NCBI RefSeq assembly: GCF_001708445.1
Contig: NZ_CP015637.1
Location: 496,001-560,000 of the forward strand
Direction: 5' to 3'
Length of the DNA: 64,000 nucleotides
DNA from: Pseudomonas fluorescens
GTDB taxonomy: Bacteria > Pseudomonadota > Gammaproteobacteria > Pseudomonadales > Pseudomonadaceae
The stretch's first letter is position 1, and each line of letters opens with the position of its first letter. Under the pieces are notes generated by a model, which had not been told where the DNA came from, did no database searches, and worked only from the letters and a program-made list of their open reading frames with translations. Below are positions 1 to 64,000 of this stretch, piece after piece. Made by a program: the position numbers and the translations under genes.

Positions 1-44
1 AGCGTTTTGATGCAGCGGAAAAAGACTACAACCTCAACAAGTAA
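1..44 (+). CDS. 3' end of an unidentified gene (partial)
   Basis: A reading frame enters from the left edge and ends at the TAA at 42-44, encoding a C-terminus that reads RFDAAEKDYNLNK. A strong intrinsic terminator begins about 30 bases later, which supports this being a real gene end. Thirteen residues are too few to name the protein. Confidence 0.5.
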   Translation, partial: RFDAAEKDYNLNK

Positions 45-76
45 TTCGCCGAGTGCTGAGCACTCGTTGAGTTGAG

Positions 77-112
77 AAAGGCCCGCCTCCTTCGGATGGC
101 GGGCCTTTTTTT
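77..112 (+). terminator. Rho-independent terminator
   Basis: A hairpin with an AAGGCCCGCC / GGCGGGCCTT stem around a short loop is followed by a run of seven T. It closes the transcript entering from the left edge and insulates it from vgrG. Confidence 0.9.
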
Positions 113-246
113 GGCCTGCGATTCGTTCGGCTCTAAGAAAACCCAGACGCTCAGTTGTAGGGATTTACTGATTTGCCTGAAGCATGCCCAGTGGGGTGTG
201 GGGCTGGTGCAAAATCGCTCGCCCACCCTTTGCAGAGAAACACCGG

Positions 247-2079
247 ATGTTCGCTCCTGCCAATCAAAGTGCCTTCACCCTGACCCTGGATGGGGTTGCC
301 AGTGATCTCAAGGTCTACAGCTTCAAAGGTCAGGAAACCCTGAGCCAGCCCTATTGCTTTGATCTTGAAGTGGTGGGCGAGCAGCCGGACCTTGACTTGG
401 AAAGCCTGATGCATCGCGAGGCGTTTCTGGGGTTCGCCCCCCAGGGCCACGGTATCCATGGCCTGGTTTATCTCGCCGCCCAAGGCGACGCCGGCCGGCG
501 CCTGACCCGCTATCAGTTGCGCCTGGTGCCGCAGCTGGCTTACCTGCAACACAGCAGTCATCAACGTATTTTCCAGGGTAAGACGGTGCCGCAGATCATT
601 TCGCTGGTGCTGGAAGGGCAGGGGTGCCAGGGCGATACCTTCGAGTTTCGCCTGAGTGGCAAATACCCTGAGCGGGAGTATTGCGTGCAGTTTGATGAGA
701 CCGATCTGGCGTTCGTACAGCGCTTGTGCGCCGAGGTGGGTATTCACTATCACTTCCAGCATTCGCCGGACAGGCACTTGCTGGTGTTTGGTGACGACCA
801 GACGGTATTTGCCCAGGCCGAGCAGGCCACGCCCTATCACCCCGGTTCGGGAATGGTGGCGGATACGCCGGCGATCAAGCGCTTTACCGTAAGAGTCCAG
901 GCGCGCACCACGGCGGTCAGCCTGCGCGACTACGACTTTTCCAAGCCGAATGTGACATTGGAAAGTGCGGTGGCCGGGGAGCAGTTCCCACGCCTTGAAG
1001 AGCAGCGCTATCCGGGCCGCTTCAGCGACCGTTCCCATGGCAAGTACCTCGCGCAGCGCGCCTTGGAACGTCACCGCTGTGATCATCGCCTGGCTCATGG
1101 CAGCAGCGATCAGTCGGCCATGCTCTGTGGCCAGTTTCTACGGCTCGCCGGTCACCCCCGTGAGGAGTGGAATGATTTGTGGCTGGTGACGGCCGTTACC
1201 CACGAGGGGTTGCAGCCCCAGGTGCTGGAGGACTCGGTGACGCAAGTGCCGGGCGCTGAGTTTCGCCAGGGCTATCGCAACGACTTTGTCGCCGCCCCCT
1301 GGGATGTCACGTTTCGTCCACCTTTGCCGCAGGCTCGTACGTTGGTCGCCGGTTACCAGAATGCCGTGGTGACCGGCCCCGGTGGCAGCGAGGTCCATTG
1401 TGACGCCTTGGGGCGGGTCAAGGTGCAAATGGCGTGGGACCGCGCCGGGCAGCACGACGAACACTCCAGTTGCTGGCTGCGGGTGGCCAGTGGTTGGGCC
1501 CATCAGCGCTATGGTTCGATGTTGATCCCGCGGGTCGGCATGGAGGTGTTGGTCGGGTTCGTCAATGGTGACGTCGACATGCCGATGGTGATGGGCTGCG
1601 TGCCCAATGCGGTGACGCCCGTGCCGCTGACGTTGCCGGCTGACAAGACCCGCAGCATCTTCCGCAGCCAGAGCAGCCCCGGTGGGGGTGGGTACAACGA
1701 GCTGTGCATCGAGGACCGCAAAGGTGCCGAGGAAATCTACCTGCGCGCCGAGCGTGACTGGCGCCAGCAGGTGCTGCACGACTTCCGTCTGCAGGCCGGC
1801 CAGGACATGGCGTTCAACGCGGGGCAGCGGGTTACGGTGGACGCAGCGGGAAGTATCACGCTGCAGGCGGGAGGGCATTCGATCACGGTATCGGCGGCGG
1901 GGATTTTCAGCAGTGCGCCGATTCAACTCAGTGCCGCGCCGGCGAGTGTGCCCGCGGTTCCCCCGGTGTTGCTGGGCATGGCGCAGGTACTCAATTTCAA
2001 GCGCAGCGCACCATTTTGCGCGGAATGTGAGCGATGCAAGAATGGCGTCTGCACCACGACCCATGGCGGTGCCCTGTGA
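247..2079 (+). CDS. vgrG: Type VI secretion spike protein VgrG (TssI)
   Basis: Trimeric spike that caps the Hcp tube of the type VI secretion system and carries effectors into target cells. From the ATG at 247 it has 610 residues. The first ~330 form the gp27/gp44-like base. A gp5-like OB fold follows (about 385-460, with GRVKVQMAWD and a region around GYQNAVVTGPGG), then the beta-helical needle. The tail is unusual: Cys 591, 594, 597 and 602 form a C-x2-C-x2-C-x4-C cluster just before the stop. An in-frame ATG at 184 would add 21 residues, but family N-termini resemble the MFAPANQ start chosen here. The next gene overlaps by 4 bases and encodes a DUF4123 adaptor. No hcp or other tss gene is in the window, so this is an orphan vgrG locus that must use an apparatus encoded elsewhere. 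Confidence 0.93.
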   Translation: MFAPANQSAFTLTLDGVASDLKVYSFKGQETLSQPYCFDLEVVGEQPDLDLESLMHREAFLGFAPQGHGIHGLVYLAAQGDAGRRLTRYQLRLVPQLAYLQHSSHQRIFQGKTVPQIISLVLEGQGCQGDTFEFRLSGKYPEREYCVQFDETDLAFVQRLCAEVGIHYHFQHSPDRHLLVFGDDQTVFAQAEQATPYHPGSGMVADTPAIKRFTVRVQARTTAVSLRDYDFSKPNVTLESAVAGEQFPRLEEQRYPGRFSDRSHGKYLAQRALERHRCDHRLAHGSSDQSAMLCGQFLRLAGHPREEWNDLWLVTAVTHEGLQPQVLEDSVTQVPGAEFRQGYRNDFVAAPWDVTFRPPLPQARTLVAGYQNAVVTGPGGSEVHCDALGRVKVQMAWDRAGQHDEHSSCWLRVASGWAHQRYGSMLIPRVGMEVLVGFVNGDVDMPMVMGCVPNAVTPVPLTLPADKTRSIFRSQSSPGGGGYNELCIEDRKGAEEIYLRAERDWRQQVLHDFRLQAGQDMAFNAGQRVTVDAAGSITLQAGGHSITVSAAGIFSSAPIQLSAAPASVPAVPPVLLGMAQVLNFKRSAPFCAECERCKNGVCTTTHGGAL

Positions 2080-2789
2080 TTGCCCCCCGCGAATGGCTGA
2101 AGCGTGACCCCCTGCAGCCAGGGGAGCAATTGTTTGCCGTGTTGGGCAGCGCCAGCGATTATTGCCCCGTTGCAGCCTGGCGCGAGTCGGGAGAGCAACC
2201 CCCCGAGGCGATCTGGGCTGGAACCGAATACGCTCAATGGGAACCGGTGATGCCCCATGCCGCAGTGGTTGCCGTGGACAGCGCATTTCTGGATTGGGCG
2301 GCTGAGTGCGAGGGCCGCGATTGGGGCTGGTTGGCGGTGTCCACCTGTCCGTTACCCACCGTCGTGGCGCATTTGCGCAGCCTGACCAAAGTGCTGATGC
2401 CGGATGGGCAAGCAGTGTTCTTCCGCTTTTGGGACGGGACTTACCTGCTGCCGATGCTGCAAGCGATGGGTTCGGAGGCGAAGGCGATGTTGCCGGTGTT
2501 TCATCGTTGCTGGATCAACGGTGAGCTGCATGCGCTGGCAAGCAGCGGAGCAGGGCCGGCCAAAAGCAGCCCGTGGTGGGCGATGTCGGAGGCAGTACTC
2601 CAGGCCCTGGCCGATCACTCCAGCGTCACCCAGGTGGAAAACCTGCTGCAATGGCTGGAGGAGGAGCGGCCCGATTTGCATGGGGCCTTTGCGGCTGCGA
2701 CCTTGAGGCACAAGGTCGCCTATTTCGTACGTATGCCGCACGCAACCCCGGCGGCACTGGTCGATTACCTGGCCTTAGAGTCGGGCTGA
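2076..2789 (+). CDS. DUF4123 T6SS adaptor (Tap/TEC type)
   Basis: DUF4123 proteins are chaperone-adaptors that bind an effector and load it onto the tip of the neighbouring VgrG. The protein has the family look: an aromatic-rich core (FFRFWDGTYLLPML) and a helical C-terminal lobe (EEERPDLHGAF). I chose the GTG at 2076 because it overlaps the vgrG stop as GTGA, the usual coupling signal, giving 237 residues. An ATG at 2034 would add 14 residues and overlap vgrG by 46 bases. The cargo effector and immunity genes expected next to such an adaptor are absent: its stop runs 15 bases into the convergent metY gene. The DUF4123 assignment is from overall pattern and context. Confidence 0.82.
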   Translation: MIAPREWLKRDPLQPGEQLFAVLGSASDYCPVAAWRESGEQPPEAIWAGTEYAQWEPVMPHAAVVAVDSAFLDWAAECEGRDWGWLAVSTCPLPTVVAHLRSLTKVLMPDGQAVFFRFWDGTYLLPMLQAMGSEAKAMLPVFHRCWINGELHALASSGAGPAKSSPWWAMSEAVLQALADHSSVTQVENLLQWLEEERPDLHGAFAAATLRHKVAYFVRMPHATPAALVDYLALESG

Positions 2790-4052
2790 CGCCAGCGCCT
2801 GTTGCAAATCATCGATCAGGTCTTCGATCGCCTCAATGCCCACTGACAACCGAATCATTTCTGGCTTCACGCCGGCCTTGGCCTGTTCCTGTTCGTTCAT
2901 CTGTCGATGGGTGGTGGAGGCCGGATGGCAGGCCAGGGACTTGGCATCGCCGATATTGACCAGGCGCTTGAAAATTTGCAGCGCATCGTAGAAGCGCACG
3001 CCGGCGTCGTAGCCGCCCTTCAAGCCGAAGGACAGGATCGCCGACGGCTTGCCCTGCATGTATTTCTGCGCCAGCGCGTAGTGCGGGTGGTCCGGCAGGC
3101 CGGCATAGCTGACCCATTCGACCTCGACGTGGTGTTGCAGGAACTGTGCGATCTTCAGGGCGTTCTCGGTGTGGCGTTCCATACGCAGGGCGAGGGTCTC
3201 CAGGCCTTGCAGCAACAGGAAGGCATTCATGGGGGCGAGCGCCGCGCCGGTATTGCGCAGGGGCACGGTGCGTGCGCGGGCGATAAAGGCGGCAGGGCCG
3301 AATTTCTCGGTGTAGACCACACCGTGGTAAGCCGGCTCGGGCTGGTTGAGGCCGGGGAATTTTTCCGGGTATTTCGTCCACGGGAACGTGCCACTGTCGA
3401 CGATCACGCCGCCGAGGGAATTGCCATGCCCGCCGACATATTTGGTCACCGAGTGCACGACGATATCGGCGCCGAACTGGATCGGCTTGCACAGGATCGG
3501 CGTGGCCACGGTGTTGTCCACCATCAGCGGCACGCCGCGGGCGTGGGCGACGTTGGCCAGGGCTTCGAGGTCGATGATATTACCCGCCGGGTTGCCGATG
3601 CTTTCGCAGTACACCAGCTTGGTATTGTCATCGATCAGCTCGGCGATGGCTTCGGCAGAGTCGTTGCGTGCGAAGCGCACGTCGACGCCAAAGCTCGGTA
3701 GCAGGTGGGCGAACAGGGTGTAGGTGCCGCCATAGAGTTGCGGGGTGGTGACGATATTGTCGCCGGTACGGGTCAGGGTCTGGATCGCATAGTGGATTGC
3801 CGCGCTGCCGGCGGAGACCGCCAGGGCGGCGATGCCGCCTTCCAGTGCGGCCATGCGCTGCTCCAGTACATCGTTGGTCGGGTTCATGATCCGCGTGTAG
3901 ATGTTGCCGGGCACATCCAGGTTGAACAGGTCGGCGCCATGCTGGGCGTTATCGAATTCAAAGGCGACGTTCTGGTAGATCGGTACGGCAACGGCCTTGG
4001 TGGTCGGGTCCGATTTGAAACCGTGGTGCAGTGCGAGGGTGGCGTCTTTCAT
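2775..4052 (-). CDS. metY: O-acetylhomoserine sulfhydrylase
   Basis: PLP enzyme of the Cys/Met-metabolism family that makes homocysteine from O-acetylhomoserine and sulfide, the direct-sulfhydrylation route to methionine. The 425-residue length is typical. The SVTKYVGGHG segment places the Schiff-base lysine at residue 204, and YTRIMNPTNDVLEQR and the C-terminal RLSVGIE match the family. The start at 4052 is supported by an AAGGAGGT ribosome-binding site 10-12 bases upstream. It is transcribed alone, divergently from rlmJ and convergently with the T6SS adaptor gene, whose last 15 bases overlap its own. Close relatives using O-succinylhomoserine (MetZ) are about 400 residues, so MetY is the better call. 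Confidence 0.92.
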   Translation of the reverse strand: MKDATLALHHGFKSDPTTKAVAVPIYQNVAFEFDNAQHGADLFNLDVPGNIYTRIMNPTNDVLEQRMAALEGGIAALAVSAGSAAIHYAIQTLTRTGDNIVTTPQLYGGTYTLFAHLLPSFGVDVRFARNDSAEAIAELIDDNTKLVYCESIGNPAGNIIDLEALANVAHARGVPLMVDNTVATPILCKPIQFGADIVVHSVTKYVGGHGNSLGGVIVDSGTFPWTKYPEKFPGLNQPEPAYHGVVYTEKFGPAAFIARARTVPLRNTGAALAPMNAFLLLQGLETLALRMERHTENALKIAQFLQHHVEVEWVSYAGLPDHPHYALAQKYMQGKPSAILSFGLKGGYDAGVRFYDALQIFKRLVNIGDAKSLACHPASTTHRQMNEQEQAKAGVKPEMIRLSVGIEAIEDLIDDLQQALASARL

Positions 4053-4076
4053 AATTGTTATTGACCTCCTTGGAGA

Positions 4077-4105
4077 GTGGGCGCTGGCTTGCCGGTGATG
4101 GCCCC
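4077..4105. repeat. Degenerate REP-like sequence upstream of metY
   Basis: The segment GCGCTGGCTTGCCGGTGATGG resembles the Pseudomonas REP class that reads GCTGGCTTGCC...GCGATGG, with imperfect dyad symmetry. It lies in the 230-bp divergent spacer between metY and rlmJ, close upstream of the metY ribosome-binding site. It is a single degenerate copy, so the call is tentative. Confidence 0.3.
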
Positions 4106-4282
4106 ATCGCGCAGTGCAGGTAATACCGCGCCGCCTACATCGTGGGCAAGCCCGTACACCGTGTAGGGATTAGATTGTTTTCAGCGGTTGTCCTGTATTT
4201 GCGGCATAAGCACCGCCTGGCATGCGGCCCTGCACCTTTGCCCCGGTAGAAGGTAAACTTCGCCCCCTGCGCAGGAGCAACC

Positions 4283-5119
4283 ATGAATTATCGTCACGCC
4301 TTTCACGCCGGCAACCATGCCGATGTCTTCAAACACCTGACCTTGACCCGCCTCATCGCCCTGATGTCGCGCAAGGAGCAGCCGTTCGCCTATCTCGACA
4401 CCCATGCCGGCATTGGCCTGTACGACTTGCAGGGCGACCAGGCCAACCGCACGGGTGAGTACCTGGAAGGCATCGCCCGGCTGTGGGGCGAGAGCGACCT
4501 GCCGCCGCTGACTGCCGATTACATGCGCGTACTGCAGGAGATGAACCCGGACGGCCAGTTGCGCTACTACCCCGGCTCGCCCGAGCTGGCGCGCCGCCTG
4601 ACACGGCCCCAGGATCGTGTGCTGCTCAATGAAAAGCACCCGGAAGACGGCGTGTTACTCAAGGACAACATGAAGGGTGATCGTCGGGTCAAGGTGCACT
4701 TGGGCGAGGGCTGGCACGTGCCGCGAGCCCTGTTGCCGGTGCCGGAGAAACGCGCGTTGATGCTGATCGACCCGCCGTTCGAACAACTCGATGAGATGCA
4801 GCGCTGCGCGGCGTCCCTCAAGGAAGCGGTGGGCCGCATGCGCCAGACGGTCGCGGCGATCTGGTATCCGGTAAAGGACCAGCGCATGTTGCGCCGCTTC
4901 TACCAGGACCTGGCCGGCACCGGTGCACCGAAGTTACTGCGTGTGGAGTTGCTCGTGCATCCGCTGGACACCCCCAACACCCTGACCGGCTCGGGCCTGG
5001 CGATCGCCAACCCGCCGTGGGGCCTGGAGGAGGAGTTGCGTGAGCTGCTGCCGTGGCTGTCCAAGAAGCTGGGCCAGACCCAGGGTGGGTGGCAGATGGA
5101 TTGGCTTATTGCCGAGTAA
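4283..5119 (+). CDS. rlmJ: 23S rRNA (adenine(2030)-N6)-methyltransferase
   Basis: RlmJ methylates A2030 of 23S rRNA using S-adenosylmethionine. The N-terminus MNYRHAFHAGNHADVFKH is the family hallmark. LDTHAGIGLYDL forms the SAM-binding region and LMLIDPPFEQ holds the DPPF catalytic motif of N6-adenine methyltransferases. At 278 residues it is full length. A GGAG sits just upstream of the ATG (GCGCAGGAGCAACC). The gene is monocistronic and followed within 25 bases by a REPIN. Confidence 0.95.
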   Translation: MNYRHAFHAGNHADVFKHLTLTRLIALMSRKEQPFAYLDTHAGIGLYDLQGDQANRTGEYLEGIARLWGESDLPPLTADYMRVLQEMNPDGQLRYYPGSPELARRLTRPQDRVLLNEKHPEDGVLLKDNMKGDRRVKVHLGEGWHVPRALLPVPEKRALMLIDPPFEQLDEMQRCAASLKEAVGRMRQTVAAIWYPVKDQRMLRRFYQDLAGTGAPKLLRVELLVHPLDTPNTLTGSGLAIANPPWGLEEELRELLPWLSKKLGQTQGGWQMDWLIAE

Positions 5120-5140
5120 CCACGTCTGGCGCTAAACCAA

Positions 5141-5229
5141 TGTGGGAGGGGGCTTGCCCCCGATTGTGGTATGTCAGTTACAGATGTACCGACTGACGCT
5201 CCGCTATCGGGGGCAAGCCCCCTCCCACA
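5141..5229. repeat. REPIN (paired inverted REPs), 89 bp
   Basis: Two REP arms in inverted orientation, TGTGGGAGGGGGCTTGCCCC at the left and its complement ending CCTCCCACA at the right, enclose a ~40-base spacer. It lies between rlmJ and msrA, which converge here. Its 89-bp length equals that of the REPIN at 47355-47443 and that of the REPIN at 62714 once an insertion is removed. It probably folds into a long hairpin in both transcripts. Confidence 0.92.
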
Positions 5230-5247
5230 TTTTGATTCATGTTGATC

Positions 5248-5895
5248 TTAGATCGGGCAGGTCACGCCGGTACCGCCAATCCCGCAGTAGCCCTGCGGGT
5301 TCTTCGCCAGATACTGTTGGTGATAGGCCTCGGCGAAGTACACCGTCGGTGCTTCGTCGATTTCCGTGGTGATAGTGCCCAGGCCCGCTTTGGTCAGTTC
5401 GGCCTGATAGGCCTCGGCACTGGCCTTCGCTGCCGCCAGCTGTTCAGGCGTAGTGGCATAGATCACCGAGCGGTATTGGCTGCCGATGTCATTGCCCTGG
5501 CGCATGCCCTGGGTCGGGTTATGCAGTTCCCAGAACATCTTCAGCAGGTCTTCGTATTTGACCTTGGCCTGGTCGTATACCACCAGCACCACTTCGCTGT
5601 GGCCGGTCAGGCCCGAGCAGACTTCTTCGTAGGTCGGGTTCGGTGTGAAGCCGCCGGCGTAGCCGACCACGGTACTGACCACGCCGTCGCGCTGCCAGAA
5701 CTTGCGTTCCGCGCCCCAGAAACAACCCAGGCCGAAGATTGCGAAACCGACGTCGTCGAGGAATGGGCCCAGCAGTGGGTTGCCGTTGACGAAGTGCGTC
5801 TCTGGCAGCGCCATCGGGGTTTCACGGCCAGGCAAAGCTTGTTCTTGAGTAGGAAGCACGTTTTTGTTCACCAGAATTTCCGAGCGCAAGACCAT
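5248..5895 (-). CDS. msrA: Peptide-methionine (S)-S-oxide reductase MsrA
   Basis: Repairs oxidised protein methionine (S epimer) with thioredoxin as the reductant. The 215-residue protein carries the GCFWG active site with catalytic Cys58 in [14 protein letters not shown], the GHSEVV substrate motif, and the recycling cysteines Cys204 and Cys213 near the C-terminus, matching the three-cysteine arrangement of E. coli MsrA. AGAGGA lies upstream of the ATG at 5895. It lies 72 bases downstream of dipA on the same strand and may share its transcript. Confidence 0.97.
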
Positions 5896-5967
5896 GATCA
5901 GTCCTCTCAGTCAGATTGAGTTAGGTAAAAATTCAGACCGCCAGTGTGCCCGAGTGTTACCGCGCTG

Positions 5968-8661
5968 TCAGGCGATTGGCCCGCGCGGGTAGCGTTTAAG
6001 CTTCTCGAGCAGTTCTGAGCCGGGGATGGGCCGGTCGAACAGGTAGCCTTGGCCGACGTCGCAACGATGCCGACGCAGGAATGCCAATTGTTCGGAGGTC
6101 TCAATGCCCTCGGCCACGACCTTGAGCTTGAGGTTGTGGGCCATGGCGATCACGGCCGAGGTGATTTCCATGTCGTCCTGGTTGTCCGGGATCTCGTGGA
6201 TAAAGCTGCGATCGATCTTAATGATGTCGATGGGGAATTTTTTCAAGTAGCTGAGCGACGAGTAGCCGGTGCCGAAATCGTCCATCGCCAGGGTCAGGCC
6301 GAAGCTTTTCAGTTGGTCCAGTTGCAGACGCGTGTCCTCGGTGGCTTCCAGCAGCAAGCCTTCGGTCAGTTCCAGTTCCAGCAGGTTGGCTGGCAGCTCT
6401 TCTTCCTTGAGGATCGCGGCAATCGAGGCCACCAGGTCCGGGTCGGAAAACTGTTTGGGCGACAGGTTGATCGCCACCTGCAAGTTGCCCATGCCGGCGG
6501 CGCTGAGTCGTTTGCTCATGCGGCACGCCTGGCGCGCGATCCATTTGCCGATGGGGATGATCAGCCCGGTCTCTTCTGCCACGCTGATGAATTGGTCGGG
6601 GCGGATCATGCCCTTTTCCGGGTGGTTCCAGCGCAACAACGCCTCCATGCCCAGCAAGCGACCGCTGCGCAGGCACAGCTTGGGCTGGTAGAACACATCC
6701 AGCTCGTTCTGGGTCAGGGCGCGGCGCAGGTTGTTTTCCACGAACAGCTTGTAGCTGGCCTCGGCATTCAGCGCCTCGGTAAACACCTGCACCTGGTGTT
6801 TGCCGTTGGCCTTGGCCTTGTGCAGCGCCAGGCCGGCGTTACGCATCAGGGTTTGCGGGTCGCGCCCATGTAGCGGCGCACAGGCCAGGCCTACGGAGCC
6901 GGTGACGCTGATTAATTGGTTGTCGACGAACATCGGTTTGTCGAGGGTCGCCAACAACTGGCTGGCGACCTGCTGGCCACTCTCCAGGTCAGTGTCGTCG
7001 AGCAGTACCGCAAACTCGTTGCTGGCGAAGCGTGCCAGGCTGCCGCCGGCGCTGAGGCTGTTACGCAGGCGACGGGCCAGGCTGATCAACAGTTTGTCGC
7101 CAGTCTGGTGGCCGAGGCTGTCGTTGATCCGCTTGAAGTTGTCGATGTCCACCAGCAGCAGGCTGATCGGGCTGTCGCTGTCGCGGGCAAAGCGCTCGTC
7201 GAGGTTGCGGATAAACGCCGGACGGTTACCCAGGTTAGTCAGGTTGTCGGTATAGGCCAGGCGCTCGATACGCTGCTGGGCAAGCTTGGTCTGGGTGATG
7301 TCTTCGTAGATGCCGATGTAGTGGGTCAGTTCACGGTTGTCGCCGTAGACCTTGGAGATCGACAACTGGCCCCAGTAGGGTTCCAGGTTCTTGCGTCGGC
7401 TCTTGAACTCGCCCTGCCAGCTGTTGCTCTGGGCCAGGCTGGAAGGGGCGTCGAACAGCAGCTCGCTGAGGTTCTCCAGCGCCGGTAATTGTGCCAGGCG
7501 GTGGCCGTGGACTTCTTCGGTGCTGTACTGGGTGATCGCGGTAAAGCTGGGGTTGACGTACTCCACCACGCCATCGCAATTGACCAGCAGGAAGGCGTTG
7601 GCGCTTTGTTCCACCGCGCGCTGGAACAGGTGCAAGGCGCTGGTGGCGGTGCGGCGGTTGTGGTTGTTGATGACCTGGGCGAACTGGTCGGCCAGCTCGC
7701 CGGCAAAGGCGATCTCGTCGGACTGCCAGGCCCGCGGGCTGCCGGTCTGCTCCAGGCACAACACGCCAACCACCTGGCCATCCACCCGGATGCTCGCGTC
7801 GAGCATGGCGTACACATCCTTGGCCCGCAGGGATTCGGCCATCTCCCGGGTCCGCGGGTCGCGCATGGCATTGGTGGCATCGATGGCCCGGCTGGTTTGC
7901 AGGGCTTCCAGGTAGTCCGGAAAGCCACTGGCATCGATCGGTTCGGGCAAATGGTACTGCTGATCGGCGTGGCGGTAAGCCGAGATCGGTACCAGACGCT
8001 GGCCTTCGAGGTTCCAGATACTGGCGCAACCGATCTGGTAGATATCGCAGGCGCTACGGGTGATCAGCTCGGCGGCTTCCTGCAGCGAATTATTCGTGGT
8101 GTAGCGCTGGCGGGCCAGCAGCAGGATCAGCTCCTGCTGGGCGCGCACCCGCTCCAGGTGTTGCAATTGCTCCTGTTGCGCACGCTGGTTGAGTTCCAGC
8201 GCAATCTGCAGGCGGCTGTTCTGGCTTTCCAGGTCCGTTGTCGGGGCATCGGAAGGCGGGGCGTTGAAGAGGCCGTCGACCACCATCAGGTAGCCACGCA
8301 GCAGGTGACGATTGTGCTGTTTGTAGGCTTCTCCCATTTCCAGCACGCTCAGCGGGCCATTGCTGGTGTGCAAGGTGTAGCGCACCAGATAGTGGGGGCT
8401 CTGGGCCAGTTGCTGCTGGATGGCGTCATGCAGCTGATAGCGCGCCTGTGGCTCCATCAGGCTGGCGTACGGAGAACCGATCAGGGCGCACAGCTCCACC
8501 GCCGGCAGGCCGAATTGGCGCTCGCAATTGGGGTCCAGGTACAGCAGGGCCCAGCTTGCCTCATTAAGCCGCTCGAAACGCAGCATACCGAGGCGCGAAG
8601 GCACCGGTAATTGCGTCACTACCTCGGCCGCCGTACGGGCGACATCGGGTTGGCTTTTCAT
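5968..8661 (-). CDS. dipA: Cyclic-di-GMP phosphodiesterase DipA (PAS-GAF-PAS-GGDEF-EAL)
   Basis: Multi-domain c-di-GMP hydrolase that promotes biofilm dispersal in P. aeruginosa. The order is an N-terminal PAS-like region (about 20-150), a GAF domain (about 190-335), a PAS domain (about 345-455), GGDEF and EAL; total 897 residues. The GGDEF signature is degenerate, reading RFASNEFAVLL, so cyclase activity is not expected. The EAL domain looks active: GMEALLRW, NLSPKQF, ELTEGLLLE, DDFGTGYSSL, KIDRSFI, AEGIET and the final GQGYLF are all present. No transmembrane segment is visible, so it is probably cytosolic. It lies upstream of msrA on the minus strand, in the same place as in P. aeruginosa. 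The naming rests on domain order, the ASNEF motif and synteny. Confidence 0.9.
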   Translation of the reverse strand: MKSQPDVARTAAEVVTQLPVPSRLGMLRFERLNEASWALLYLDPNCERQFGLPAVELCALIGSPYASLMEPQARYQLHDAIQQQLAQSPHYLVRYTLHTSNGPLSVLEMGEAYKQHNRHLLRGYLMVVDGLFNAPPSDAPTTDLESQNSRLQIALELNQRAQQEQLQHLERVRAQQELILLLARQRYTTNNSLQEAAELITRSACDIYQIGCASIWNLEGQRLVPISAYRHADQQYHLPEPIDASGFPDYLEALQTSRAIDATNAMRDPRTREMAESLRAKDVYAMLDASIRVDGQVVGVLCLEQTGSPRAWQSDEIAFAGELADQFAQVINNHNRRTATSALHLFQRAVEQSANAFLLVNCDGVVEYVNPSFTAITQYSTEEVHGHRLAQLPALENLSELLFDAPSSLAQSNSWQGEFKSRRKNLEPYWGQLSISKVYGDNRELTHYIGIYEDITQTKLAQQRIERLAYTDNLTNLGNRPAFIRNLDERFARDSDSPISLLLVDIDNFKRINDSLGHQTGDKLLISLARRLRNSLSAGGSLARFASNEFAVLLDDTDLESGQQVASQLLATLDKPMFVDNQLISVTGSVGLACAPLHGRDPQTLMRNAGLALHKAKANGKHQVQVFTEALNAEASYKLFVENNLRRALTQNELDVFYQPKLCLRSGRLLGMEALLRWNHPEKGMIRPDQFISVAEETGLIIPIGKWIARQACRMSKRLSAAGMGNLQVAINLSPKQFSDPDLVASIAAILKEEELPANLLELELTEGLLLEATEDTRLQLDQLKSFGLTLAMDDFGTGYSSLSYLKKFPIDIIKIDRSFIHEIPDNQDDMEITSAVIAMAHNLKLKVVAEGIETSEQLAFLRRHRCDVGQGYLFDRPIPGSELLEKLKRYPRGPIA

Positions 8662-8868
8662 GGGGGAAGCTCACTTGAAAAAACGCACTCGGCGCCGGGC
8701 TCGCGCCCTCTTTACTGTTGCCTGCGGCAAGGTTGCATCATGCAGCACAGGCTGACAAGAGAGGATGAAGGCTAAGTGCTATATGTGTGTTATCGGCTGC
8801 GTGGAGGATTTCTGCAATCGGGGGGATGGGTGGTGTACAACCCTGTTTCCCCCGTCCAACAATTGCCC

Positions 8869-8897
8869 AAAAAAAAGCCCCGCCAAGTGGCGGGGTT
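8869..8897 (-). terminator. Rho-independent terminator of aceE-aceF
   Basis: Read on the minus strand, AACCCCGCCACTTGGCGGGGC forms a GC-rich hairpin followed by eight T. It lies about 70 bases downstream of the aceF stop. Confidence 0.9.
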
Positions 8898-8933
8898 GAG
8901 GTACGAGCGTGGCGCTCGGAAAACGGTGCAACC

Positions 8934-8960
8934 AGGCCTCCCGGGGTGAACGGGAGGCCT
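8934..8960 (-). terminator. Stem-loop just after aceF
   Basis: A perfect 10-bp stem, AGGCCTCCCG / CGGGAGGCCT, with a 7-base loop starts 9 bases beyond the aceF stop codon. It lacks its own T run, so it may protect the mRNA 3' end or assist the main terminator at 8869-8897. Confidence 0.6.
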
Positions 8961-8968
8961 GTGGAGGC

Positions 8969-10621
8969 TTACAGCAAGATGGTACGGATGTCGTTCAACA
9001 GCTGGCTCAGGCGCTGGGTGAAGCGCGCAGCGGCCGCGCCGTTGATCACACGGTGATCGTAGGACAACGACAGTGGCAGCATCAGCTTCGGCTGGAACGC
9101 TTTACCATCCCAGACAGGCTGGATAGTGGCCTTGGACACGCCCAGGATCGCCACTTCCGGCGCGTTGACGATTGGCGTGAAGCCAGTGCCGCCAATGTGA
9201 CCGAGGCTGGAGATGGTGAAGCAAGCGCCTTGCATGTCGTCGGCGGTGAGCTTTTTGTCGCGGGCCTTGGCCGCCAGCGCAGCAGCCTCGGCCGCAAGTT
9301 GCAGCAGGCTCTTCTGGTCGACGTTCTTGATGACCGGTACCAGCAGGCCATCCGGGGTGTCGACCGCAAAGCCGATATGCACGTACTTCTTGCGAATGAT
9401 CGCCTTGCCGCTTGGGGCCAGCGAACTGTTGAAGTCCGGCAGCTCCTTGAGCAGGTGCGCGCAGGCCTTGAGCAGCAGTGGCAGCACGGTCAGTTTTACA
9501 CCAGCCTTCTCGGCCACGGCTTTCTGCGCAACGCGGAAAGCTTCGAGGTCGGTGATGTCAGCCTGGTCGAACTGGGTCACGTGCGGGATGTTCAGCCAGC
9601 TGCGGTGCAGGCTCGACGCGCCGATCTGCATCAGGCGGGTCATCGGCACTTCTTCGGTCTCGCCGAAGCGGCTGAAGTCCACGACCGGGATCGGTGGAAT
9701 GCCCGCGCCGCCAGTAGCAGTGCCGGCAGCCGGAGCTTCCTTGGCTTTCTGCATCATGGCCTTGACGTAGACCTGCACGTCTTCCTTCAGCACCCGACCG
9801 TGTGGGCCGGTGGCCGATACGGCGCTCAGCTCGACGCCGAATTCACGCGCCAGTTGGCGAACCGCCGGGCCTGCGTGGACCTTGGCACCGCTTGGCGCAG
9901 GTGCGGCAGCAGCCGGGGCCGGAGCGGCCTCGGCTTTTGCAGCAGGTGCAGGGGCGGCGGCGGCCGGAGCGGCTTCAGCCTTGGCGGCCGGGGCGGCAGC
10001 GGGTGCTGGAGCCGCAGCCGGTGCAGCGCCTTGGACTTTCAGCTTAAGGATGAAGTCGCCAGTGCCGACTTCGTCTTCCAGCTTGACCGCGATGCTTTCC
10101 ACCACGCCGGCAGCCGGCGATGGGATTTCCATCGAGGCCTTGTCGGACTCCAGGGTGATCAGCGACTGGTCGGCTTCGACGGTGTCGCCGACCTTGACCA
10201 GCAGCTCGATGATCTTGGCCTTGCCCGACGAGCCGATGTCTGGAACATGAATGTCCTGGACAGTGGCGGCGGCAGGTGCAGCCGCAGCTGCCGGGGCTGC
10301 AGGAGCCTCGGCAGCCGCCGGTTTTTCAGCGGGGGCAGGTGCAGCAGCGGCAGCAGGAGCCGCTGCCGCAGGGGCCGCATCGGCGGCGCCTTCGATTTCC
10401 AGCTCCAGCAGTTCGTCGCCTTCTTTAAGGCGGTCGCCCAGCTTCACTTTCAGGCTCTTGACCACGCCGGCCTTGGGAGCAGGGATTTCCATGCTCGCCT
10501 TGTCCGATTCCAGGGTCAGGATGCTCTGGTCGGCTTCGACGGTGTCGCCGACCTTCACAAACAGCTCGATTACTTCACCTTCACCGCTGCCGATGTCAGG
10601 TACGCGAATGAGTTCGCTCAC
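8969..10621 (-). CDS. aceF: Pyruvate dehydrogenase E2, dihydrolipoamide acetyltransferase
   Basis: Core of the pyruvate dehydrogenase complex; it moves the acetyl group from E1 to coenzyme A. The 550-residue protein has two lipoyl domains, with the lipoylated lysines Lys41 and Lys161 in ESDKASMEIP, joined by Ala/Pro-rich flexible linkers. A peripheral subunit-binding domain follows (GPAVRQLAREFGVEL), then the catalytic domain with DHRVINGAAAARF holding the active-site His. E. coli has three lipoyl domains; two is normal for Pseudomonas. It follows aceE after an 11-base gap and shares its promoter. Confidence 0.97.
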   Translation of the reverse strand: MSELIRVPDIGSGEGEVIELFVKVGDTVEADQSILTLESDKASMEIPAPKAGVVKSLKVKLGDRLKEGDELLELEIEGAADAAPAAAAPAAAAAPAPAEKPAAAEAPAAPAAAAAPAAATVQDIHVPDIGSSGKAKIIELLVKVGDTVEADQSLITLESDKASMEIPSPAAGVVESIAVKLEDEVGTGDFILKLKVQGAAPAAAPAPAAAPAAKAEAAPAAAAPAPAAKAEAAPAPAAAAPAPSGAKVHAGPAVRQLAREFGVELSAVSATGPHGRVLKEDVQVYVKAMMQKAKEAPAAGTATGGAGIPPIPVVDFSRFGETEEVPMTRLMQIGASSLHRSWLNIPHVTQFDQADITDLEAFRVAQKAVAEKAGVKLTVLPLLLKACAHLLKELPDFNSSLAPSGKAIIRKKYVHIGFAVDTPDGLLVPVIKNVDQKSLLQLAAEAAALAAKARDKKLTADDMQGACFTISSLGHIGGTGFTPIVNAPEVAILGVSKATIQPVWDGKAFQPKLMLPLSLSYDHRVINGAAAARFTQRLSQLLNDIRTILL

Positions 10622-10632
10622 AAAAAGTCTCC

Positions 10633-13278
10633 TCAGCAGTCCAGTGGGTTGCGTTTTTCCGGGTTGATCCCGAACTTGACGATAGCGTCAGCCACCACCT
10701 TAGGTTCGATCTCACCACGGTCAGCCAAGGCTTCCAGGGCTGCCAACACCACGAAATGACGGTCGACTTCGAAGAAGTGACGCAGCTTCTTGCGGCTGTC
10801 ACTGCGGCCGAAACCGTCGGTGCCCAGGACTTTGAATTCCTTGGACGGGACCCACTGGCGAATTTGTTCAGCAAACAGCTTCATGTAGTCGGTGGAGGCA
10901 ATGACAGGGCCCTTACGGCCGGTCAGGCACTCTTCGACATAGCTCTGCGCAGGCTTCTGGCCTGGGTGCAGGCGGTTGTTGCGCTCGACGGCCAGGCCAT
11001 CGCGACGCAGTTCGTTGAAGCTGGTCACGCTCCATACGTCGGCGCCGACGTTGAACTCGTCACGCAGGATCTTCGCCGCTTCACGCACTTCGCGCAGGAT
11101 GGTGCCGGAGCCCATCAGTTGCACGTGGTGTGCCGCTTCCTTGGTGTCTTCTTCGAGCAGGTACATGCCCTTGATGATGCCTTCCTCCACGCCGGCCGGC
11201 ATGGCTGGCTGCTGGTAGGATTCGTTCATCACGGTGATGTAGTAGAAAACGTCCTGCTGCTCTTCGGTCATCTTCTTCATGCCGTCCTGGATGATCACCG
11301 CCAGCTCATAGCCGTAGGTTGGATCAAAGGTGCGGCAGTTCGGGATGGTGGCAGCCAGGATGTGGCTGTGACCGTCTTCGTGTTGCAGGCCTTCGCCGTT
11401 CAGCGTGGTACGGCCGGCGGTACCGCCGATCAGGAAACCACGGGTACGGCTGTCGCCGGCAGCCCAGGCCAGGTCGCCGATACGCTGGAAGCCGAACATC
11501 GAGTAGAAGATGTAGAACGGCAGCATTGGCTGGTTGTGGCTGGAGTACGAAGTACCGGCAGCGATGAAGGAGCTCATGGCGCCCGCTTCGTTGATGCCTT
11601 CTTCGAGGATCTGGCCCTTCTTGTCTTCCTTGTAGAACATCACCTGGTCTTTATCGACTGGCTCGTAGAGCTGGCCGACGGAGGAGTAGATGCCCAACTG
11701 ACGGAACATGCCTTCCATACCGAAGGTACGGGCTTCGTCCGGGATGATCGGCACGATACGCGAGCCGATTTCCTTGTCCTTGACCAGCTGCGCGAGGATC
11801 CGCACGAAGGCCATGGTGGTGGAGATTTCACGGTCGCCCGAGCCGTCCAGGATTGCCTTGAGGGTATCCAGTGGCGGTGTCGGGATGGTGAAGCTCTTGA
11901 CGCGGCGCTGTGGCACGAAGCCACCCAGTGCGGCACGACGCTCGCTCAGGTAGCGGGCTTCGGCGCTGTTCGGCTCCGGCTTGAAGAACGGCAGGTTTTC
12001 CAGCTCTTCGTCTTTGACGGGAATGTCGAAGCGGTCGCGGAACAACTTCAGGCTGTCGACATCGACTTTCTTGGTGTTGTGCGCAGTGTTTTTCGCTTCG
12101 CCGGCACCGGTGCCATAACCCTTGATGGTCTTGGCCAGGATGACGGTGGGTTGTTCCTTGTGGTTGACCGCTTCGTGGTACGCCGCGTAGACCTTGTACG
12201 GGTCGTGGCCGCCACGGTTGAGTTTCCAGATCTCGTCGTCGGACAGGTCTTCAACCATCGCCTTGAGTTCAGGCGTGTTGAAGAAGTGCTCACGCACGAA
12301 TGCGCCGTCTTTGGCCTTGTAGTTCTGGTACTCGCCGTCGATGACTTCGTCCATGCGACGTTGCAGGATGCCGTCGACGTCCTTGGCCAGCAGTGGGTCC
12401 CAGAAACGGCCCCAGATGACTTTGGTCACGTTCCATTGGGCACCACGGAACACGCCTTCGAGTTCCTGGATGATCTTGCCGTTGCCGCGAACCGGGCCGT
12501 CGAGGCGCTGCAGGTTGCAGTTGATGACGAAGATCAGGTTGTCCAGCTTCTCGCGGCCGGCCAGGGAGATGGCACCCAGGGATTCCGGCTCGTCACACTC
12601 GCCGTCGCCCAGGAAGCACCAGACTTTCTGCTTGCCTGCCGGGATGAAGCCACGGGCTTCCAGGTACTTCATGAAACGTGCCTGGTAGATCGCCTGGATC
12701 GGGCCCAGGCCCATGGATACAGTCGGGAACTGCCAGAAATCTGGCATCAGCCACGGGTGCGGGTACGACGACAGGCCGTTACCGTCCACTTCCTGGCGGA
12801 AGTTGTTCATGTGTTCTTCGGTGATGCGGCCTTCCATGAACGCACGGGCGTAGACGCCTGGCGAGGTGTGGCCCTGGAAGTAGATCAGGTCGCCGCCGTG
12901 TTCTTCGGTCGGGGCCTGGAAGAAGTAGTTGAAGCCGATGTCATACAGGGTGGCGCTGGAAGCGAAGCTGGAGATGTGACCGCCCAGGTCAGAATCTTTC
13001 AAGTTCGTGCGCATTACCATCGCCATGGCGTTCCAACGTACCAGCGAGCGAATGCGGCGTTCCATGAACAGGTCGCCAGGCATGCGTGCTTCGTGGGTAA
13101 CGGGGATGGTGTTGCGGTACGGCGTGGTGATGGCGTAGGGCAGTTGCGAGCCGCTGCGGGTCGCGAGTTCGCCCATACGGGTCATCAGGTAGTGAGCACG
13201 GTCTTCGCCTTCTTTGTCGAGAACCGATTCCAGGGCGTCCAGCCATTCCTGGGTTTCGACGGGATCGAGGTCTTGCAT
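10633..13278 (-). CDS. aceE: Pyruvate dehydrogenase E1 (homodimeric type)
   Basis: Thiamine-diphosphate enzyme that decarboxylates pyruvate and acetylates the E2 lipoyl group. The GDGECDEPESLG...INCN segment is the ThDP-binding motif, and the length (881 residues) fits the homodimeric E1 of gamma-proteobacteria. I chose the ATG at 13278 (MQDLDPVETQEW), which matches the usual start and has CTGGAG upstream. An in-frame ATG at 13353 would add 25 residues (MSSAHKASRK) with no good ribosome-binding site. It heads the aceE-aceF operon. The upstream region carries two GntR-type palindromes and a candidate sigma70 promoter. Confidence 0.95.
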   Translation of the reverse strand: MQDLDPVETQEWLDALESVLDKEGEDRAHYLMTRMGELATRSGSQLPYAITTPYRNTIPVTHEARMPGDLFMERRIRSLVRWNAMAMVMRTNLKDSDLGGHISSFASSATLYDIGFNYFFQAPTEEHGGDLIYFQGHTSPGVYARAFMEGRITEEHMNNFRQEVDGNGLSSYPHPWLMPDFWQFPTVSMGLGPIQAIYQARFMKYLEARGFIPAGKQKVWCFLGDGECDEPESLGAISLAGREKLDNLIFVINCNLQRLDGPVRGNGKIIQELEGVFRGAQWNVTKVIWGRFWDPLLAKDVDGILQRRMDEVIDGEYQNYKAKDGAFVREHFFNTPELKAMVEDLSDDEIWKLNRGGHDPYKVYAAYHEAVNHKEQPTVILAKTIKGYGTGAGEAKNTAHNTKKVDVDSLKLFRDRFDIPVKDEELENLPFFKPEPNSAEARYLSERRAALGGFVPQRRVKSFTIPTPPLDTLKAILDGSGDREISTTMAFVRILAQLVKDKEIGSRIVPIIPDEARTFGMEGMFRQLGIYSSVGQLYEPVDKDQVMFYKEDKKGQILEEGINEAGAMSSFIAAGTSYSSHNQPMLPFYIFYSMFGFQRIGDLAWAAGDSRTRGFLIGGTAGRTTLNGEGLQHEDGHSHILAATIPNCRTFDPTYGYELAVIIQDGMKKMTEEQQDVFYYITVMNESYQQPAMPAGVEEGIIKGMYLLEEDTKEAAHHVQLMGSGTILREVREAAKILRDEFNVGADVWSVTSFNELRRDGLAVERNNRLHPGQKPAQSYVEECLTGRKGPVIASTDYMKLFAEQIRQWVPSKEFKVLGTDGFGRSDSRKKLRHFFEVDRHFVVLAALEALADRGEIEPKVVADAIVKFGINPEKRNPLDC

Positions 13279-13388
13279 GGCTTGCTCCAGGGCGGAAAGG
13301 CTACCAGAATCGGTTGCCTGAAGTTTGCGACTGGCCTTGTGGGCAGACGACATAAATTCTTGGATGGCCGAAGGTTGCTTCGGCGTCC

Positions 13389-13403
13389 TGTAGTTTTACT
13401 ACA
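13389..13403. promoter_or_regulatory. Candidate GntR/FadR-type operator, promoter-distal site
   Basis: TGTAGTTTTACTACA is a perfect 6-3-6 palindrome that fits the T-N-G-T-N3-A-C-N-A pattern of FadR-subfamily GntR regulators, the subfamily that includes PdhR. It lies about 21-35 bases after the predicted aceE transcription start. The binding protein is not encoded in the window. Confidence 0.6.
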
Positions 13404-13430
13404 AATCGTCGGCCATTTCAGCCTTTCGAA

Positions 13431-13458
13431 TGTATATACGAGTAGTAAAACTACACAA
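13431..13458 (-). promoter_or_regulatory. Candidate sigma70 promoter of aceE-aceF
   Basis: Read on the minus strand, TTGTGT (13453-13458) is separated by 16 bases from TATACA (13431-13436). Transcription would start near 13424, giving a leader of about 145 bases before the aceE ATG at 13278. The spacer contains one operator-like palindrome. Confidence 0.5.
13442..13454. promoter_or_regulatory. Candidate GntR/FadR-type operator inside the promoter
   Basis: GTAGTAAAACTAC is a perfect 5-3-5 palindrome of the same class as the site centred 52 bases away. It fills most of the gap between the predicted -35 and -10 boxes, so a bound protein would block RNA polymerase. Confidence 0.6.
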
Positions 13459-13661
13459 GACTGAGCGGATTGCTCGGTCTGATCGGTGAGCATAATCGTT
13501 ATTGTTGATCTTTTGCGAACAAGAAAAGGTAGAAGTTTAATGTTGCCTGCCAAAATTAATGTTTTTTCAGCTATTTCTAACTTTTGTTCGACAGTCCTCC
13601 ATCGAGCGCGCTGCCTGCGTTCACAGCAACAAGCCGTTTACGCGCCGATCAAGGATAGACC

Positions 13662-16601
13662 ATGAGCCTTCCAACGCTGGCCGAACTACCGGCCATTCTC
13701 TTGCCATTTGCCAGCCGGGCCGAGCAGTCATTTCGTGACGCAGTGGCCGCGCTGGATGACGATCATGGCCTTTCTGCGTGGACGCCGCAACGGTGGGCCG
13801 ACTTCGCCCGGGTGTGCGCCGCCAGTGACTTTGTGATTGAACAGAGTGTTCGTGACCCTTTGATGTTGCTGGAACTGGTGGCATGGGGCGAACTGGACCG
13901 CGGCTTTGCGCCGGGCGAGCTGTGCGGGCAGATTGCCGGTGCGGTGCAACAAGCTGAAACAGAAGATGAACTGGGCCGCGTCTTGCGTCGCCAGCGTACC
14001 CGCCAGCAAGTGCGCATCATCTGGCGCGACCTGACTCGCCAGGCCGACCTGGTGCAAACCTGCCGCGACCTTTCCGACATGGCCGACGCCAGCATCGACC
14101 AGGCCTACCAATGGCTGTACCAGCGTCACTGCGTGCAGTTCGGCACGCCGACCGGCCGGCGCAGTGGTGAGGCCCAGCAAATGGTGATCCTCGGCATGGG
14201 CAAGCTCGGTGCGGTGGAGCTGAACCTGTCATCGGATATCGACCTGATCTTCGCCTACCCCGAAGGCGGTGAGACGGTGGGCGTCAAGCGCGCCCTGGAT
14301 AACCAGGAATTTTTTATCCGGCTTGGTCAAAAATTGATCAAGGCTCTCGACCCGATGACCGTCGACGGTTTTGTCTTTCGCGTCGATATGCGCCTGCGCC
14401 CCTACGGTTCGGCCGGCGCCTTGGTGCTCAGCTTCAATGCGCTGGAGCAGTACTACCAGGACCAGGGCCGCGACTGGGAACGCTACGCCATGATCAAGGC
14501 GCGGGTGGTGGCTGGCGACCAGGTGGCCGGCGCGCAACTGCTGGATATGCTGCGTCCGTTCGTCTATCGCCGTTACCTGGACTTTTCCGCCATCGAAGCG
14601 CTGCGCACCATGAAGCAGCTGATCCAGCAGGAGGTGCGGCGCAAGGGCATGGCCGAAAACATCAAACTGGGCTCGGGCGGCATCCGTGAAGTGGAGTTTA
14701 TTGCCCAGGCGTTCCAGTTGATCCACGGTGGTCGCGACCTCAGCCTGCAGCAGCGGCCGTTGCTCAAGGTCCTCGGCACCCTGGAAGGCCAGGGCTACCT
14801 GCCACCGGCGGTGATCGCCGAGTTACGCAATGGCTATGAATTCCTGCGTTACACCGAACACGCGATCCAGGCGATTGCCGACCGTCAGACGCAAATGCTC
14901 CCGGACAGCCCCGAAGACCAGGCGCGCATTGCCTTTATGCTCGGGTTTTCCGATTGGGCCACCTTCCATGCGCGCTTGATGTATTGGCGTGGTCGCGTGG
15001 ATTGGCATTTCCGCCAGGTGATTGCCGACCCGGATGAAGAAGAAGGCGAAGAGAGCGAATTGGTCGTCGGCGGAGAATGGCTGCCGCTGTGGGAAGAGTC
15101 CCAGGATGAAGACGCCGCCTGCCGCCAGCTCGCCGAAGGCGGTTTCAGCGACGCTCCCAAGGCCCTCAAAGCCTTGGCCGGCCTGCGCGGCAGTCCGCAA
15201 CTGCGTGCCATGCAGCGCCTGGGTCGCGAGCGCCTGGATGCGTTTATCCCGCGCCTGCTGGCCCAGGCTGTCGAGCACGCCAACCCCGACCTGGTGCTGG
15301 AACGTGTACTGCCGCTGGTGGAGGCCGTCGCGCGGCGTTCGGCTTACCTGGTCTTGCTCACGGAAAACCCCGACGCCTTGCGCCGCCTGCTGACCCTGTG
15401 CGCCGCCAGCCCGTGGATCGCCGAACAGATCACACGCTTTCCGCTGCTATTGGATGAGTTGCTCAATGAAGGTCGCCTGTTCAAGCCGCCCTTGGCGCCC
15501 GAACTCGCCGCCGAGCTGCGCGAGCGCCTCACGCGCATTCCCGAGGATGACTTGGAGCAGCAGATGGAAGCCTTGCGCCACTTCAAGCTGGCCCACCGCC
15601 TGCGCGTCGCCGCCTCGGAAATCGCCGGCAGCCTGCCCTTGATGAAAGTCAGCGACTACCTGACCTGGCTCGCCGAAGCCATCCTCGAACAGGTGCTGGC
15701 CCTGGCCTGGCGCCAGACCGTCGCGCGCCACGGCTCGCCGCAACGGCTGGACGGCACCCTGTGCGATCCTGGGTTCATCATTGTCGGTTATGGGAAAGTC
15801 GGCGGTATCGAACTGGGGCATGGTTCGGACCTGGACCTGGTGTTTATCCACGACGGCGACCCGCAGGCCGAAACCGACGGTGCCAAGCCGATCGACGGGG
15901 CGCAGTTCTTTACGCGCCTGGGCCAGCGGATCATCCACCTGCTGACCACCCAGACCAACTCCGGCCAACTATATGAAGTAGACATGCGCCTGCGACCGTC
16001 CGGCGCATCCGGCCTGCTGGTGAGTTCGCTTGGGGCGTTCGCGCGCTATCAGGAAAACGAAGCCTGGACCTGGGAACATCAGGCGCTGATACGTGCGCGG
16101 GTGCTGGTGGGCAGCCCGGATGTCGGCCAGGCCTTCGAGCAAGTGCGGGCCAAGGTGCTGGGGCGTGAACGGGACCTGGTGAAGCTGCGCCAGGAGGTCA
16201 GCGAGATGCGCGCCAAGATGCGTGACAACCTGGGGACCAAGTCGACGGTGGCCGGTACCGGCGCCAATGCCTTCGAACCCACGGTGGTGTTCGACCTCAA
16301 GCAGGACGCTGGAGGTATCGTGGATATTGAATTTATGGTGCAATACGCCGCTTTGGCGTGGTCTGCGCAACATCCATCGTTGCTGCGCTACACCGACAAT
16401 ATCCGCATTCTGGAGGGCTTGGAGCAGGTAGGGTTGATGCCTGCCGCCGATGCCCATTTGCTGCGCGAGGTGTATAAAGCCTACCGTTCCGCCGCGCATC
16501 GCCAGGCCTTGCAGAACGAGGCCGGCACGGTGACCGGGGATCAGTTCGCCGACGAACGGCGCCAGGTGATGCGAGTCTGGCAGGAGCTGGGGTTGAGCTG
16601 A
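13662..16601 (+). CDS. glnE: Glutamine synthetase adenylyltransferase / deadenylase
   Basis: Bifunctional enzyme that adds AMP to glutamine synthetase or removes it, tuning nitrogen assimilation in response to PII. The 979-residue protein has two nucleotidyltransferase domains. The N-terminal one (adenylyl removase) shows LGMGKLGAVELNLSSDIDL near residues 170-190. The C-terminal one (adenylyl transferase) shows GYGKVGGIELGHGSDLDL near 705-725. AAGGA precedes the ATG. It is divergent from aceE with 383 bases between, and is followed by a palindrome at 16614-16637 and then waaF. Confidence 0.97.
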   Translation: MSLPTLAELPAILLPFASRAEQSFRDAVAALDDDHGLSAWTPQRWADFARVCAASDFVIEQSVRDPLMLLELVAWGELDRGFAPGELCGQIAGAVQQAETEDELGRVLRRQRTRQQVRIIWRDLTRQADLVQTCRDLSDMADASIDQAYQWLYQRHCVQFGTPTGRRSGEAQQMVILGMGKLGAVELNLSSDIDLIFAYPEGGETVGVKRALDNQEFFIRLGQKLIKALDPMTVDGFVFRVDMRLRPYGSAGALVLSFNALEQYYQDQGRDWERYAMIKARVVAGDQVAGAQLLDMLRPFVYRRYLDFSAIEALRTMKQLIQQEVRRKGMAENIKLGSGGIREVEFIAQAFQLIHGGRDLSLQQRPLLKVLGTLEGQGYLPPAVIAELRNGYEFLRYTEHAIQAIADRQTQMLPDSPEDQARIAFMLGFSDWATFHARLMYWRGRVDWHFRQVIADPDEEEGEESELVVGGEWLPLWEESQDEDAACRQLAEGGFSDAPKALKALAGLRGSPQLRAMQRLGRERLDAFIPRLLAQAVEHANPDLVLERVLPLVEAVARRSAYLVLLTENPDALRRLLTLCAASPWIAEQITRFPLLLDELLNEGRLFKPPLAPELAAELRERLTRIPEDDLEQQMEALRHFKLAHRLRVAASEIAGSLPLMKVSDYLTWLAEAILEQVLALAWRQTVARHGSPQRLDGTLCDPGFIIVGYGKVGGIELGHGSDLDLVFIHDGDPQAETDGAKPIDGAQFFTRLGQRIIHLLTTQTNSGQLYEVDMRLRPSGASGLLVSSLGAFARYQENEAWTWEHQALIRARVLVGSPDVGQAFEQVRAKVLGRERDLVKLRQEVSEMRAKMRDNLGTKSTVAGTGANAFEPTVVFDLKQDAGGIVDIEFMVQYAALAWSAQHPSLLRYTDNIRILEGLEQVGLMPAADAHLLREVYKAYRSAAHRQALQNEAGTVTGDQFADERRQVMRVWQELGLS

Positions 16602-16613
16602 AACACTATTAGG

Positions 16614-16637
16614 GCGGGGAGGCATAAGCCTCCCCGC
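16614..16637 (+). terminator. Stem-loop between glnE and waaF
   Basis: GCGGGGAGGC-ATAA-GCCTCCCCGC is a perfect 10-bp stem with a 4-base loop. It lacks a long T run, so it may attenuate rather than end transcription. It separates glnE from the LPS core operon. Confidence 0.6.
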
Positions 16638-16655
16638 ATCGTTTGTGGAAACTAA

Positions 16656-17690
16656 ATGAATATTCTGATCGTTGGGCCCAGTTGGGTCGGTGACATGGTG
16701 ATGGCACAGACACTGTTCCAGTGCCTGAAACAACGTCATCCCGACTGCCAAATCGATGTGCTCGCCCCTGAGTGGAGCCGGCCGATCCTCGAGCGCATGC
16801 CCGAGGTGCGCAAGGCCCTGAGCTTCCCGCTCGGCCACGGTGCCCTCGAGTTGGCGACTCGCCGTCGTATCGGCAAATCCCTGGCCGGCCAGTATGACCA
16901 GGCGATCCTGTTGCCCAACTCGATGAAGTCGGCCCTGGTGCCGTTTTTTGCCGGCATCCCGAAACGTACCGGCTGGCGCGGCGAGTTTCGCTACGGCCTG
17001 CTTAACGACGTGCGCAAGCTCGACAAGGCGCGCTACCCCCTGATGATCGAGCGTTTCATGGCCCTGGCCTACGCGCCCGGCGCCGAGTTGCCGACGCCGT
17101 ACCCGCGCCCGCGCCTGCGGATCGACCCAGTGACCCGCGACGCAGCCCTGGCCAAGTTCGGCCTGGCCCTTGACCGTCCGGTGCTGGCGCTGTGCCCTGG
17201 CGCCGAGTTTGGCGAGTCCAAGCGCTGGCCGTCGGAGCACTACGCCAAGGTCGCCGAGATGAAAATTCGCGAAGGCTGGCAGGTGTGGCTGTTCGGTTCG
17301 AAAAACGACCATGGGGTGGGCGAAGATATTCGCCAGCGCCTGATCCCCGGCCTGCGCGAGGAAGCGGTGAACCTCAGTGGCGACACGTCGTTGGCCGAGG
17401 CCATCGATCTGCTCTCCTGCGCGGATGCCGTGGTGTCCAACGACTCCGGGTTGATGCACGTGGCGGCGGCGCTGAATCGCCCGCTGGTGGCGGTGTATGG
17501 TTCTACGTCCCCAGGCTTTACCCCACCGTTGGCCGACCAGGTCGAAGTGGTACGCCTGGGTCTGGATTGCAGCCCGTGCTTTGAGCGCACCTGCCGTTTC
17601 GGTCACTACAACTGCCTGCGCCAGTTGCTGCCGCAGCCGGTGAGCGATGCCTTGCAGCGGTTGCAGGGCTCTGTGGTCGAGGTTCACTGA
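16656..17690 (+). CDS. waaF: ADP-heptose:LPS heptosyltransferase II
   Basis: Glycosyltransferase family 9 enzyme that adds the second heptose to the LPS inner core on the cytosolic face of the inner membrane. The start MNILIVGPSWVGDMVMAQ is the family N-terminus, and CPGAEFGESKRWP and VSNDSGLMHVAAALNRP are the conserved nucleotide-sugar regions. At 344 residues it is full length. It is the first gene of a tightly packed LPS operon; waaC starts one base after its stop. Confidence 0.97.
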   Translation: MNILIVGPSWVGDMVMAQTLFQCLKQRHPDCQIDVLAPEWSRPILERMPEVRKALSFPLGHGALELATRRRIGKSLAGQYDQAILLPNSMKSALVPFFAGIPKRTGWRGEFRYGLLNDVRKLDKARYPLMIERFMALAYAPGAELPTPYPRPRLRIDPVTRDAALAKFGLALDRPVLALCPGAEFGESKRWPSEHYAKVAEMKIREGWQVWLFGSKNDHGVGEDIRQRLIPGLREEAVNLSGDTSLAEAIDLLSCADAVVSNDSGLMHVAAALNRPLVAVYGSTSPGFTPPLADQVEVVRLGLDCSPCFERTCRFGHYNCLRQLLPQPVSDALQRLQGSVVEVH

Positions 17691-17691
17691 G

Positions 17692-18753
17692 TTGCGGGTA
17701 CTGGTAATCAAGACCTCATCCCTGGGCGACGTGATCCACGCCTTGCCGGCATTGACCGACGCTGCGCGGGCGATCCCCGGTATTCAATTCGACTGGGTGG
17801 TGGAAGAAGGCTTCGCCGAAATCCCCACCTGGCATCCGGCCGTCGACAAAGTGATCCCGGTGGCGATCCGCCGCTGGCGCAAAAATATCTGGCAGACCCT
17901 CAAGAGTGGTGAATGGCGACGCTTCAAACAGCGCATCCAGTCGACCAAATACGACCTGGTGATCGATGCCCAGGGCCTGCTCAAAAGCGCCTGGCTGACC
18001 CGTTACGTGCGCGCGCCAGTGGCCGGTTTCGACAAAAACTCCGCCCGTGAACCGATTGCGGCGCGCTTCTATTCCCGGCGCCTGGCCGTGGCCCGCGGGC
18101 AGCACGCGGTGGAACGCCTGCGCCAGCTGTTTGCCGTGGCACTCGGTTACGACCTGCCCAAGGGCTTGGGCGACTACGGCCTGAGCGTCGACAAACTGCT
18201 CGGCCTGCCGCCGAAAAAACCCTTCGTATTGCTGCTGCACGGCACCACCTGGGACACCAAGCACTGGCCCGAAGCCTACTGGCGTGAGCTGGCCGAGCGC
18301 ATGGGGCGCCTGGGGGTGGACGTGAAGTTACCCTGGGGCAACGCCATCGAAAAGGCGCGGGCCGAACGCCTGGCCCAGGGCCTGCAACACGCCGAAGTGC
18401 TGCCCAGGTTGAACCTGGCCGGCGTCGCCCGTGTGTTGGCCAGTGCCCGTGCCTGTGTGGCGGTCGACACCGGCCTCGGTCACCTGGCGGCCGCGCTGGA
18501 TGTGCCGACCATTTCCCTGTTCGGGCCGACTAATCCCGGCCTGACCGGCGCCTATGGCAAAGGCCAGATTCACCTGGCCAGTGATTTCCCGTGCGCGCCG
18601 TGCCTGCAAAAACAATGCACCTATCAACCCACGGCCGACGACCTGCGTCGGTTCGACATCAAGCGCGAGTCGCCCCTGTGCTTCACGCGCCTGAACCCTG
18701 AGCGTGTGGCAACCCGGCTAAGCACGTTGTTATTGGCTGAGGAGCTGCACTGA
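17692..18753 (+). CDS. waaC: ADP-heptose:LPS heptosyltransferase I
   Basis: Family 9 glycosyltransferase that adds the first heptose to Kdo2-lipid A. I start it at the TTG at 17692, which encodes the conserved MRVLVIKTSSLGDVIHALP N-terminus and lies one base after the waaF stop; an ATG at 17647 would overlap waaF by 44 bases and add residues unlike the family. This gives 353 residues. LLHGTTWDTKHWP and AVDTGLGHLAAALDVP are diagnostic. The stop overlaps the waaG start as TGATG, so translation is probably coupled. Confidence 0.95.
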   Translation: MRVLVIKTSSLGDVIHALPALTDAARAIPGIQFDWVVEEGFAEIPTWHPAVDKVIPVAIRRWRKNIWQTLKSGEWRRFKQRIQSTKYDLVIDAQGLLKSAWLTRYVRAPVAGFDKNSAREPIAARFYSRRLAVARGQHAVERLRQLFAVALGYDLPKGLGDYGLSVDKLLGLPPKKPFVLLLHGTTWDTKHWPEAYWRELAERMGRLGVDVKLPWGNAIEKARAERLAQGLQHAEVLPRLNLAGVARVLASARACVAVDTGLGHLAAALDVPTISLFGPTNPGLTGAYGKGQIHLASDFPCAPCLQKQCTYQPTADDLRRFDIKRESPLCFTRLNPERVATRLSTLLLAEELH

Positions 18754-19877
18754 TGCAACTGGCTTTTGTTCTGTACAAATATTTCCCCTTCGGCGGCCTG
18801 CAACGGGATTTCATGCGCATCGCCCTGGAATGCCAGCAGCGCGGCCACCAGATCCGTGTCTACACGCTGATCTGGGAAGGCGACATCCCACCGGGCTTCG
18901 AGGTGCTGGTGGCGCCGGTCAAGGCGTTCTTCAATCATCGGCGCAACGAAAAGCTCAGCGCCTGGATGGAAGCCGACCTGGCCAAGCGCCCGGTAGACCG
19001 CCTGATCGGTTTCAACAAGATGCCCGGCCTGGATGTGTATTACGCCGCCGATGGCTGCTTTGAAGACAAGGCACAAAACCTGCGCCATTCGCTGTACCGC
19101 AGCTTCGGTCGCTACCGCCACTTTGCCGAGTACGAACGCGCGGTGTTTGCCAAGGATGCCAAGACCGAGATCCTGATGATCTCCGAAGTGCAGCAACCCT
19201 TGTTCATCAAGCATTACGACACGCCGCTGCAGCGCTTCCACCTGTTGCCACCGGGCATTGCCCAGGACCGCCGCGCACCGCCGAATGCCGCCGAGATCCG
19301 CGCAGGGTTCCGCAAGGAATTCAACCTGACCGATGACGAACTGCTGCTGGTGCAAATTGGCTCCGGCTTCAAGACCAAGGGGGTCGACCGCAGCCTCAAG
19401 GCCCTGGCCGCACTGCCGGCAGAGCTGAAAAAACGCACGCGCCTGTTTGTAATCGGCCAGGACGACCCCAAAGTATTCCAATTGCAGAGCGCCACCCTGG
19501 GCTTGGGCGACAACGTGCAATTCCTCAAGGGGCGCAGTGATATTCCGCGCTTCCTGCTGGGCGCCGACCTGTTGATCCACCCGGCGTACAACGAAAATAC
19601 CGGGACCGTGCTGCTCGAAGCCCTGGTGGCCGGGCTGCCGGTGCTGGTCTCGGCGGTGTGTGGTTATGCCCATTACATCGCCGAAGCCGACAGTGGCCTG
19701 GTGCTGGATGAGCCGTTTGAACAAGCCCAACTCAACCAGTACCTGGCGCAGATGCTCAGCGATTCTGCACAGCGCATGGCCTGGGGTCGCAACGGGTTGG
19801 CGTTCGCCGAGACTGCCGACCTCTACAGCATGCCGCAGCACGCGGCGGATGTGATTCTGGCGGAGCCAAAACGATGA
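18753..19877 (+). CDS. waaG: LPS core glucosyltransferase I
   Basis: Family 4 glycosyltransferase with a GT-B fold that adds the first hexose to heptose II in E. coli; in Pseudomonas core chemistry the sugar is probably galactosamine. The N-terminus MQLAFVLYKYFPFGGLQRD matches WaaG, and the EX7E motif lies in ENTGTVLLEALVAGLPVLV. The length is 374 residues. It overlaps waaC by one base (TGATG) and waaP by four (ATGA). Confidence 0.95.
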   Translation: MQLAFVLYKYFPFGGLQRDFMRIALECQQRGHQIRVYTLIWEGDIPPGFEVLVAPVKAFFNHRRNEKLSAWMEADLAKRPVDRLIGFNKMPGLDVYYAADGCFEDKAQNLRHSLYRSFGRYRHFAEYERAVFAKDAKTEILMISEVQQPLFIKHYDTPLQRFHLLPPGIAQDRRAPPNAAEIRAGFRKEFNLTDDELLLVQIGSGFKTKGVDRSLKALAALPAELKKRTRLFVIGQDDPKVFQLQSATLGLGDNVQFLKGRSDIPRFLLGADLLIHPAYNENTGTVLLEALVAGLPVLVSAVCGYAHYIAEADSGLVLDEPFEQAQLNQYLAQMLSDSAQRMAWGRNGLAFAETADLYSMPQHAADVILAEPKR

Positions 19878-20680
19878 AGTTGATACTTGCCGAACCGTTC
19901 AAGACCCTCTGGGCTGGGCGTGACGCCTTCGCCGAAGTCGAGAAACTGCAAGGCCAGGTATTTCGCGAGCTGGCGGCCCGTCGCACGTTGCGCACCGAGG
20001 TCGACGGCCGTCCGTATTTCGTGAAAATCCACCGTGGCATTGGCTGGGGGGAGATCTTCAAGAACCTGATCACCGCCAAGTTGCCGGTACTGGGGGCGGG
20101 CCTTGAATGGGCCGCCATCCATCGCCTGCAGGCCCTCGGCGTACCGACCATGACCGGCGTAGCCTTCGGCGAAAAAGGCAGCAACCCGGCGGACCAGCAT
20201 TCGTTCATCATCACCGAAGAACTGGCACCGACCCTCAGCCTGGAAGACCTGACCGTCAACTGGGTCGCCGAACCCCCGGCACCTGCACTGCGTCATGCCC
20301 TCACCGCCGAACTGGCGCGGATGGTCGGCGACATGCACCGTGGCGGCGTGAACCATCGCGACTGCTACCTCTGCCATTTCCTGCTGGACACCGCGCAGCC
20401 GATTGACGCGCACAACATCAAGCTTTCCGTCATCGACCTGCACCGTGCCCAACTGCGTGCCCATCTGCCGATGCGCTGGCGCGACAAGGACCTGTCGGCG
20501 TTGTATTACTCGGCGCTGGAGATTGGCCTGACGCGGCGCGACAAGCTGCGTTTCCTCAAGGGTTACTTCCGCCAGCCGCTGCGCCAGATCCTGGCTGAGC
20601 AATCGGCGTCCCTGAGCCTGATACAGCGCAAGGCCGACAAGCTGTATGCACGCAAACAACGCTACGGGGATGCGCTCTGA
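19874..20680 (+). CDS. waaP: LPS core heptose(I) kinase
   Basis: WaaP phosphorylates heptose I of the inner core, a step essential for outer-membrane integrity in P. aeruginosa. The protein-kinase-like fold is visible: YFVKIHRG holds the ATP-binding Lys, VNHRDCYLCHFLL holds the catalytic Asp, and LSVIDLHRAQ the metal-binding Asp. The length of 268 residues is typical. Four-base and one-base overlaps couple it to waaG and the next kinase gene. Confidence 0.95.
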   Translation: MKLILAEPFKTLWAGRDAFAEVEKLQGQVFRELAARRTLRTEVDGRPYFVKIHRGIGWGEIFKNLITAKLPVLGAGLEWAAIHRLQALGVPTMTGVAFGEKGSNPADQHSFIITEELAPTLSLEDLTVNWVAEPPAPALRHALTAELARMVGDMHRGGVNHRDCYLCHFLLDTAQPIDAHNIKLSVIDLHRAQLRAHLPMRWRDKDLSALYYSALEIGLTRRDKLRFLKGYFRQPLRQILAEQSASLSLIQRKADKLYARKQRYGDAL

Positions 20681-21414
20681 TGGCGGGTTGGAACCTGGAA
20701 CCTGCTTACGCCGCCCTGGCGGATGATTTCGGAAGCCTTGCAGCAGTGTTCGCCTTGCAAGGCGAGCGCCTGACCCGCGACCCCCTCTCGGAGGTGATCC
20801 GCGTGGAGCGCGGTGGGGTCAATTATTACGTGAAGCGCTATGTCGGGGCCGGCAAGGGGCTGCGGCGCTACCTGGGCAAGCCACGGGTGAAGTCCGAGTG
20901 GCAGAACCTCAAGCGCTTCGCCAAGTGGGGCATTCCCACCGCCGACGTGGTGGCCTGGGGCCTGGAACGCAAGGGCCTGGCCTACGCCCGGGGGGCGATG
21001 ATCACCCGCGAGTTGCCCAAGACCGAAGATTTGTCGGTGCTGGCCGAGCGCAACGATGCGCGCCTCAAGGACCCCAAGTGGGTCGATGCCGTGAGTCGCC
21101 AGCTCGCCGAATACACGCGCACCATGCATGATCATCGCTTCACCCATAACGACTTGAAGTGGCGCAACCTGCTGATCGACGACCAGCAGACGCTGTATTT
21201 GATCGACTGTCCCAACGGTGATTTCTGGCGCGGTTTCTGGCTCAAGTACCGCATCACCAAGGACCTGGCCTGCCTGGATAAGGTGGCCAAATATCACCTG
21301 TCGGCCACCCAGCGCCTGCGCTTCTACATGCAATACCGCCAACGCTCGCATCTGACGGCGTCGGATAAACAGCGAATTCGCCATGTGGTGAAGTTTTTCG
21401 AGGGACGCGAATGA
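20680..21414 (+). CDS. LPS kinase-like protein (InaA/WaaP superfamily), first of three
   Basis: A 244-residue protein-kinase-like enzyme encoded directly after waaP in the same coupled operon (TGATG start). Key residues are intact: YYVKRY for the ATP-binding Lys, FTHNDLKWRNLL for the catalytic Asp and metal-binding Asn, and LYLIDCPNG for the metal-binding Asp. By position it corresponds to PA5008 of P. aeruginosa. The likely role is phosphorylating another core heptose position, but the acceptor cannot be read from the sequence. No signal peptide or membrane segment is seen, so it acts in the cytosol. Confidence 0.85.
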   Translation: MAGWNLEPAYAALADDFGSLAAVFALQGERLTRDPLSEVIRVERGGVNYYVKRYVGAGKGLRRYLGKPRVKSEWQNLKRFAKWGIPTADVVAWGLERKGLAYARGAMITRELPKTEDLSVLAERNDARLKDPKWVDAVSRQLAEYTRTMHDHRFTHNDLKWRNLLIDDQQTLYLIDCPNGDFWRGFWLKYRITKDLACLDKVAKYHLSATQRLRFYMQYRQRSHLTASDKQRIRHVVKFFEGRE

Positions 21415-22163
21415 GTGATTTCCTGGCGGCCGACGACCGCGCTTTACTTGAGCGCAACGGCCTCGCGACTTTCGACGCCCTGTGGGCCAAGCAATTGGAC
21501 GCGGTGGATGAGCCGAACACCAGCCGGGGCGGCTGGAGCAGCGTGTTTCGCCTGGAGCTCGATGGCCAGGGGTATTACCTCAAGCGCCAGAGCGACTACC
21601 TGACGCGCACCCTGCATCGCCCGTTTGGCGAGCCAAGTTTTGCCCGCGAATTTCGCAATATCAGCCGCTATCGCCAGTTGGGGATCCCGGCCCTGCAGGC
21701 GGCGTTTTTCGGCCAGCGCAAGGTCAATGGCGAGCATCGCGCGATGTTGCTGACGCGCGCCCTGGACGGCTGGAATGACCTGGAGTCATTGCTGGAGCAG
21801 TGGCCTTCACTGAGCGATGCCCAGCACCGCGCCATCCTGCAAGCCAGCGGCCAGTTGGCTCGGCGGCTGCACAGCGTTGGCCAGGTGCACGGCTGTTTTT
21901 ATCCCAAGCATATTTTCCTGCAGGCGACGGGCGACGGTTACGCCGCGCAGCTGATCGACCTGGAGAAAACCCGTCCGCTGTTGTTCGGCTGGCGGGATCG
22001 GGTCAAGGACCTGGAGCCGCTGTTGCGCCGTGCACCGCAGTGGTCGGATGAGCAGGTGCGCCAACTCCTGGCGGCGTACCTCGAACAGCCTGAGGACAGC
22101 GCGCTGCTCGCCACCTGGCACCAGCGCTTGACCGCGCGGCGTAGCCACAAGGAGAACCGCTGA
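21411..22163 (+). CDS. InaA-type LPS kinase-like protein lacking the catalytic Asp
   Basis: A 250-residue member of the InaA/LPS kinase family, overlapping its neighbours by four bases (ATGA) and one base (TGATG). YYLKRQ gives the ATP-binding Lys58 and AQLIDLEKTRP the metal-binding Asp183. The catalytic loop reads VHGCFYPKHIFL, so Cys162 stands where WaaP has the Asp of HRD. It may be a pseudokinase or use another base. By position it matches PA5007. The substrate is unknown; operon context points to the LPS core. Confidence 0.82.
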   Translation: MSDFLAADDRALLERNGLATFDALWAKQLDAVDEPNTSRGGWSSVFRLELDGQGYYLKRQSDYLTRTLHRPFGEPSFAREFRNISRYRQLGIPALQAAFFGQRKVNGEHRAMLLTRALDGWNDLESLLEQWPSLSDAQHRAILQASGQLARRLHSVGQVHGCFYPKHIFLQATGDGYAAQLIDLEKTRPLLFGWRDRVKDLEPLLRRAPQWSDEQVRQLLAAYLEQPEDSALLATWHQRLTARRSHKENR

Positions 22164-23620
22164 TGCGTTTGTCCGAGTTGAAAAAAGCCGGGCGTACCCC
22201 CGGCCTGCCAATGACCCTTGACCTGGCGGACGCTGCTGGCCCTGGGCAGTTGCAACTGCTGAGCCTGTTGCGTGTATTGCCGGGCGAGCGCTACGTCGGC
22301 GCAGCGGTCTGGCGCGGGCGTCCGGTACTGGCCAAGTTGCTAGTAGGCAGTAAGGCCGCGCGACATTTTCAGCGTGAACTCGGCGGCGTGCGCCTGCTCG
22401 CCGAACACGGCTTGACCACACCGCTGCTGCTGGCCGATGGGTTGCAGGAAGGCGAGGGCGGCTGGCTGTTGTTCGAGTTTATCGAAGGCGCTGAGAGCCT
22501 GGCGGATGCCTGGCACGCGGTCGAAGGCTTGCCGCCGCTGGCGGATGAGCAAACCGCCGTGCTGGCCGAAGCGTTGGGTGCGATTGCCCGGATGCACGCC
22601 AAAGGGCTGTGGCAGGAAGACCTGCACCTGGACAACCTGCTGCGCCAGGGCGATAAGTTGTATCTGATTGACGGTGCCGGGATTCGTGCCGAAGAGGCGG
22701 GCAAGCCGCTGTCGCGCAACCGGGTGCTCGAGAACCTCGGAGTGTTTTTCGCCCAGTTGCCGAAAAACCTCGAGCCGTTTACCGAGGAACTGCTGGTGTA
22801 TTACCTGCTGGGCAATGGTGAGCACGCGTTGCCGCTCGAAGCCCTGGAGAAGCAGGTGAGCAAGGTCCGCGCCTGGCGCCTGAAGGACTATTTGAACAAG
22901 GTCGGCCGTGAATGCACGCTGTTCAGCGTGGTGCGCGGTGCCTTCGGCCTGCGTGCGATTCGGCGCGAGGAAGAGCCGGCCATGCTGCCGGTGCTGGCAC
23001 AGGCTGACGCATTGCTGGATCAAGGCCACCTGTACAAGACCGGGGGGGCGGCCAGTGTGGCCAAGGTCGAAGTGGCCGGCCGACCGTTGGTGATCAAACG
23101 CTACAACATCAAAGGCTTCACCCATTGGCTCAAGCGCTTCTGGCGCCCGAGCCGCGCCTGGCATTCCTGGCGCGAAGGCAATCGCCTGGCGTTCCTCGGC
23201 ATTGCCACGCCCACGCCGCTGGCTGTATTGGAAAAGCGTTTTTTCTGGCTGCGCAGCCGGGCTTATCTGGTCACCGAGTACCTGCCGGGGCCGGACATCA
23301 TCGAGCGTTTCGCACCCTATGTTGAGCACGGCGACGCGCCTGAAAACGAACTGCTGGCGCTGGACCATCTGTTCGCCGAGCTGATTCGCGAGCGCATCAG
23401 CCATGGCGATTTCAAAGGCCACAACCTGTTCTGGGATAACGATCGCTGGTCGCTGATCGACCTGGACGCGATGTGTCAGCACAGCTCTGCCGCCAGCTTC
23501 GCCCCGGCGTATGCCAAGGACCGTGCGCGGTTTATGCGCAATTGGCCCGAGAGCAGTGCGTTGTATCAGTTGATCGATCAGCGTTTGCCCAAAGGGATCG
23601 AGATTGGTGGCTCCCTGTAG
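22163..23620 (+). CDS. Tandem kinase-like protein of the LPS core operon
   Basis: A 485-residue protein with two kinase-like domains in tandem. The first (about 1-235) has VLAKLLV, LWQEDLHLDNLL and LYLIDGAG. The second (about 285-475) has LVIKRYN, ISHGDFKGHNLFW and WSLIDLDAM. Both keep the Lys, catalytic Asp, Asn and metal-binding Asp, so both look competent. It is the last gene of the waaFCGP operon here and matches PA5006 by position. The likely role is core-sugar phosphorylation or regulation of it; two sites in one chain could act on two heptose positions. Its acceptor is not known. Confidence 0.8.
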   Translation: MRLSELKKAGRTPGLPMTLDLADAAGPGQLQLLSLLRVLPGERYVGAAVWRGRPVLAKLLVGSKAARHFQRELGGVRLLAEHGLTTPLLLADGLQEGEGGWLLFEFIEGAESLADAWHAVEGLPPLADEQTAVLAEALGAIARMHAKGLWQEDLHLDNLLRQGDKLYLIDGAGIRAEEAGKPLSRNRVLENLGVFFAQLPKNLEPFTEELLVYYLLGNGEHALPLEALEKQVSKVRAWRLKDYLNKVGRECTLFSVVRGAFGLRAIRREEEPAMLPVLAQADALLDQGHLYKTGGAASVAKVEVAGRPLVIKRYNIKGFTHWLKRFWRPSRAWHSWREGNRLAFLGIATPTPLAVLEKRFFWLRSRAYLVTEYLPGPDIIERFAPYVEHGDAPENELLALDHLFAELIRERISHGDFKGHNLFWDNDRWSLIDLDAMCQHSSAASFAPAYAKDRARFMRNWPESSALYQLIDQRLPKGIEIGGSL

Positions 23621-23690
23621 CAGGGCGCGAGGGCAATATGAACGTAGATGGGCAACCCGGAAGAGCCTGAAACCTAGGATTGAATATCCC

Positions 23691-23819
23691 ATGGCAGATG
23701 AAAAACTAATCCCTCCGCAGTTTCTGCTCTTTGAAAGCGAGAGTGAGGTGGAGCGTGTTGCAGAAGGTGTGGCAGCGAAACCGCCAAACCTACCATCTGG
23801 CTTTGGGCTTCTGTGTTGA
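23691..23819 (+). CDS. Small hypothetical protein, possibly a remnant
   Basis: An ATG at 23691 opens a 42-codon frame beginning MADEKLIPPQFLLFESESE and ending in GFGLLC. An AGGA lies about 11 bases upstream, which is weak support. I do not recognise the family. It lies in a non-conserved gap, so it could be the start of a gene truncated by rearrangement, a genuine small protein, or chance. Confidence 0.3.
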   Translation: MADEKLIPPQFLLFESESEVERVAEGVAAKPPNLPSGFGLLC

Positions 23820-24009
23820 AACCCTTCATGAGTGTCTCCATGAGAAACATCAGCAGCGCGCCCCATCGGCATGAGCGTTTTACGACCGGGCCAGGAAAAT
23901 CGTGCCTTTGACGTGCTCAAACGCAAGTTTTATTGCAGTGGAGGGCGGAGCAAGGTAGGTGAGGGTTTTGAAAATTGGGGGCTGAAAATTTTTTCTACTG
24001 CAGAAAGCG

Positions 24010-24036
24010 AAAAGCCCCGGTGAAACTCACCGAGGC
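24010..24036 (-). terminator. Rho-independent terminator of the candidate sRNA
   Basis: On the minus strand GCCTCGGTGA-GTT-TCACCGGGGC forms a stem with one mismatch, followed by TTTT. The plus-strand reading has no T run, so the direction is minus. Confidence 0.65.
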
Positions 24037-24070
24037 TATAACGCCGACCGGGATCCCCCAGTCCATTTGC
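24010..24070 (-). ncRNA. Candidate small RNA of about 60 nt
   Basis: A sigma70-like promoter (24076-24104, minus strand) is followed by about 60 bases that end in an intrinsic terminator at 24010-24036. The predicted RNA starts near GCAAATGGACTGG and contains a GGGATCCC self-complementary stretch before the terminator stem. It has no room for a protein. I could not match it to a named Pseudomonas sRNA. Confidence 0.5.
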
Positions 24071-24075
24071 GGCAG

Positions 24076-24104
24076 ATTCTATGCCCGCGATTTTAGAGTG
24101 TCAG
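24076..24104 (-). promoter_or_regulatory. Sigma70-type promoter of the candidate sRNA
   Basis: On the minus strand CTGACA (24099-24104) is separated by exactly 17 bases from TAGAAT (24076-24081). Each box differs from consensus at one position. Transcription would start near 24069. Confidence 0.6.
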
Positions 24105-24332
24105 CGCGCACCACCTGAGTAGCCGATAGGCCGTGGTCGTGCCGAGTCTACTGATGCGCTCAATAGTAAGCGCTGTTGCCTGAGCAACAGTTGTCGGACA
24201 GTTGTTGGCCCAGAACGACAGCCCGCTTTGCCCCTGAAACATTATCCAATTGATTTAATTCAATAAAAATCCTGGCACGGGCTCTGCAATGGCTCCTGGT
24301 GAACCCTTTCACTGGTCGCAGCGGAGCCCTGT

Positions 24333-25319
24333 ATGCCTTTCAGCCTTTCCACGTATTTCCGTTTGATCTGCCTTGGCGCCGCGCTGTTGCTGGGCCACGC
24401 TGCCAGTGCCCAGGCCGCCGAAGGCGATGATGCCGTGCCGTCCCTGGCCGGCAAGCGCATTGCAGTGAGCATGACCGGCACCAGTCACTATTTCGATATC
24501 AAGGCGTTCCAGGCTCAGGTCGATGAGATCAAGCGCCTCGGCGGCACGCCGATCACCCTCGATGCCGGGCGCAACGACAAGAACCTGGTGACCCAGTTGC
24601 AAACCGTGGTCACCCAGAAACCTGACGCCGTGATTCAGACCCTCGGCACCCTCAGTGTGATCGACCCCTGGCTCAAGCGCATCAGCAAGGCCGGCATCCC
24701 GCTGTTCACCATTGATGCGCCGTCGCAATACAGCCTCAACAACACCACCTCCGACAACGTCGCCACCGGCAAGGCCCTGGCTGATCAATTGATCAAGGAC
24801 GCCGGCGGCAAAGGCAAGATCCTGGTGTTCAACGGCTTCTATGGCGTGCCGGTGTGTGCGATCCGTTATGACCAGTTGAAGCTGGCACTCAAGGACTATC
24901 CACAGCTGGAAATCATCCAGCCAGAGCTGCGCGATGTGATTCCCAACACTGTGCAGGACGCCTATTCCCAAGTGTCGGCGTTGCTTAACAAATACCCTGC
25001 GGGCAGCGTCTCGGCGATCTGGTCGGCGTGGGACATTCCGCAACTGGGCGCGAGCAAGGCGCTGATCGATGCCAAGCGTACCGAGATCAAGACTTACGGC
25101 GTCGACGGCACGCCGGAAGTACTGGCGCTGCTCGGCCAGGCGAATTCGCCGGTAGGGGCGGTCGTGGCGCAGCAACCGGCGTTGATCGGCAAGACCGCCG
25201 TGCAGAACGTGGCGCGTTACCTGGCCGGGCAACGTGACCTGCCCAAGGAAACCCATGTGGCGACGCTACTGACCACCGCCGGCAACCTGGTGCAGGTTCA
25301 GCAACTGCGGGGTGACTGA
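24333..25319 (+). CDS. Sugar-type ABC transporter, periplasmic binding protein
   Basis: A 328-residue RbsB-like (Peripla_BP_4) solute-binding protein with a signal peptide of about 29 residues ending SAQAA. GGAG lies upstream of the ATG. The body shows the family pattern of two alternating lobes (KRIAVSMTG near the start, SAIWSAWDIPQLGASKAL and GVDGTPEVLALL later). It is the first gene of a four-gene transporter operon. The ligand cannot be assigned: no catabolic gene or regulator is adjacent, and the family spans pentoses, hexoses, polyols and AI-2. Confidence 0.88.
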   Translation: MPFSLSTYFRLICLGAALLLGHAASAQAAEGDDAVPSLAGKRIAVSMTGTSHYFDIKAFQAQVDEIKRLGGTPITLDAGRNDKNLVTQLQTVVTQKPDAVIQTLGTLSVIDPWLKRISKAGIPLFTIDAPSQYSLNNTTSDNVATGKALADQLIKDAGGKGKILVFNGFYGVPVCAIRYDQLKLALKDYPQLEIIQPELRDVIPNTVQDAYSQVSALLNKYPAGSVSAIWSAWDIPQLGASKALIDAKRTEIKTYGVDGTPEVLALLGQANSPVGAVVAQQPALIGKTAVQNVARYLAGQRDLPKETHVATLLTTAGNLVQVQQLRGD

Positions 25320-26842
25320 TGGCGGCATTGCACCTGCAACACCTGCATAAACGCTTTGGTGCCACCCTGGCGCTGGAGGATGCGAGCCTTAAAGTCGAAC
25401 GCGGCACCATCCACGGTCTGGTGGGGGAGAACGGTGCGGGCAAGTCGACCTTGATCAAGATCCTGGCCGGCATCCACAAGGCGGATGCGGGGCAGGTGAA
25501 TATCGACGGCCAGTCGTACGCCGCGTTGTCGCCGCGCCAGGTCGATGCGCTGGGCGTGCAGTTTATCCATCAGGAGCGCTTGTCGCCGGCGAGTTTTACC
25601 GTGGGGGAAGCGCTGTTTTTCGGGCATGAATTGCGGCGCGGGCCCTTTGTTGATCGACGCCGCCAGCAGCACGAAGCCGAGCGCTTGCTGGCGGAGTATT
25701 TTGAGCTGCAATTGCCCGCCGGGGCGCTGGTGAGCGAGCTGAACAGTGCCGAGCGCCAGGTGCTGCAAATCACTCGGGCGTTGATTCGCCAGCCCAAGAT
25801 CCTGGTGTTCGACGAACCCAGCGTGGCGCTGGTCAAGCGCGAAGTCGACCAGTTGCTGCGTATCGTCAAACGCCTGCGTGATCAGGGCATATCCATCCTG
25901 TACATCTCCCATTACCTGCAGGAAATCGACAGCCTGTGCGATGAAGTCACGGTGCTGCGCAATGGTCGGGATGTGGCGGTGGTGCAGCCACGGCATACGT
26001 CCAGTGCCGAGATCGCGCGGTTGATGGTTAACCGTGAGGTGCAGGAGATGTACCCCAAGGCCAAGGTTGTGCTGGGGGCGCCGTTGTTGCAGGTACGCGG
26101 GTTGAGCCTGGCGCGGCGCTATCGGCAGATCGACCTGGAAGTGCGGCGCGGCGAAATCCTTGGCCTGACTGGGCTGGTCGGCTCGGGAGCCAAGGAATTG
26201 TTCAAGACACTCTTCGGCGTCGAGTGCGCCGACAGCGGCAGCGTGCATCTGGATGGGCGTTTGCTGCGCCTGCGTTCGCCGGGCCAGGCGATTGCCGAGG
26301 GCATTGCGCTGGTGCCGGAAGAGCGGCGCAGCCAGGGGATTTCGCCGCTGCTTTCGGTGCTGGAAAACCTGACGCTGGCGGGGCTTGGGCGGTTCAGCCG
26401 CTGGGGCTGGTTGGACCGCCGCAAGGAACAGGCGGAAAGCCTGCGGCTGATCGACGAATTGGCAATCAAGGCACCTGGAGCCCAAGCGGCCGTCAGCCAG
26501 CTCAGTGGCGGCAATCAGCAAAAAGTCGCCCTGGGCAAATGGCTGAGCCGCCGCTCGGCGGTGTACCTGCTGGATGAGCCCTGCGTGGGGGTGGATGTGG
26601 GGGCGAAGGTGGAGATCTATCGCTTGATCGGGCGCTTGGTGCAAGAGGGCGCAGCGGTGTTGGTGGTGTCTTCGGATTTGCCAGAGTTGTTGGGGATCAG
26701 TGATCGAATCCTGGTGCTGCATCGTGGTGAGATCGCCGGTGAATTCCTGGCCGGGGAAGCGGACAGCGATCAATTGCTGGCTTGTGCGACGGGGGTCGTT
26801 GTTGCTGCGGCTTTAAAAACTCGCGAGGTGGAACATGCTTGA
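25319..26842 (+). CDS. Sugar-type ABC transporter, dual ATPase (RbsA-like)
   Basis: A 507-residue ATPase with two nucleotide-binding halves. The N-terminal half has a normal Walker A (GENGAGKST) and Walker B (ILVFDEP) but a divergent signature (LNSAERQVLQITRAL). The C-terminal half has a good signature (LSGGNQQKVALGKWL) and Walker B (VYLLDEP) but a degenerate Walker A (GLVGSGAKELF). This asymmetry is normal in the RbsA/MglA group. The start overlaps the binding-protein stop by one base (TGATG), and the end overlaps the next gene by 8 bases. Confidence 0.93.
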   Translation: MAALHLQHLHKRFGATLALEDASLKVERGTIHGLVGENGAGKSTLIKILAGIHKADAGQVNIDGQSYAALSPRQVDALGVQFIHQERLSPASFTVGEALFFGHELRRGPFVDRRRQQHEAERLLAEYFELQLPAGALVSELNSAERQVLQITRALIRQPKILVFDEPSVALVKREVDQLLRIVKRLRDQGISILYISHYLQEIDSLCDEVTVLRNGRDVAVVQPRHTSSAEIARLMVNREVQEMYPKAKVVLGAPLLQVRGLSLARRYRQIDLEVRRGEILGLTGLVGSGAKELFKTLFGVECADSGSVHLDGRLLRLRSPGQAIAEGIALVPEERRSQGISPLLSVLENLTLAGLGRFSRWGWLDRRKEQAESLRLIDELAIKAPGAQAAVSQLSGGNQQKVALGKWLSRRSAVYLLDEPCVGVDVGAKVEIYRLIGRLVQEGAAVLVVSSDLPELLGISDRILVLHRGEIAGEFLAGEADSDQLLACATGVVVAAALKTREVEHA

Positions 26843-27821
26843 AGCCGCGACGCCTGGGTTATCGCAGCGCTTGTGGGTACTGATGCTGCGCCGTGGTTCG
26901 GTGGGGGTGTTTGTGGTGATCCTGCTGGGGTTTGCCGTGGCCGCGCCGAACTTTCTGTCGGTGGGCAATCTGGCCAATGTGTTCAGCCAGTCGGCGATTC
27001 TCGGCGTGTTGGCCTTCGGGCTCACCTGCGTGATTATCGGCGGCGGTTCGAACGTGGTGGCCGGTGGGCTGGACCTGTCGTTGGCGGCCAACCTGGGGTT
27101 GTGTGGGGCGGTGTTCAGCCGCCTCAACAATGCCGGCCTGGACCTGTGGCTGACCTTAATGCTGACCATCGGTTGCGGCCTGGCGGTTGGCCTGCTCAAT
27201 GGCCTGGCTGTGGTGTTGCTGCGCTTGCCGCCATTGCTGGCGACGCTGGCGAGCATGAACGTACTGGCCGGGCTGGAGCTGGTGTTGACGGAAAATACGG
27301 TGGTCTCCACCGACTCGCCGCTGCTGGACATCCTCAGCGGCGGGGCTTGGTGGGGTGTGCCGGCCCTGGCTTGGGTGCTGCTGGTGGCGGCAGCGTTGTT
27401 GACCTTACTGATCCAGCACTCGCCCTACGGGCTGCGCCTGCATGCGGTTGGCGAGTATCCCCAGGCGGCTGAGGCGGCGGGCATTCGTGTGCCCGCCTAC
27501 GTGGTGTCGAGCTATGTGCTGTCCGGCCTGTGCGCCGCTGTGGCTGCGCTGTGTTCGGCGGCGTTTTTCAGCGGCAGCACCACCGGTTCCGGCGACATGC
27601 TGCTGTCGGTGGTAGCGATCGCCTTTCTCAGTGTGGTGTTTTCCCGCAGGTTGGTGGCGAGTATCCCGGGTACTTTGCTTGCAGCGCTGTTGATCGGTTT
27701 TCTGATCAATGGCTTTCAACTGCTTAACCTCTCCAGTTTTTGGGTCAATGGTGTGCAGGGCGTGTTGATTTTGCTGGTAGTCGCGGCGTCCAGTGCATTG
27801 AACCGAGGGGCGACGGCATGA
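26835..27821 (+). CDS. Sugar-type ABC transporter permease 1 (RbsC-like)
   Basis: A 328-residue inner-membrane protein of the BPD_transp_2 family, mostly hydrophobic with about eight to ten predicted helices. VVAGGLDLSLAANLGL is the EAA-like cytoplasmic motif region of RbsC permeases. It overlaps the ATPase gene by 8 bases and the second permease by four (ATGA), so all are probably made from one mRNA. Two different permeases imply a heterodimeric channel. Confidence 0.92.
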   Translation: MLEAATPGLSQRLWVLMLRRGSVGVFVVILLGFAVAAPNFLSVGNLANVFSQSAILGVLAFGLTCVIIGGGSNVVAGGLDLSLAANLGLCGAVFSRLNNAGLDLWLTLMLTIGCGLAVGLLNGLAVVLLRLPPLLATLASMNVLAGLELVLTENTVVSTDSPLLDILSGGAWWGVPALAWVLLVAAALLTLLIQHSPYGLRLHAVGEYPQAAEAAGIRVPAYVVSSYVLSGLCAAVAALCSAAFFSGSTTGSGDMLLSVVAIAFLSVVFSRRLVASIPGTLLAALLIGFLINGFQLLNLSSFWVNGVQGVLILLVVAASSALNRGATA

Positions 27822-28744
27822 TCCCACGCGCATTATTGCCGCTGGCATTGCCACTGGTATTCACGCTGATTGTCGTGGTGTTTGCGCTGCAAGCGCCGGG
27901 CTTCCTCAGTGCAGGCAACCTGAAAAGCCTGGTGCTGAACAACTTCGTGCTGCTGGCGATTGTCGCCATCGGCATGACCTACGCAGTGGCGGCCGGTGGC
28001 ATTGATTTGTCGGTGGGCACGGCACTGGACTTTGCCAGTTTCAGTTTTGTGGTGCTGCTCAATGGCGGGCATGGCTGGGCGCTGGCGGCCGCGGGCGCGC
28101 TGGTGGCGGCGCTGCTGGTAGGGCTGGTCAATGCCGGCCTGATTGCCGGGCTGCGGATCAGTCCGTTCCTGGCAACCCTGGGTACGCTGTTTATCGGCAC
28201 CAGCGCCCAGCAATTGCTTTCGGACGGCGGCCAACCGATCTATATCAGCCAAGGCTTGAAGCCCGAGTTCACGGGGCTGACACCGCTGCTGATCGTTGTG
28301 GGGTTGGCGCTGTTCTACGGCCTGGCCCTGGCGCGTGGACGCCTGGGCCGCGAGTTGCTGGCCCAGGGCACCCAGCCGCTGCTGGCGTATTACTCGGGGT
28401 TGTCGGTGCGGCGCATCGTCAGCGTCGTGGCCCTGGCTACCGCCCTGGCTTGTGGGGTGGCGGGCGTATTGCTCAGCTCGACAGTCAGCGCCTATGTGCC
28501 GCTGTCCGGTAACGCGTTTTTGCTCAACGCGATTGGCGCGGTGTTTATCGGCACCACCTTGAGCCGACAGGGCCGTGCGAACATTCCCGGGACCCTGCTG
28601 GGCGTGTTGTTTATCAACGTTATCGCCAACGGCTTGCTGCTGATCGGCTGGAATTTCTATTGGCAGCAGGTGGCGACTGGGGTGCTGATTTTTGTGGTGC
28701 TGGCGTTCAGCTTTGCCAGTCGGCGCTTGGTCGAGCGCGCCTAG
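27818..28744 (+). CDS. Sugar-type ABC transporter permease 2 (RbsC-like)
   Basis: A 308-residue membrane protein of the same family as the preceding gene, with AAGGIDLSVGTALDF as the conserved motif. I start it at the ATG at 27818, which overlaps the upstream stop as ATGA and gives a hydrophobic first helix (MIPRALLPLALPL); an upstream in-frame start at 27740 lies inside permease 1 and adds a non-family extension. It closes the transporter operon. No sugar kinase, isomerase or LacI regulator follows. Confidence 0.92.
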   Translation: MIPRALLPLALPLVFTLIVVVFALQAPGFLSAGNLKSLVLNNFVLLAIVAIGMTYAVAAGGIDLSVGTALDFASFSFVVLLNGGHGWALAAAGALVAALLVGLVNAGLIAGLRISPFLATLGTLFIGTSAQQLLSDGGQPIYISQGLKPEFTGLTPLLIVVGLALFYGLALARGRLGRELLAQGTQPLLAYYSGLSVRRIVSVVALATALACGVAGVLLSSTVSAYVPLSGNAFLLNAIGAVFIGTTLSRQGRANIPGTLLGVLFINVIANGLLLIGWNFYWQQVATGVLIFVVLAFSFASRRLVERA

Positions 28745-29068
28745 TGTTACCTGGCGTTGATCAACGATTGGCGGATCTCCCGCAAGCCACTCGGCTACGA
28801 TGTTCACTAAAAGGCCTGCCAGACGACAATAACGGCGATGTCTTGCCGGTCGTTGCCTCTGCCGTGCACGATCTGCCGCCAGTCCAAGGACGGCAGCATC
28901 GAGATCTTCCGTTAGCGCGCAGTGACAACCGGTCGCCACATTCCCTAGATCATCCCGCCGCATGTTTACGCTATAATCCCGCCCTTTAGCTGTTTCCTGC
29001 CCAGGCGGGAAGCACACTTTTTTCAGGCGCAACCCGCCTGCATGCAGACTAAAAGAGGCTAGACCCCT
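28745..29068. other. Spacer before the carbamoyltransferase gene
   Basis: These 324 bases contain no gene I can support. Near the end are a TATAAT box (28972-28977) and an 8-bp inverted repeat, CAGGCGGG / CCCGCCTG (29002-29009 and 29033-29040), which would form a leader stem-loop in the carbamoyltransferase mRNA. Confidence 0.5.
28972..28977 (+). promoter_or_regulatory. Candidate -10 box for the LPS decoration genes
   Basis: A perfect TATAAT lies 92 bases before the GTG start of the carbamoyltransferase gene. No good -35 lies 16-18 bases upstream, so the call rests on the -10 alone. A promoter is expected here because the ABC transporter separates these genes from the waaF operon. Confidence 0.4.
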
Positions 29069-30826
29069 GTGGCATTGACGATTCTTGGCCTGTCCGGCGC
29101 CCTTAGCCATGATCCTTCCGCAGCCCTGTATATCGACGGCAAGCTGATCGCGGCCGCCGAAGAAGAGCGCTTCGTACGCGACAAACATGCAAAGAACCGC
29201 ATGCCCTACGAGTCGGCGAAGTTCTGCCTGGAGCAGGCCGGCATCAAGCCTTCCGACGTTGACGTGGTGGCGATCCCGTTCGCCCCGATCAGCCTGTTCG
29301 GCGAGGCGCGCTGGCACTACGCCAAGCGTTACTGGTACGCCCCGGATCGCGCCCTCGACGCGATCCTGATGGGCAACCGTCGCTACAAGCGCTACCGCAA
29401 CAAGATCGTCTGGTGCCTGGAGCAACTGGGCTTCGATCCGAAGAAAATCAAGATCGAGCCGGTTGAACACCACCTGGCCCACGCTTCCAGCGCCTACCAC
29501 TGCTCCGGCTTCCAGGAGAAGACCGCGATCCTCGGGATCGACGGCAAGGGTGAGTACGCCACGACGTTCTTCGGCTACGGCGAGAACGGCAAGATCCACA
29601 AGATCAAGGAATTCTACGATCCGGACTCCCTCGGTGGCCTGTACGGCGCGATCACCGAGTTCCTCGGTTTCGAGATGCTCGACGGTGAGTTCAAGGTCAT
29701 GGGCATGGCGCCGTACGGCGACGCCAGCAAATACGATTTCTCGCGACTGGCCTCGTTTGAAAACGGCGAGCTGGTGATCAACACCGACTACGCCAACGTT
29801 ATCGGCCTGCGCCGTTACAAAGAAAAGGGCAAGGGCTTCTACTTCTCGCCAAAACTGATCGAGTGGCTGGGCCCCAAGCGCGAAGGCGACATCGCCGACG
29901 AGCCGTACATCCACTACGCCGCCAGCATGCAGGCGCTGTTTGAAAAGCTGGCCTTGCAGATGATCGACCATTACCTGGGCGACATCCTCAAGGACACCGG
30001 CAAGCTGGCCTTCGCCGGCGGCTGTGCGCTGAACGTCAAGCTGAACCAGAAGATCATTGCCCGTGACGACGTCAAGGAGCTGTTCGTGCAGCCGGCGTCC
30101 GGCGATGCCGGCACCGCTGTCGGCGCCGCCGCTTACGTGTCCCACGCCCGTGGTGTACCGGTGGAGAAGATGGAACACGTCTATCTCGGCCCGTCCTACA
30201 GCAACGAAGACGTGATCGCAGCCTGTGCCAAGCACGAGAGCAAGCCGAACTGGCGCAGGATCGAAAACATGCCCAAGCGCATCGCCAGGATCATGGTCGA
30301 CGGCAACCCGGTGGCCTGGTTCCAGGGCCGCATGGAATTTGGCCCGCGCGCCCTGGGCGGTCGTTCGATCATCGGTTGCCCAAGCGCCACGGGCGTGGCT
30401 GACCGCATCAACCACCAGATCAAGTTCCGCGAGCGCTGGAGGCCTTTCTGCCCGTCGATGCTCGACACCGTGGCCCCGCAGATGATCAAGGTCGATCACC
30501 CGGCGCCGTTCATGACCTTCACCTTTGAAGTGTCGGAAGAGTGGAAGACCCGCGTACCGGAAGTGGTGCATGAAGATGGCACGTCCCGCGCCCAGGTGCT
30601 CAAGCGCGAATACAACCCTCGCTACTACGACATGATGAAAGAGCTGGAAGTGCTGACCGGTAACGGCGTGTCCCTGAACACTTCGCTCAACCGTCGTGGC
30701 GAAGCGATGATCTGCTCGCCGACCGACGCACTGAACATGTTCTTCGGCTCGGACCTGCAGTACCTGATCATGGAAGATATTCTGGTCGTCAAGGATGGCG
30801 TGGACCCTTATGACGCTGTGGTTTAA
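29069..30826 (+). CDS. Carbamoyltransferase, NodU/CmcH family (LPS core)
   Basis: A 585-residue enzyme that transfers a carbamoyl group from carbamoyl phosphate through an adenylate intermediate. The N-terminal domain has EEERFVRDKHAKNRMP and VEHHLAHASSAYH, a metal-binding His region, and ILGIDGKGEYATT. The C-terminal YrdC-like part has GRMEFGPRALGGRSI. It begins with GTG at 29069 after an AAGAGG. In P. aeruginosa the gene in this position (PA5005) is linked to carbamoylation of core heptose II, and the same role is likely here. mig-14 starts immediately after its stop. Confidence 0.9.
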   Translation: MALTILGLSGALSHDPSAALYIDGKLIAAAEEERFVRDKHAKNRMPYESAKFCLEQAGIKPSDVDVVAIPFAPISLFGEARWHYAKRYWYAPDRALDAILMGNRRYKRYRNKIVWCLEQLGFDPKKIKIEPVEHHLAHASSAYHCSGFQEKTAILGIDGKGEYATTFFGYGENGKIHKIKEFYDPDSLGGLYGAITEFLGFEMLDGEFKVMGMAPYGDASKYDFSRLASFENGELVINTDYANVIGLRRYKEKGKGFYFSPKLIEWLGPKREGDIADEPYIHYAASMQALFEKLALQMIDHYLGDILKDTGKLAFAGGCALNVKLNQKIIARDDVKELFVQPASGDAGTAVGAAAYVSHARGVPVEKMEHVYLGPSYSNEDVIAACAKHESKPNWRRIENMPKRIARIMVDGNPVAWFQGRMEFGPRALGGRSIIGCPSATGVADRINHQIKFRERWRPFCPSMLDTVAPQMIKVDHPAPFMTFTFEVSEEWKTRVPEVVHEDGTSRAQVLKREYNPRYYDMMKELEVLTGNGVSLNTSLNRRGEAMICSPTDALNMFFGSDLQYLIMEDILVVKDGVDPYDAVV

Positions 30827-31723
30827 ATGCTGAACCGCTTCCAGGCTTGGCGTGAACGTGGCTGGGCGCCTGTCGAGGCCGAGGTTTACGCCCAGGCCTG
30901 GCTGCGGTTTGGTGGCAGCGTGGCGACCCATCCGCAGGTCGTCGAGCGCTTGGCGACGCTGGCGCAGATTCCGGTGCGCTACCTGGGCTGGGAGCAGGAC
31001 GGCGAGCTCAAGGGGGCGATTGCCACCTGGGGCCGCGACCTGGCCCTGTCCAAGGACGTGCTCAAGCGCAGTGGCAAGAAAGGCCTGTTTGACCTGGGCA
31101 ATGCCGAGATCATCCTGCCCATTGCTGCCGACGCGCAGGTGCCGGTGCGCCATCGTGGGCGCTACCTGTCGGCGCTGAATGAAGGCCGCGTCAGCACCCT
31201 CAAGCCCCAGGCCGAGCAACTGGCCATGGCCCGTACCCCCGAAGACCTGTCGAAGAAATTTCGCTACAACCAGCGCCGCGAGCTGCGTCTGCTGGAAGAG
31301 GCGGGCGGTGTGGTGCGCGCGGTCAGTGAGTTCTCCAGCAGTGAGCTGGCGGCGATCTACTGCGATCTGTTCCAGCGTCGTTGGGGGTTCCCGGCGACTG
31401 GGGCCGAGCGCCTCGCCGAGGTGCTGGCATTGCTCAAGGAGTTCCTGATCGGTTCGGTGTTGTTTCTCAACGATGCCCCTATTGCCGTGCAATTGGTGTA
31501 TCGCGTCGAATCACCTGAATGGATCAGCATTGAATACGTCAACGGCGGGGTCGACCCTGAAACCCGCGCGTTCAGCCCTGGCAGTGTGTTGAGTTTCCTC
31601 AATACGCAAAGTGCCTGGGAGCAGGCCCGGGCCGTGGATAAACCGCTGCGTTTTTCTTTTGGGCGTGCCGACCGTGAATACAAGGAGCGCTGGTGCACGC
31701 CAGTGCCGGTGTTCAGCCTATGA
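30827..31723 (+). CDS. mig-14: Mig-14-like GNAT-fold protein
   Basis: A 298-residue protein resembling Mig-14, needed in Salmonella and reported in P. aeruginosa (PA5003) for resistance to antimicrobial peptides. KKFRYNQRRELRLLEEAGG followed by the long C-terminal half fits a FemAB/GNAT-type acyltransferase fold. The exact reaction is not established. It abuts the carbamoyltransferase gene with no gap and overlaps the deacetylase gene by four bases (ATGA), so the three are one transcription unit. No signal peptide is seen. PA5004 (wapH in P. aeruginosa), expected between the carbamoyltransferase and this gene, is missing. Confidence 0.85.
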   Translation: MLNRFQAWRERGWAPVEAEVYAQAWLRFGGSVATHPQVVERLATLAQIPVRYLGWEQDGELKGAIATWGRDLALSKDVLKRSGKKGLFDLGNAEIILPIAADAQVPVRHRGRYLSALNEGRVSTLKPQAEQLAMARTPEDLSKKFRYNQRRELRLLEEAGGVVRAVSEFSSSELAAIYCDLFQRRWGFPATGAERLAEVLALLKEFLIGSVLFLNDAPIAVQLVYRVESPEWISIEYVNGGVDPETRAFSPGSVLSFLNTQSAWEQARAVDKPLRFSFGRADREYKERWCTPVPVFSL

Positions 31724-33126
31724 GCCGCAAACAGCAACTGCTCAAGCGCCACCGACGCAACAAGCGCATTGCGCTGCTGATGGGCTTGCTGGTGTTGGTC
31801 GTGGCCGGTGTGCTGGTGGCCTGGTGGCTGCCGTTGATCCTGGCGGTGCTGCTGTGGGTGGCCCACGAAGCCTGGTTCGCCGACCATTTGTTCTATTCGC
31901 CCAAGGATGACTACCAGTACCGCTTTGCTCCCGGTGGCCAGTCGGTCGGTGTGCGCCTGGACGCCGGGCGACTGGTGCCACAAGCGCCTTTGGAACTGGC
32001 GGGCGATGAAACACTGATCGTCGAAGTGCAGCTCAAGAGCAGTTGGTTGGGGCGCTTCTTGGATCCAGCGGTTGAATTGTCCGGGGATCGCCAGGCGTTC
32101 GAGCGTGGTGTGGCCGGCAAGCGTTACCTCAACCTCACCGGTTCCGCGACGGCACTGGCCGGCGGTGAGCTGCACCTGCGCGGTCGCTATTGCCGCGTGA
32201 TCGGTCAGCCGGTGCTGTGGGTCTTCCGGCAACCGGACCTGGCCCGCCAGCGAGTGATGGTGATCGCGCCCCATGCCGACGACGCTGAACTGGCTGCATT
32301 CGGCCTGTATGGCCAGGCGGACGAAAGCTGGATCGTGACCCTGACCGCCGGCGAAATCGAGGCCGAGCACTATCAGCAGATGGGCCTGCCCAAGGCCGAC
32401 GCCGCGCGGATCAAAGGACGCCTGCGTGCCTGGGACAGCATTGCCGTACCGCGCTGGGCCGGCGTGCCCGAGGCGCGGTGCGTGCAACTGGGTTACTTCT
32501 GCCTGCAACTGCCGGCCATGCGTGACGCTCCCGATCAGCCCCAGGCGTCCCGCGAAGCGCAACTGGACGATACGCGGCTGTTCCGCCAGTTCAATGCCCT
32601 GGCGCTGCCCAGTGATGCGGACGGCGCGCCGACCTGGAACAACCTGATTGCCGACCTGCGCGCGGTGTTGCTCAAGGCGCGCCCCGAGGTCATCGTGGTA
32701 CCGACCCCGGTGCTTGATCCTCACCCGGACCATATCTGTGCCCACGCCGCGGTGGTGCAGGCATTGGAAGGGCTTGAATGGCAGCCGACCACGCTGCTCG
32801 GTTATGCCAACCACCTGCATGATAATGACCGCTGGCCCATGGGCGATTCCGGTGCCGGCGTGGCGTTGCCGCCGCAGTTCGATGCGACCCAGGTGCTTGA
32901 GCCTTATTGCCGGGTGCTGACCCTCGGCCAACAGCGGGACAAGGCGATGGCGCTGGGCATGATGCATGACCTGCAACCCCGCGCGCCGTTCAAGCGTCGG
33001 GTGCGCCGCCTGTTGCAGCAATGGCTGGCCGGTCGTGGTCCATCGCCTTATGGTGAGAATGAATTCTTCCGCAAGGCCGTGCGCCGTCACGAGCTGCTTT
33101 GGGTATTGAAGCCGGACCGGGATTGA
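31720..33126 (+). CDS. dnpA: PIG-L family de-N-acetylase (DnpA-like)
   Basis: A 468-residue membrane-anchored zinc deacetylase. Two hydrophobic segments at about 23-55 precede a beta-rich region and a PIG-L domain with IAPHADDAELAAFG (the AHPDD-type zinc motif) and LDPHPDHICAH. P. aeruginosa DnpA (PA5002) is in the same place and has been tied to fluoroquinolone tolerance and persisters. The likely substrate is an N-acetylated amino sugar of the LPS core. I start it at the ATG at 31720, overlapping the mig-14 stop as ATGA. A hairpin-rich 54-base gap precedes ssg. Confidence 0.87.
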   Translation: MSRKQQLLKRHRRNKRIALLMGLLVLVVAGVLVAWWLPLILAVLLWVAHEAWFADHLFYSPKDDYQYRFAPGGQSVGVRLDAGRLVPQAPLELAGDETLIVEVQLKSSWLGRFLDPAVELSGDRQAFERGVAGKRYLNLTGSATALAGGELHLRGRYCRVIGQPVLWVFRQPDLARQRVMVIAPHADDAELAAFGLYGQADESWIVTLTAGEIEAEHYQQMGLPKADAARIKGRLRAWDSIAVPRWAGVPEARCVQLGYFCLQLPAMRDAPDQPQASREAQLDDTRLFRQFNALALPSDADGAPTWNNLIADLRAVLLKARPEVIVVPTPVLDPHPDHICAHAAVVQALEGLEWQPTTLLGYANHLHDNDRWPMGDSGAGVALPPQFDATQVLEPYCRVLTLGQQRDKAMALGMMHDLQPRAPFKRRVRRLLQQWLAGRGPSPYGENEFFRKAVRRHELLWVLKPDRD

Positions 33127-33180
33127 CTATTTTTCGTTGGGCCGCTCGCGCGTAGCGGCCTGATTGCCCCATGGAGTGAT

Positions 33181-34329
33181 ATGAAGCCTCGTTTCAAGGT
33201 TTTGCAGTTGCAGCCGGACTACAACGTCAAGCTCAATGATTTCGCCGACCTCGGCGAGCAGATCGTCAAGTCGTTGCCGGTCGAGCGTTTCGAGGTCACG
33301 TCGGCCTTCCTCAGCGGGCGCCCGCGGCCGGGCCAACCGTTGAGCGTGGCCGCGCACTCCAAGTATTTCGAGTTTCCCGAAAAGGCCCTCAAGGGCATTC
33401 GCCTGGGCGCCATGTGGCAAATCTACAAGTACTGCCGCGAGCAGAAGTTCGACGTGGTCATCTGTAACCGTTTCAAGTCGGTGAACATGATGCTGTCGCT
33501 CAACCGCTGGTTGAAGATCCCGCTGTGCATCGGCATCTCCCATGGGTTTGGCGAGTACGAGCGGGCTTATCGTCGGCGCCAGACGCGCCGTCTGGTGAGC
33601 CCGGCCTGGCGCTTCGTCGGCGTGTCGGCAGCGGTCCGTGACTACCTGGTCGGCCTCAATTGCGGCTTTACCCGCGAGAACACCACCTTCGTCACCAATG
33701 CCATCGACATTCCCCAGGCCGAAGCCTTGCAACTGCCCCGCGACCAGGCGCGCCAGGAACTTGGCCTGCCCCTCGATGCACGAATCATCGGCGCCCTGGG
33801 GCGCCTGGTGCCGATCAAGGGCCACACGCACCTGTTGCAGGCGTTTGCCCGGCTCAAGGACAAATACCCCAACGCCCAGGTCGGCATCATCGGCTCTGGC
33901 CGTGCCGAAGCGGACTTGCGCGCGGACATCGAGCGCCTCGGCCTCACCGGCCGCGCGCACTTGCTGGGCTTTCGTGAAGATGGCCTCAAATACGTGCGTG
34001 CCTTCGATATCTGGACCATGCCTTCGTTGCTGGAAGGGCTGGGGCTGGCGCTGCTGGAAGGCATGAGCGGGCGCCTGCCAGTGATTGCCTCCAATGGCCC
34101 GGCCATGTTGCCATTGGTGGAGGGGGCGGGTGGTTTGTCCCACGAACCCGGCAATGTCGAGCAACTGACAGCCGCCTTGGATACCTACCTGGCGATGAGT
34201 GACGAACAATTGCGTGCCAAAGGTGAACAGGTGTTCCGCTACCTGGAAGAAAACCACGCCCTGGCCGAATTCCAACAGAAATACCTGGACTTGATCGAAA
34301 GCGGTTTAAAGGAAGTAGGAAGAGCATGA
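33181..34329 (+). CDS. ssg: Cell-surface glycosyltransferase Ssg (family 4)
   Basis: A 382-residue GT-B glycosyltransferase. IGALGRLVPIKGHTHLLQAF starts the nucleotide-sugar-binding half, and EGLGLALLEGM holds the EX7E-type motif. In P. aeruginosa the homologue in this position (PA5001) affects LPS core and surface polysaccharide. GGAG lies 7 bases before the ATG. The last four bases overlap the next glycosyltransferase gene (ATGA). Confidence 0.88.
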   Translation: MKPRFKVLQLQPDYNVKLNDFADLGEQIVKSLPVERFEVTSAFLSGRPRPGQPLSVAAHSKYFEFPEKALKGIRLGAMWQIYKYCREQKFDVVICNRFKSVNMMLSLNRWLKIPLCIGISHGFGEYERAYRRRQTRRLVSPAWRFVGVSAAVRDYLVGLNCGFTRENTTFVTNAIDIPQAEALQLPRDQARQELGLPLDARIIGALGRLVPIKGHTHLLQAFARLKDKYPNAQVGIIGSGRAEADLRADIERLGLTGRAHLLGFREDGLKYVRAFDIWTMPSLLEGLGLALLEGMSGRLPVIASNGPAMLPLVEGAGGLSHEPGNVEQLTAALDTYLAMSDEQLRAKGEQVFRYLEENHALAEFQQKYLDLIESGLKEVGRA

Positions 34330-35207
34330 CTCAGCAGCAACCCCTGGTCTCGGTGATTATCGCGTCCTACAACCATGGCCGGTACATCGAAGAGAGCATC
34401 CTCAGCGTGCTCGCCCAGACGTACCCGAATATCGAACTGCTGGTGGTGGACGACGGCTCCAAGGATGACAGTGTCGAACGTATCCAGCGCCTGCAGGCCG
34501 AGCACGGCTTTGATTTCCAGGTACAACAGAACCAGGGGCTGACCGCCACGCTCAACGGCGCCATCGCCCGCGCCAAGGGCAGCCTGATCGCACCGTTCGG
34601 CTCCGATGACATCATGCTGCCTGATCGTATTGCCATTCAGGTGGCGTACATGCAGGACAAGCCGAAAGTGGGCATCTGCGCCGGCAACATCGAGCTGATC
34701 GATGGCGACGGTCACCTGCACCCGGAGAAGAAACAGCGCCGCGACGTACCGTTTCGCAGCCTGGATTTCGATGATCTGTTCATGGATCGCAAACCCTTCC
34801 CGCCGGCGCCGACCATGCTGATTCGTCGCGAAGCGCTGGAGCAAGTGGGCGGCTTCGATCCGCTGATTCCCCTGGAAGATTTGCTGATCCAGTTGAAGAT
34901 CACTGCCGCGGGCTACACCATCGACGCCCTCGACGTGGTGATGGCGCGCTATCGCCAGCACGCGAGCAACACCTACAAGAACCACCGCTACATGATCCAG
35001 AACATCCTCAAGACCTACGCCAAGTTCAGCGAGCACCCGGCTTATGACGCGGTGCGCTACAAATTCCTGAACTCGATGTTCCTCAAGACCGCCGACCGGG
35101 ACCGGCCGCTGGCGCGGGAGATCCTCAAGCAGATCCCATTGAAGTTCTGGGGGCGCAAGACCTTGCGTGGCCTGGTGCGTCTGTACCTGATGCCCCTCAG
35201 GAACTGA
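34326..35207 (+). CDS. Family 2 glycosyltransferase (WapR-like, outer core)
   Basis: A 293-residue GT-A enzyme. VSVIIASYNHGRYIEES and LLVVDDGSKDDS form the nucleotide-binding region, and APFGSDDIML carries the DXD-type metal motif. In P. aeruginosa the enzyme between ssg and waaL is WapR, a rhamnosyltransferase that builds the core acceptor for O antigen. The position here is the same and the length is similar, but sugar specificity cannot be read from sequence, so I give no symbol. A strong bidirectional terminator follows. Confidence 0.85.
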   Translation: MTQQQPLVSVIIASYNHGRYIEESILSVLAQTYPNIELLVVDDGSKDDSVERIQRLQAEHGFDFQVQQNQGLTATLNGAIARAKGSLIAPFGSDDIMLPDRIAIQVAYMQDKPKVGICAGNIELIDGDGHLHPEKKQRRDVPFRSLDFDDLFMDRKPFPPAPTMLIRREALEQVGGFDPLIPLEDLLIQLKITAAGYTIDALDVVMARYRQHASNTYKNHRYMIQNILKTYAKFSEHPAYDAVRYKFLNSMFLKTADRDRPLAREILKQIPLKFWGRKTLRGLVRLYLMPLRN

Positions 35208-35222
35208 GGCGGCGAGGGGGGT

Positions 35223-35261
35223 AAAAAAAGGCGACTATCAGCGGTGATAGTCGCCTTTTTT
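35223..35261. terminator. Bidirectional Rho-independent terminator
   Basis: AAGGCGACTATCA-GCGG-TGATAGTCGCCTT is a perfect 13-bp stem with a run of A before it and T after it. It can stop transcription from both the glycosyltransferase gene (plus) and the convergent waaL fusion gene (minus). Confidence 0.95.
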
Positions 35262-35262
35262 A

Positions 35263-37131
35263 TCAGACGCTGGGAATCGCCAAAGCCTGCACCTGTGCCC
35301 GAATCTTCGCAGTGGCGCCTTGGCTGGCAACGGCCGCATAACCTTTGGCCAGCTGTTCGAAGTGAGTCTCGAACAACCAGGCGCGGTCCTGCGGGTAGCG
35401 TTGCATATGACGCAGGTTGCGCTGGCGCAGGGCGTTGCGCAGCGGCGAAGGGAAGATGCGCAGGTCGGCGATATCGATCAGGCCGAACTCACCGTCATCC
35501 ATCAGCAGCACGTTCCCCAGGTGCAACGAACGGAAGTACACGCCGCGCTCATGCAACTGGGCCATGAACTGGCCGAAGCGCTCGATCAGCGACTCGCGCA
35601 GGCTGCTGTCCAGGCTTTGCAGGGCCTGGCGCAGGGTCAGGCCGGGCAGCGGCGAGTAGATCACGGCGCTGCTGCCGTCGTGCAGCCCATACAGGCCAAG
35701 AATCTGCGGCGTGGGGATACCCAGGGTACGCAATTGCTCGGCGTTACTGGCAAACCGCTCGGAGTAGGGGTTGAAGCTGCCCGAGGTGTACCAGCGCCGC
35801 GGGCGGAAGACCTTGAGGAAACGGCCGTCAGCCAGGCGCAGGACTTTCGGGCCCAGGCCGTCGGCTTCGATGACGTGTGCATGGCTGCACAGTTGCTCGA
35901 AGGCGGCTGGCTTGAGGGCTTGTACCGGCATGCGCAGCACGCTGCGACGACGCTGGGCGATGCTCAGGCCGGCGATGAGAGCCAGTGGGATCCACAAGAC
36001 AAACCAGTGCTCCTTGGGTCGCGACAGGATGCCGCCGCCTTCGGTCAGGCCGGCGCCGATGCCGTACATCAGCAGGGAAGATGCCAGGATAAACAGCGGC
36101 TGCGCACGTTCCTTGAAGCCTTTGTACAGGCCCCAGCCGAGCATGAAGATCCACGGGATAAACCCGATGATACCGACGTAATACAACACGCCCAGGGCGA
36201 AGCTGTGGGGCTCGCGCAGTTGGAAGCCATCGGCCAGGGTCAGGTACAGCTCCGAATCGTAGCTGTGGCCAATCCACGGGTGTGCGGCGATGCGTTGCAG
36301 CGACATGCCCCACAGTTCAAAGCGGAACGAACTGCCCCGGTTGGTGATCAGTTCCGGGTAGAACAGCAGGAGCCCGGCGGCGCCCACGACCATGCCCGCG
36401 ATCAGCAGTGCCGAGCGGCGATTACGGCTGATAAAGGTCATCCAGAGGATGGCCAGCGTCAGTGCCACCAGTGGCGTGCGCGAGCCGGTGGCCAGGACCG
36501 TCGCGGTCATGATAGCCAGGGCGGGTACGCTGAACCACAGCACGCTCAGGCGCTGGGTGGTCATGCAGACATACAGCCAGTAAACGCAGAAGAAGCCGAA
36601 TACGTGGGAACTGAGCAGGGGGTTATCGAGGGCGCCGCGGCCGCCGATCATGCGCATGCCCGGCTCGAAACCCTTGACGAATGCCACGAGGTTGCACAGG
36701 CAGACCACCAGTGCGATCACCGCCGCACTGAAGAAAATCGGCTTGAACAGTTCATTGCGGTAATGCAGCAACAGCCCGCAGCCGGCAAACAGCATGAACG
36801 TGTGCAGGGGACGCTTGAACAGGTCCGTGTCCGGGTGTTGCTCCGGGCTCCAGAACAGGCTGATCAGGGCCCAGGCGGAAAACACCAGGAATGCGATCGC
36901 CAGCGGCTCGCGCAACAGTTCCTTGAATTCCCGCGGGCGCAGGCACAGCAGCAGCAAGGTCGGCGCACTGAACAGGGCGTAGTAGAACTTGTGCAGCACA
37001 TTGCGATTGGTGACGAAGAACAGCGAGCTCAGCAACAACAACAAGCCAATGGGCAAAATCCAGAGAACCAGAAAGTCGAAAACGCGATTTGAGCCATACA
37101 TCAGGCGCTTGGAGTGCATACGCAAAGCCAT
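35263..37131 (-). CDS. waaL: O-antigen ligase WaaL fused to a kinase-like domain
   Basis: A 622-residue fusion. Residues about 15-395 are an O-antigen ligase (Wzy_C) with about 11 membrane segments, a conserved Arg218 in ATGSRTPL, and His309 in LREPHSFALG within the large periplasmic loop, the residue types needed for catalysis in WaaL. It joins undecaprenyl-linked O antigen to the lipid A-core at the periplasmic face. Residues about 405-615 form a soluble kinase-like domain with Lys440 (RFLKVF) and Asp553 (FGLIDIADL), but the catalytic position in VYFRSLHLGNVLL is Ser535, not Asp. In P. aeruginosa the two parts are separate genes, PA4999 and PA4998. The start may be Met1 or Met5. It is divergent from msbA. 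Confidence 0.9.
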   Translation of the reverse strand: MALRMHSKRLMYGSNRVFDFLVLWILPIGLLLLLSSLFFVTNRNVLHKFYYALFSAPTLLLLCLRPREFKELLREPLAIAFLVFSAWALISLFWSPEQHPDTDLFKRPLHTFMLFAGCGLLLHYRNELFKPIFFSAAVIALVVCLCNLVAFVKGFEPGMRMIGGRGALDNPLLSSHVFGFFCVYWLYVCMTTQRLSVLWFSVPALAIMTATVLATGSRTPLVALTLAILWMTFISRNRRSALLIAGMVVGAAGLLLFYPELITNRGSSFRFELWGMSLQRIAAHPWIGHSYDSELYLTLADGFQLREPHSFALGVLYYVGIIGFIPWIFMLGWGLYKGFKERAQPLFILASSLLMYGIGAGLTEGGGILSRPKEHWFVLWIPLALIAGLSIAQRRRSVLRMPVQALKPAAFEQLCSHAHVIEADGLGPKVLRLADGRFLKVFRPRRWYTSGSFNPYSERFASNAEQLRTLGIPTPQILGLYGLHDGSSAVIYSPLPGLTLRQALQSLDSSLRESLIERFGQFMAQLHERGVYFRSLHLGNVLLMDDGEFGLIDIADLRIFPSPLRNALRQRNLRHMQRYPQDRAWLFETHFEQLAKGYAAVASQGATAKIRAQVQALAIPSV

Positions 37132-37170
37132 TCCAGATTGAGAAAGCCGACCATCTTAAAGTAGTGGCTA

Positions 37171-37176
37171 TATAAT
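37171..37176 (+). promoter_or_regulatory. Candidate -10 box of msbA
   Basis: TATAAT lies 101 bases before the msbA ATG in the divergent spacer with waaL. No clear -35 box is found at the right distance, so the promoter call is weak. Confidence 0.35.
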
Positions 37177-37276
37177 GTCGCCGGTTGGATCCAACCGGGT
37201 TGTGGGTCATGCCGGGTGCAAGTACAACAGAGAAGCTGTGCTAAAGTCAGCCTCCTTTTTCAAAACGCCGCGTGAT

Positions 37277-39082
37277 ATGACCGACTCCAGTCCGAGCGCA
37301 AGCCCTTCGAGCTTGAAAATATACTTCCGCCTGCTCAGTTACGTCAGGCCCTACGCGGGCTTGTTCGCGCTGAGTATCGTCGGATTTCTGATTTTCGCGT
37401 CGACCCAGCCAATGCTGGGTTACATCCTCAAGTACTTTGTCGACGGCCTTTCCAATCCGGAAGCTGTGCTGTTCCCCAGCGTGCCGTTCCTGCGTGACCT
37501 GCAGTTGCTGCAAGCCGTGCCGCTGCTGATCATCCTGATCGCGGCCTGGCAGGGCCTGGGTTCGTTCCTGGGCAACTACCTGCTGGCCAAGGTGTCACTG
37601 GGCCTGGTCCATGACCTGCGCGTGCAGTTGTTCAATAACCTGCTGACCCTGCCCAACCGCTATTTCGACAATCACAACTCAGGGCACCTGATTTCGCGCA
37701 TCACCTTCAACGTGACCATGGTCACGGGGGCGGCGACCGATGCGATCAAGGTGGTGATACGCGAAGGCATGACGGTGATCTTCCTGTTTGCCTCGCTGCT
37801 GTTCATGAACTGGCGCCTGACGCTGGTGATGATCGCCATCCTGCCGCTGATCGCGGTGATGGTCAGCACGGCCAGCAAGAAATTCCGCAAGCAGAGCAAG
37901 AAGATCCAGGTCGCCATGGGCGACGTCACCCACGTGGCCTCGGAAACCATCCAGGGCTACCGCGTGGTGCGCAGCTTCGGCGGCGAAGTCTACGAGGAGA
38001 AGCGCTTCCTCAAGGCCAGCCAGAGCAACACCAACAAACAGTTGAGCATGACCCGCACCGGGGCGATCTACACCCCGGCCCTGCAACTGGTGATCTACAC
38101 CGCCATGGCGGTGCTGATGTTCCTGGTTCTTTATCTTCGCGGTGACGCGTCGGCCGGTGACATGGTGGCCTACATCACCTTGGCCGGTTTGCTGCCCAAG
38201 CCGATCCGCCAGCTTTCGGAAGTCAGCTCGACTATCCAGAAGGGCGTGGCCGGCGCCGAAAGCATTTTCGAGCAGTTGGACGAAGAAGTTGAAGTCGACC
38301 GCGGCACCATCGAGCGTGACCAGGTCAATGGGCGCCTGGAAGTGCGCAACCTGAACTTCACCTACCCCGGTACCGAGCGCCATGTCCTCAAGGACATCAG
38401 CTTTACCGCCGAACCTGGGCAGATGATCGCCCTGGTCGGGCGCTCGGGCAGCGGCAAGTCGACCCTGGCCAGCCTGATCCCGCGTTTCTACCACCATGAA
38501 AGCGGGGAAATCCTGCTGGATGGCGTCGAGATCGAAGACTACAAGCTGCTCAACCTGCGCAAGCATATTGCCCAGGTGACCCAGCATGTGACGCTGTTCA
38601 GCGACACGGTGAACAACAACATCGCCTACGGCGACCTGGCCGGCGCGCCCCGGGCCGACGTTGAAGCGGCGGCGGCGGATGCCAATGCCAAGGACTTCAT
38701 CGACCAGTTGCCCAAGGGCTTCGATACCCAGGTCGGCGAAAATGGCGTGCTGCTGTCCGGTGGTCAACGCCAGCGCCTGGCCATTGCCCGTGCCTTGCTG
38801 AAGAACGCGCCGCTGCTGATTCTCGACGAGGCCACCTCGGCCCTCGACACCGAGTCCGAGCGGCATATCCAGGCCGCCTTGGACAAGGTCATGCAAGGCC
38901 GCACCACTCTGGTGATCGCGCACCGCTTGTCCACCATCGAGAAGGCCGACCTGATCCTGGTGATGGACGACGGTCGCATTGTCGAGCGTGGCACCCACAG
39001 CGAACTGCTCGCGCAGAATGGCTACTACGCCCGCTTGCATGCCATGGGCCTGGATGCGCCGGTTACTGCTGATATCACCTGA
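37277..39082 (+). CDS. msbA: Lipid A export ATP-binding/permease protein MsbA
   Basis: ABC flippase that moves lipid A-core across the inner membrane. From the ATG at 37277 it has 601 residues: six transmembrane helices in the first ~330, then an ATPase domain with Walker A (GRSGSGKST), signature (LSGGQRQRLAIARAL), Walker B (LLILDEATSALD) and the switch His (IAHRLST). An in-frame start at 37175 would add 34 residues unlike the family. It is transcribed away from waaL and upstream of hldE, with a REP-like palindrome in the gap. Confidence 0.96.
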   Translation: MTDSSPSASPSSLKIYFRLLSYVRPYAGLFALSIVGFLIFASTQPMLGYILKYFVDGLSNPEAVLFPSVPFLRDLQLLQAVPLLIILIAAWQGLGSFLGNYLLAKVSLGLVHDLRVQLFNNLLTLPNRYFDNHNSGHLISRITFNVTMVTGAATDAIKVVIREGMTVIFLFASLLFMNWRLTLVMIAILPLIAVMVSTASKKFRKQSKKIQVAMGDVTHVASETIQGYRVVRSFGGEVYEEKRFLKASQSNTNKQLSMTRTGAIYTPALQLVIYTAMAVLMFLVLYLRGDASAGDMVAYITLAGLLPKPIRQLSEVSSTIQKGVAGAESIFEQLDEEVEVDRGTIERDQVNGRLEVRNLNFTYPGTERHVLKDISFTAEPGQMIALVGRSGSGKSTLASLIPRFYHHESGEILLDGVEIEDYKLLNLRKHIAQVTQHVTLFSDTVNNNIAYGDLAGAPRADVEAAAADANAKDFIDQLPKGFDTQVGENGVLLSGGQRQRLAIARALLKNAPLLILDEATSALDTESERHIQAALDKVMQGRTTLVIAHRLSTIEKADLILVMDDGRIVERGTHSELLAQNGYYARLHAMGLDAPVTADIT

Positions 39083-39085
39083 TCC

Positions 39086-39123
39086 TGTGGGAGCCGGCTT
39101 GCCTCGACAAGCCGGCGCCCACA
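39086..39123. repeat. REP-type palindrome between msbA and hldE
   Basis: TGTGGGAGCCGGCTTGCC...AGCCGGCGCCCACA is an imperfect palindrome of another Pseudomonas REP class, 3 bases after the msbA stop. As RNA it would form a stem-loop able to protect the msbA 3' end or reduce read-through into hldE. Confidence 0.7.
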
Positions 39124-39199
39124 TTGCAACCCTCCCGCAAACCTCCCGCAACCCTGTGCTAATATCGCGCCCCTGTTCATTTTGTATGTGGGTTGCTCC

Positions 39200-40624
39200 A
39201 TGAAGTTGTCCATGCCGCGATTCGATCAAGCCCCTGTCTTGGTGGTCGGCGATGTCATGCTCGACCGTTACTGGCATGGCGGTACCTCACGGATTTCCCC
39301 TGAGGCGCCGGTACCGGTAGTCAAGGTCGAGCAAATCGAAGACCGTCCAGGCGGCGCTGCCAACGTTGCCCTTAATATTGCCGCCCTCGGCGCCCCAGCT
39401 TCTCTGGTGGGTGTGACCGGCGACGACGAAGCCGCCGACAGCCTGGCCAACAGCCTGCGTGGCGCCGGTGTACGCGCGGTGTTCCAACGCATCGCCCATC
39501 AGCCGACGATCGTCAAGTTGCGGGTGATGAGTCGTCACCAGCAATTGCTGCGTATCGATTTTGAAGAACCCTTCGCCACCGACGCCCAGGCCCTCAGCAG
39601 CCAGGTCGACGCGTTGCTCGAAGGCATCAAGGTGCTGGTGTTGTCCGACTACGGCAAAGGCGCCTTGAGGAACCACCAGGTACTGATCCAGGCCGCCAAG
39701 GCCCGCAACATTCCGGTATTGGCCGATCCCAAGGGCAAGGACTTCTCGATCTATCGGGGCGCCAGCCTGATCACCCCGAACCTCAGCGAGTTCGAAGCCA
39801 TCGTTGGCGGTTGCGCCGACGAACATGAGCTGGTGAGCAAGGGCGCAACGCTGATGGCCGAGCTTGATTTGGGCGCCTTGCTGGTGACCCGTGGCGAGCA
39901 CGGCATGACCTTGCTGCGCCCCGACCACCCGGCGATGCACCTGCCGGCACGGGCCCGTGAAGTGTTCGACGTCACCGGCGCCGGTGACACCGTGATTTCC
40001 ACCCTGGCCGCGTCCATTGCGGCCGGCGAGGAACTGCCCCACGCGGTAGCCCTGGCCAACCTGGCGGCGGGCATCGTGGTCGGCAAGCTGGGGACCGCGG
40101 CCATCAGCGCGCCTGAATTGCGCCGGGCGATCCAGCGTTCCGAAGGTTCGGAGCGTGGCGTGCTGACGATCGAGCAATTGCTGCTGGCGATCGACGATGC
40201 GCGAGCCCACAACGAAAGCATTGTGTTCACCAACGGTTGCTTCGACATCCTGCACGCCGGCCACGTGACCTACCTGGAGCAGGCGCGCGCCCAAGGCGAT
40301 CGCCTGATCGTCGCGGTCAACGACGACGCTTCGGTCAGCCGTCTCAAAGGCCCTGGTCGTCCGATCAACAGTGTTGACCGGCGCATGGCGGTGCTCGCTG
40401 GCCTGGGCGCGGTAGATTGGGTCATCAGCTTCCCGGAAGCCACGCCTGAGAACCTGCTGGCCCAGGTCAAGCCGGACGTGTTGGTCAAGGGCGGTGATTA
40501 TTCCGTCGACCAGGTCGTGGGAGCCGATATCGTCAGTGCCTACGGCGGTAAGGTCAAAGTGCTGGGTTTGGTCGAGAACAGCTCGACCACCGCCATCGTC
40601 GAGAAGATCCGCAACAATGAGTAA
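39200..40624 (+). CDS. hldE: Bifunctional heptose 7-phosphate kinase / 1-phosphate adenylyltransferase
   Basis: Makes ADP-glycero-manno-heptose precursor for the LPS core. The N-terminal ribokinase-like domain (about 1-318) has DRPGGAANVALNIAALG and the DVTGAGDTV anion-hole motif. The C-terminal cytidylyltransferase-like domain has FTNGCFDILHAGHV with the HxGH motif. From the ATG at 39200 it has 474 residues; six more would be added by a start at 39182. It overlaps the epimerase gene by 8 bases. It supplies the substrate for WaaC and WaaF. Confidence 0.96.
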   Translation: MKLSMPRFDQAPVLVVGDVMLDRYWHGGTSRISPEAPVPVVKVEQIEDRPGGAANVALNIAALGAPASLVGVTGDDEAADSLANSLRGAGVRAVFQRIAHQPTIVKLRVMSRHQQLLRIDFEEPFATDAQALSSQVDALLEGIKVLVLSDYGKGALRNHQVLIQAAKARNIPVLADPKGKDFSIYRGASLITPNLSEFEAIVGGCADEHELVSKGATLMAELDLGALLVTRGEHGMTLLRPDHPAMHLPARAREVFDVTGAGDTVISTLAASIAAGEELPHAVALANLAAGIVVGKLGTAAISAPELRRAIQRSEGSERGVLTIEQLLLAIDDARAHNESIVFTNGCFDILHAGHVTYLEQARAQGDRLIVAVNDDASVSRLKGPGRPINSVDRRMAVLAGLGAVDWVISFPEATPENLLAQVKPDVLVKGGDYSVDQVVGADIVSAYGGKVKVLGLVENSSTTAIVEKIRNNE

Positions 40625-41552
40625 CGCTGATAAGCGGGTCCTGATTACCGGGGGGGCGGGCTTTATTGGCTCGCACCTGGTCGATGCCTTGCTCGCCAAG
40701 GGTTATGCCGTGCGGGTGCTGGATGACCTGTCCACCGGCAAGCGCAGCAACCTGGCGCTGGACAATCCTCGCGTCGAACTGGTTGAGGGCGATGTTGCTG
40801 ACGCAGCGCTGGTGGCGCGTGCGGCGGTCGGCGTTTGTGCAGTGGTCCACCTGGCTGCCGTGGCCTCGGTCCAGGCGTCGGTGGATGACCCGGTCAGTAC
40901 GCACCAGAGTAATTTCGTCGGCACCTTGAATGTGTGCGAAGCCATGCGCAAGGCCGGTGTGAAGCGTGTGGTGTTTGCCTCCAGTGCCGCGGTGTATGGC
41001 AACAACGGCGAGGGCGCTTCGATTGACGAAGAGACCACCAAGGCACCGTTGACACCCTATGCCTCGGACAAGCTGGCCGGTGAGCACTATTTCGACTTCT
41101 ACCGCCGCCAGCATGGCCTGGAGCCGGTGATCTTCCGTTTCTTCAATATCTTCGGGCCACGCCAGGATCCGTCCTCGCCGTATTCCGGGGTGATCAGTAT
41201 CTTCAGTGAGCGTGTGCAACAGGGCGTGCCGATTGCCGTGTTCGGCGACGGTGAGCAAACCCGCGATTTCATGTACGTGGAAGACCTGGTGGACGTGCTG
41301 GTGCAGGCTATCGAGGTCGAGGATGCACCGCTGGGGGCGATCAACGTGGGCTGGAACCGCACCACCACGCTCAAGCAGGTGTTGCAGGCGCTGGAAGAGG
41401 TGGTTGGCGCGCTGCCGGTTATCACTTACGGGCCGGCGCGCTCGGGGGATATCCGGCATTCGCGGGCGAATAACCAGAGGTTGTTGGCCAACTTCAAACT
41501 GCCAGAGCCCACCCCATTGAAGGTAGGCCTCGAGCGGCTGCTTAACGGCTGA
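40617..41552 (+). CDS. NAD-dependent sugar epimerase (extended SDR family)
   Basis: A 311-residue epimerase/dehydratase. LITGGAGFIGSHLVDALL is the NAD-binding glycine motif, FASSAAVYG and TPYASDKLAGEHYF give the Ser and YXXXK catalytic residues, and FRFFNIFGPRQ matches UDP-sugar 4-epimerases. I start at the ATG at 40617, overlapping hldE by 8 bases. It probably interconverts UDP-Glc/UDP-Gal or the N-acetyl forms for the core or O antigen; its substrate is not fixed by the sequence. A palindrome follows at 41559-41589. Confidence 0.87.
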   Translation: MSNADKRVLITGGAGFIGSHLVDALLAKGYAVRVLDDLSTGKRSNLALDNPRVELVEGDVADAALVARAAVGVCAVVHLAAVASVQASVDDPVSTHQSNFVGTLNVCEAMRKAGVKRVVFASSAAVYGNNGEGASIDEETTKAPLTPYASDKLAGEHYFDFYRRQHGLEPVIFRFFNIFGPRQDPSSPYSGVISIFSERVQQGVPIAVFGDGEQTRDFMYVEDLVDVLVQAIEVEDAPLGAINVGWNRTTTLKQVLQALEEVVGALPVITYGPARSGDIRHSRANNQRLLANFKLPEPTPLKVGLERLLNG

Positions 41553-41558
41553 TCTGAT

Positions 41559-41589
41559 CGAATGTGGGGGCTCGAGGGCTCCCATATTC
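41559..41589. terminator. Stem-loop between convergent genes
   Basis: GAATGTGGGGGCTCGAGGGCTCCCATATTC is an imperfect palindrome between the epimerase gene and the convergent conserved gene on the minus strand. It has no clear T run and resembles a degenerate REP; it may serve as a terminator for either strand. Confidence 0.4.
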
Positions 41590-41625
41590 GTCCTGCTCCA
41601 TGAAGCGTTCTGCGTTCCTTGGGCG

Positions 41626-42594
41626 CTAGCGACTGGCCTTTTTCTTCGGCACGATCTTGCGCAGCATCTGCCGCGCCTTGCCGGTCAGGGCTTTCAATTT
41701 CGATTCTTTTTCAGGTTGTGACAGGCCTTGCTGCCTGAGCCAATCCTTCCAGCGAATGCGCTCGTCACGCACCACCCAGCCCTCCTGCTGAGCGAAGCTT
41801 TCGGCCAGGTACAAACCCCGAGTGCTCGCCGGGTACAGTTGGTCTTTCTTGACCGTGTACAGCTCGGGCAGCGGCTGGCCGTCCTTAAGCGGCATGAGGT
41901 ACAGGTCCGGACGTTGGCGATCCAGGCGTGCGACCAGTTGGTCGCCTTCCAGTCGTTCATCCACATGGAACAGGCTCAGGGACTTGGCTTCCTTCGGCAC
42001 TTCCAGGCGCAAGTCATAGATCAGTTGCAGCGACGCCGTGGGCAGGTGCACGTAGGCTCGTGGGCGTTCGATCAATTGGGTTGTCGCACAGCGCACCGGG
42101 CGTGCCGCGCCGGACAGTGGGCTGAGGCGAAACGGCAGGGCTTCGCGGTAGTGCAGGGCTGAGGAGTAGGGGGCCGGTAGCCAGGTATCGTTGAAACGTC
42201 CGCTCAGCCAGCCTTCGGGGGTTTCCAGCAGGCATTCTTCGGCAATTTCCTGGATGGCGGTGTGCAGCGGCAGGTTCAGTTCATGGGCGGGGACATAGCC
42301 GGAGATCAGCTTGAGCACCACATCGCCCCGATCCTGGCGGCGCTGGCGCACCAGTACCCAGTAATCCTTGTTTTGCCAATGCAGGGTCAGGCGCACTGAT
42401 ACCCCGAGGTTCGCCAGTTCCAGGACAAAACGCTCGGGGTCTGCCACCTCGACCGGCTTGCGTCGTTGCAGGGTCTGGGCGAAGTTGAGCGGCATGCCGA
42501 CGCTCTGGTAACTCAAGCCTTCGGGGGTCGCTTCGACGTGCAGCGGCAGTGTCTTGAAGTTGCTGGGGTTTTTTCTTATGAGGGTTCGCGGCAT
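41626..42594 (-). CDS. Conserved protein with a Nudix-box-like segment
   Basis: A 322-residue protein conserved in this position in Pseudomonas (PA4993 by synteny). I start at the ATG at 42594 because AGGAAGGAG lies 5 bases upstream; an ATG at 42636 that overlaps the reductase stop would add 14 residues. The segment LPLHTAIQEIAEECLLETPEG resembles the second half of a Nudix box (REVXEEXG) without the leading glycine pattern, so a degenerate or divergent Nudix fold is possible. The C-terminus is very basic (ARQMLRKIVPKKKASR). No membrane segment is seen. It is the last gene of an operon with a reductase and an FAD enzyme. Function unknown. Confidence 0.75.
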   Translation of the reverse strand: MPRTLIRKNPSNFKTLPLHVEATPEGLSYQSVGMPLNFAQTLQRRKPVEVADPERFVLELANLGVSVRLTLHWQNKDYWVLVRQRRQDRGDVVLKLISGYVPAHELNLPLHTAIQEIAEECLLETPEGWLSGRFNDTWLPAPYSSALHYREALPFRLSPLSGAARPVRCATTQLIERPRAYVHLPTASLQLIYDLRLEVPKEAKSLSLFHVDERLEGDQLVARLDRQRPDLYLMPLKDGQPLPELYTVKKDQLYPASTRGLYLAESFAQQEGWVVRDERIRWKDWLRQQGLSQPEKESKLKALTGKARQMLRKIVPKKKASR

Positions 42595-42635
42595 GTCGGC
42601 TCCTTCCTGCGACGGGGTCGGCCGCGTCGGCGGCA

Positions 42636-43448
42636 TCAGAGTTGACGAATGACCTGGGCAGCGGTCGCCACGTTATGAGCCAGGTGCAGCGGATTAATGG
42701 TCCCGACAATAGCACTGGCGACGCCCGTTTGCGCAAACAACAACATGAAACTGGCGCGAACTGGATCCATTCCAGGCTCCAGGCACACGTGGCCGCTGGC
42801 CAAGGCTTTTTTCACCAGGATGCCCTTGCCATGGACCGCTGCATAATCAATGACGGCTTTCTCGGCCTGTTCGTTCAGATTGTAGGTGACCATCGCACAA
42901 TCACCCTGTTCCAGGGCCTTCACACCGCCCTCGACAGTTTTGCCGGAGAAGCCGAAACCACGGATCTTGCCTTCGCGTTTCAGCTCGGCCAGGGTCTGGT
43001 AGACCTCGCAGTCGTTGAGGATATGCAGGTCATTGCCGTCGGAATGCACCAGCACCAGGTCGATGAAGTCCGTTTCCAGTCGTTTCAGGCTGCGCTCGAC
43101 CGACATTCGGGTATGGGCCGCGCTGAAATCGTGCCGGGACACGCCTTCCTCGAACTCTTCGCCGACCTTGCTGACAATCACCCAGTCCTGGCGCTGGCCG
43201 CGTAACAGCGGGCCCAGGCGTTCTTCACTGCGGCCGTAGGCGGGAGCGGTGTCGATCAGGTTGATGCCCAGTTGGCGGGCTTGGCGTAGCAGCATCCGCG
43301 CTTCGTCATCATCGGGAATCTGGAAGCCGCTGGGGTATTTCACCCCTTGGTCGCGGCCCAGCTTGACGGTGCCCAGGCCCAGCGGCGACACCAGCAGGCC
43401 GGTGCTGCCCAGGGGGCGATGCAGGTCGTGCAGGGTGGGCAAGGTCAT
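42636..43448 (-). CDS. Aldo/keto reductase
   Basis: A 270-residue TIM-barrel NADPH-dependent oxidoreductase. INLIDTAPAYGRSEERLG carries the Asp and Tyr of the catalytic set, VIVSKVG the Lys, and LVLVHSDG the His. GFSGKTVEGG and SAIVGTINPLH match the cofactor-binding end. The start at 43448 overlaps the upstream FAD-enzyme stop as ATGA. It corresponds to PA4992 by position. Substrate not known. It is co-transcribed with the flanking genes. Confidence 0.9.
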   Translation of the reverse strand: MTLPTLHDLHRPLGSTGLLVSPLGLGTVKLGRDQGVKYPSGFQIPDDDEARMLLRQARQLGINLIDTAPAYGRSEERLGPLLRGQRQDWVIVSKVGEEFEEGVSRHDFSAAHTRMSVERSLKRLETDFIDLVLVHSDGNDLHILNDCEVYQTLAELKREGKIRGFGFSGKTVEGGVKALEQGDCAMVTYNLNEQAEKAVIDYAAVHGKGILVKKALASGHVCLEPGMDPVRASFMLLFAQTGVASAIVGTINPLHLAHNVATAAQVIRQL

Positions 43449-44620
43449 GGCAGCAGTTGCTCCCAGGCGGGTTGGCCGATGGCGGGCTTGGGCAGGTAGG
43501 GAAGCGGGGTGGCCGGGCCTGGGTGGATACCGTCGCGCTCCAGGGCGTGGATCACTCGATCGGCGAAGTCCGGCGCCAGGGCCAGTTTGGTCGGCCAGCC
43601 CACCAGCAGGTGGCCTTCTTCGGCGAGGAAGGCGTTGTCGGGGCGGCTCAGGCCCGATTGCAGCGGCTCGGCGCGGTCGACGCGCAGGGTGGCCCACTGG
43701 GTCTGGCTCATGTCGATCCACGGCAGCAAATGCGCCAGCTCTTTCTGGGCCGTGGCGATTTGCTCTTCAGGCGTGCGCGCCACGCCATCGGCCTCGGCAA
43801 TTTCGCCGCCCAGGTACCAGACCCAATTGCCATCGGCGGCCGGGTGGGTGGTGACGGTAACGCGCGGCTTGGTACCGCCGCCCAGGCAGTGGGCGTACAG
43901 CGGCTTCAACCCTGGGCCTTTGGCGATGATCATGTGCAACGGGCGTGTCTGCATGGCCGGCTGGCTCAGGCCCAGGGCCGCCAGCAACTCTGCAGTGCCG
44001 CCGCCGGCACTCAATACGATGCGCTGGGCGCGGATCTCGCGGCCATCGACTTTCAAGCCGATCAATGTGTCGCCATCGCGCAGCGGTTCGATGTGTTGCC
44101 CGGCGAGCAAGCCATCACCGGCCAGTTGCGCCAGGCGTTCGATCAGGCTGGGAACATCGATGACCAATTCCGCCAGGCGATAGACCTTGCCCTTGAAACG
44201 GCGGTCTTGCAGGGCCAGCGGCAGATCGTCGCCCTTGACCTGGTCGACACGGCCGCGCACGGCCTTGCTGGCGAAAAAGCTGGTGAGGTTGCCGGCGAGT
44301 GTGCCAGGGGACCAGAGGTAATGGGCTTCAGACAGCAGGCGCACGCCGGACAAGTCCAGCTCGCCGTTGCCCGCGAGCGCTTCGCGCCAGCGGCGCGGCA
44401 TATCGGAAATCGCCTCGGAGGCGCCGGTGAGGGCGCCGTGCAGGGCGTACTTGGCGCCGCCGTGAATGATCCCCTGAGACTTCACGCTCTGCCCGCCACC
44501 GAGGGTGGCGCTTTCCACCACCACCGTGGAAAAACCCTGGCGGCGCAGGCGCGCATTGAGCCAGAGGCCGGCAACCCCGGCGCCGACAATCAGAACGTCG
44601 GTGGAAATAACGGATGGCAT
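43445..44620 (-). CDS. FAD-dependent oxidoreductase (DAO family)
   Basis: A 391-residue flavoprotein. VLIVGAGVAGLWLNARLRRQG is the FAD-binding Rossmann motif, QGIIHGGAKYAL a conserved DAO segment, and IVLSAGGGTAELLA the second dinucleotide motif. I start at the ATG at 44620, with GAGG upstream; a TTG two codons earlier is possible. It corresponds to PA4991. As first gene of an operon with an aldo/keto reductase and a conserved protein it may act on a glycerol-like or amino substrate, but no specific reaction can be claimed. Confidence 0.87.
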   Translation of the reverse strand: MPSVISTDVLIVGAGVAGLWLNARLRRQGFSTVVVESATLGGGQSVKSQGIIHGGAKYALHGALTGASEAISDMPRRWREALAGNGELDLSGVRLLSEAHYLWSPGTLAGNLTSFFASKAVRGRVDQVKGDDLPLALQDRRFKGKVYRLAELVIDVPSLIERLAQLAGDGLLAGQHIEPLRDGDTLIGLKVDGREIRAQRIVLSAGGGTAELLAALGLSQPAMQTRPLHMIIAKGPGLKPLYAHCLGGGTKPRVTVTTHPAADGNWVWYLGGEIAEADGVARTPEEQIATAQKELAHLLPWIDMSQTQWATLRVDRAEPLQSGLSRPDNAFLAEEGHLLVGWPTKLALAPDFADRVIHALERDGIHPGPATPLPYLPKPAIGQPAWEQLLP

Positions 44621-44706
44621 GGGCAACCTCAGTGTTCAAATCAAGTTGCCAAGTATACAGACTCAACGGATCGATCTTTGCCCGGGATCAATATTGGCAG
44701 GGGATC

Positions 44707-45042
44707 TCAGTGGCCGGCGGTTTTCGAGAAGAGCTGAATCACCACTACGCCCAACACGATCAAGCCCATCCCGAGCATTGCCGGCAGATCGAGCTTCTGG
44801 CCATAGATGAACAGCGCGGCAATGCTGACCATCACAATGCCCATCCCGGCCCAAACCGCGTAGGCCACACCCACGGGGACGGTACGCACCACCAGGGTCA
44901 GCATCCAGAAGGCCACGCCGTAGCCCACGATCACCAGCAACAGCGGGATAGGGGTGCTCCAGCCCTTGATGGCTTTCATGGACACGGTGGCGATCACTTC
45001 CGAGCAGATGGCAATGGCCAGGTAGTAGTAGGCAGGGTTCAT
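44707..45042 (-). CDS. Small multidrug resistance (SMR) transporter, EmrE type
   Basis: A 111-residue four-helix proton antiporter for cationic compounds. Glu15 in AICSEVIAT is the essential carboxylate of the family, AYAVWAGMG follows in helix 3, and Gly-rich segments mark helix packing. GAGGA lies 8 bases before the ATG. It is divergent from a LysR regulator gene, with a candidate promoter and an inverted repeat in the spacer, so induction by the regulator is likely. The position matches PA4990. Guanidinium exporters of the same family cannot be excluded. Confidence 0.93.
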   Translation of the reverse strand: MNPAYYYLAIAICSEVIATVSMKAIKGWSTPIPLLLVIVGYGVAFWMLTLVVRTVPVGVAYAVWAGMGIVMVSIAALFIYGQKLDLPAMLGMGLIVLGVVVIQLFSKTAGH

Positions 45043-45082
45043 GGGTAGATCCTCGGTGTAGAGCGCACTTGATGATGTCGGT

Positions 45083-45110
45083 ATTTTAGGGCTTCGCTAG
45101 ATGGGGTAAA
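45083..45110 (-). promoter_or_regulatory. Candidate promoter of the SMR gene
   Basis: On the minus strand TTTACC (45105-45110) is separated by 16 bases from TAAAAT (45083-45088). Transcription would start near 45076, about 34 bases before the ATG at 45042. The inverted repeat at 45117-45139 lies just upstream of the -35. Confidence 0.55.
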
Positions 45111-45116
45111 GTCATT

Positions 45117-45139
45117 ACCTATCTGGATTGGAGATAGGT
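45117..45139. promoter_or_regulatory. Candidate LysR-type operator
   Basis: ACCTATCT-GGATTGG-AGATAGGT is a perfect 8-bp inverted repeat with a 7-base spacer. It ends 6 bases before the LysR start codon and is centred about 52 bases upstream of the predicted SMR transcription start, the usual place for an activator site that also autoregulates. Confidence 0.6.
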
Positions 45140-45145
45140 TGAGCC

Positions 45146-46036
45146 ATGGGCGTGCAGTGGAATCTGGAGCAGATGCGCTTGTTTGTCAGGGTGGCCGAGC
45201 AGCGCTCGTTTTCGGCAGTGGCGCGGGAGCAGCGCAAGGCGCAGTCGGCGGTCAGCAATGGGATCGCCCTGCTGGAGGCGGACTTGGGCGTGAGCCTGTT
45301 CGAGCGCAGCAGTGGCCGCCAGCCGCGCCTGACCGAAGCCGGCACGGTGTTGCTCGAAGAAGCGAAGGAGGTCTTGCGCCAGTGCGAACGCCTCAATGGC
45401 CGCGCGATGTCGTTGATGCGTGGCGAGGAAGCTTGTCTGCGCCTGGCCCAGGATGAGGCGATGCTCTATCAGCCGGTTCTGGATAGTCTCGATGCCTTGG
45501 CCGGACGCTTTCCCAACCTGGAGGTGCAATTGTCCAGCGCGGCCCAGGGGGATGTCGCCCGCAAGCTGGTGGAGCGCAAGGCCGACCTGGGCATGCTGTT
45601 TTATCACGACCAGATCCCGGAAGCGTTGGAGCGGCGGGTGGTGGGCAGTGTGGAGATGGTCACGGTGTGCGGTCGCAACCATCCCCTGGCGGCGCAGGCA
45701 ACCGTGGACTGCCAGCGCCTGGCGCAATTTCGCCAGTTGCTGATGTCGACCCAGACCAGCGTCTATCCCGGCAGCGAGGCCGCCAGCCCGCAGGTGTGGC
45801 GTGCCGACAGCTTCTACGTGCTGGCCGAGTGGCTGACCCGTGGCCTGGGCTGGGCGTGGTTGCCCCGGCACGTGGTGCAGTACCCGTCGTACCAGAACCT
45901 GATGGTCGAACTGGACAGCGAATGGACGCCACCGGCGTTGGTGGTCGAGCTGGTGTGGCGCCGCGATGAGCCCCTCGGCCCCGCCGCGCGCTTTCTCGCC
46001 GAACGTTTTGCCGAGTGCTTGCAGGCGATCGACTGA
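45146..46036 (+). CDS. LysR family transcriptional regulator
   Basis: A 296-residue regulator. The N-terminal winged helix-turn-helix has FVRVAEQRSFSAVAREQRKAQSAVSNGIALLE; the rest is a periplasmic-binding-protein-like effector domain. It is divergent from the SMR transporter gene, the classic arrangement in which a LysR protein controls its neighbour. By position it corresponds to PA4989. Its inducer is unknown. waaA follows 23 bases later on the same strand. Confidence 0.92.
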   Translation: MGVQWNLEQMRLFVRVAEQRSFSAVAREQRKAQSAVSNGIALLEADLGVSLFERSSGRQPRLTEAGTVLLEEAKEVLRQCERLNGRAMSLMRGEEACLRLAQDEAMLYQPVLDSLDALAGRFPNLEVQLSSAAQGDVARKLVERKADLGMLFYHDQIPEALERRVVGSVEMVTVCGRNHPLAAQATVDCQRLAQFRQLLMSTQTSVYPGSEAASPQVWRADSFYVLAEWLTRGLGWAWLPRHVVQYPSYQNLMVELDSEWTPPALVVELVWRRDEPLGPAARFLAERFAECLQAID

Positions 46037-46059
46037 AAAAGCCGATAAACTCCGCCGCC

Positions 46060-47337
46060 ATGAATAGAACTCTCTACAGCTGTCTGTTTTACCTGGCGCT
46101 GCCGTTGGTGGCCTTACGTCTGTGGTTGCGTGCGCGCAAGGCGCCGGCCTATGCCCAACGCGTGGCCGAGCGGTTTTCCTATGGCTTGCCGGTGATGCAA
46201 CCCGACGGGATCTGGGTGCATGCCGTGTCGGTGGGGGAAAGCATCGCCGCCGCGCCGATGATTCGCGGGCTGTTGGCGCGTTATCCACAACTGCCCATCA
46301 CCGTCACCTGCATGACGCCCACCGGGTCCGAGCGCATCCAGGCGTTGTTCGCCAACGAGCCGCGCATCCAGCATTGCTACCTGCCTTACGATTTGCCCTG
46401 TGCGGCCAAGCGTTTTCTTGATCGCGTGCAGCCGAAGCTGGCCGTGATCATGGAAACCGAGCTGTGGCCCAACCATATCCATGCCTGCGCCCAACGCGGT
46501 ATTCCGGTGGCGCTGGCCAATGCGCGGTTATCGGCGCGTTCGGCCAAGGGGTATGCGCGTTTCGCCAAGCTGACGGCACCGATGCTGGCGCAGATGAGCC
46601 TGTTCGCCGTGCAGACGCACACCGAGGCCCAGCGGTTTCTCAGCCTGGGTGCGCGCCCCGAAACCGTGACGGTGACTGGCTCGATCAAGTTCGACCTGAC
46701 CGTCGACCCCCAATTGCCGGTGCGTGCCGCTGCCCTGCGCGAGCAGTGGGGTGCCACTGAGCGCCCGGTGTGGATCGCCGCCAGTACCCACGAAGGCGAA
46801 GATGAAGTGGTGCTCGCCGCCCATCGCCAACTGCTCGAAAGCTACCCCAACGCGTTGCTGATTCTGGTGCCGCGTCACCAGGAACGCTTCGGCCCGATGT
46901 TCGAGCTGTGTGGGCAACAGGGGTTTGCCACGGTGCGGCGCTCCAGCGGTGAGCCGGTCACCGCGCAGACCTCGGTGCTGCTCGGTGACACCATGGGCGA
47001 ATTGCTGTTTCTGTATGCCTTGGCCGACAGCGCTTTCGTCGGTGGCAGCCTGGTGGCGACCGGTGGGCATAATCCGCTGGAACCGGCGGCGCTGGCCAAG
47101 CCGGTGATCATGGGGCCCCACGTGTTCAACTTCCTCGAAATTACCGCGATGATGCGCGAAGCGGGTGCGTTGCGGGAGGTGGATGACGCCGAAGGGTTGG
47201 CCGAGGCCGTGCGGCAACTGTTCGAGCTGCCGCAGGACGCCCAGCGGATGGCGCAGGCGGGGCTTAAGGTGATGCAGGCCAACCAGGGCGCTTTGAAGCG
47301 ATTGTTGGATGGCCTTGATCGCCTGATAACTCACTGA
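46060..47337 (+). CDS. waaA: Kdo transferase WaaA
   Basis: Adds Kdo residues to lipid IVA at the cytosolic side of the inner membrane, the first step of core assembly. The 425-residue protein has an N-terminal membrane anchor (about 5-22), the HAVSVGESIAAAP segment with the catalytic Glu, and GGSLVATGGHNPLEPAAL of the Kdo-transferase GT-B fold. I start at the ATG at 46060; the start at 46015 lies within the lysR gene. A REPIN follows. Confidence 0.96.
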   Translation: MNRTLYSCLFYLALPLVALRLWLRARKAPAYAQRVAERFSYGLPVMQPDGIWVHAVSVGESIAAAPMIRGLLARYPQLPITVTCMTPTGSERIQALFANEPRIQHCYLPYDLPCAAKRFLDRVQPKLAVIMETELWPNHIHACAQRGIPVALANARLSARSAKGYARFAKLTAPMLAQMSLFAVQTHTEAQRFLSLGARPETVTVTGSIKFDLTVDPQLPVRAAALREQWGATERPVWIAASTHEGEDEVVLAAHRQLLESYPNALLILVPRHQERFGPMFELCGQQGFATVRRSSGEPVTAQTSVLLGDTMGELLFLYALADSAFVGGSLVATGGHNPLEPAALAKPVIMGPHVFNFLEITAMMREAGALREVDDAEGLAEAVRQLFELPQDAQRMAQAGLKVMQANQGALKRLLDGLDRLITH

Positions 47338-47354
47338 CGCACTGGCGAGCCAAA

Positions 47355-47443
47355 TGTGGAAGGGGGCTTGCCCCCGATGACGGAGTGTCAGTCAACATGA
47401 GTTCACCTGGTACACCGCTATCGGGGGCAAGCCCCCTCCCACA
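47355..47443. repeat. REPIN, 89 bp
   Basis: Paired REP arms, TGTGGAAGGGGGCTTGCCCC at the left and the complement ending CCCTCCCACA at the right, lie between the convergent waaA and opmH genes. The length is the same as the other intact REPIN at 5141. The left arm has one base change (GGAAG for GGGAG). Confidence 0.92.
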
Positions 47444-47460
47444 GGGTTTTTACGGTGTGT

Positions 47461-48900
47461 TCAATTACCTGGGCGGGCTTTCAACTGCTCGGCCGCCGCC
47501 TTGGCCAGGTCCGGCGGCAGGAAGTCCTTGTCCGGGTTGTAGTCGGCCTTGAGGTAGCGCGCCAGGTCCTGCAGGTCCCCTGGGTTCAACGTGCCCGCCG
47601 CCTGTTTCAGGCGCAGGTTGTCGAGGATGTAGTCATAGCGGCTGTTGTTGTAGTTGCGCACCGACGTGTAGAGCTGGCGCTGGGCGTCGAGCACGTCGAC
47701 GATATTGCGCGTACCCACCTGGTAACCGATTTCCGTGGCTTCCACCGCGCTCTGGTTGGAGATGATCGACTGGCGGCGTGCCTGGACCTGTTCCACATCG
47801 GTGTTCACTGCGCGGTGCAGGTTGCGCGTATTTTCCACCACCTGGCGGCGCAGGCCTTCGCGTTGCTGCTCGGTCTGGCCGAGGCGCGAATAGGATTCGC
47901 GCACTTGCGAGCTGGTCAAGCCGCCGCTGTAGAGCGGTATGTTCAGGCGCAGGCCAATGGTACGTTGCGAGACATCGCCACCATAAGGCGTGCCGAAGGC
48001 ATTCGGGTTACTGAAGCCCAGCGCGTCGTTATCGCCCTTTTCATACTGCGCCACGGCGTCCAGGGTGGGGGCGTGCCCGGCCTTGCGCTGCTTGAGCGTT
48101 TCCTCGGCGGCGGTCACCGCATAGTTGCTGGCAAGCAGGTTGAGGTTCTGGCGGCCGGCGGTCTCGACCCAGGCCTTGGCGTCGTTCGGCAGCGGCGGCA
48201 ACACCGGCAGCGTATGCACAATGCCCTGGATCGAATTGTATTGACGGTTGGTCAGGGTGATCAGCGCTTCGAAGGCGTCATCTACCTGGCGTTGCGCGAC
48301 GATCCGGTTGGCTCGCGCGGTGTCGTAGCTGGCCTGGGATTGCAGCACATCGGTTTTGTCCGACAGGCCCACGTCGAAGCGTTCGTTGGACTGGTCCAGT
48401 TGGCGCTTGAACGCATTTTCTTCGGCCTTGGTCGAGGCCAGGTTGTCCTGGGCACGCAGCACGGCGAAGTAGTTCTCGGCGCTTTGCAGAATCAGGTTCT
48501 GTTCGGTGGCCGAGAGTTGCAGCGCGGCCTGTTCGTTGACGGCTTCGGCGGCTTGCAACTGGAACCAGCGGTCGGCACGGAACAAGGGCTGGCTCAAGGT
48601 CGCGCGCCAGGAGTGGGCATCGCGGTTGGCGGTGGCGGCCGGGGTGTCGATCTGGGTGCGCACATTATTGATATCGGCACCGGCCGACAAATTCGGTAGC
48701 AGGCCGGCGCGGGCCTGGGGCACCACTTCTTTCTGTGCGCCATATTGGGCGCGGGCAGCGGCGAGGTCGGCGTTGTTGTCTACCGCCTCCTGATAGACGC
48801 TGACCAGGTCGGTTCTGGCGGACAAGGGCGCTTCAGCTGCCCAGACCATTCCATTGGTCGCACAAGACACGGCAAGAGCCAGTGAGAGTTTGCGCAGCAT
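47461..48900 (-). CDS. opmH: TolC family outer-membrane channel (OpmH-like)
   Basis: A 479-residue trimeric outer-membrane exit duct for type I secretion and efflux. A signal peptide of about 21 residues ends near VWAAEAP. Two repeated halves of helical-barrel and strand segments are visible, for example EEVV-like coils around QLDQSNERFDVGLSDKTDVL and the matching EIGYQVGTRNIVDVLDAQRQ in the second half. In P. aeruginosa the gene next to thiC is opmH (PA4974). No inner-membrane partner is adjacent, consistent with a TolC shared by several systems. Confidence 0.92.
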   Translation of the reverse strand: MLRKLSLALAVSCATNGMVWAAEAPLSARTDLVSVYQEAVDNNADLAAARAQYGAQKEVVPQARAGLLPNLSAGADINNVRTQIDTPAATANRDAHSWRATLSQPLFRADRWFQLQAAEAVNEQAALQLSATEQNLILQSAENYFAVLRAQDNLASTKAEENAFKRQLDQSNERFDVGLSDKTDVLQSQASYDTARANRIVAQRQVDDAFEALITLTNRQYNSIQGIVHTLPVLPPLPNDAKAWVETAGRQNLNLLASNYAVTAAEETLKQRKAGHAPTLDAVAQYEKGDNDALGFSNPNAFGTPYGGDVSQRTIGLRLNIPLYSGGLTSSQVRESYSRLGQTEQQREGLRRQVVENTRNLHRAVNTDVEQVQARRQSIISNQSAVEATEIGYQVGTRNIVDVLDAQRQLYTSVRNYNNSRYDYILDNLRLKQAAGTLNPGDLQDLARYLKADYNPDKDFLPPDLAKAAAEQLKARPGN

Positions 48901-49061
48901 GAGGCGATCCCTAGTGTGAATATTACGGCGATAATTTAGCGCCCAAGGCTAAAGCTGGCCATTCCTGGCGTCAAGCGTTGAGGCAGCATCCGAGTGTAGT
49001 GGCGCAACCACGGCACAACAATCCCGCAAATGCGCCATTCATCACGCTGAATGCACGGCTA

Positions 49062-49092
49062 TTGGCAATTTGCCCCCACCCTGGTCTAGACT
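49062..49092 (+). promoter_or_regulatory. Candidate promoter of thiC
   Basis: TTGGCA (49062-49067) is separated by 19 bases from TAGACT (49087-49092). Transcription would begin near 49099, immediately before the riboswitch. The spacing is a little long, so the call is moderate. Confidence 0.4.
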
Positions 49093-49100
49093 GGCCACGT

Positions 49101-51255
<2,155 letters not shown>

Positions 51256-51261
51256 TCCAGA

Positions 51262-51285
51262 GACGGCGGTGCCTGTACCGCCGTC
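51262..51285 (+). terminator. Stem-loop after thiC
   Basis: GACGGCGGT-GCCTGT-ACCGCCGTC is a perfect 9-bp stem with a 6-base loop, starting 7 bases after the thiC stop. No T run follows, so it may only attenuate read-through to cytX or stabilise the mRNA end. Confidence 0.5.
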
Positions 51286-51307
51286 ATCGGGGCGGTGCGA
51301 CGACTCG

Positions 51308-51396
51308 ACAAGCTCCCTCCCACATATTGACTGAGCCATACACAGTTTTTGTGTTCACAGCCGATCCAATGTGGGAGGGGGCTTGCCCCCGATTGC
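51308..51396. repeat. REP pair between thiC and cytX, outward orientation
   Basis: CAAGCTCCCTCCCACAT (51308-51324) and ATGTGGGAGGGGGCTTG (51369-51385) form an inverted pair in which the CCCACA ends face inward, the reverse of the other REPINs in the window. The left copy lacks part of the G/C core. As RNA it could form a stem-loop in the gap between the thiC and cytX genes. Confidence 0.7.
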
Positions 51397-51435
51397 AATC
51401 TCCCTGACAACAAGTGCCCCTCAGAGATAACACCC

Positions 51436-52725
51436 TTGAGCATTCAACCGAGTACCTATTCCCCGGACATCGCGGTCCCCGCTGACAAGCGCGTGTTCGG
51501 CGCCCGCGACCTGTTCTCCTTGTGGTTCTCCCTCGGCATCGGCCTGATGGTCCTGCAAACCGGCGCGTTGCTCGCGCCGGGCCTGGGGTTGTCCGGCGCA
51601 TTGCTGGCGATTTTTCTCGGCACGCTGGCCGGCGTGCTGTTGCTGGCCGCCGTCGGCGTGATCGGCAGCGACACCGGGCTGTCCGCCATGGCCGCCCTCA
51701 AGCTCAGCCTCGGTGCCAAGGGCGCCAGCCTGCCGGCGCTGTTGAACCTGCTGCAACTGATCGGCTGGGGTTCGTTTGAAATCATCGTCATGCGCGATGC
51801 CGCGAGCTTGTTGGGTGTGCGGGCTTTCAGCGACGCCAGCCTGCTGGCGAGCCCGTTGCTGTGGACGCTGTTTTTCGGTGGCCTGGCGACCCTGCTGGCC
51901 GTCAGCGGCCCGTTGACCTTCGTGCGGCAGATCTTGCGCAAGTGGGGGATCTGGCTGTTGCTCGGCGCGTGCCTGTGGCTGACTTGGAACCTCTTCGCCA
52001 AAGCCGACCTTGCCGCCCTCTGGGCCCAGGCCGGTGACGGATCGATGCCGTTTGCCGTGGGCTTTGATATTGCGATCGCCATGCCGTTGTCGTGGCTGCC
52101 GCTGATTGCCGATTATTCGCGCTTCGGCAAACGCGCCAAGAGCGTGTTCGGCGGTACGGCGCTGGGCTTCTTCATTGGCAACTTCTGGCTGATGAGCCTC
52201 GGCGTGGCCTACACCCTGGCCTTTGCGCCAAGCGGGGAGGTCAACGCACTGCTGCTGGCCTTGGCCGGGGCGGGCCTGGGCATTCCGCTGCTACTGATCC
52301 TATTGGATGAGTCGGAAAACGCCTTTGCCGATATTCATTCGGCGGCAGTGTCCAGCGGGATTCTATTGCGCTTGAAAGTCGAACACCTGGCGCTGGCGAT
52401 CGGCGTGCTCTGCACCTTGATCGCCTGCTTTGCGCCGTTGGCGCAGTACCAGAACTTCCTGCTGTTGATCGGTTCGGTATTCGCGCCGCTCTTTGGCGTG
52501 GTACTGGTCGATCATTTCATCCTGCGCCGCCGCGGCCAGGGCGCTGTGGCTTCGCTGCGTTGGCCGGCGTTGTTGGCGTGGCTGGGGGGCATTGCGACTT
52601 ACCATCTGCTCGCCAACCTGTATCCGGATGTCGGCGCGACCCTGCCGGCGCTGGTGCTGGCAGGGCTGTTGCAGTTCATCCTGGGCCGGGCCTTCAGCGG
52701 CGTACGGGCACCAGCTCAGGCTTGA
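51436..52725 (+). CDS. cytX: Putative hydroxymethylpyrimidine transporter CytX
   Basis: A 429-residue NCS1 family permease with about 12 membrane segments. It has the family N-terminus (RVFGARDLFSLWFSLGIGLMVLQTGA) and PLSWLPLIADYSRFGK. CytX imports HMP for thiamine salvage and is regularly found behind TPP riboswitches; its place after thiC supports this over cytosine uptake. I start at the TTG at 51436 (MSIQPSTYSPD), since earlier in-frame starts lie in the REP. Its last 32 bases overlap the convergent lipoprotein gene. Confidence 0.88.
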   Translation: MSIQPSTYSPDIAVPADKRVFGARDLFSLWFSLGIGLMVLQTGALLAPGLGLSGALLAIFLGTLAGVLLLAAVGVIGSDTGLSAMAALKLSLGAKGASLPALLNLLQLIGWGSFEIIVMRDAASLLGVRAFSDASLLASPLLWTLFFGGLATLLAVSGPLTFVRQILRKWGIWLLLGACLWLTWNLFAKADLAALWAQAGDGSMPFAVGFDIAIAMPLSWLPLIADYSRFGKRAKSVFGGTALGFFIGNFWLMSLGVAYTLAFAPSGEVNALLLALAGAGLGIPLLLILLDESENAFADIHSAAVSSGILLRLKVEHLALAIGVLCTLIACFAPLAQYQNFLLLIGSVFAPLFGVVLVDHFILRRRGQGAVASLRWPALLAWLGGIATYHLLANLYPDVGATLPALVLAGLLQFILGRAFSGVRAPAQA

Positions 52726-53440
52726 GGATGCCGTCCAGGCGCGAGTAGGGAATCTGCAACTCGACGTGGCCCAGGGCGTACGGCGCGATGGTGGTGGTAG
52801 GGTACTTGAGGGTCACGCCGCCGTAGGTCAGCGCCACGTTCGGGGTTTTCTGGAAGGGATAGCTTTTGACGAACTCCGGCTCCAGGCTCAGGCGCGTACT
52901 GATCAGCCAGCTGTTGTGGGCCACCTGAGCGGCTTTCCAGAATGCGTCTTCCTTGCCTGGCAGCAGCATGTCGGTCAACGTCAGGGCCTTTTGCTGCGGA
53001 CGCGAATAGTTGATGAACGCGCGGCCCGGTTCGCCGTGGGTGACGCCTTGGTCCAGGTAGCTGGACAACTCGATGATCACCAAGCCGTCATGCTGCTCGC
53101 GTACCTTGGCCTGCAAGTACATGTTGTTGCCGGGGGCGGCCGTCTGCAGGAATTGTTCGCTGTACGTCGCCAGGCTCGTCGGCAGCGGGTCGCTGGGCTT
53201 GGTACGGGTCATCTCCAGCAGGCGCTGTTCGATCAGCGCATCCAGCTTGGGTTCTTTGGCGAAGTGCACGGTGTCGATGTTCACCAGTGGGCAATCGGCG
53301 CTGGCGCAGCCCGGCTTGCTTTGTTCGCTGGCGTCACGGGTGGCTTCCAGCGGGGTACGATAGCTGGGTTGAAACAGGCTCTGGCAGGCGCCGAGGGTCA
53401 AGGCGATACAGGCCACGGAGGCGATTTTTAAAAGCGACAT
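52694..53440 (-). CDS. Lipoprotein with a DUF3298-like domain
   Basis: A 248-residue exported protein. The signal ends in the lipobox LTLGAC with Cys19 as the lipidation site. The body, with SQPQ-like NYSRPQQKALTLTDMLLPGKEDAFWKAA, resembles the RsiV/DUF3298 fold found in lysozyme-binding and peptidoglycan-associated proteins. It corresponds to PA4972 by position. The function is not established. Its 3' end overlaps that of cytX by 32 bases, so the two transcripts are antisense there. Confidence 0.8.
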   Translation of the reverse strand: MSLLKIASVACIALTLGACQSLFQPSYRTPLEATRDASEQSKPGCASADCPLVNIDTVHFAKEPKLDALIEQRLLEMTRTKPSDPLPTSLATYSEQFLQTAAPGNNMYLQAKVREQHDGLVIIELSSYLDQGVTHGEPGRAFINYSRPQQKALTLTDMLLPGKEDAFWKAAQVAHNSWLISTRLSLEPEFVKSYPFQKTPNVALTYGGVTLKYPTTTIAPYALGHVELQIPYSRLDGILKPELVPVRR

Positions 53441-53633
53441 GTATGTTCTTCGTCCGTCGATTAAGAGCGAAATTCGTGGACCTTCGACTACCGGCAGGCC
53501 AGTCAGTTCGCCACTAAGATTATTAGAGTGAGTTTGACGCCCGCCGTCTATCCCGGCAACTGGAAAGGGGCTGCACCTACGGGCAGGACCGCGTTAGGAT
53601 GGCGCGAATTGCACGGGCATAACGAGGAAGGAT

Positions 53634-54251
53634 ATGACGGACATCGCGAAATCGACGCCGAGCAAAATCGAAATTGTTCAGCGCGACAATGCTTACCAGG
53701 GCTTCTACAAACTCGATCGGGTGCAGTTGCGCCACGAAAAGTTCGACGGTGGCATGAGCCGGGTGATCAATCGCGAAGTTTTCGTGCGCCATGATGCCGT
53801 GTGCGTGCTGCCTTACGACCCGCAGCGCGATGAGGTGGTCTTGATCGAGCAGTTTCGCGTCGGCGCCATGGGCCGTACCGACAACCCGTGGCTGGTGGAA
53901 ATGGTCGCTGGCCTGATCGACAAGGATGAACAGCCGGAGGAGGTTGCACACCGCGAAGCCGAGGAGGAAGCTGGGCTGACATTCTCCTCGTTGTGGCCGA
54001 TCACCAAATATTTCCCGTCGCCGGGTGGCAGTACCGAATTTGTCCACTTGTACCTGGGCCGTTGCGACAGTGCGGGGGCGGGTGGCGTGCATGGATTGGA
54101 AGAAGAGGCAGAAGATATTCGTGTCACCACCTGGGCTTTCGAAGATGCCTTGCAAGCGGTGCGTGATGGCAGGATATCCAATGCGCCCAGCATTATTGCC
54201 CTGCAATGGTTAGCGCTCAATCGCGCGGAAGTGAGGGGGTTATGGCAGTAA
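53634..54251 (+). CDS. nudF: ADP-ribose diphosphatase (Nudix)
   Basis: A 205-residue Nudix hydrolase that cleaves ADP-ribose to AMP and ribose 5-phosphate. The Nudix box is complete: GLIDKDEQPEEVAHREAEEEAGL. The N-terminal domain-swapped strands and IEQFRVGAMGRTDNPWLVE match NudF/AspP. GAGGAAGGA precedes the ATG. The next gene overlaps its end by 10 bases. Confidence 0.93.
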   Translation: MTDIAKSTPSKIEIVQRDNAYQGFYKLDRVQLRHEKFDGGMSRVINREVFVRHDAVCVLPYDPQRDEVVLIEQFRVGAMGRTDNPWLVEMVAGLIDKDEQPEEVAHREAEEEAGLTFSSLWPITKYFPSPGGSTEFVHLYLGRCDSAGAGGVHGLEEEAEDIRVTTWAFEDALQAVRDGRISNAPSIIALQWLALNRAEVRGLWQ

Positions 54252-54691
54252 AGGCACGGGAACGTTATCGAGTTGACCTGATCGGGCTGCAAGCAGCTTG
54301 CGAGGCCAACTATGCGCGGCTGATGCGCTTGCTCCCCGATATGCGTCATTCCCCCGAGGCGCGGCGAATCGGCGTGACCCATGGCGACCAGATGCTCGGC
54401 GTGCTGGCCCTGGAAGTCATCGTCAACTGCCCGTACACCACCACCCTGCGCGTGCGCCAGGAGCACAGCCTGCCCTGGCTGCCGGTGCCGCAGCTGGAAG
54501 TGCAGGTGTACCACGATGCCCGGATGGCCGAAGTGATCAGCGCCGAACATGCGCGGCGCTTTCGCAGCATCTACCCTTACCCCAATGTGTTCATGCACCA
54601 GCCCGATGAGAAAGCACAGCTCAATGTGTTCCTCGGTGAATGGTTGAGCCACTGCCTGGCCTTGGGCCATGAGTTCGAAGTCGTGCGATAG
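54242..54691 (+). CDS. DUF1249 protein
   Basis: A 149-residue cytosolic protein with the YRVDLIGLQAACEANYARLMRLLP start and the NCPYTTTLRVRQEHS core of DUF1249, a family of unknown function usually encoded between nudF and cpdA. I start at the ATG at 54242, overlapping the nudF end by 10 bases; the start at 54206 would lie deeper in nudF. No catalytic motif is recognised. Confidence 0.85.
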   Translation: MAVKARERYRVDLIGLQAACEANYARLMRLLPDMRHSPEARRIGVTHGDQMLGVLALEVIVNCPYTTTLRVRQEHSLPWLPVPQLEVQVYHDARMAEVISAEHARRFRSIYPYPNVFMHQPDEKAQLNVFLGEWLSHCLALGHEFEVVR

Positions 54692-54789
54692 ATGTGAACT
54701 GCGTCTGCTTCCTTAGGTTTCCTCTTTGCGTCCTGCCCCAGCATAATCGCCCCAACTATCCATTCCTGTGATTGCCTTGGGAGAGCGCC

Positions 54790-55605
54790 TTGCCGAGCGT
54801 ATCCACCTTGAACCCCGATGCGCCGACGTTGCTGGTGCAGTTGTCCGACAGCCACCTGTTTGCCGAGGCCGACGCTGTGTTGCTGGGCATGAACACCCGC
54901 GACAGCTTGCAACGGGTGATCGACTTGGTGCGTGAGCAACAGCCCCGGATCGATTTGCTGTTGGCCACCGGGGACCTGTCCCAGGACGGTACGCTGGCGT
55001 CCTATCAGCAATTTCGCGAGATGACGGCGCCTTTTGGGGTTCCGGCACGCTGGATTCCCGGCAACCACGATGAGCCGCAAGTCATGGCCCACGCGGCGGT
55101 GCACAGTGATTTACTGGAACCGGTGGTGGATATCGGCCATTGGCGCATCACCCTGCTGGACTCCGCCGTGCCGGGCTCGGTGCCTGGGTACTTGCAGGAC
55201 CAGCAACTGCAACTCTTGGCCCAAGCCTTGAGTGAAGCGCCGAACCGCCATCACCTGGTGTGTTTCCACCATCACCCGGTACCCATCGGTTGTGCGTGGA
55301 TGGAGCCCATCGGCTTGCGCAACCCCGAGGCTCTGTTTGCCGTGCTCGACCGCTTCCCTCAGGTCAAGGCGGTGCTCTGGGGCCATGTGCACCAGGAAAT
55401 CGACCGTGAGCGCAATGGCGTGCGCCTGTTGGCGTCACCGTCCACCTGCATCCAGTTCGCGCCGGGCAGCGAGGATTTCAATGTCAGCGAAGAGGCCCCA
55501 GGCTATCGCTGGCTGCGCCTGCACGCCGATGGGCGGTTGGAAACCGGGGTGGAGCGGGTGAAAAATTTTGCCTTTACCGTGGATTACGGCAGCAACGGCT
55601 ATTAA
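54790..55605 (+). CDS. cpdA: 3',5'-cyclic-AMP phosphodiesterase CpdA
   Basis: Class III metallophosphoesterase that hydrolyses cAMP and so tunes Vfr/CRP signalling. LVQLSDSHLF, LATGDLSQDG, IPGNHDEP, FHHHPVPIG and WGHVHQE are the five metal-binding blocks. The likely start is the TTG at 54790 (GGGAGA seven bases upstream), giving 271 residues; a TTG at 54772 is less well placed. It is a separate unit 98 bases after the DUF1249 gene. Confidence 0.93.
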   Translation: MPSVSTLNPDAPTLLVQLSDSHLFAEADAVLLGMNTRDSLQRVIDLVREQQPRIDLLLATGDLSQDGTLASYQQFREMTAPFGVPARWIPGNHDEPQVMAHAAVHSDLLEPVVDIGHWRITLLDSAVPGSVPGYLQDQQLQLLAQALSEAPNRHHLVCFHHHPVPIGCAWMEPIGLRNPEALFAVLDRFPQVKAVLWGHVHQEIDRERNGVRLLASPSTCIQFAPGSEDFNVSEEAPGYRWLRLHADGRLETGVERVKNFAFTVDYGSNGY

Positions 55606-55716
55606 AGGCGGCGAACACTGATCAGACATGTGGGGAGAGGGCTGGATGATCGGCTGCTCACACCACCCCGATCCCTGTAAACTGCGCCTTTTTCGCGCAA
55701 GCACGGAGAGCCCGGC

Positions 55717-56325
55717 ATGTCCGCTTCGATCCTGTATATCCACGGTTTCAACAGCGCGCCCGCGTCCAACAAGGCCTGCCAGTTGATCCGCGTGATGGAC
55801 AACCTCGGCCTGGCCGGCCAACTGCGCGTACCGGCCCTGCATCACCACCCCCGCCAGGCGATCCCGCAGTTGGAGGCGGCCATCCGCGAACTGGGGCGGC
55901 CACTGCTGGTCGGCAGCTCGCTCGGCGGCTACTATGCAACCCATCTTGCCGAACGCCATGGTCTCAAGGCGCTGCTGGTCAACCCGGCGGTCAGCCCTCA
56001 TCGGATGTTCGACGGTTACCTGGGCACCCAGAAGAACCTCTATACCGATGAAACCTGGGAGCTGACCCACGACCACGTCACGGCGCTGGCCGAGCTTGAG
56101 GTCCCGGCCCCCCAGGATGCCGCGCGTTATCAAGTGTGGTTGCAGACCGGGGATGAAACCCTGGATTATCGCCTCGCCCAGCAGTATTACCGGGCGTGTG
56201 CCCTGCGCATCCAGGCCGGCGGCGACCATGGTTACCAGGGCTTTGCCCAGCAATTGCCGGCCTTGTTGAGCTTTGCCGGCATTGGCGCAGATCAGTATCA
56301 ATCCTTCGATTTCGCGGCACTGTAA
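55717..56325 (+). CDS. YqiA-like alpha/beta hydrolase
   Basis: A 202-residue esterase-type protein. ILYIHGFNSAP gives the oxyanion-hole segment, LLVGSSLGGYYATHLAE the nucleophile elbow with Ser in GSSLGG, and GGDHGYQGF the catalytic His. The UPF0227/YqiA family hydrolyses short acyl esters in vitro; its natural substrate is unknown. It lies just upstream of parE, as in many gamma-proteobacteria, and GGAG precedes the ATG. Confidence 0.9.
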   Translation: MSASILYIHGFNSAPASNKACQLIRVMDNLGLAGQLRVPALHHHPRQAIPQLEAAIRELGRPLLVGSSLGGYYATHLAERHGLKALLVNPAVSPHRMFDGYLGTQKNLYTDETWELTHDHVTALAELEVPAPQDAARYQVWLQTGDETLDYRLAQQYYRACALRIQAGGDHGYQGFAQQLPALLSFAGIGADQYQSFDFAAL

Positions 56326-56379
56326 TTGCTTTGGAAATCCCAGGTTACTTTTTAATCGAACGACTCACGACGAGACCCC

Positions 56380-58284
56380 ATGGCCACTCCCAGCGCTAGC
56401 TCTTATAACGCCGACGCCATCGAAGTCCTCTCGGGCCTCGACCCGGTGCGCAAACGCCCCGGCATGTACACCGACACCAGTCGGCCGAACCACCTTGCCC
56501 AGGAAGTCATCGACAACAGCGTCGACGAAGCCTTGGCCGGGCACGCCAAGTCGGTGCATGTCATTCTCCACGCTGACCACTCCCTGGAAGTGTCCGACGA
56601 CGGTCGTGGCATGCCGGTGGACATTCACCCGGAAGAGGGTGTGTCGGGCGTAGAACTGATCCTCACCAAGTTGCACGCCGGGGGTAAGTTCTCCAACAAG
56701 AACTACCAGTTCTCCGGTGGCTTGCACGGCGTGGGTATTTCCGTGGTCAACGCCTTGTCCACGTTGGTACGGGTCAAGGTCAAGCGCGACGGCAACGAGT
56801 ACGAGATGACCTTCGCCGATGGCTACAAAGCCAGCGAATTGCAGGTGATCGGCACCGTTGGCAAGCGCAATACCGGCACCAGCGTGTACTTCGCGCCGGA
56901 CCCGAAATACTTCGATTCGCCAAAATTCTCCATCAGCCGCCTCAAGCACGTGCTCAAGGCCAAGGCCGTGTTGTGCCCGGGCCTGCTGGTCACCTTTGAA
57001 GACAAGGGTACTGGCGAGAAAGTCGAGTGGCACTACGAAGACGGCCTGCGTTCCTACCTGGAAGATTCCGTCAGCGATTTCGAACGCCTGCCCAACGATC
57101 CGTTCTGCGGCAGCCTGGCCGGTAATAAAGAAGCCGTCGACTGGGCGCTGCTGTGGTTGCCCGAGGGCGGTGACAGCGTGCAGGAAAGCTACGTCAACCT
57201 GATCCCAACCGCCCAGGGCGGCACCCACGTCAACGGTTTGCGCCAAGGCTTGCTGGATGCCATGCGCGAATTCTGCGAATACCGCAGCCTGTTGCCGCGC
57301 GGCGTGAAGCTGGCGCCGGAAGACGTGTGGGAGCGCATCGCGTTCGTGCTGTCGATGAAAATGCAGGAGCCGCAATTCTCCGGCCAGACCAAAGAGCGCC
57401 TGTCGTCCCGTGAAGCGGCAGCGTTTGTCTCCGGGGTGGTCAAGGATGCCTTCAGCCTGTGGCTCAACGAACACCCGGAATTGGGCCTGGCCCTGGCCGA
57501 GCTGGCAATCAACAACGCCGGTCGCCGTCTGAAAGCCAGCAAGAAAGTCGAGCGCAAGCGCATCACCCAAGGCCCGGCACTGCCCGGCAAGTTGGCTGAT
57601 TGCGCCGGGCAGGACCCGATGCGCTCAGAGCTGTTCCTGGTGGAGGGTGACTCCGCCGGCGGTTCCGCCAAGCAAGCGCGGGATAAGGAATTCCAGGCGA
57701 TCCTGCCGTTGCGCGGCAAGATCCTCAACACCTGGGAAGTCGATGGCAGTGAAGTCCTGGCCAGCCAGGAAGTACACAACATCGCCGTGGCCATTGGCGT
57801 CGATCCGGGCGCGGCGGACATGAGCCAACTGCGCTACGGCAAGATCTGCATCCTCGCCGACGCCGACTCCGACGGTCTGCACATCGCAACCCTGTTGTGC
57901 GCGTTGTTTGTGCAGCACTTCCGCCCGTTGGTGGATGCCGGTCACGTCTACGTCGCCATGCCGCCGCTGTACCGGATCGACCAGGGCAAGGAGATTTTCT
58001 ATGCCCTGGACGAGGCCGAGCGCGATGGCATCCTCGACCGCCTGGTGGCCGAGAAGAAACGCGGCAAGCCACAGGTCACGCGATTCAAGGGCCTGGGTGA
58101 AATGAACCCGCCGCAACTGCGTGAAACCACCATGGACCCGAACACCCGGCGCCTGGTGCAGTTGACCCTGGAAGACTTCGACGCCACATCGGAAATGATG
58201 GACATGCTGCTGGCGAAGAAACGCGCGCCAGACCGCAAGTCCTGGCTGGAGTCCAAGGGCAACCTGGCCGAGGTGTTGGGCTGA
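56380..58284 (+). CDS. parE: DNA topoisomerase IV subunit B
   Basis: ATPase subunit of topoisomerase IV, which decatenates daughter chromosomes. The GHKL domain has EVIDNSVDEALAG, SDDGRGMPVD and GGLHGVGISVVNALS, and the Toprim domain has LFLVEGDSAGGSAKQARD and LADADSDGLHIA. The length of 634 residues is usual. The stop overlaps the next gene by one base (TGATG), so the three genes up to parC are probably a unit. Confidence 0.97.
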   Translation: MATPSASSYNADAIEVLSGLDPVRKRPGMYTDTSRPNHLAQEVIDNSVDEALAGHAKSVHVILHADHSLEVSDDGRGMPVDIHPEEGVSGVELILTKLHAGGKFSNKNYQFSGGLHGVGISVVNALSTLVRVKVKRDGNEYEMTFADGYKASELQVIGTVGKRNTGTSVYFAPDPKYFDSPKFSISRLKHVLKAKAVLCPGLLVTFEDKGTGEKVEWHYEDGLRSYLEDSVSDFERLPNDPFCGSLAGNKEAVDWALLWLPEGGDSVQESYVNLIPTAQGGTHVNGLRQGLLDAMREFCEYRSLLPRGVKLAPEDVWERIAFVLSMKMQEPQFSGQTKERLSSREAAAFVSGVVKDAFSLWLNEHPELGLALAELAINNAGRRLKASKKVERKRITQGPALPGKLADCAGQDPMRSELFLVEGDSAGGSAKQARDKEFQAILPLRGKILNTWEVDGSEVLASQEVHNIAVAIGVDPGAADMSQLRYGKICILADADSDGLHIATLLCALFVQHFRPLVDAGHVYVAMPPLYRIDQGKEIFYALDEAERDGILDRLVAEKKRGKPQVTRFKGLGEMNPPQLRETTMDPNTRRLVQLTLEDFDATSEMMDMLLAKKRAPDRKSWLESKGNLAEVLG

Positions 58285-59279
58285 TGCGCACAGGTTTCGC
58301 CCTGGCGATCCTGATGTTGAGCGGGCTGGCGGCCACCCCGGTGGTGGCTGAGCCTGCGGCTGAGCTCAAGCTGGTGTCCGAACACCCGGTAGAGGGCATG
58401 CGGGGCGGTAACCTGTCAGGCCTGGCGTTGTGCGGTACGGCGCTGTGGACGGTTTCCGACCGCGACGACGACCGGATCTACCGCCTCGATATCAGCGCGC
58501 CGACCTGGCAGGCCGAAACCGTGAAGATTGACGTGCCGCCAGTGCCCGAGTCCGGCTTGCCCTGGGGCTTGCGCTCGCGCACCAAGGCCGCTTCGTTCAT
58601 TCGCGGCGGCGACCTGGACTTCGAAGGTATCACCTGCGATGCGGCGGGCAACCGCTACATCGTCAGCGAAGCCCATGCGGCGGTGTTGCAAGTGCCGGTA
58701 GCCGGTGAGCCGCAATGGTTGAAAATCGCCCCCGGCATGGTGCGCGAAGCCCGCGCCAGTGGCATGTTGCTGCATTTCAATGCCCTGTTTGAAGGCTTGG
58801 CGGTCAACCCGGAAGGCAGCCAGATCTGGTTGGCTGCGGAGCGTGAACGGCGAGGCCTGATTTCCATCAAGCGGCCGCAAAGCCTTTGGGACTGTGACGG
58901 CCCCTGCGTGTTGTTGAGCGAGGCTGGCCAGGAAATGCAACCGGCCAAATTCCCCAACGCCAAGGCGGTGTCCAAGGATTTTGCCGACCTGGCGCTGTTT
59001 GGCGGCAAGCTGTTTACTCTGGAGCGTAATGCGTTCCAGATTTGCCGGCGCGACGCGGTCACGGCCAAGGTCGAGCTGTGCTGGTCATTTGCCGACGAGA
59101 CTCTGACGCCCGAGCGCCGCTATGCCCAGCCCTACGGCCTGGCCGAAGCCCTGGTGGTGGATACGGACGGTGCTTGGATTGGTATCGACAATAATTTCGG
59201 CCCGCGTGCCGATGGTGAAAAACGCCCCGTGGTCTATCGTTTCGCCGCCCCTGCCGGCGGTTGGAGCGCCAAACCATGA
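58284..59279 (+). CDS. Exported phytase-like (esterase-like) beta-propeller protein
   Basis: A 331-residue protein with a signal peptide of about 22 residues ending VVAEP. GNLSGLALCGTALWTVSDRDDDRIY, FEGITCDAAGNRYIVSEAH and ALVVDTDGAWIGIDNN repeat in a way typical of the esterase-like activity of phytase family, a periplasmic six-bladed propeller. It is conserved between parE and parC in Pseudomonas (PA4966 by position). The substrate is unknown, and the link to topoisomerase IV may be only positional. Confidence 0.82.
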   Translation: MRTGFALAILMLSGLAATPVVAEPAAELKLVSEHPVEGMRGGNLSGLALCGTALWTVSDRDDDRIYRLDISAPTWQAETVKIDVPPVPESGLPWGLRSRTKAASFIRGGDLDFEGITCDAAGNRYIVSEAHAAVLQVPVAGEPQWLKIAPGMVREARASGMLLHFNALFEGLAVNPEGSQIWLAAERERRGLISIKRPQSLWDCDGPCVLLSEAGQEMQPAKFPNAKAVSKDFADLALFGGKLFTLERNAFQICRRDAVTAKVELCWSFADETLTPERRYAQPYGLAEALVVDTDGAWIGIDNNFGPRADGEKRPVVYRFAAPAGGWSAKP

Positions 59280-59352
59280 GCCCCCGCTTTTTTGAATTGA
59301 CCCGGCGCTGCGGCATTTCCGCTGCGCCTTACCAAATATTGATGAGGCCCGC

Positions 59353-61617
59353 ATGAGTGACATCCTCGCAGACAGCTTAGATGGCGTAGAACGCCGGTCG
59401 CTGGCTGACTTCACCGAAAATGCCTACCTCAACTACTCCATGTACGTGATCATGGACCGTGCCTTGCCGCATATCGGCGACGGCCTGAAGCCTGTACAGC
59501 GGCGCATCATCTACGCCATGAGTGAGTTGGGCCTGGATGCCGATTCCAAGCACAAGAAGTCGGCGCGTACGGTCGGTGACGTGCTCGGTAAGTTCCACCC
59601 CCACGGCGACTCGGCATGCTACGAAGCCATGGTGCTGATGGCCCAGCCGTTCAGCTACCGCTACACATTGGTGGACGGCCAGGGTAACTGGGGCGCACCG
59701 GATGACCCCAAGTCCTTCGCCGCCATGCGTTACACCGAGGCACGCCTGTCGCGTTATTCGGAAGTGCTGCTCAGCGAGCTGGGCCAGGGCACCGCGAATT
59801 GGGGCCCGAACTTCGACGGCACCCTCGACGAACCCCTGGTGTTGCCGGCGCGTTTGCCCAATATCCTGCTCAATGGCACCACGGGTATTGCCGTGGGCAT
59901 GGCCACGGACGTACCGCCGCATAACCTGCGCGAGGTCGCGACCGCCTGCGTGCGCCTGCTGGATGAACCCAAGGCCACGGTCGAGCAGCTCTGCGAGCAT
60001 ATCCAGGGGCCGGATTACCCCACCGAAGCAGAAATCATCACGCCGCGCGCCGACCTGCTGAAGATGTACGAGACCGGCAAGGGCTCGGTGCGCATGCGTG
60101 CGGTGTACCACATCGAGGACGGCGACATTATCGTCACCGCGCTGCCGCACCAGGTGTCCGGTGCCAAGGTGCTGGAGCAGATCGCGGCGCTCATGCAGGC
60201 CAAGCCGTCGAAACTGCCACAGGTTGCCGACCTGCGCGACGAGTCCGACCACGAAAACCCGTGCCGAATCGTGATCATCCCGACCAATAGCCGGGTCGAC
60301 CACGAAGTGCTGATGCAGCATTTGTTTGCCAGCACCGACCTGGAGTCCAGCTACCGGGTCAACATCAACATCATCGGCCTGGACGGCAAGCCGCAGCTGA
60401 AAAACCTGCGCAACCTGCTGGTGGAGTGGCTGGAGTTCCGGGTGCAGACCGTGCGTCGCCGCCTGCAATTCCGCCTCGACAAGGTCGAGCGCCGCCTGCA
60501 CCTGTTGGACGGCTTGCTGATTGCCTACCTCAACCTGGATGAAGTGATCCACATCATCCGTACCGCCGAGCACCCGAAAGCCGAACTGATCGCGCGTTTC
60601 GAGCTGAGTGAGATCCAGGCCGACTACATCCTCGACACCCGTTTGCGTCAGTTGGCGCGACTGGAAGAAATGAAGCTGCGCGACGAACAGGATGCGTTGC
60701 TCAAGGAGCAGGCCAAGCTGCAAGCGCTGCTGGGCAGCGAAGCCAAGTTGAAGAAATTGGTGCGTAGCGAACTGATCAAAGACGCCGAAACCTACGGCGA
60801 TGACCGTCGTTCGCCGATCGTCGAGCGCGCCGAAGCCAAGGCCCTGACAGAAACCGAGTTGCTCCCAAACGAGAAAATTACCGTCGTTCTGTCGGAAAAG
60901 GGTTGGGTTCGTTCCGCCAAGGGGCATGATATTGACGCCACTGGTTTGTCGTACAAGGCCGGTGATGGCTTCAAGACTGCCGCCGCCGGGCGTTCCAACC
61001 AGTTTGCGGTGTTTATCGACTCCACCGGGCGCAGTTATTCGGTGCCGGCCCATACCTTGCCGTCCGCACGGGGGCAGGGCGAGCCGCTGACCGGGCGTCT
61101 GACGCCGCCACCGGGGGCGAATTTCGAGTGCGTGCTGCTGCCGGACGACGATTCGTTGTATGTCATCGCTTCCGACGCGGGGTACGGGTTCGTGGTCAAG
61201 GGTGAAGACCTGCAGGCCAAGAACAAGGCGGGCAAGGCGCTGTTGAGCCTGCCGAACAACGCCAAGGTGATCCTGCCGCGGCCGGTGGACGATCGCGAGA
61301 GCAATTGGCTGGCGTCGGTCACCACCGAGGGGCGCTTGCTGGTCTTCAAGATCAGCGATTTGCCGCAGTTGGGCAAAGGCAAGGGCAACAAGATCATTGG
61401 TATTCCAGGGGAGCGGGTCGCCAGTCGTGAAGAGTATGTGACCGACATCGCGGTGATCCCTGAAGGCTCTACCCTGGTGCTGCAAGCGGGTAAACGCACA
61501 TTGTCGCTGCGTCCTGACGACCTTGAGCATTACAAGGGCGAACGTGGACGGCGTGGTAACAAACTGCCGCGGGGCTTCCAGCGTGTGGATGCCTTGCTGG
61601 TGGAAACGCCTGTTTAA
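59353..61617 (+). CDS. parC: DNA topoisomerase IV subunit A
   Basis: Catalytic subunit of topoisomerase [18 protein letters not shown] holds the active-site Tyr that bonds to DNA, and [14 protein letters not shown] is the quinolone-resistance-determining region. Ser87 and Glu91, the residues most often changed in quinolone-resistant Pseudomonas, are the wild-type residues here. The 754-residue length is normal, with a C-terminal propeller. It follows the propeller protein gene after a 73-base gap. Confidence 0.97.
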
Positions 61618-61919
61618 GGCGACAAGGAGGGCTTGGCGGGTTTCGCCTTGAAGCAGGCCTTGGAAAGGCAAAAACCATTCCCAGCGGCCTGCGCCCTGCC
61701 TGACCCGCTTTAAGGTGACAACGCAGTGGGGAAACTCACTGAGAACGCCCTCTGGAGCCGTTGATCTACGATTTAACGCGTAGATCGACGCTTTGGCGCT
61801 GGAGTCATGGCGCATATTCACGGATGATATGGCCTTTCCAGCGCCGGCGTGGCCGAGCGTGTTTAGGTTATTTTTAAGTATTACATTGTGGTTCGCCTTG
61901 TGGCAGCCACCTGGATGGG
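61618..61919. other. Spacer between parC and the PqiC-type gene
   Basis: These 302 bases hold no gene I can support. GATCTACG-N8-CGTAGATC (about 61762-61785) is a perfect 8-bp inverted repeat in the middle, of unknown role. The sequence nearer 61900 is AT-richer than average and may contain the promoter of the next gene. Confidence 0.4.
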
Positions 61920-62630
61920 ATGATGACTGCTCCACGCCTTCCTTTTATTTTGATGCTCGCTGGCCTTCTGGGGCTGGCGGGTTGCAGCACACACCAGCCT
62001 GTGTCGCTGTATCAGCTGGACAGCGGAAGTCCGGCCCAGCCCGCACAAACTGCGGGTATGGCAGTTTTACTGGGCCCGGTAGTCGTCGCTGACTACCTGC
62101 AACGTGAAACCCTGCTACAGCGTCAGAACGACGGCAGCCTGCAAGGTTCCGTTGATGGTCGTTGGGCCGGCAGCCTATCGTCCGACATCAACCAACTGAT
62201 GCTGCGCCAGGTGGCGGGTCAACTGGACAGCCAGCGTGTGGTCCTTGCGCCTGCACCCACTGGCTTTACCCCGGATGTTCAGGTGTTGCTGACCATTACC
62301 CGGCTTGATTCCGGTAAATCGCAACCGGCGATTCTCGATGCGCAATGGCGCTTGATCGACCGTCGTGGCCAGGTGCGCGATAACCGAATCGTGCACCTGC
62401 AGGAAGAACACACCGGCACCACCGCGTCCCAGGTCCAGGCCCAGGGCGTATTGTTGCAACACCTGGCGCAGCAGTTGTCGGTGGCCCTCAAGCCATTGGC
62501 CAACCAGCCGCCAATCGCCGAGGCACCGCGCAAGCAGGCTCCGGTACAGGCCAAGCCCGCAGAGCCGCAGAAACCGAAGATGCCGATGGCGACACCGATT
62601 CGCACGGATATGGAAGTGTTCAGGTTCTGA
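61920..62630 (+). CDS. PqiC/YmbA-type transport auxiliary lipoprotein
   Basis: A 236-residue outer-membrane lipoprotein. The lipobox LGLAGC leads a mature protein that begins CSTHQPVSLYQLD, and GPVVVADYLQRETLLQR and RWAGSLSSDINQLMLRQ match the DUF330/PqiC family, which serves MCE lipid-transport systems. The C-terminal 45 residues are Pro/Lys-rich and probably disordered. No pqiA or pqiB is nearby, so it may serve a system elsewhere. Either of two adjacent ATGs (61920, 61923) may be the start. A strong terminator follows. Confidence 0.85.
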   Translation: MMTAPRLPFILMLAGLLGLAGCSTHQPVSLYQLDSGSPAQPAQTAGMAVLLGPVVVADYLQRETLLQRQNDGSLQGSVDGRWAGSLSSDINQLMLRQVAGQLDSQRVVLAPAPTGFTPDVQVLLTITRLDSGKSQPAILDAQWRLIDRRGQVRDNRIVHLQEEHTGTTASQVQAQGVLLQHLAQQLSVALKPLANQPPIAEAPRKQAPVQAKPAEPQKPKMPMATPIRTDMEVFRF

Positions 62631-62647
62631 TCTGAATCGCAGACAAA

Positions 62648-62680
62648 CAAAAAGGCCCGCTGACTCAGCGGGCCTTTTTG
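62648..62680 (+). terminator. Rho-independent terminator
   Basis: AAAAGGCCCGCTGA-CTCAGCGGGCCTTTTTG is a perfect, long GC-rich stem flanked by A and T runs, 17 bases beyond the lipoprotein gene stop. It could also act on minus-strand transcripts. Confidence 0.93.
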
Positions 62681-62783
62681 TTTGTGGTGAGATAAGTCAC
62701 GGCGCAGATCAAGTGTGGGAGGGGGCTTGCTCCCGATAACGGTGGTTCAGTTAATGATGTGCTGACTGATACTCCGCAATCGG

Positions 62784-62793
62784 GGGCAAGCCC
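62784..62793. repeat. Target site duplication, left copy
   Basis: GGGCAAGCCC, the hairpin tip of the REP arm, flanks the MITE on the left and is identical to the copy at 63006-63015. Confidence 0.9.
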
Positions 62794-63005
62794 TAATGCC
62801 GTTCAGTTAAGCGTACATCGCCTTTTGTAGGAGCGAGGGGGACGCCTAGTTCTTGCTCGCGAAAAACGTCAACGATAACGCGTGTCTCCTGAATGAACGC
62901 GGCGCCTGTGAGTTTTTCGCGAGCAAGCTCGCTCCTACAAAAGCGCCTGTGAGTTTTTCGCGAGCAAGCTCGCTCCTACAAAAAAGCCTTAACTGAACGG
63001 CATTA
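62794..63005. mobile_element. 212-bp MITE with perfect 18-bp terminal inverted repeats
   Basis: TAATGCCGTTCAGTTAAG (62794-62811) and its exact complement (62988-63005) bound a 212-bp non-coding element, flanked by 10-bp direct repeats. It encodes no transposase, so it would have moved through one supplied by a related insertion sequence. A 10-bp duplication suggests the IS4 group, but this is a guess. The interior is made of copies of a second REP class. Confidence 0.9.
62825..62983. repeat. Second-family REP copies within the MITE
   Basis: A divergent REP arm starting TGTAGGAGCGAG near 62826 faces two tandem, identical 41-bp copies (62902-62942 and 62943-62983) that read CGCGAGCAAGCTCGCTCCTACA in part. 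This REP class is distinct from the TGTGGGAGGGGG class the MITE inserted into. Confidence 0.88.
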
Positions 63006-63015
63006 GGGCAAGCCC
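63006..63015. repeat. Target site duplication, right copy
   Basis: GGGCAAGCCC directly follows the right inverted repeat of the MITE and matches the left copy at all ten bases. Confidence 0.9.
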
Positions 63016-63042
63016 CCTCTCACATGAGTCCGGCGGTGTTCT

Positions 63043-64000
63043 TCAGGGCTTTGTACGGGTCTCATGCATCCGCGCCAACTGCCGTTCCAGCATCGATGGA
63101 TACGGCTCCATCAAGCGCTCCACACAACTGGCGCCTTCTGGGCTGGCAATGGGGCGAATACGCGCGCGTTGGCGAATCAGCGTGTCTTCGCTGATCTTGC
63201 GCTCCACCAGCAGGAGATTGCGGCTGTGTTGGGACAGGGCCAGCGCATCCTGGGCGATCTCGGTCAGCAGCAGGTCGATCTGGCTCATGCCAAACAGGTC
63301 GTCACCCACCGTCAGGCCCAGTTGCAGTTGCAAGGTGATGCCGCTGTCGGCCACTTCGATCTGCAATTCATGGCCCAGGGCGCGCAGCAGCTCGCCGCAG
63401 CAGATGGCGTTGGTCAGGTAGTCTTCGCCGCTGTCTTCGCTGTGGAACAGCATCAACGTGCTGCCGTCGTTCAGGGTGTGCAGCTCGCTCTGGTAGAGCG
63501 AGGCGGCCTGGTCGAGGCAATCGCGGTAGCGTTCCAGTAATTCGGTCAGGCGGGCGCGGGGCAGGCGGCGCAGTTGGTCCTGGGCGCCCAATTGCACGGC
63601 CAGTACGGCGCTGTGCTGGGGCTCGGCGTTCTTCGCTGGCACGGGCTTGGGCGCAACGGCGGTGCTGGCCGAGGTGTCGCGCAGGTCGGCGAATGGGTCT
63701 TCGTCGTCCAGCTCGTCTTCTTCGGCCCGGATCACATGGCGTGGCGCTGGTTTCAGGCCGGCTACCGGAGGGCGCTCGTCGAAGCCCGGGTCGCGCAGGT
63801 CGTGTACTTCGAACTCGGGTTCGTCGTCGAACTCGGGCTCGGGTTCAATCTCGCGTACCACCGGTTCCGGAGCGAAGCTGGCATGAAGTTGGCGCGCAAG
63901 GTCGCCGATTTCGTCCTGGCGATCGGTGGCCGGGGTATGTTCGTCGATATCCCGCAGCCAGATGCGCAGTTGCATCAGTGGCGTCGAGATATGCCGCCCC
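63043..64000 (-). CDS. HAMP-domain protein, C-terminal part (5' end outside window)
   Basis: The frame runs off the right edge, so the start is missing. The first visible residues, ISTPLMQLRIWLRDIDEH, then QDEIGDLARQLHASF, are a HAMP linker, implying a membrane sensor-like N-terminus. A strongly acidic linker follows (EPEPEFDDEPEFEVHD), then about 180 residues with TELLERYRDCLDQAASLYQSELHTLNDGSTLMLFH that resemble a nucleotide-cyclase-like or regulatory fold without visible catalytic residues. No kinase or methyl-accepting region is seen in the 319 residues present. By position it matches a conserved gene (PA4961) near serB. Confidence 0.75.
   Translation of the reverse strand, partial: GRHISTPLMQLRIWLRDIDEHTPATDRQDEIGDLARQLHASFAPEPVVREIEPEPEFDDEPEFEVHDLRDPGFDERPPVAGLKPAPRHVIRAEEDELDDEDPFADLRDTSASTAVAPKPVPAKNAEPQHSAVLAVQLGAQDQLRRLPRARLTELLERYRDCLDQAASLYQSELHTLNDGSTLMLFHSEDSGEDYLTNAICCGELLRALGHELQIEVADSGITLQLQLGLTVGDDLFGMSQIDLLLTEIAQDALALSQHSRNLLLVERKISEDTLIRQRARIRPIASPEGASCVERLMEPYPSMLERQLARMHETRTKP

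Follow-up and report, generated by a model that had tools for sequence, protein, structure and literature searches.

A MITE with IS4-type ends at the hairpin tip of a Pseudomonas REPIN very probably marks insertion at a palindrome axis and carries a REPIN of another class

What kind of element splits the REPIN near the end of the present stretch of Pseudomonas fluorescens DNA, and how did it come to lie exactly there? The window analysed comprises 64,000 nucleotides, namely bases 496001-560000 of a 6.64-Mb genome available as one contig (G000). Read directly from the window, the element at 62794-63005 is 212 bp long and bounded by perfect 18-bp terminal inverted repeats (TIRs) of IS4 type, TAATGCCGTTCAGTTAAG at 62794-62811 on the forward strand and its perfect reverse complement at 62988-63005 on the reverse strand. 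Identical 10-bp copies of GGGCAAGCCC, the target duplication, lie at 62784-62793, in the tip of a REP hairpin, and at 63006-63015. The left part of the target (62714-62793, forward strand) consists of a 5' REP, a spacer and the left half of a 3' REP, and ends with the left copy of the duplication. Joined with the leftover right end at 63016-63024 on the same strand, it is completed to 89 bp, the same length as the REPINs at 5141-5229 and 47355-47443. The target is a REPIN in the proper sense, two inverted REPs of one class at fixed spacing within 89 bp; this class, termed R1 here, is the PF1 class of Nunvar 2013 (GTGGGAGGGGGCTTGCCCCCGAT, as given in the accessible part of that paper), the first copy having one change. 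The first-pass annotation had described the perfect TIRs, the 212-bp element and its identical 10-bp flanks, a description that holds base for base, and had claimed that removal of the element with one duplication copy restores an 89-bp REPIN like those at 5141 and 47355, which was also borne out. At window position 51370, a lone R1 REP without a partner, a REP singlet, can be observed.

The structure is very probably explained by a MITE with IS4-type ends that was mobilised in trans, inserted at the axis of a hairpin palindrome and carries a REPIN of a further class, R3. According to its sequence and to a whole-genome count of ends, the inserted unit (62794-63005, forward strand, 212 bp in the assembly) has the properties of a MITE: it is short, possesses TIRs, has no coding capacity for a transposase, displays a target duplication and an empty site, and has many copies in the genome (170 ends). 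The earlier suggestion of a non-autonomous MITE is therefore supported, since 212 bp leave no room for a transposase. Matches to the region of the element were obtained in 59 genomes of the genus including the source genome, and 29 orthologous loci of the 58 other genomes were scanned. The 18-bp TIR was present at the orthologous site in none of these 29 loci, and one of them, in genome G004, contains an empty 89-bp REPIN. There, the sequences on either side of the insert adjoin directly, overlapping by 10 bp, and an intact R1 REPIN lies between the same neighbours, with a tip, GGGCAATCCC, that is one change from GGGCAAGCCC. The first-pass annotation had opposed to its own reading a 311-bp unit with no empty 89-bp counterpart; in G004 this counterpart is present. 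At several orthologous loci another REPIN is found instead, for example R3 in G052, G017 and G048. In G121, a 1422-bp IS4-family IS is located in the apparently orthologous intergenic region (locus L321, G121:C1:541200-543100), where it interrupts the equivalent of the terminator found at window 62649-62679; in alignments, window 62639-62670 corresponds to the sequence on its left, and 62658-62732 together with 63033-63114 to the sequence on its right. This terminator site is approximately 100 bp from the REPIN occupied in the window. With the IS in the terminator counterpart and the MITE in the REPIN, the short intergenic region thus seems to have received insertions in two species, each at a different hairpin tip.

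The ends in the window belong to a large family. At up to three mismatches, the 18-bp end occurs 170 times in the 6.64-Mb genome, compared with 6 matches for the reversed control pattern, and GGGCAAGCCC followed by TAATGCC gives 148 matches at up to two mismatches, compared with 0 for the control; the form of the end can be written TAATGCC(G/A)NTCAGTTAAG. Outer flanks were readable at 139 ends in the 0.98 Mb of this genome that was read, part of the loci having been obtained by a query containing REP sequence, which is a mild bias, and the others by the end alone. The flank is exactly GGGC(AA/TT)GCCC at 97 of the 139 ends and within one mismatch of it at 122, against 16 of 20,000 random 10-mers from the same sequence. 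Beside the core, an R1 half accompanies 22 of these 122 ends and an R2 half 73, the other 27 having neither; R2 appears to resemble PF22 by our reading of the accessible part of the published class table. The other copies that the first-pass annotation proposed to examine for this site lie mostly at GGGC(AA/TT)GCCC. The same annotation had named copies lacking a target duplication as evidence to the contrary, and here the outcome is divided: among the 35 facing pairs encountered in those parts of the genome that were fetched, 19 have the duplication (at most one mismatch), 7 have mirror-image flanks, 8 have neither and 1 lies at an edge. A tandem array of MITE-like units with a 168-bp period was also observed at G000:C1:2153622-2154356.

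The interior at 62826-62980, from reading of the sequence and comparison of REP classes, is an R3 REPIN (PF18-like, TGTAGGAGCGAGCTTGCTCGCGAA). In the window copy, the left R3 REP is interrupted by 14 bp (62838-62851), and the right one is doubled, at 62916-62939 and 62957-62980 on the reverse strand. The 14-bp insert, GGGGACGCCTAGTT, is a recurrent variant with 35 20-mer matches in the fetched genome parts. In a copy of 157 bp, the R3 REPIN occupies positions 26-126, and 33 of 43 R3 pairs in this genome have a spacing of 76 bp. In a sample of 704 kb from this genome, made up of the window and 40 stretches whose first 4 kb were left off, a MITE end lies within 150 bp of 24 of 44 R3 REPs, the corresponding counts being 2 of 63 for R1 and 7 of 27 for R2. 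A search of genus genomes in which only three candidates were scored per genome demonstrates that interior-only matches are common across the genus and that the full 157-bp design is also present in other species, for example in G236, G238, G099, G188, G143 and G067. Two Y1_Tnp (RAYT-type) matches exist in the genome, one flanked by R3 REPs (L243) and the other by R1 REPs; cargo REPIN and target REPIN therefore each have their own presumed enzyme. With inverted pairs of one REP class and a cognate RAYT in the genome, the interior qualifies as a REPIN, so that copying of the MITE also copies a REPIN.

The first alternative to be weighed is that the structure in the window, in whole or in part, is an assembly artefact resulting from contigs that end in a repeat and were abutted, which we regard as unlikely. 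No SSU (16S) rRNA match was reported for the source genome, an imperfect test in which 26 of 152 candidates were scored and which succeeds in 9 of 14 control genomes, so that the missing match alone is no proof. Moreover, 48 near-perfect ends are unpaired; many of these leave the reference element part-way, some only through the known 14-bp variant, and three, which break off at 42, 68 and 69 bp, join a common sequence at an identical base; we take this sequence to be an rRNA leader. Fragments of the MITE abutted to other repeats at exact positions can be seen in G000, for example at C1:678049, 2019806 and 6070912. Contigs were probably abutted at repeats in the source assembly, and in view of this concatenated appearance, conclusions from synteny across repeats call for caution. 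In the window itself, an exact 41-bp tandem duplication (62902-62942 and 62943-62983), like the R3 interior absent from the first-pass description, resembles two overlapping contig ends, possibly left unmerged; given the missing 16S match and the look of abutted contigs, this duplication, and hence the length of 212 bp, may be artefactual. When it is subtracted, the window copy measures 171 bp and is close to a 172-bp sister copy (similarity ratio 0.97), and 36 of 39 REPIN-carrying copies in other genomes measure 154-173 bp. An artefact of the whole is contradicted by the synteny of both flanks with relatives, by REPIN halves that fit each other and by the occurrence in other genomes of complete elements that are built alike and have duplications. 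Any artefact is therefore most likely limited to the length of the interior, and the insertion itself is safe by virtue of flank synteny and the matching REPIN halves.

It is very improbable that the 311 bp of REPIN halves and insert represent one compound repeat spreading as a whole, in the manner of the 320-bp R200 of SBW25. A 320-bp family is indeed on record, its build not being given in the accessible part of that record, and the target core adjoins the end in most copies read. However, the empty orthologous REPIN of G004 exists, the same ends are found in R1, in R2 and in other contexts as well as in terminator-like hairpins of other genomes, and of 35 facing pairs in this genome, 19 are flanked by direct and 7 by inverted repeats. 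Equally hard to credit is that a RAYT (REP-associated tyrosine transposase) moved the interior R3 REPIN into the R1 REPIN with the outer inverted repeats being incidental, for although one of the two Y1_Tnp matches has R3 REPs around it and the other R1 REPs, and R3 REPINs that lack IS4 ends do occur, as confirmed in G052, G017 and G048, the junction lies at the IS4-type TIR and not at the R3 REP, MITEs with other interiors share the same ends and targets, and target duplications would not be anticipated from a tyrosine transposase.

The relationship of the MITE to IS4 is reflected in its ends and in the duplications. Against TAATGCCAGTCAGTTAAG and TAATGCCGATCAGTTAAG, the ends of E. coli IS4, the TIR shows 1 mismatch and 2 mismatches, and that element has a 12-bp duplication; a TIR of subgroup IS4 together with duplications of about one helical turn characterises the ends as IS4-type. 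The E. coli IS4 transposase, used as a query, has matches in 40 of 249 genus genomes, the source genome not being among them. Two facing ends (up to three mismatches) were present at 15 of 30 fetched IS4-transposase loci from other Pseudomonas, and four scanned proteins consist of Nterm_IS4 and DDE_Tnp_1 and are named IS4 family (NF033592). The transposase gene with the same ends anticipated by the earlier reading was thus encountered in other Pseudomonas, as IS4-family genes between such ends at these 15 loci, but not in the source assembly, where repeats seem to be missing and no mobilising IS4-family transposase was found. Since contigs were probably abutted at repeats there, this absence carries little weight. 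The sole PF01609 match, a 507-aa ORF, was rejected as a partner because its 3.7-kb stretch contains no 18-bp end at up to four mismatches. At up to two mismatches, the end occurs in 138 of 249 genomes, single matches being near the level of the reversed control (0-2 per genome). The genomes richest in ends are G000 (136), G136 (127), G225 (107) and G018 (86), none of which has a match to the E. coli IS4 transposase query; high copy numbers therefore need no transposase visible in the assembly. Compared by eye, MITE and IS sequences display no clear similarity beyond the 18-bp TIR, and derivation of the MITE from a known IS by internal deletion was accordingly not supported.

The choice of target was analysed in other genomes with 123 distinct elements having facing ends, a non-random sample of full-length matches and facing end pairs from which repeats and elements within 30 bp of a stretch end were dropped. 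Duplications of 10-14 bp, exact or with one mismatch, flank 80 of the 123, with lengths of 10 bp (31 elements), 11 bp (32), 12 bp (10), 13 bp (6) and 14 bp (1). These 80 comprise 15 IS, 31 MITEs with an R3 interior and 34 other MITEs; two of them (L154 and L155) represent a single insertion present in two species. The remaining 43 without a duplication are 7 of 22 IS, 8 of 39 REPIN-carrying MITEs and 28 of 62 other MITEs, among which are 14 of the 20 elements of G018, a genome in which the MITE interior is a different one. In 56 of the 80 cases, the midpoint of the duplication falls no more than 1 bp from that of the best palindrome, compared with 35 of 800 random control sites in the same loci. 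By kind, this holds for 14 of 15 IS, 25 of 31 REPIN-carrying MITEs and 17 of 34 other MITEs, half of the last group thus lying off the palindrome axis. A count of symmetric pairs agrees, with a mean of 7.2 of 11 against 4.6. Regarding the kind of hairpin, all 15 IS sit in one with a T- or A-run, resembling a rho-independent terminator (control 8/300). REPIN-carrying MITEs occupy such T-/A-run hairpins in 15 of 31 cases (control 34/620), a REP core in 14 and other places in 2, and the other MITEs do so in 15 of 34 cases (control 31/680), with 10 in a REP core and 9 elsewhere. The occupied hairpins therefore include REPs and terminator-like stems, and the preference is not for REPs alone: it is for the hairpin axis, REPs being the usual hairpin in this genome. 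Targeting of REPs only was consequently abandoned. A plain fold test, by which the apex of a predicted hairpin lies inside the duplication, separates poorly (65/80 versus 888/1600 controls), and the insertion site of IS4 in E. coli K-12 is not visibly palindromic. The length of the duplication correlates with that of the loop overall (Spearman 0.42, p 0.002) but not without the 10-bp class (0.13, p 0.45); the idea that loop length sets duplication length was dropped, and no ruler is claimed. Of the first-pass proposal of a transposase with a 10-bp footprint that chooses the REP loop, the choice of a hairpin tip stands, while the restriction to REPs gives way to terminator-like stems as well and the strict 10 bp to a range of 10-14 bp.

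A further set bears only on duplications, since its junction pattern preselects the REP core. It stems from 80 listed loci of at least 120 stretches in named genomes, the listed titles being all Pseudomonas, and was obtained with a looser junction pattern in place of the 44-base end-plus-REP pattern, which had no exact match in the named-genome contigs, a set that may leave out the source genome or its near kin. Its 41 pairs include 26 with duplications (at most one mismatch), 11 with mirror-image flanks and 4 with neither; another 41 junctions have no partner, 20 of these being near a stretch end. Mirror-image flanks are also found on the 6.05-Mb contig of strain W4I3 (L349, L385), which implies that they are probably not only an assembly matter. 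They could arise from correction of the quasi-palindrome after insertion or from recombination between copies.

During the process proposed, an IS4-family DDE transposase supplied in trans would bind both 18-bp ends, cut the element out and join it to the target in a staggered fashion, by which about one helical turn (10-14 bp) would be duplicated. Insertion would be directed to the two-fold axis of a palindrome able to form a hairpin; the usual site in this genome is the GGGC(AA/TT)GCCC core. As this core is common to two REP classes, R1 (PF1-like) and R2 (near PF22), it is chiefly REPs and REPINs that the element has colonised. Similar elements and IS4-family IS of other Pseudomonas also occupy the tips of terminator-like hairpins, and the cargo between the ends is a REPIN of a third class (R3, PF18-like). 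We infer that an IS4-family enzyme mobilised the window MITE by cut-and-paste chemistry, the symmetry being read either on the duplex or on an extruded hairpin. More tentatively, and with somewhat more doubt than confidence, a second route of REPIN movement without RAYT can be envisaged, in which an IS4-type MITE that has captured a PF18-class REPIN copies it into the hairpin tips of other REPINs and of terminators, the IS4-subgroup transposase choosing its targets by two-fold symmetry rather than sequence, perhaps at an axis extruded as a cruciform. If targeting by symmetry is true, REP-rich genomes represent reservoirs of safe landing sites. The hairpin axis would provide a simple and testable landing rule for Pseudomonas elements of the IS4 subgroup, which predicts that such MITEs build up between genes in REP-rich genomes. 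The finding also links MITEs, which DDE transposases move, with REPINs, whose movement is ascribed to RAYTs, two kinds of bacterial repeat that are usually studied separately. Furthermore, nested repeats of this kind break short-read assemblies.

Among known systems, IS231 of Bacillus belongs to the IS4 family, has the target GGG(N5)CCC with duplications of 10-12 bp, and has given rise to IS231-derived elements. It is like the window element in family and in its symmetric G/C target, and unlike it in host and ends. IS that target REPs, including an IS4-family one at the axis of palindromy, are already known: all copies of ISRm22 lie in S. meliloti REPs, which have a highly palindromic consensus, with insertion at the palindromy axis, according to the accessible part of Tobes and Pareja 2006 (PMC1525189). 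ISRm22 is, however, an autonomous IS with 6-bp duplications in another host, whereas the window element is a REPIN-carrying MITE whose ends are of the IS4 subgroup. GTAG-15 REP dimers of A. variabilis reportedly lie inside long palindromes (PMC3733652), an arrangement resembling a REPIN inside an inverted-repeat element, for which the accessible text gives no IS4-type ends or target duplications. No description of a MITE that transports one REPIN class into REPINs of other classes, nor of a single hairpin-axis rule covering both REPs and terminators, was met in a limited search of partly accessible literature, and no priority is claimed. The classes of the target REP (PF1) and of the cargo REP (PF18) are known, R0 of SBW25 also has 89 bp, and REP singlets have been attributed in part to DNA inserting into REPINs (Bertels and Rainey 2011, PMC3116915; Nunvar 2013, PMC3686654; Silby 2009, PMC2718517, each as far as accessible). 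The present case differs from these known REPIN classes in that one of them rides in a DDE-type MITE which inserts into others. A further comparison is with the IS4 subgroup (De Palmenaer 2008, PMC2266710): the 18-bp TIR of the window element nearly matches that of E. coli IS4, duplications are again of about one helical turn, and the transposase is a single-ORF DDE enzyme, the window element having no gene. The accessible part of that paper notes insertion specificity for subgroup IS4 and makes no mention of REPs or terminators as targets, the word "terminator" having 0 occurrences in it. The target specificity in its Figure 3 may be the hairpin-axis one described here.
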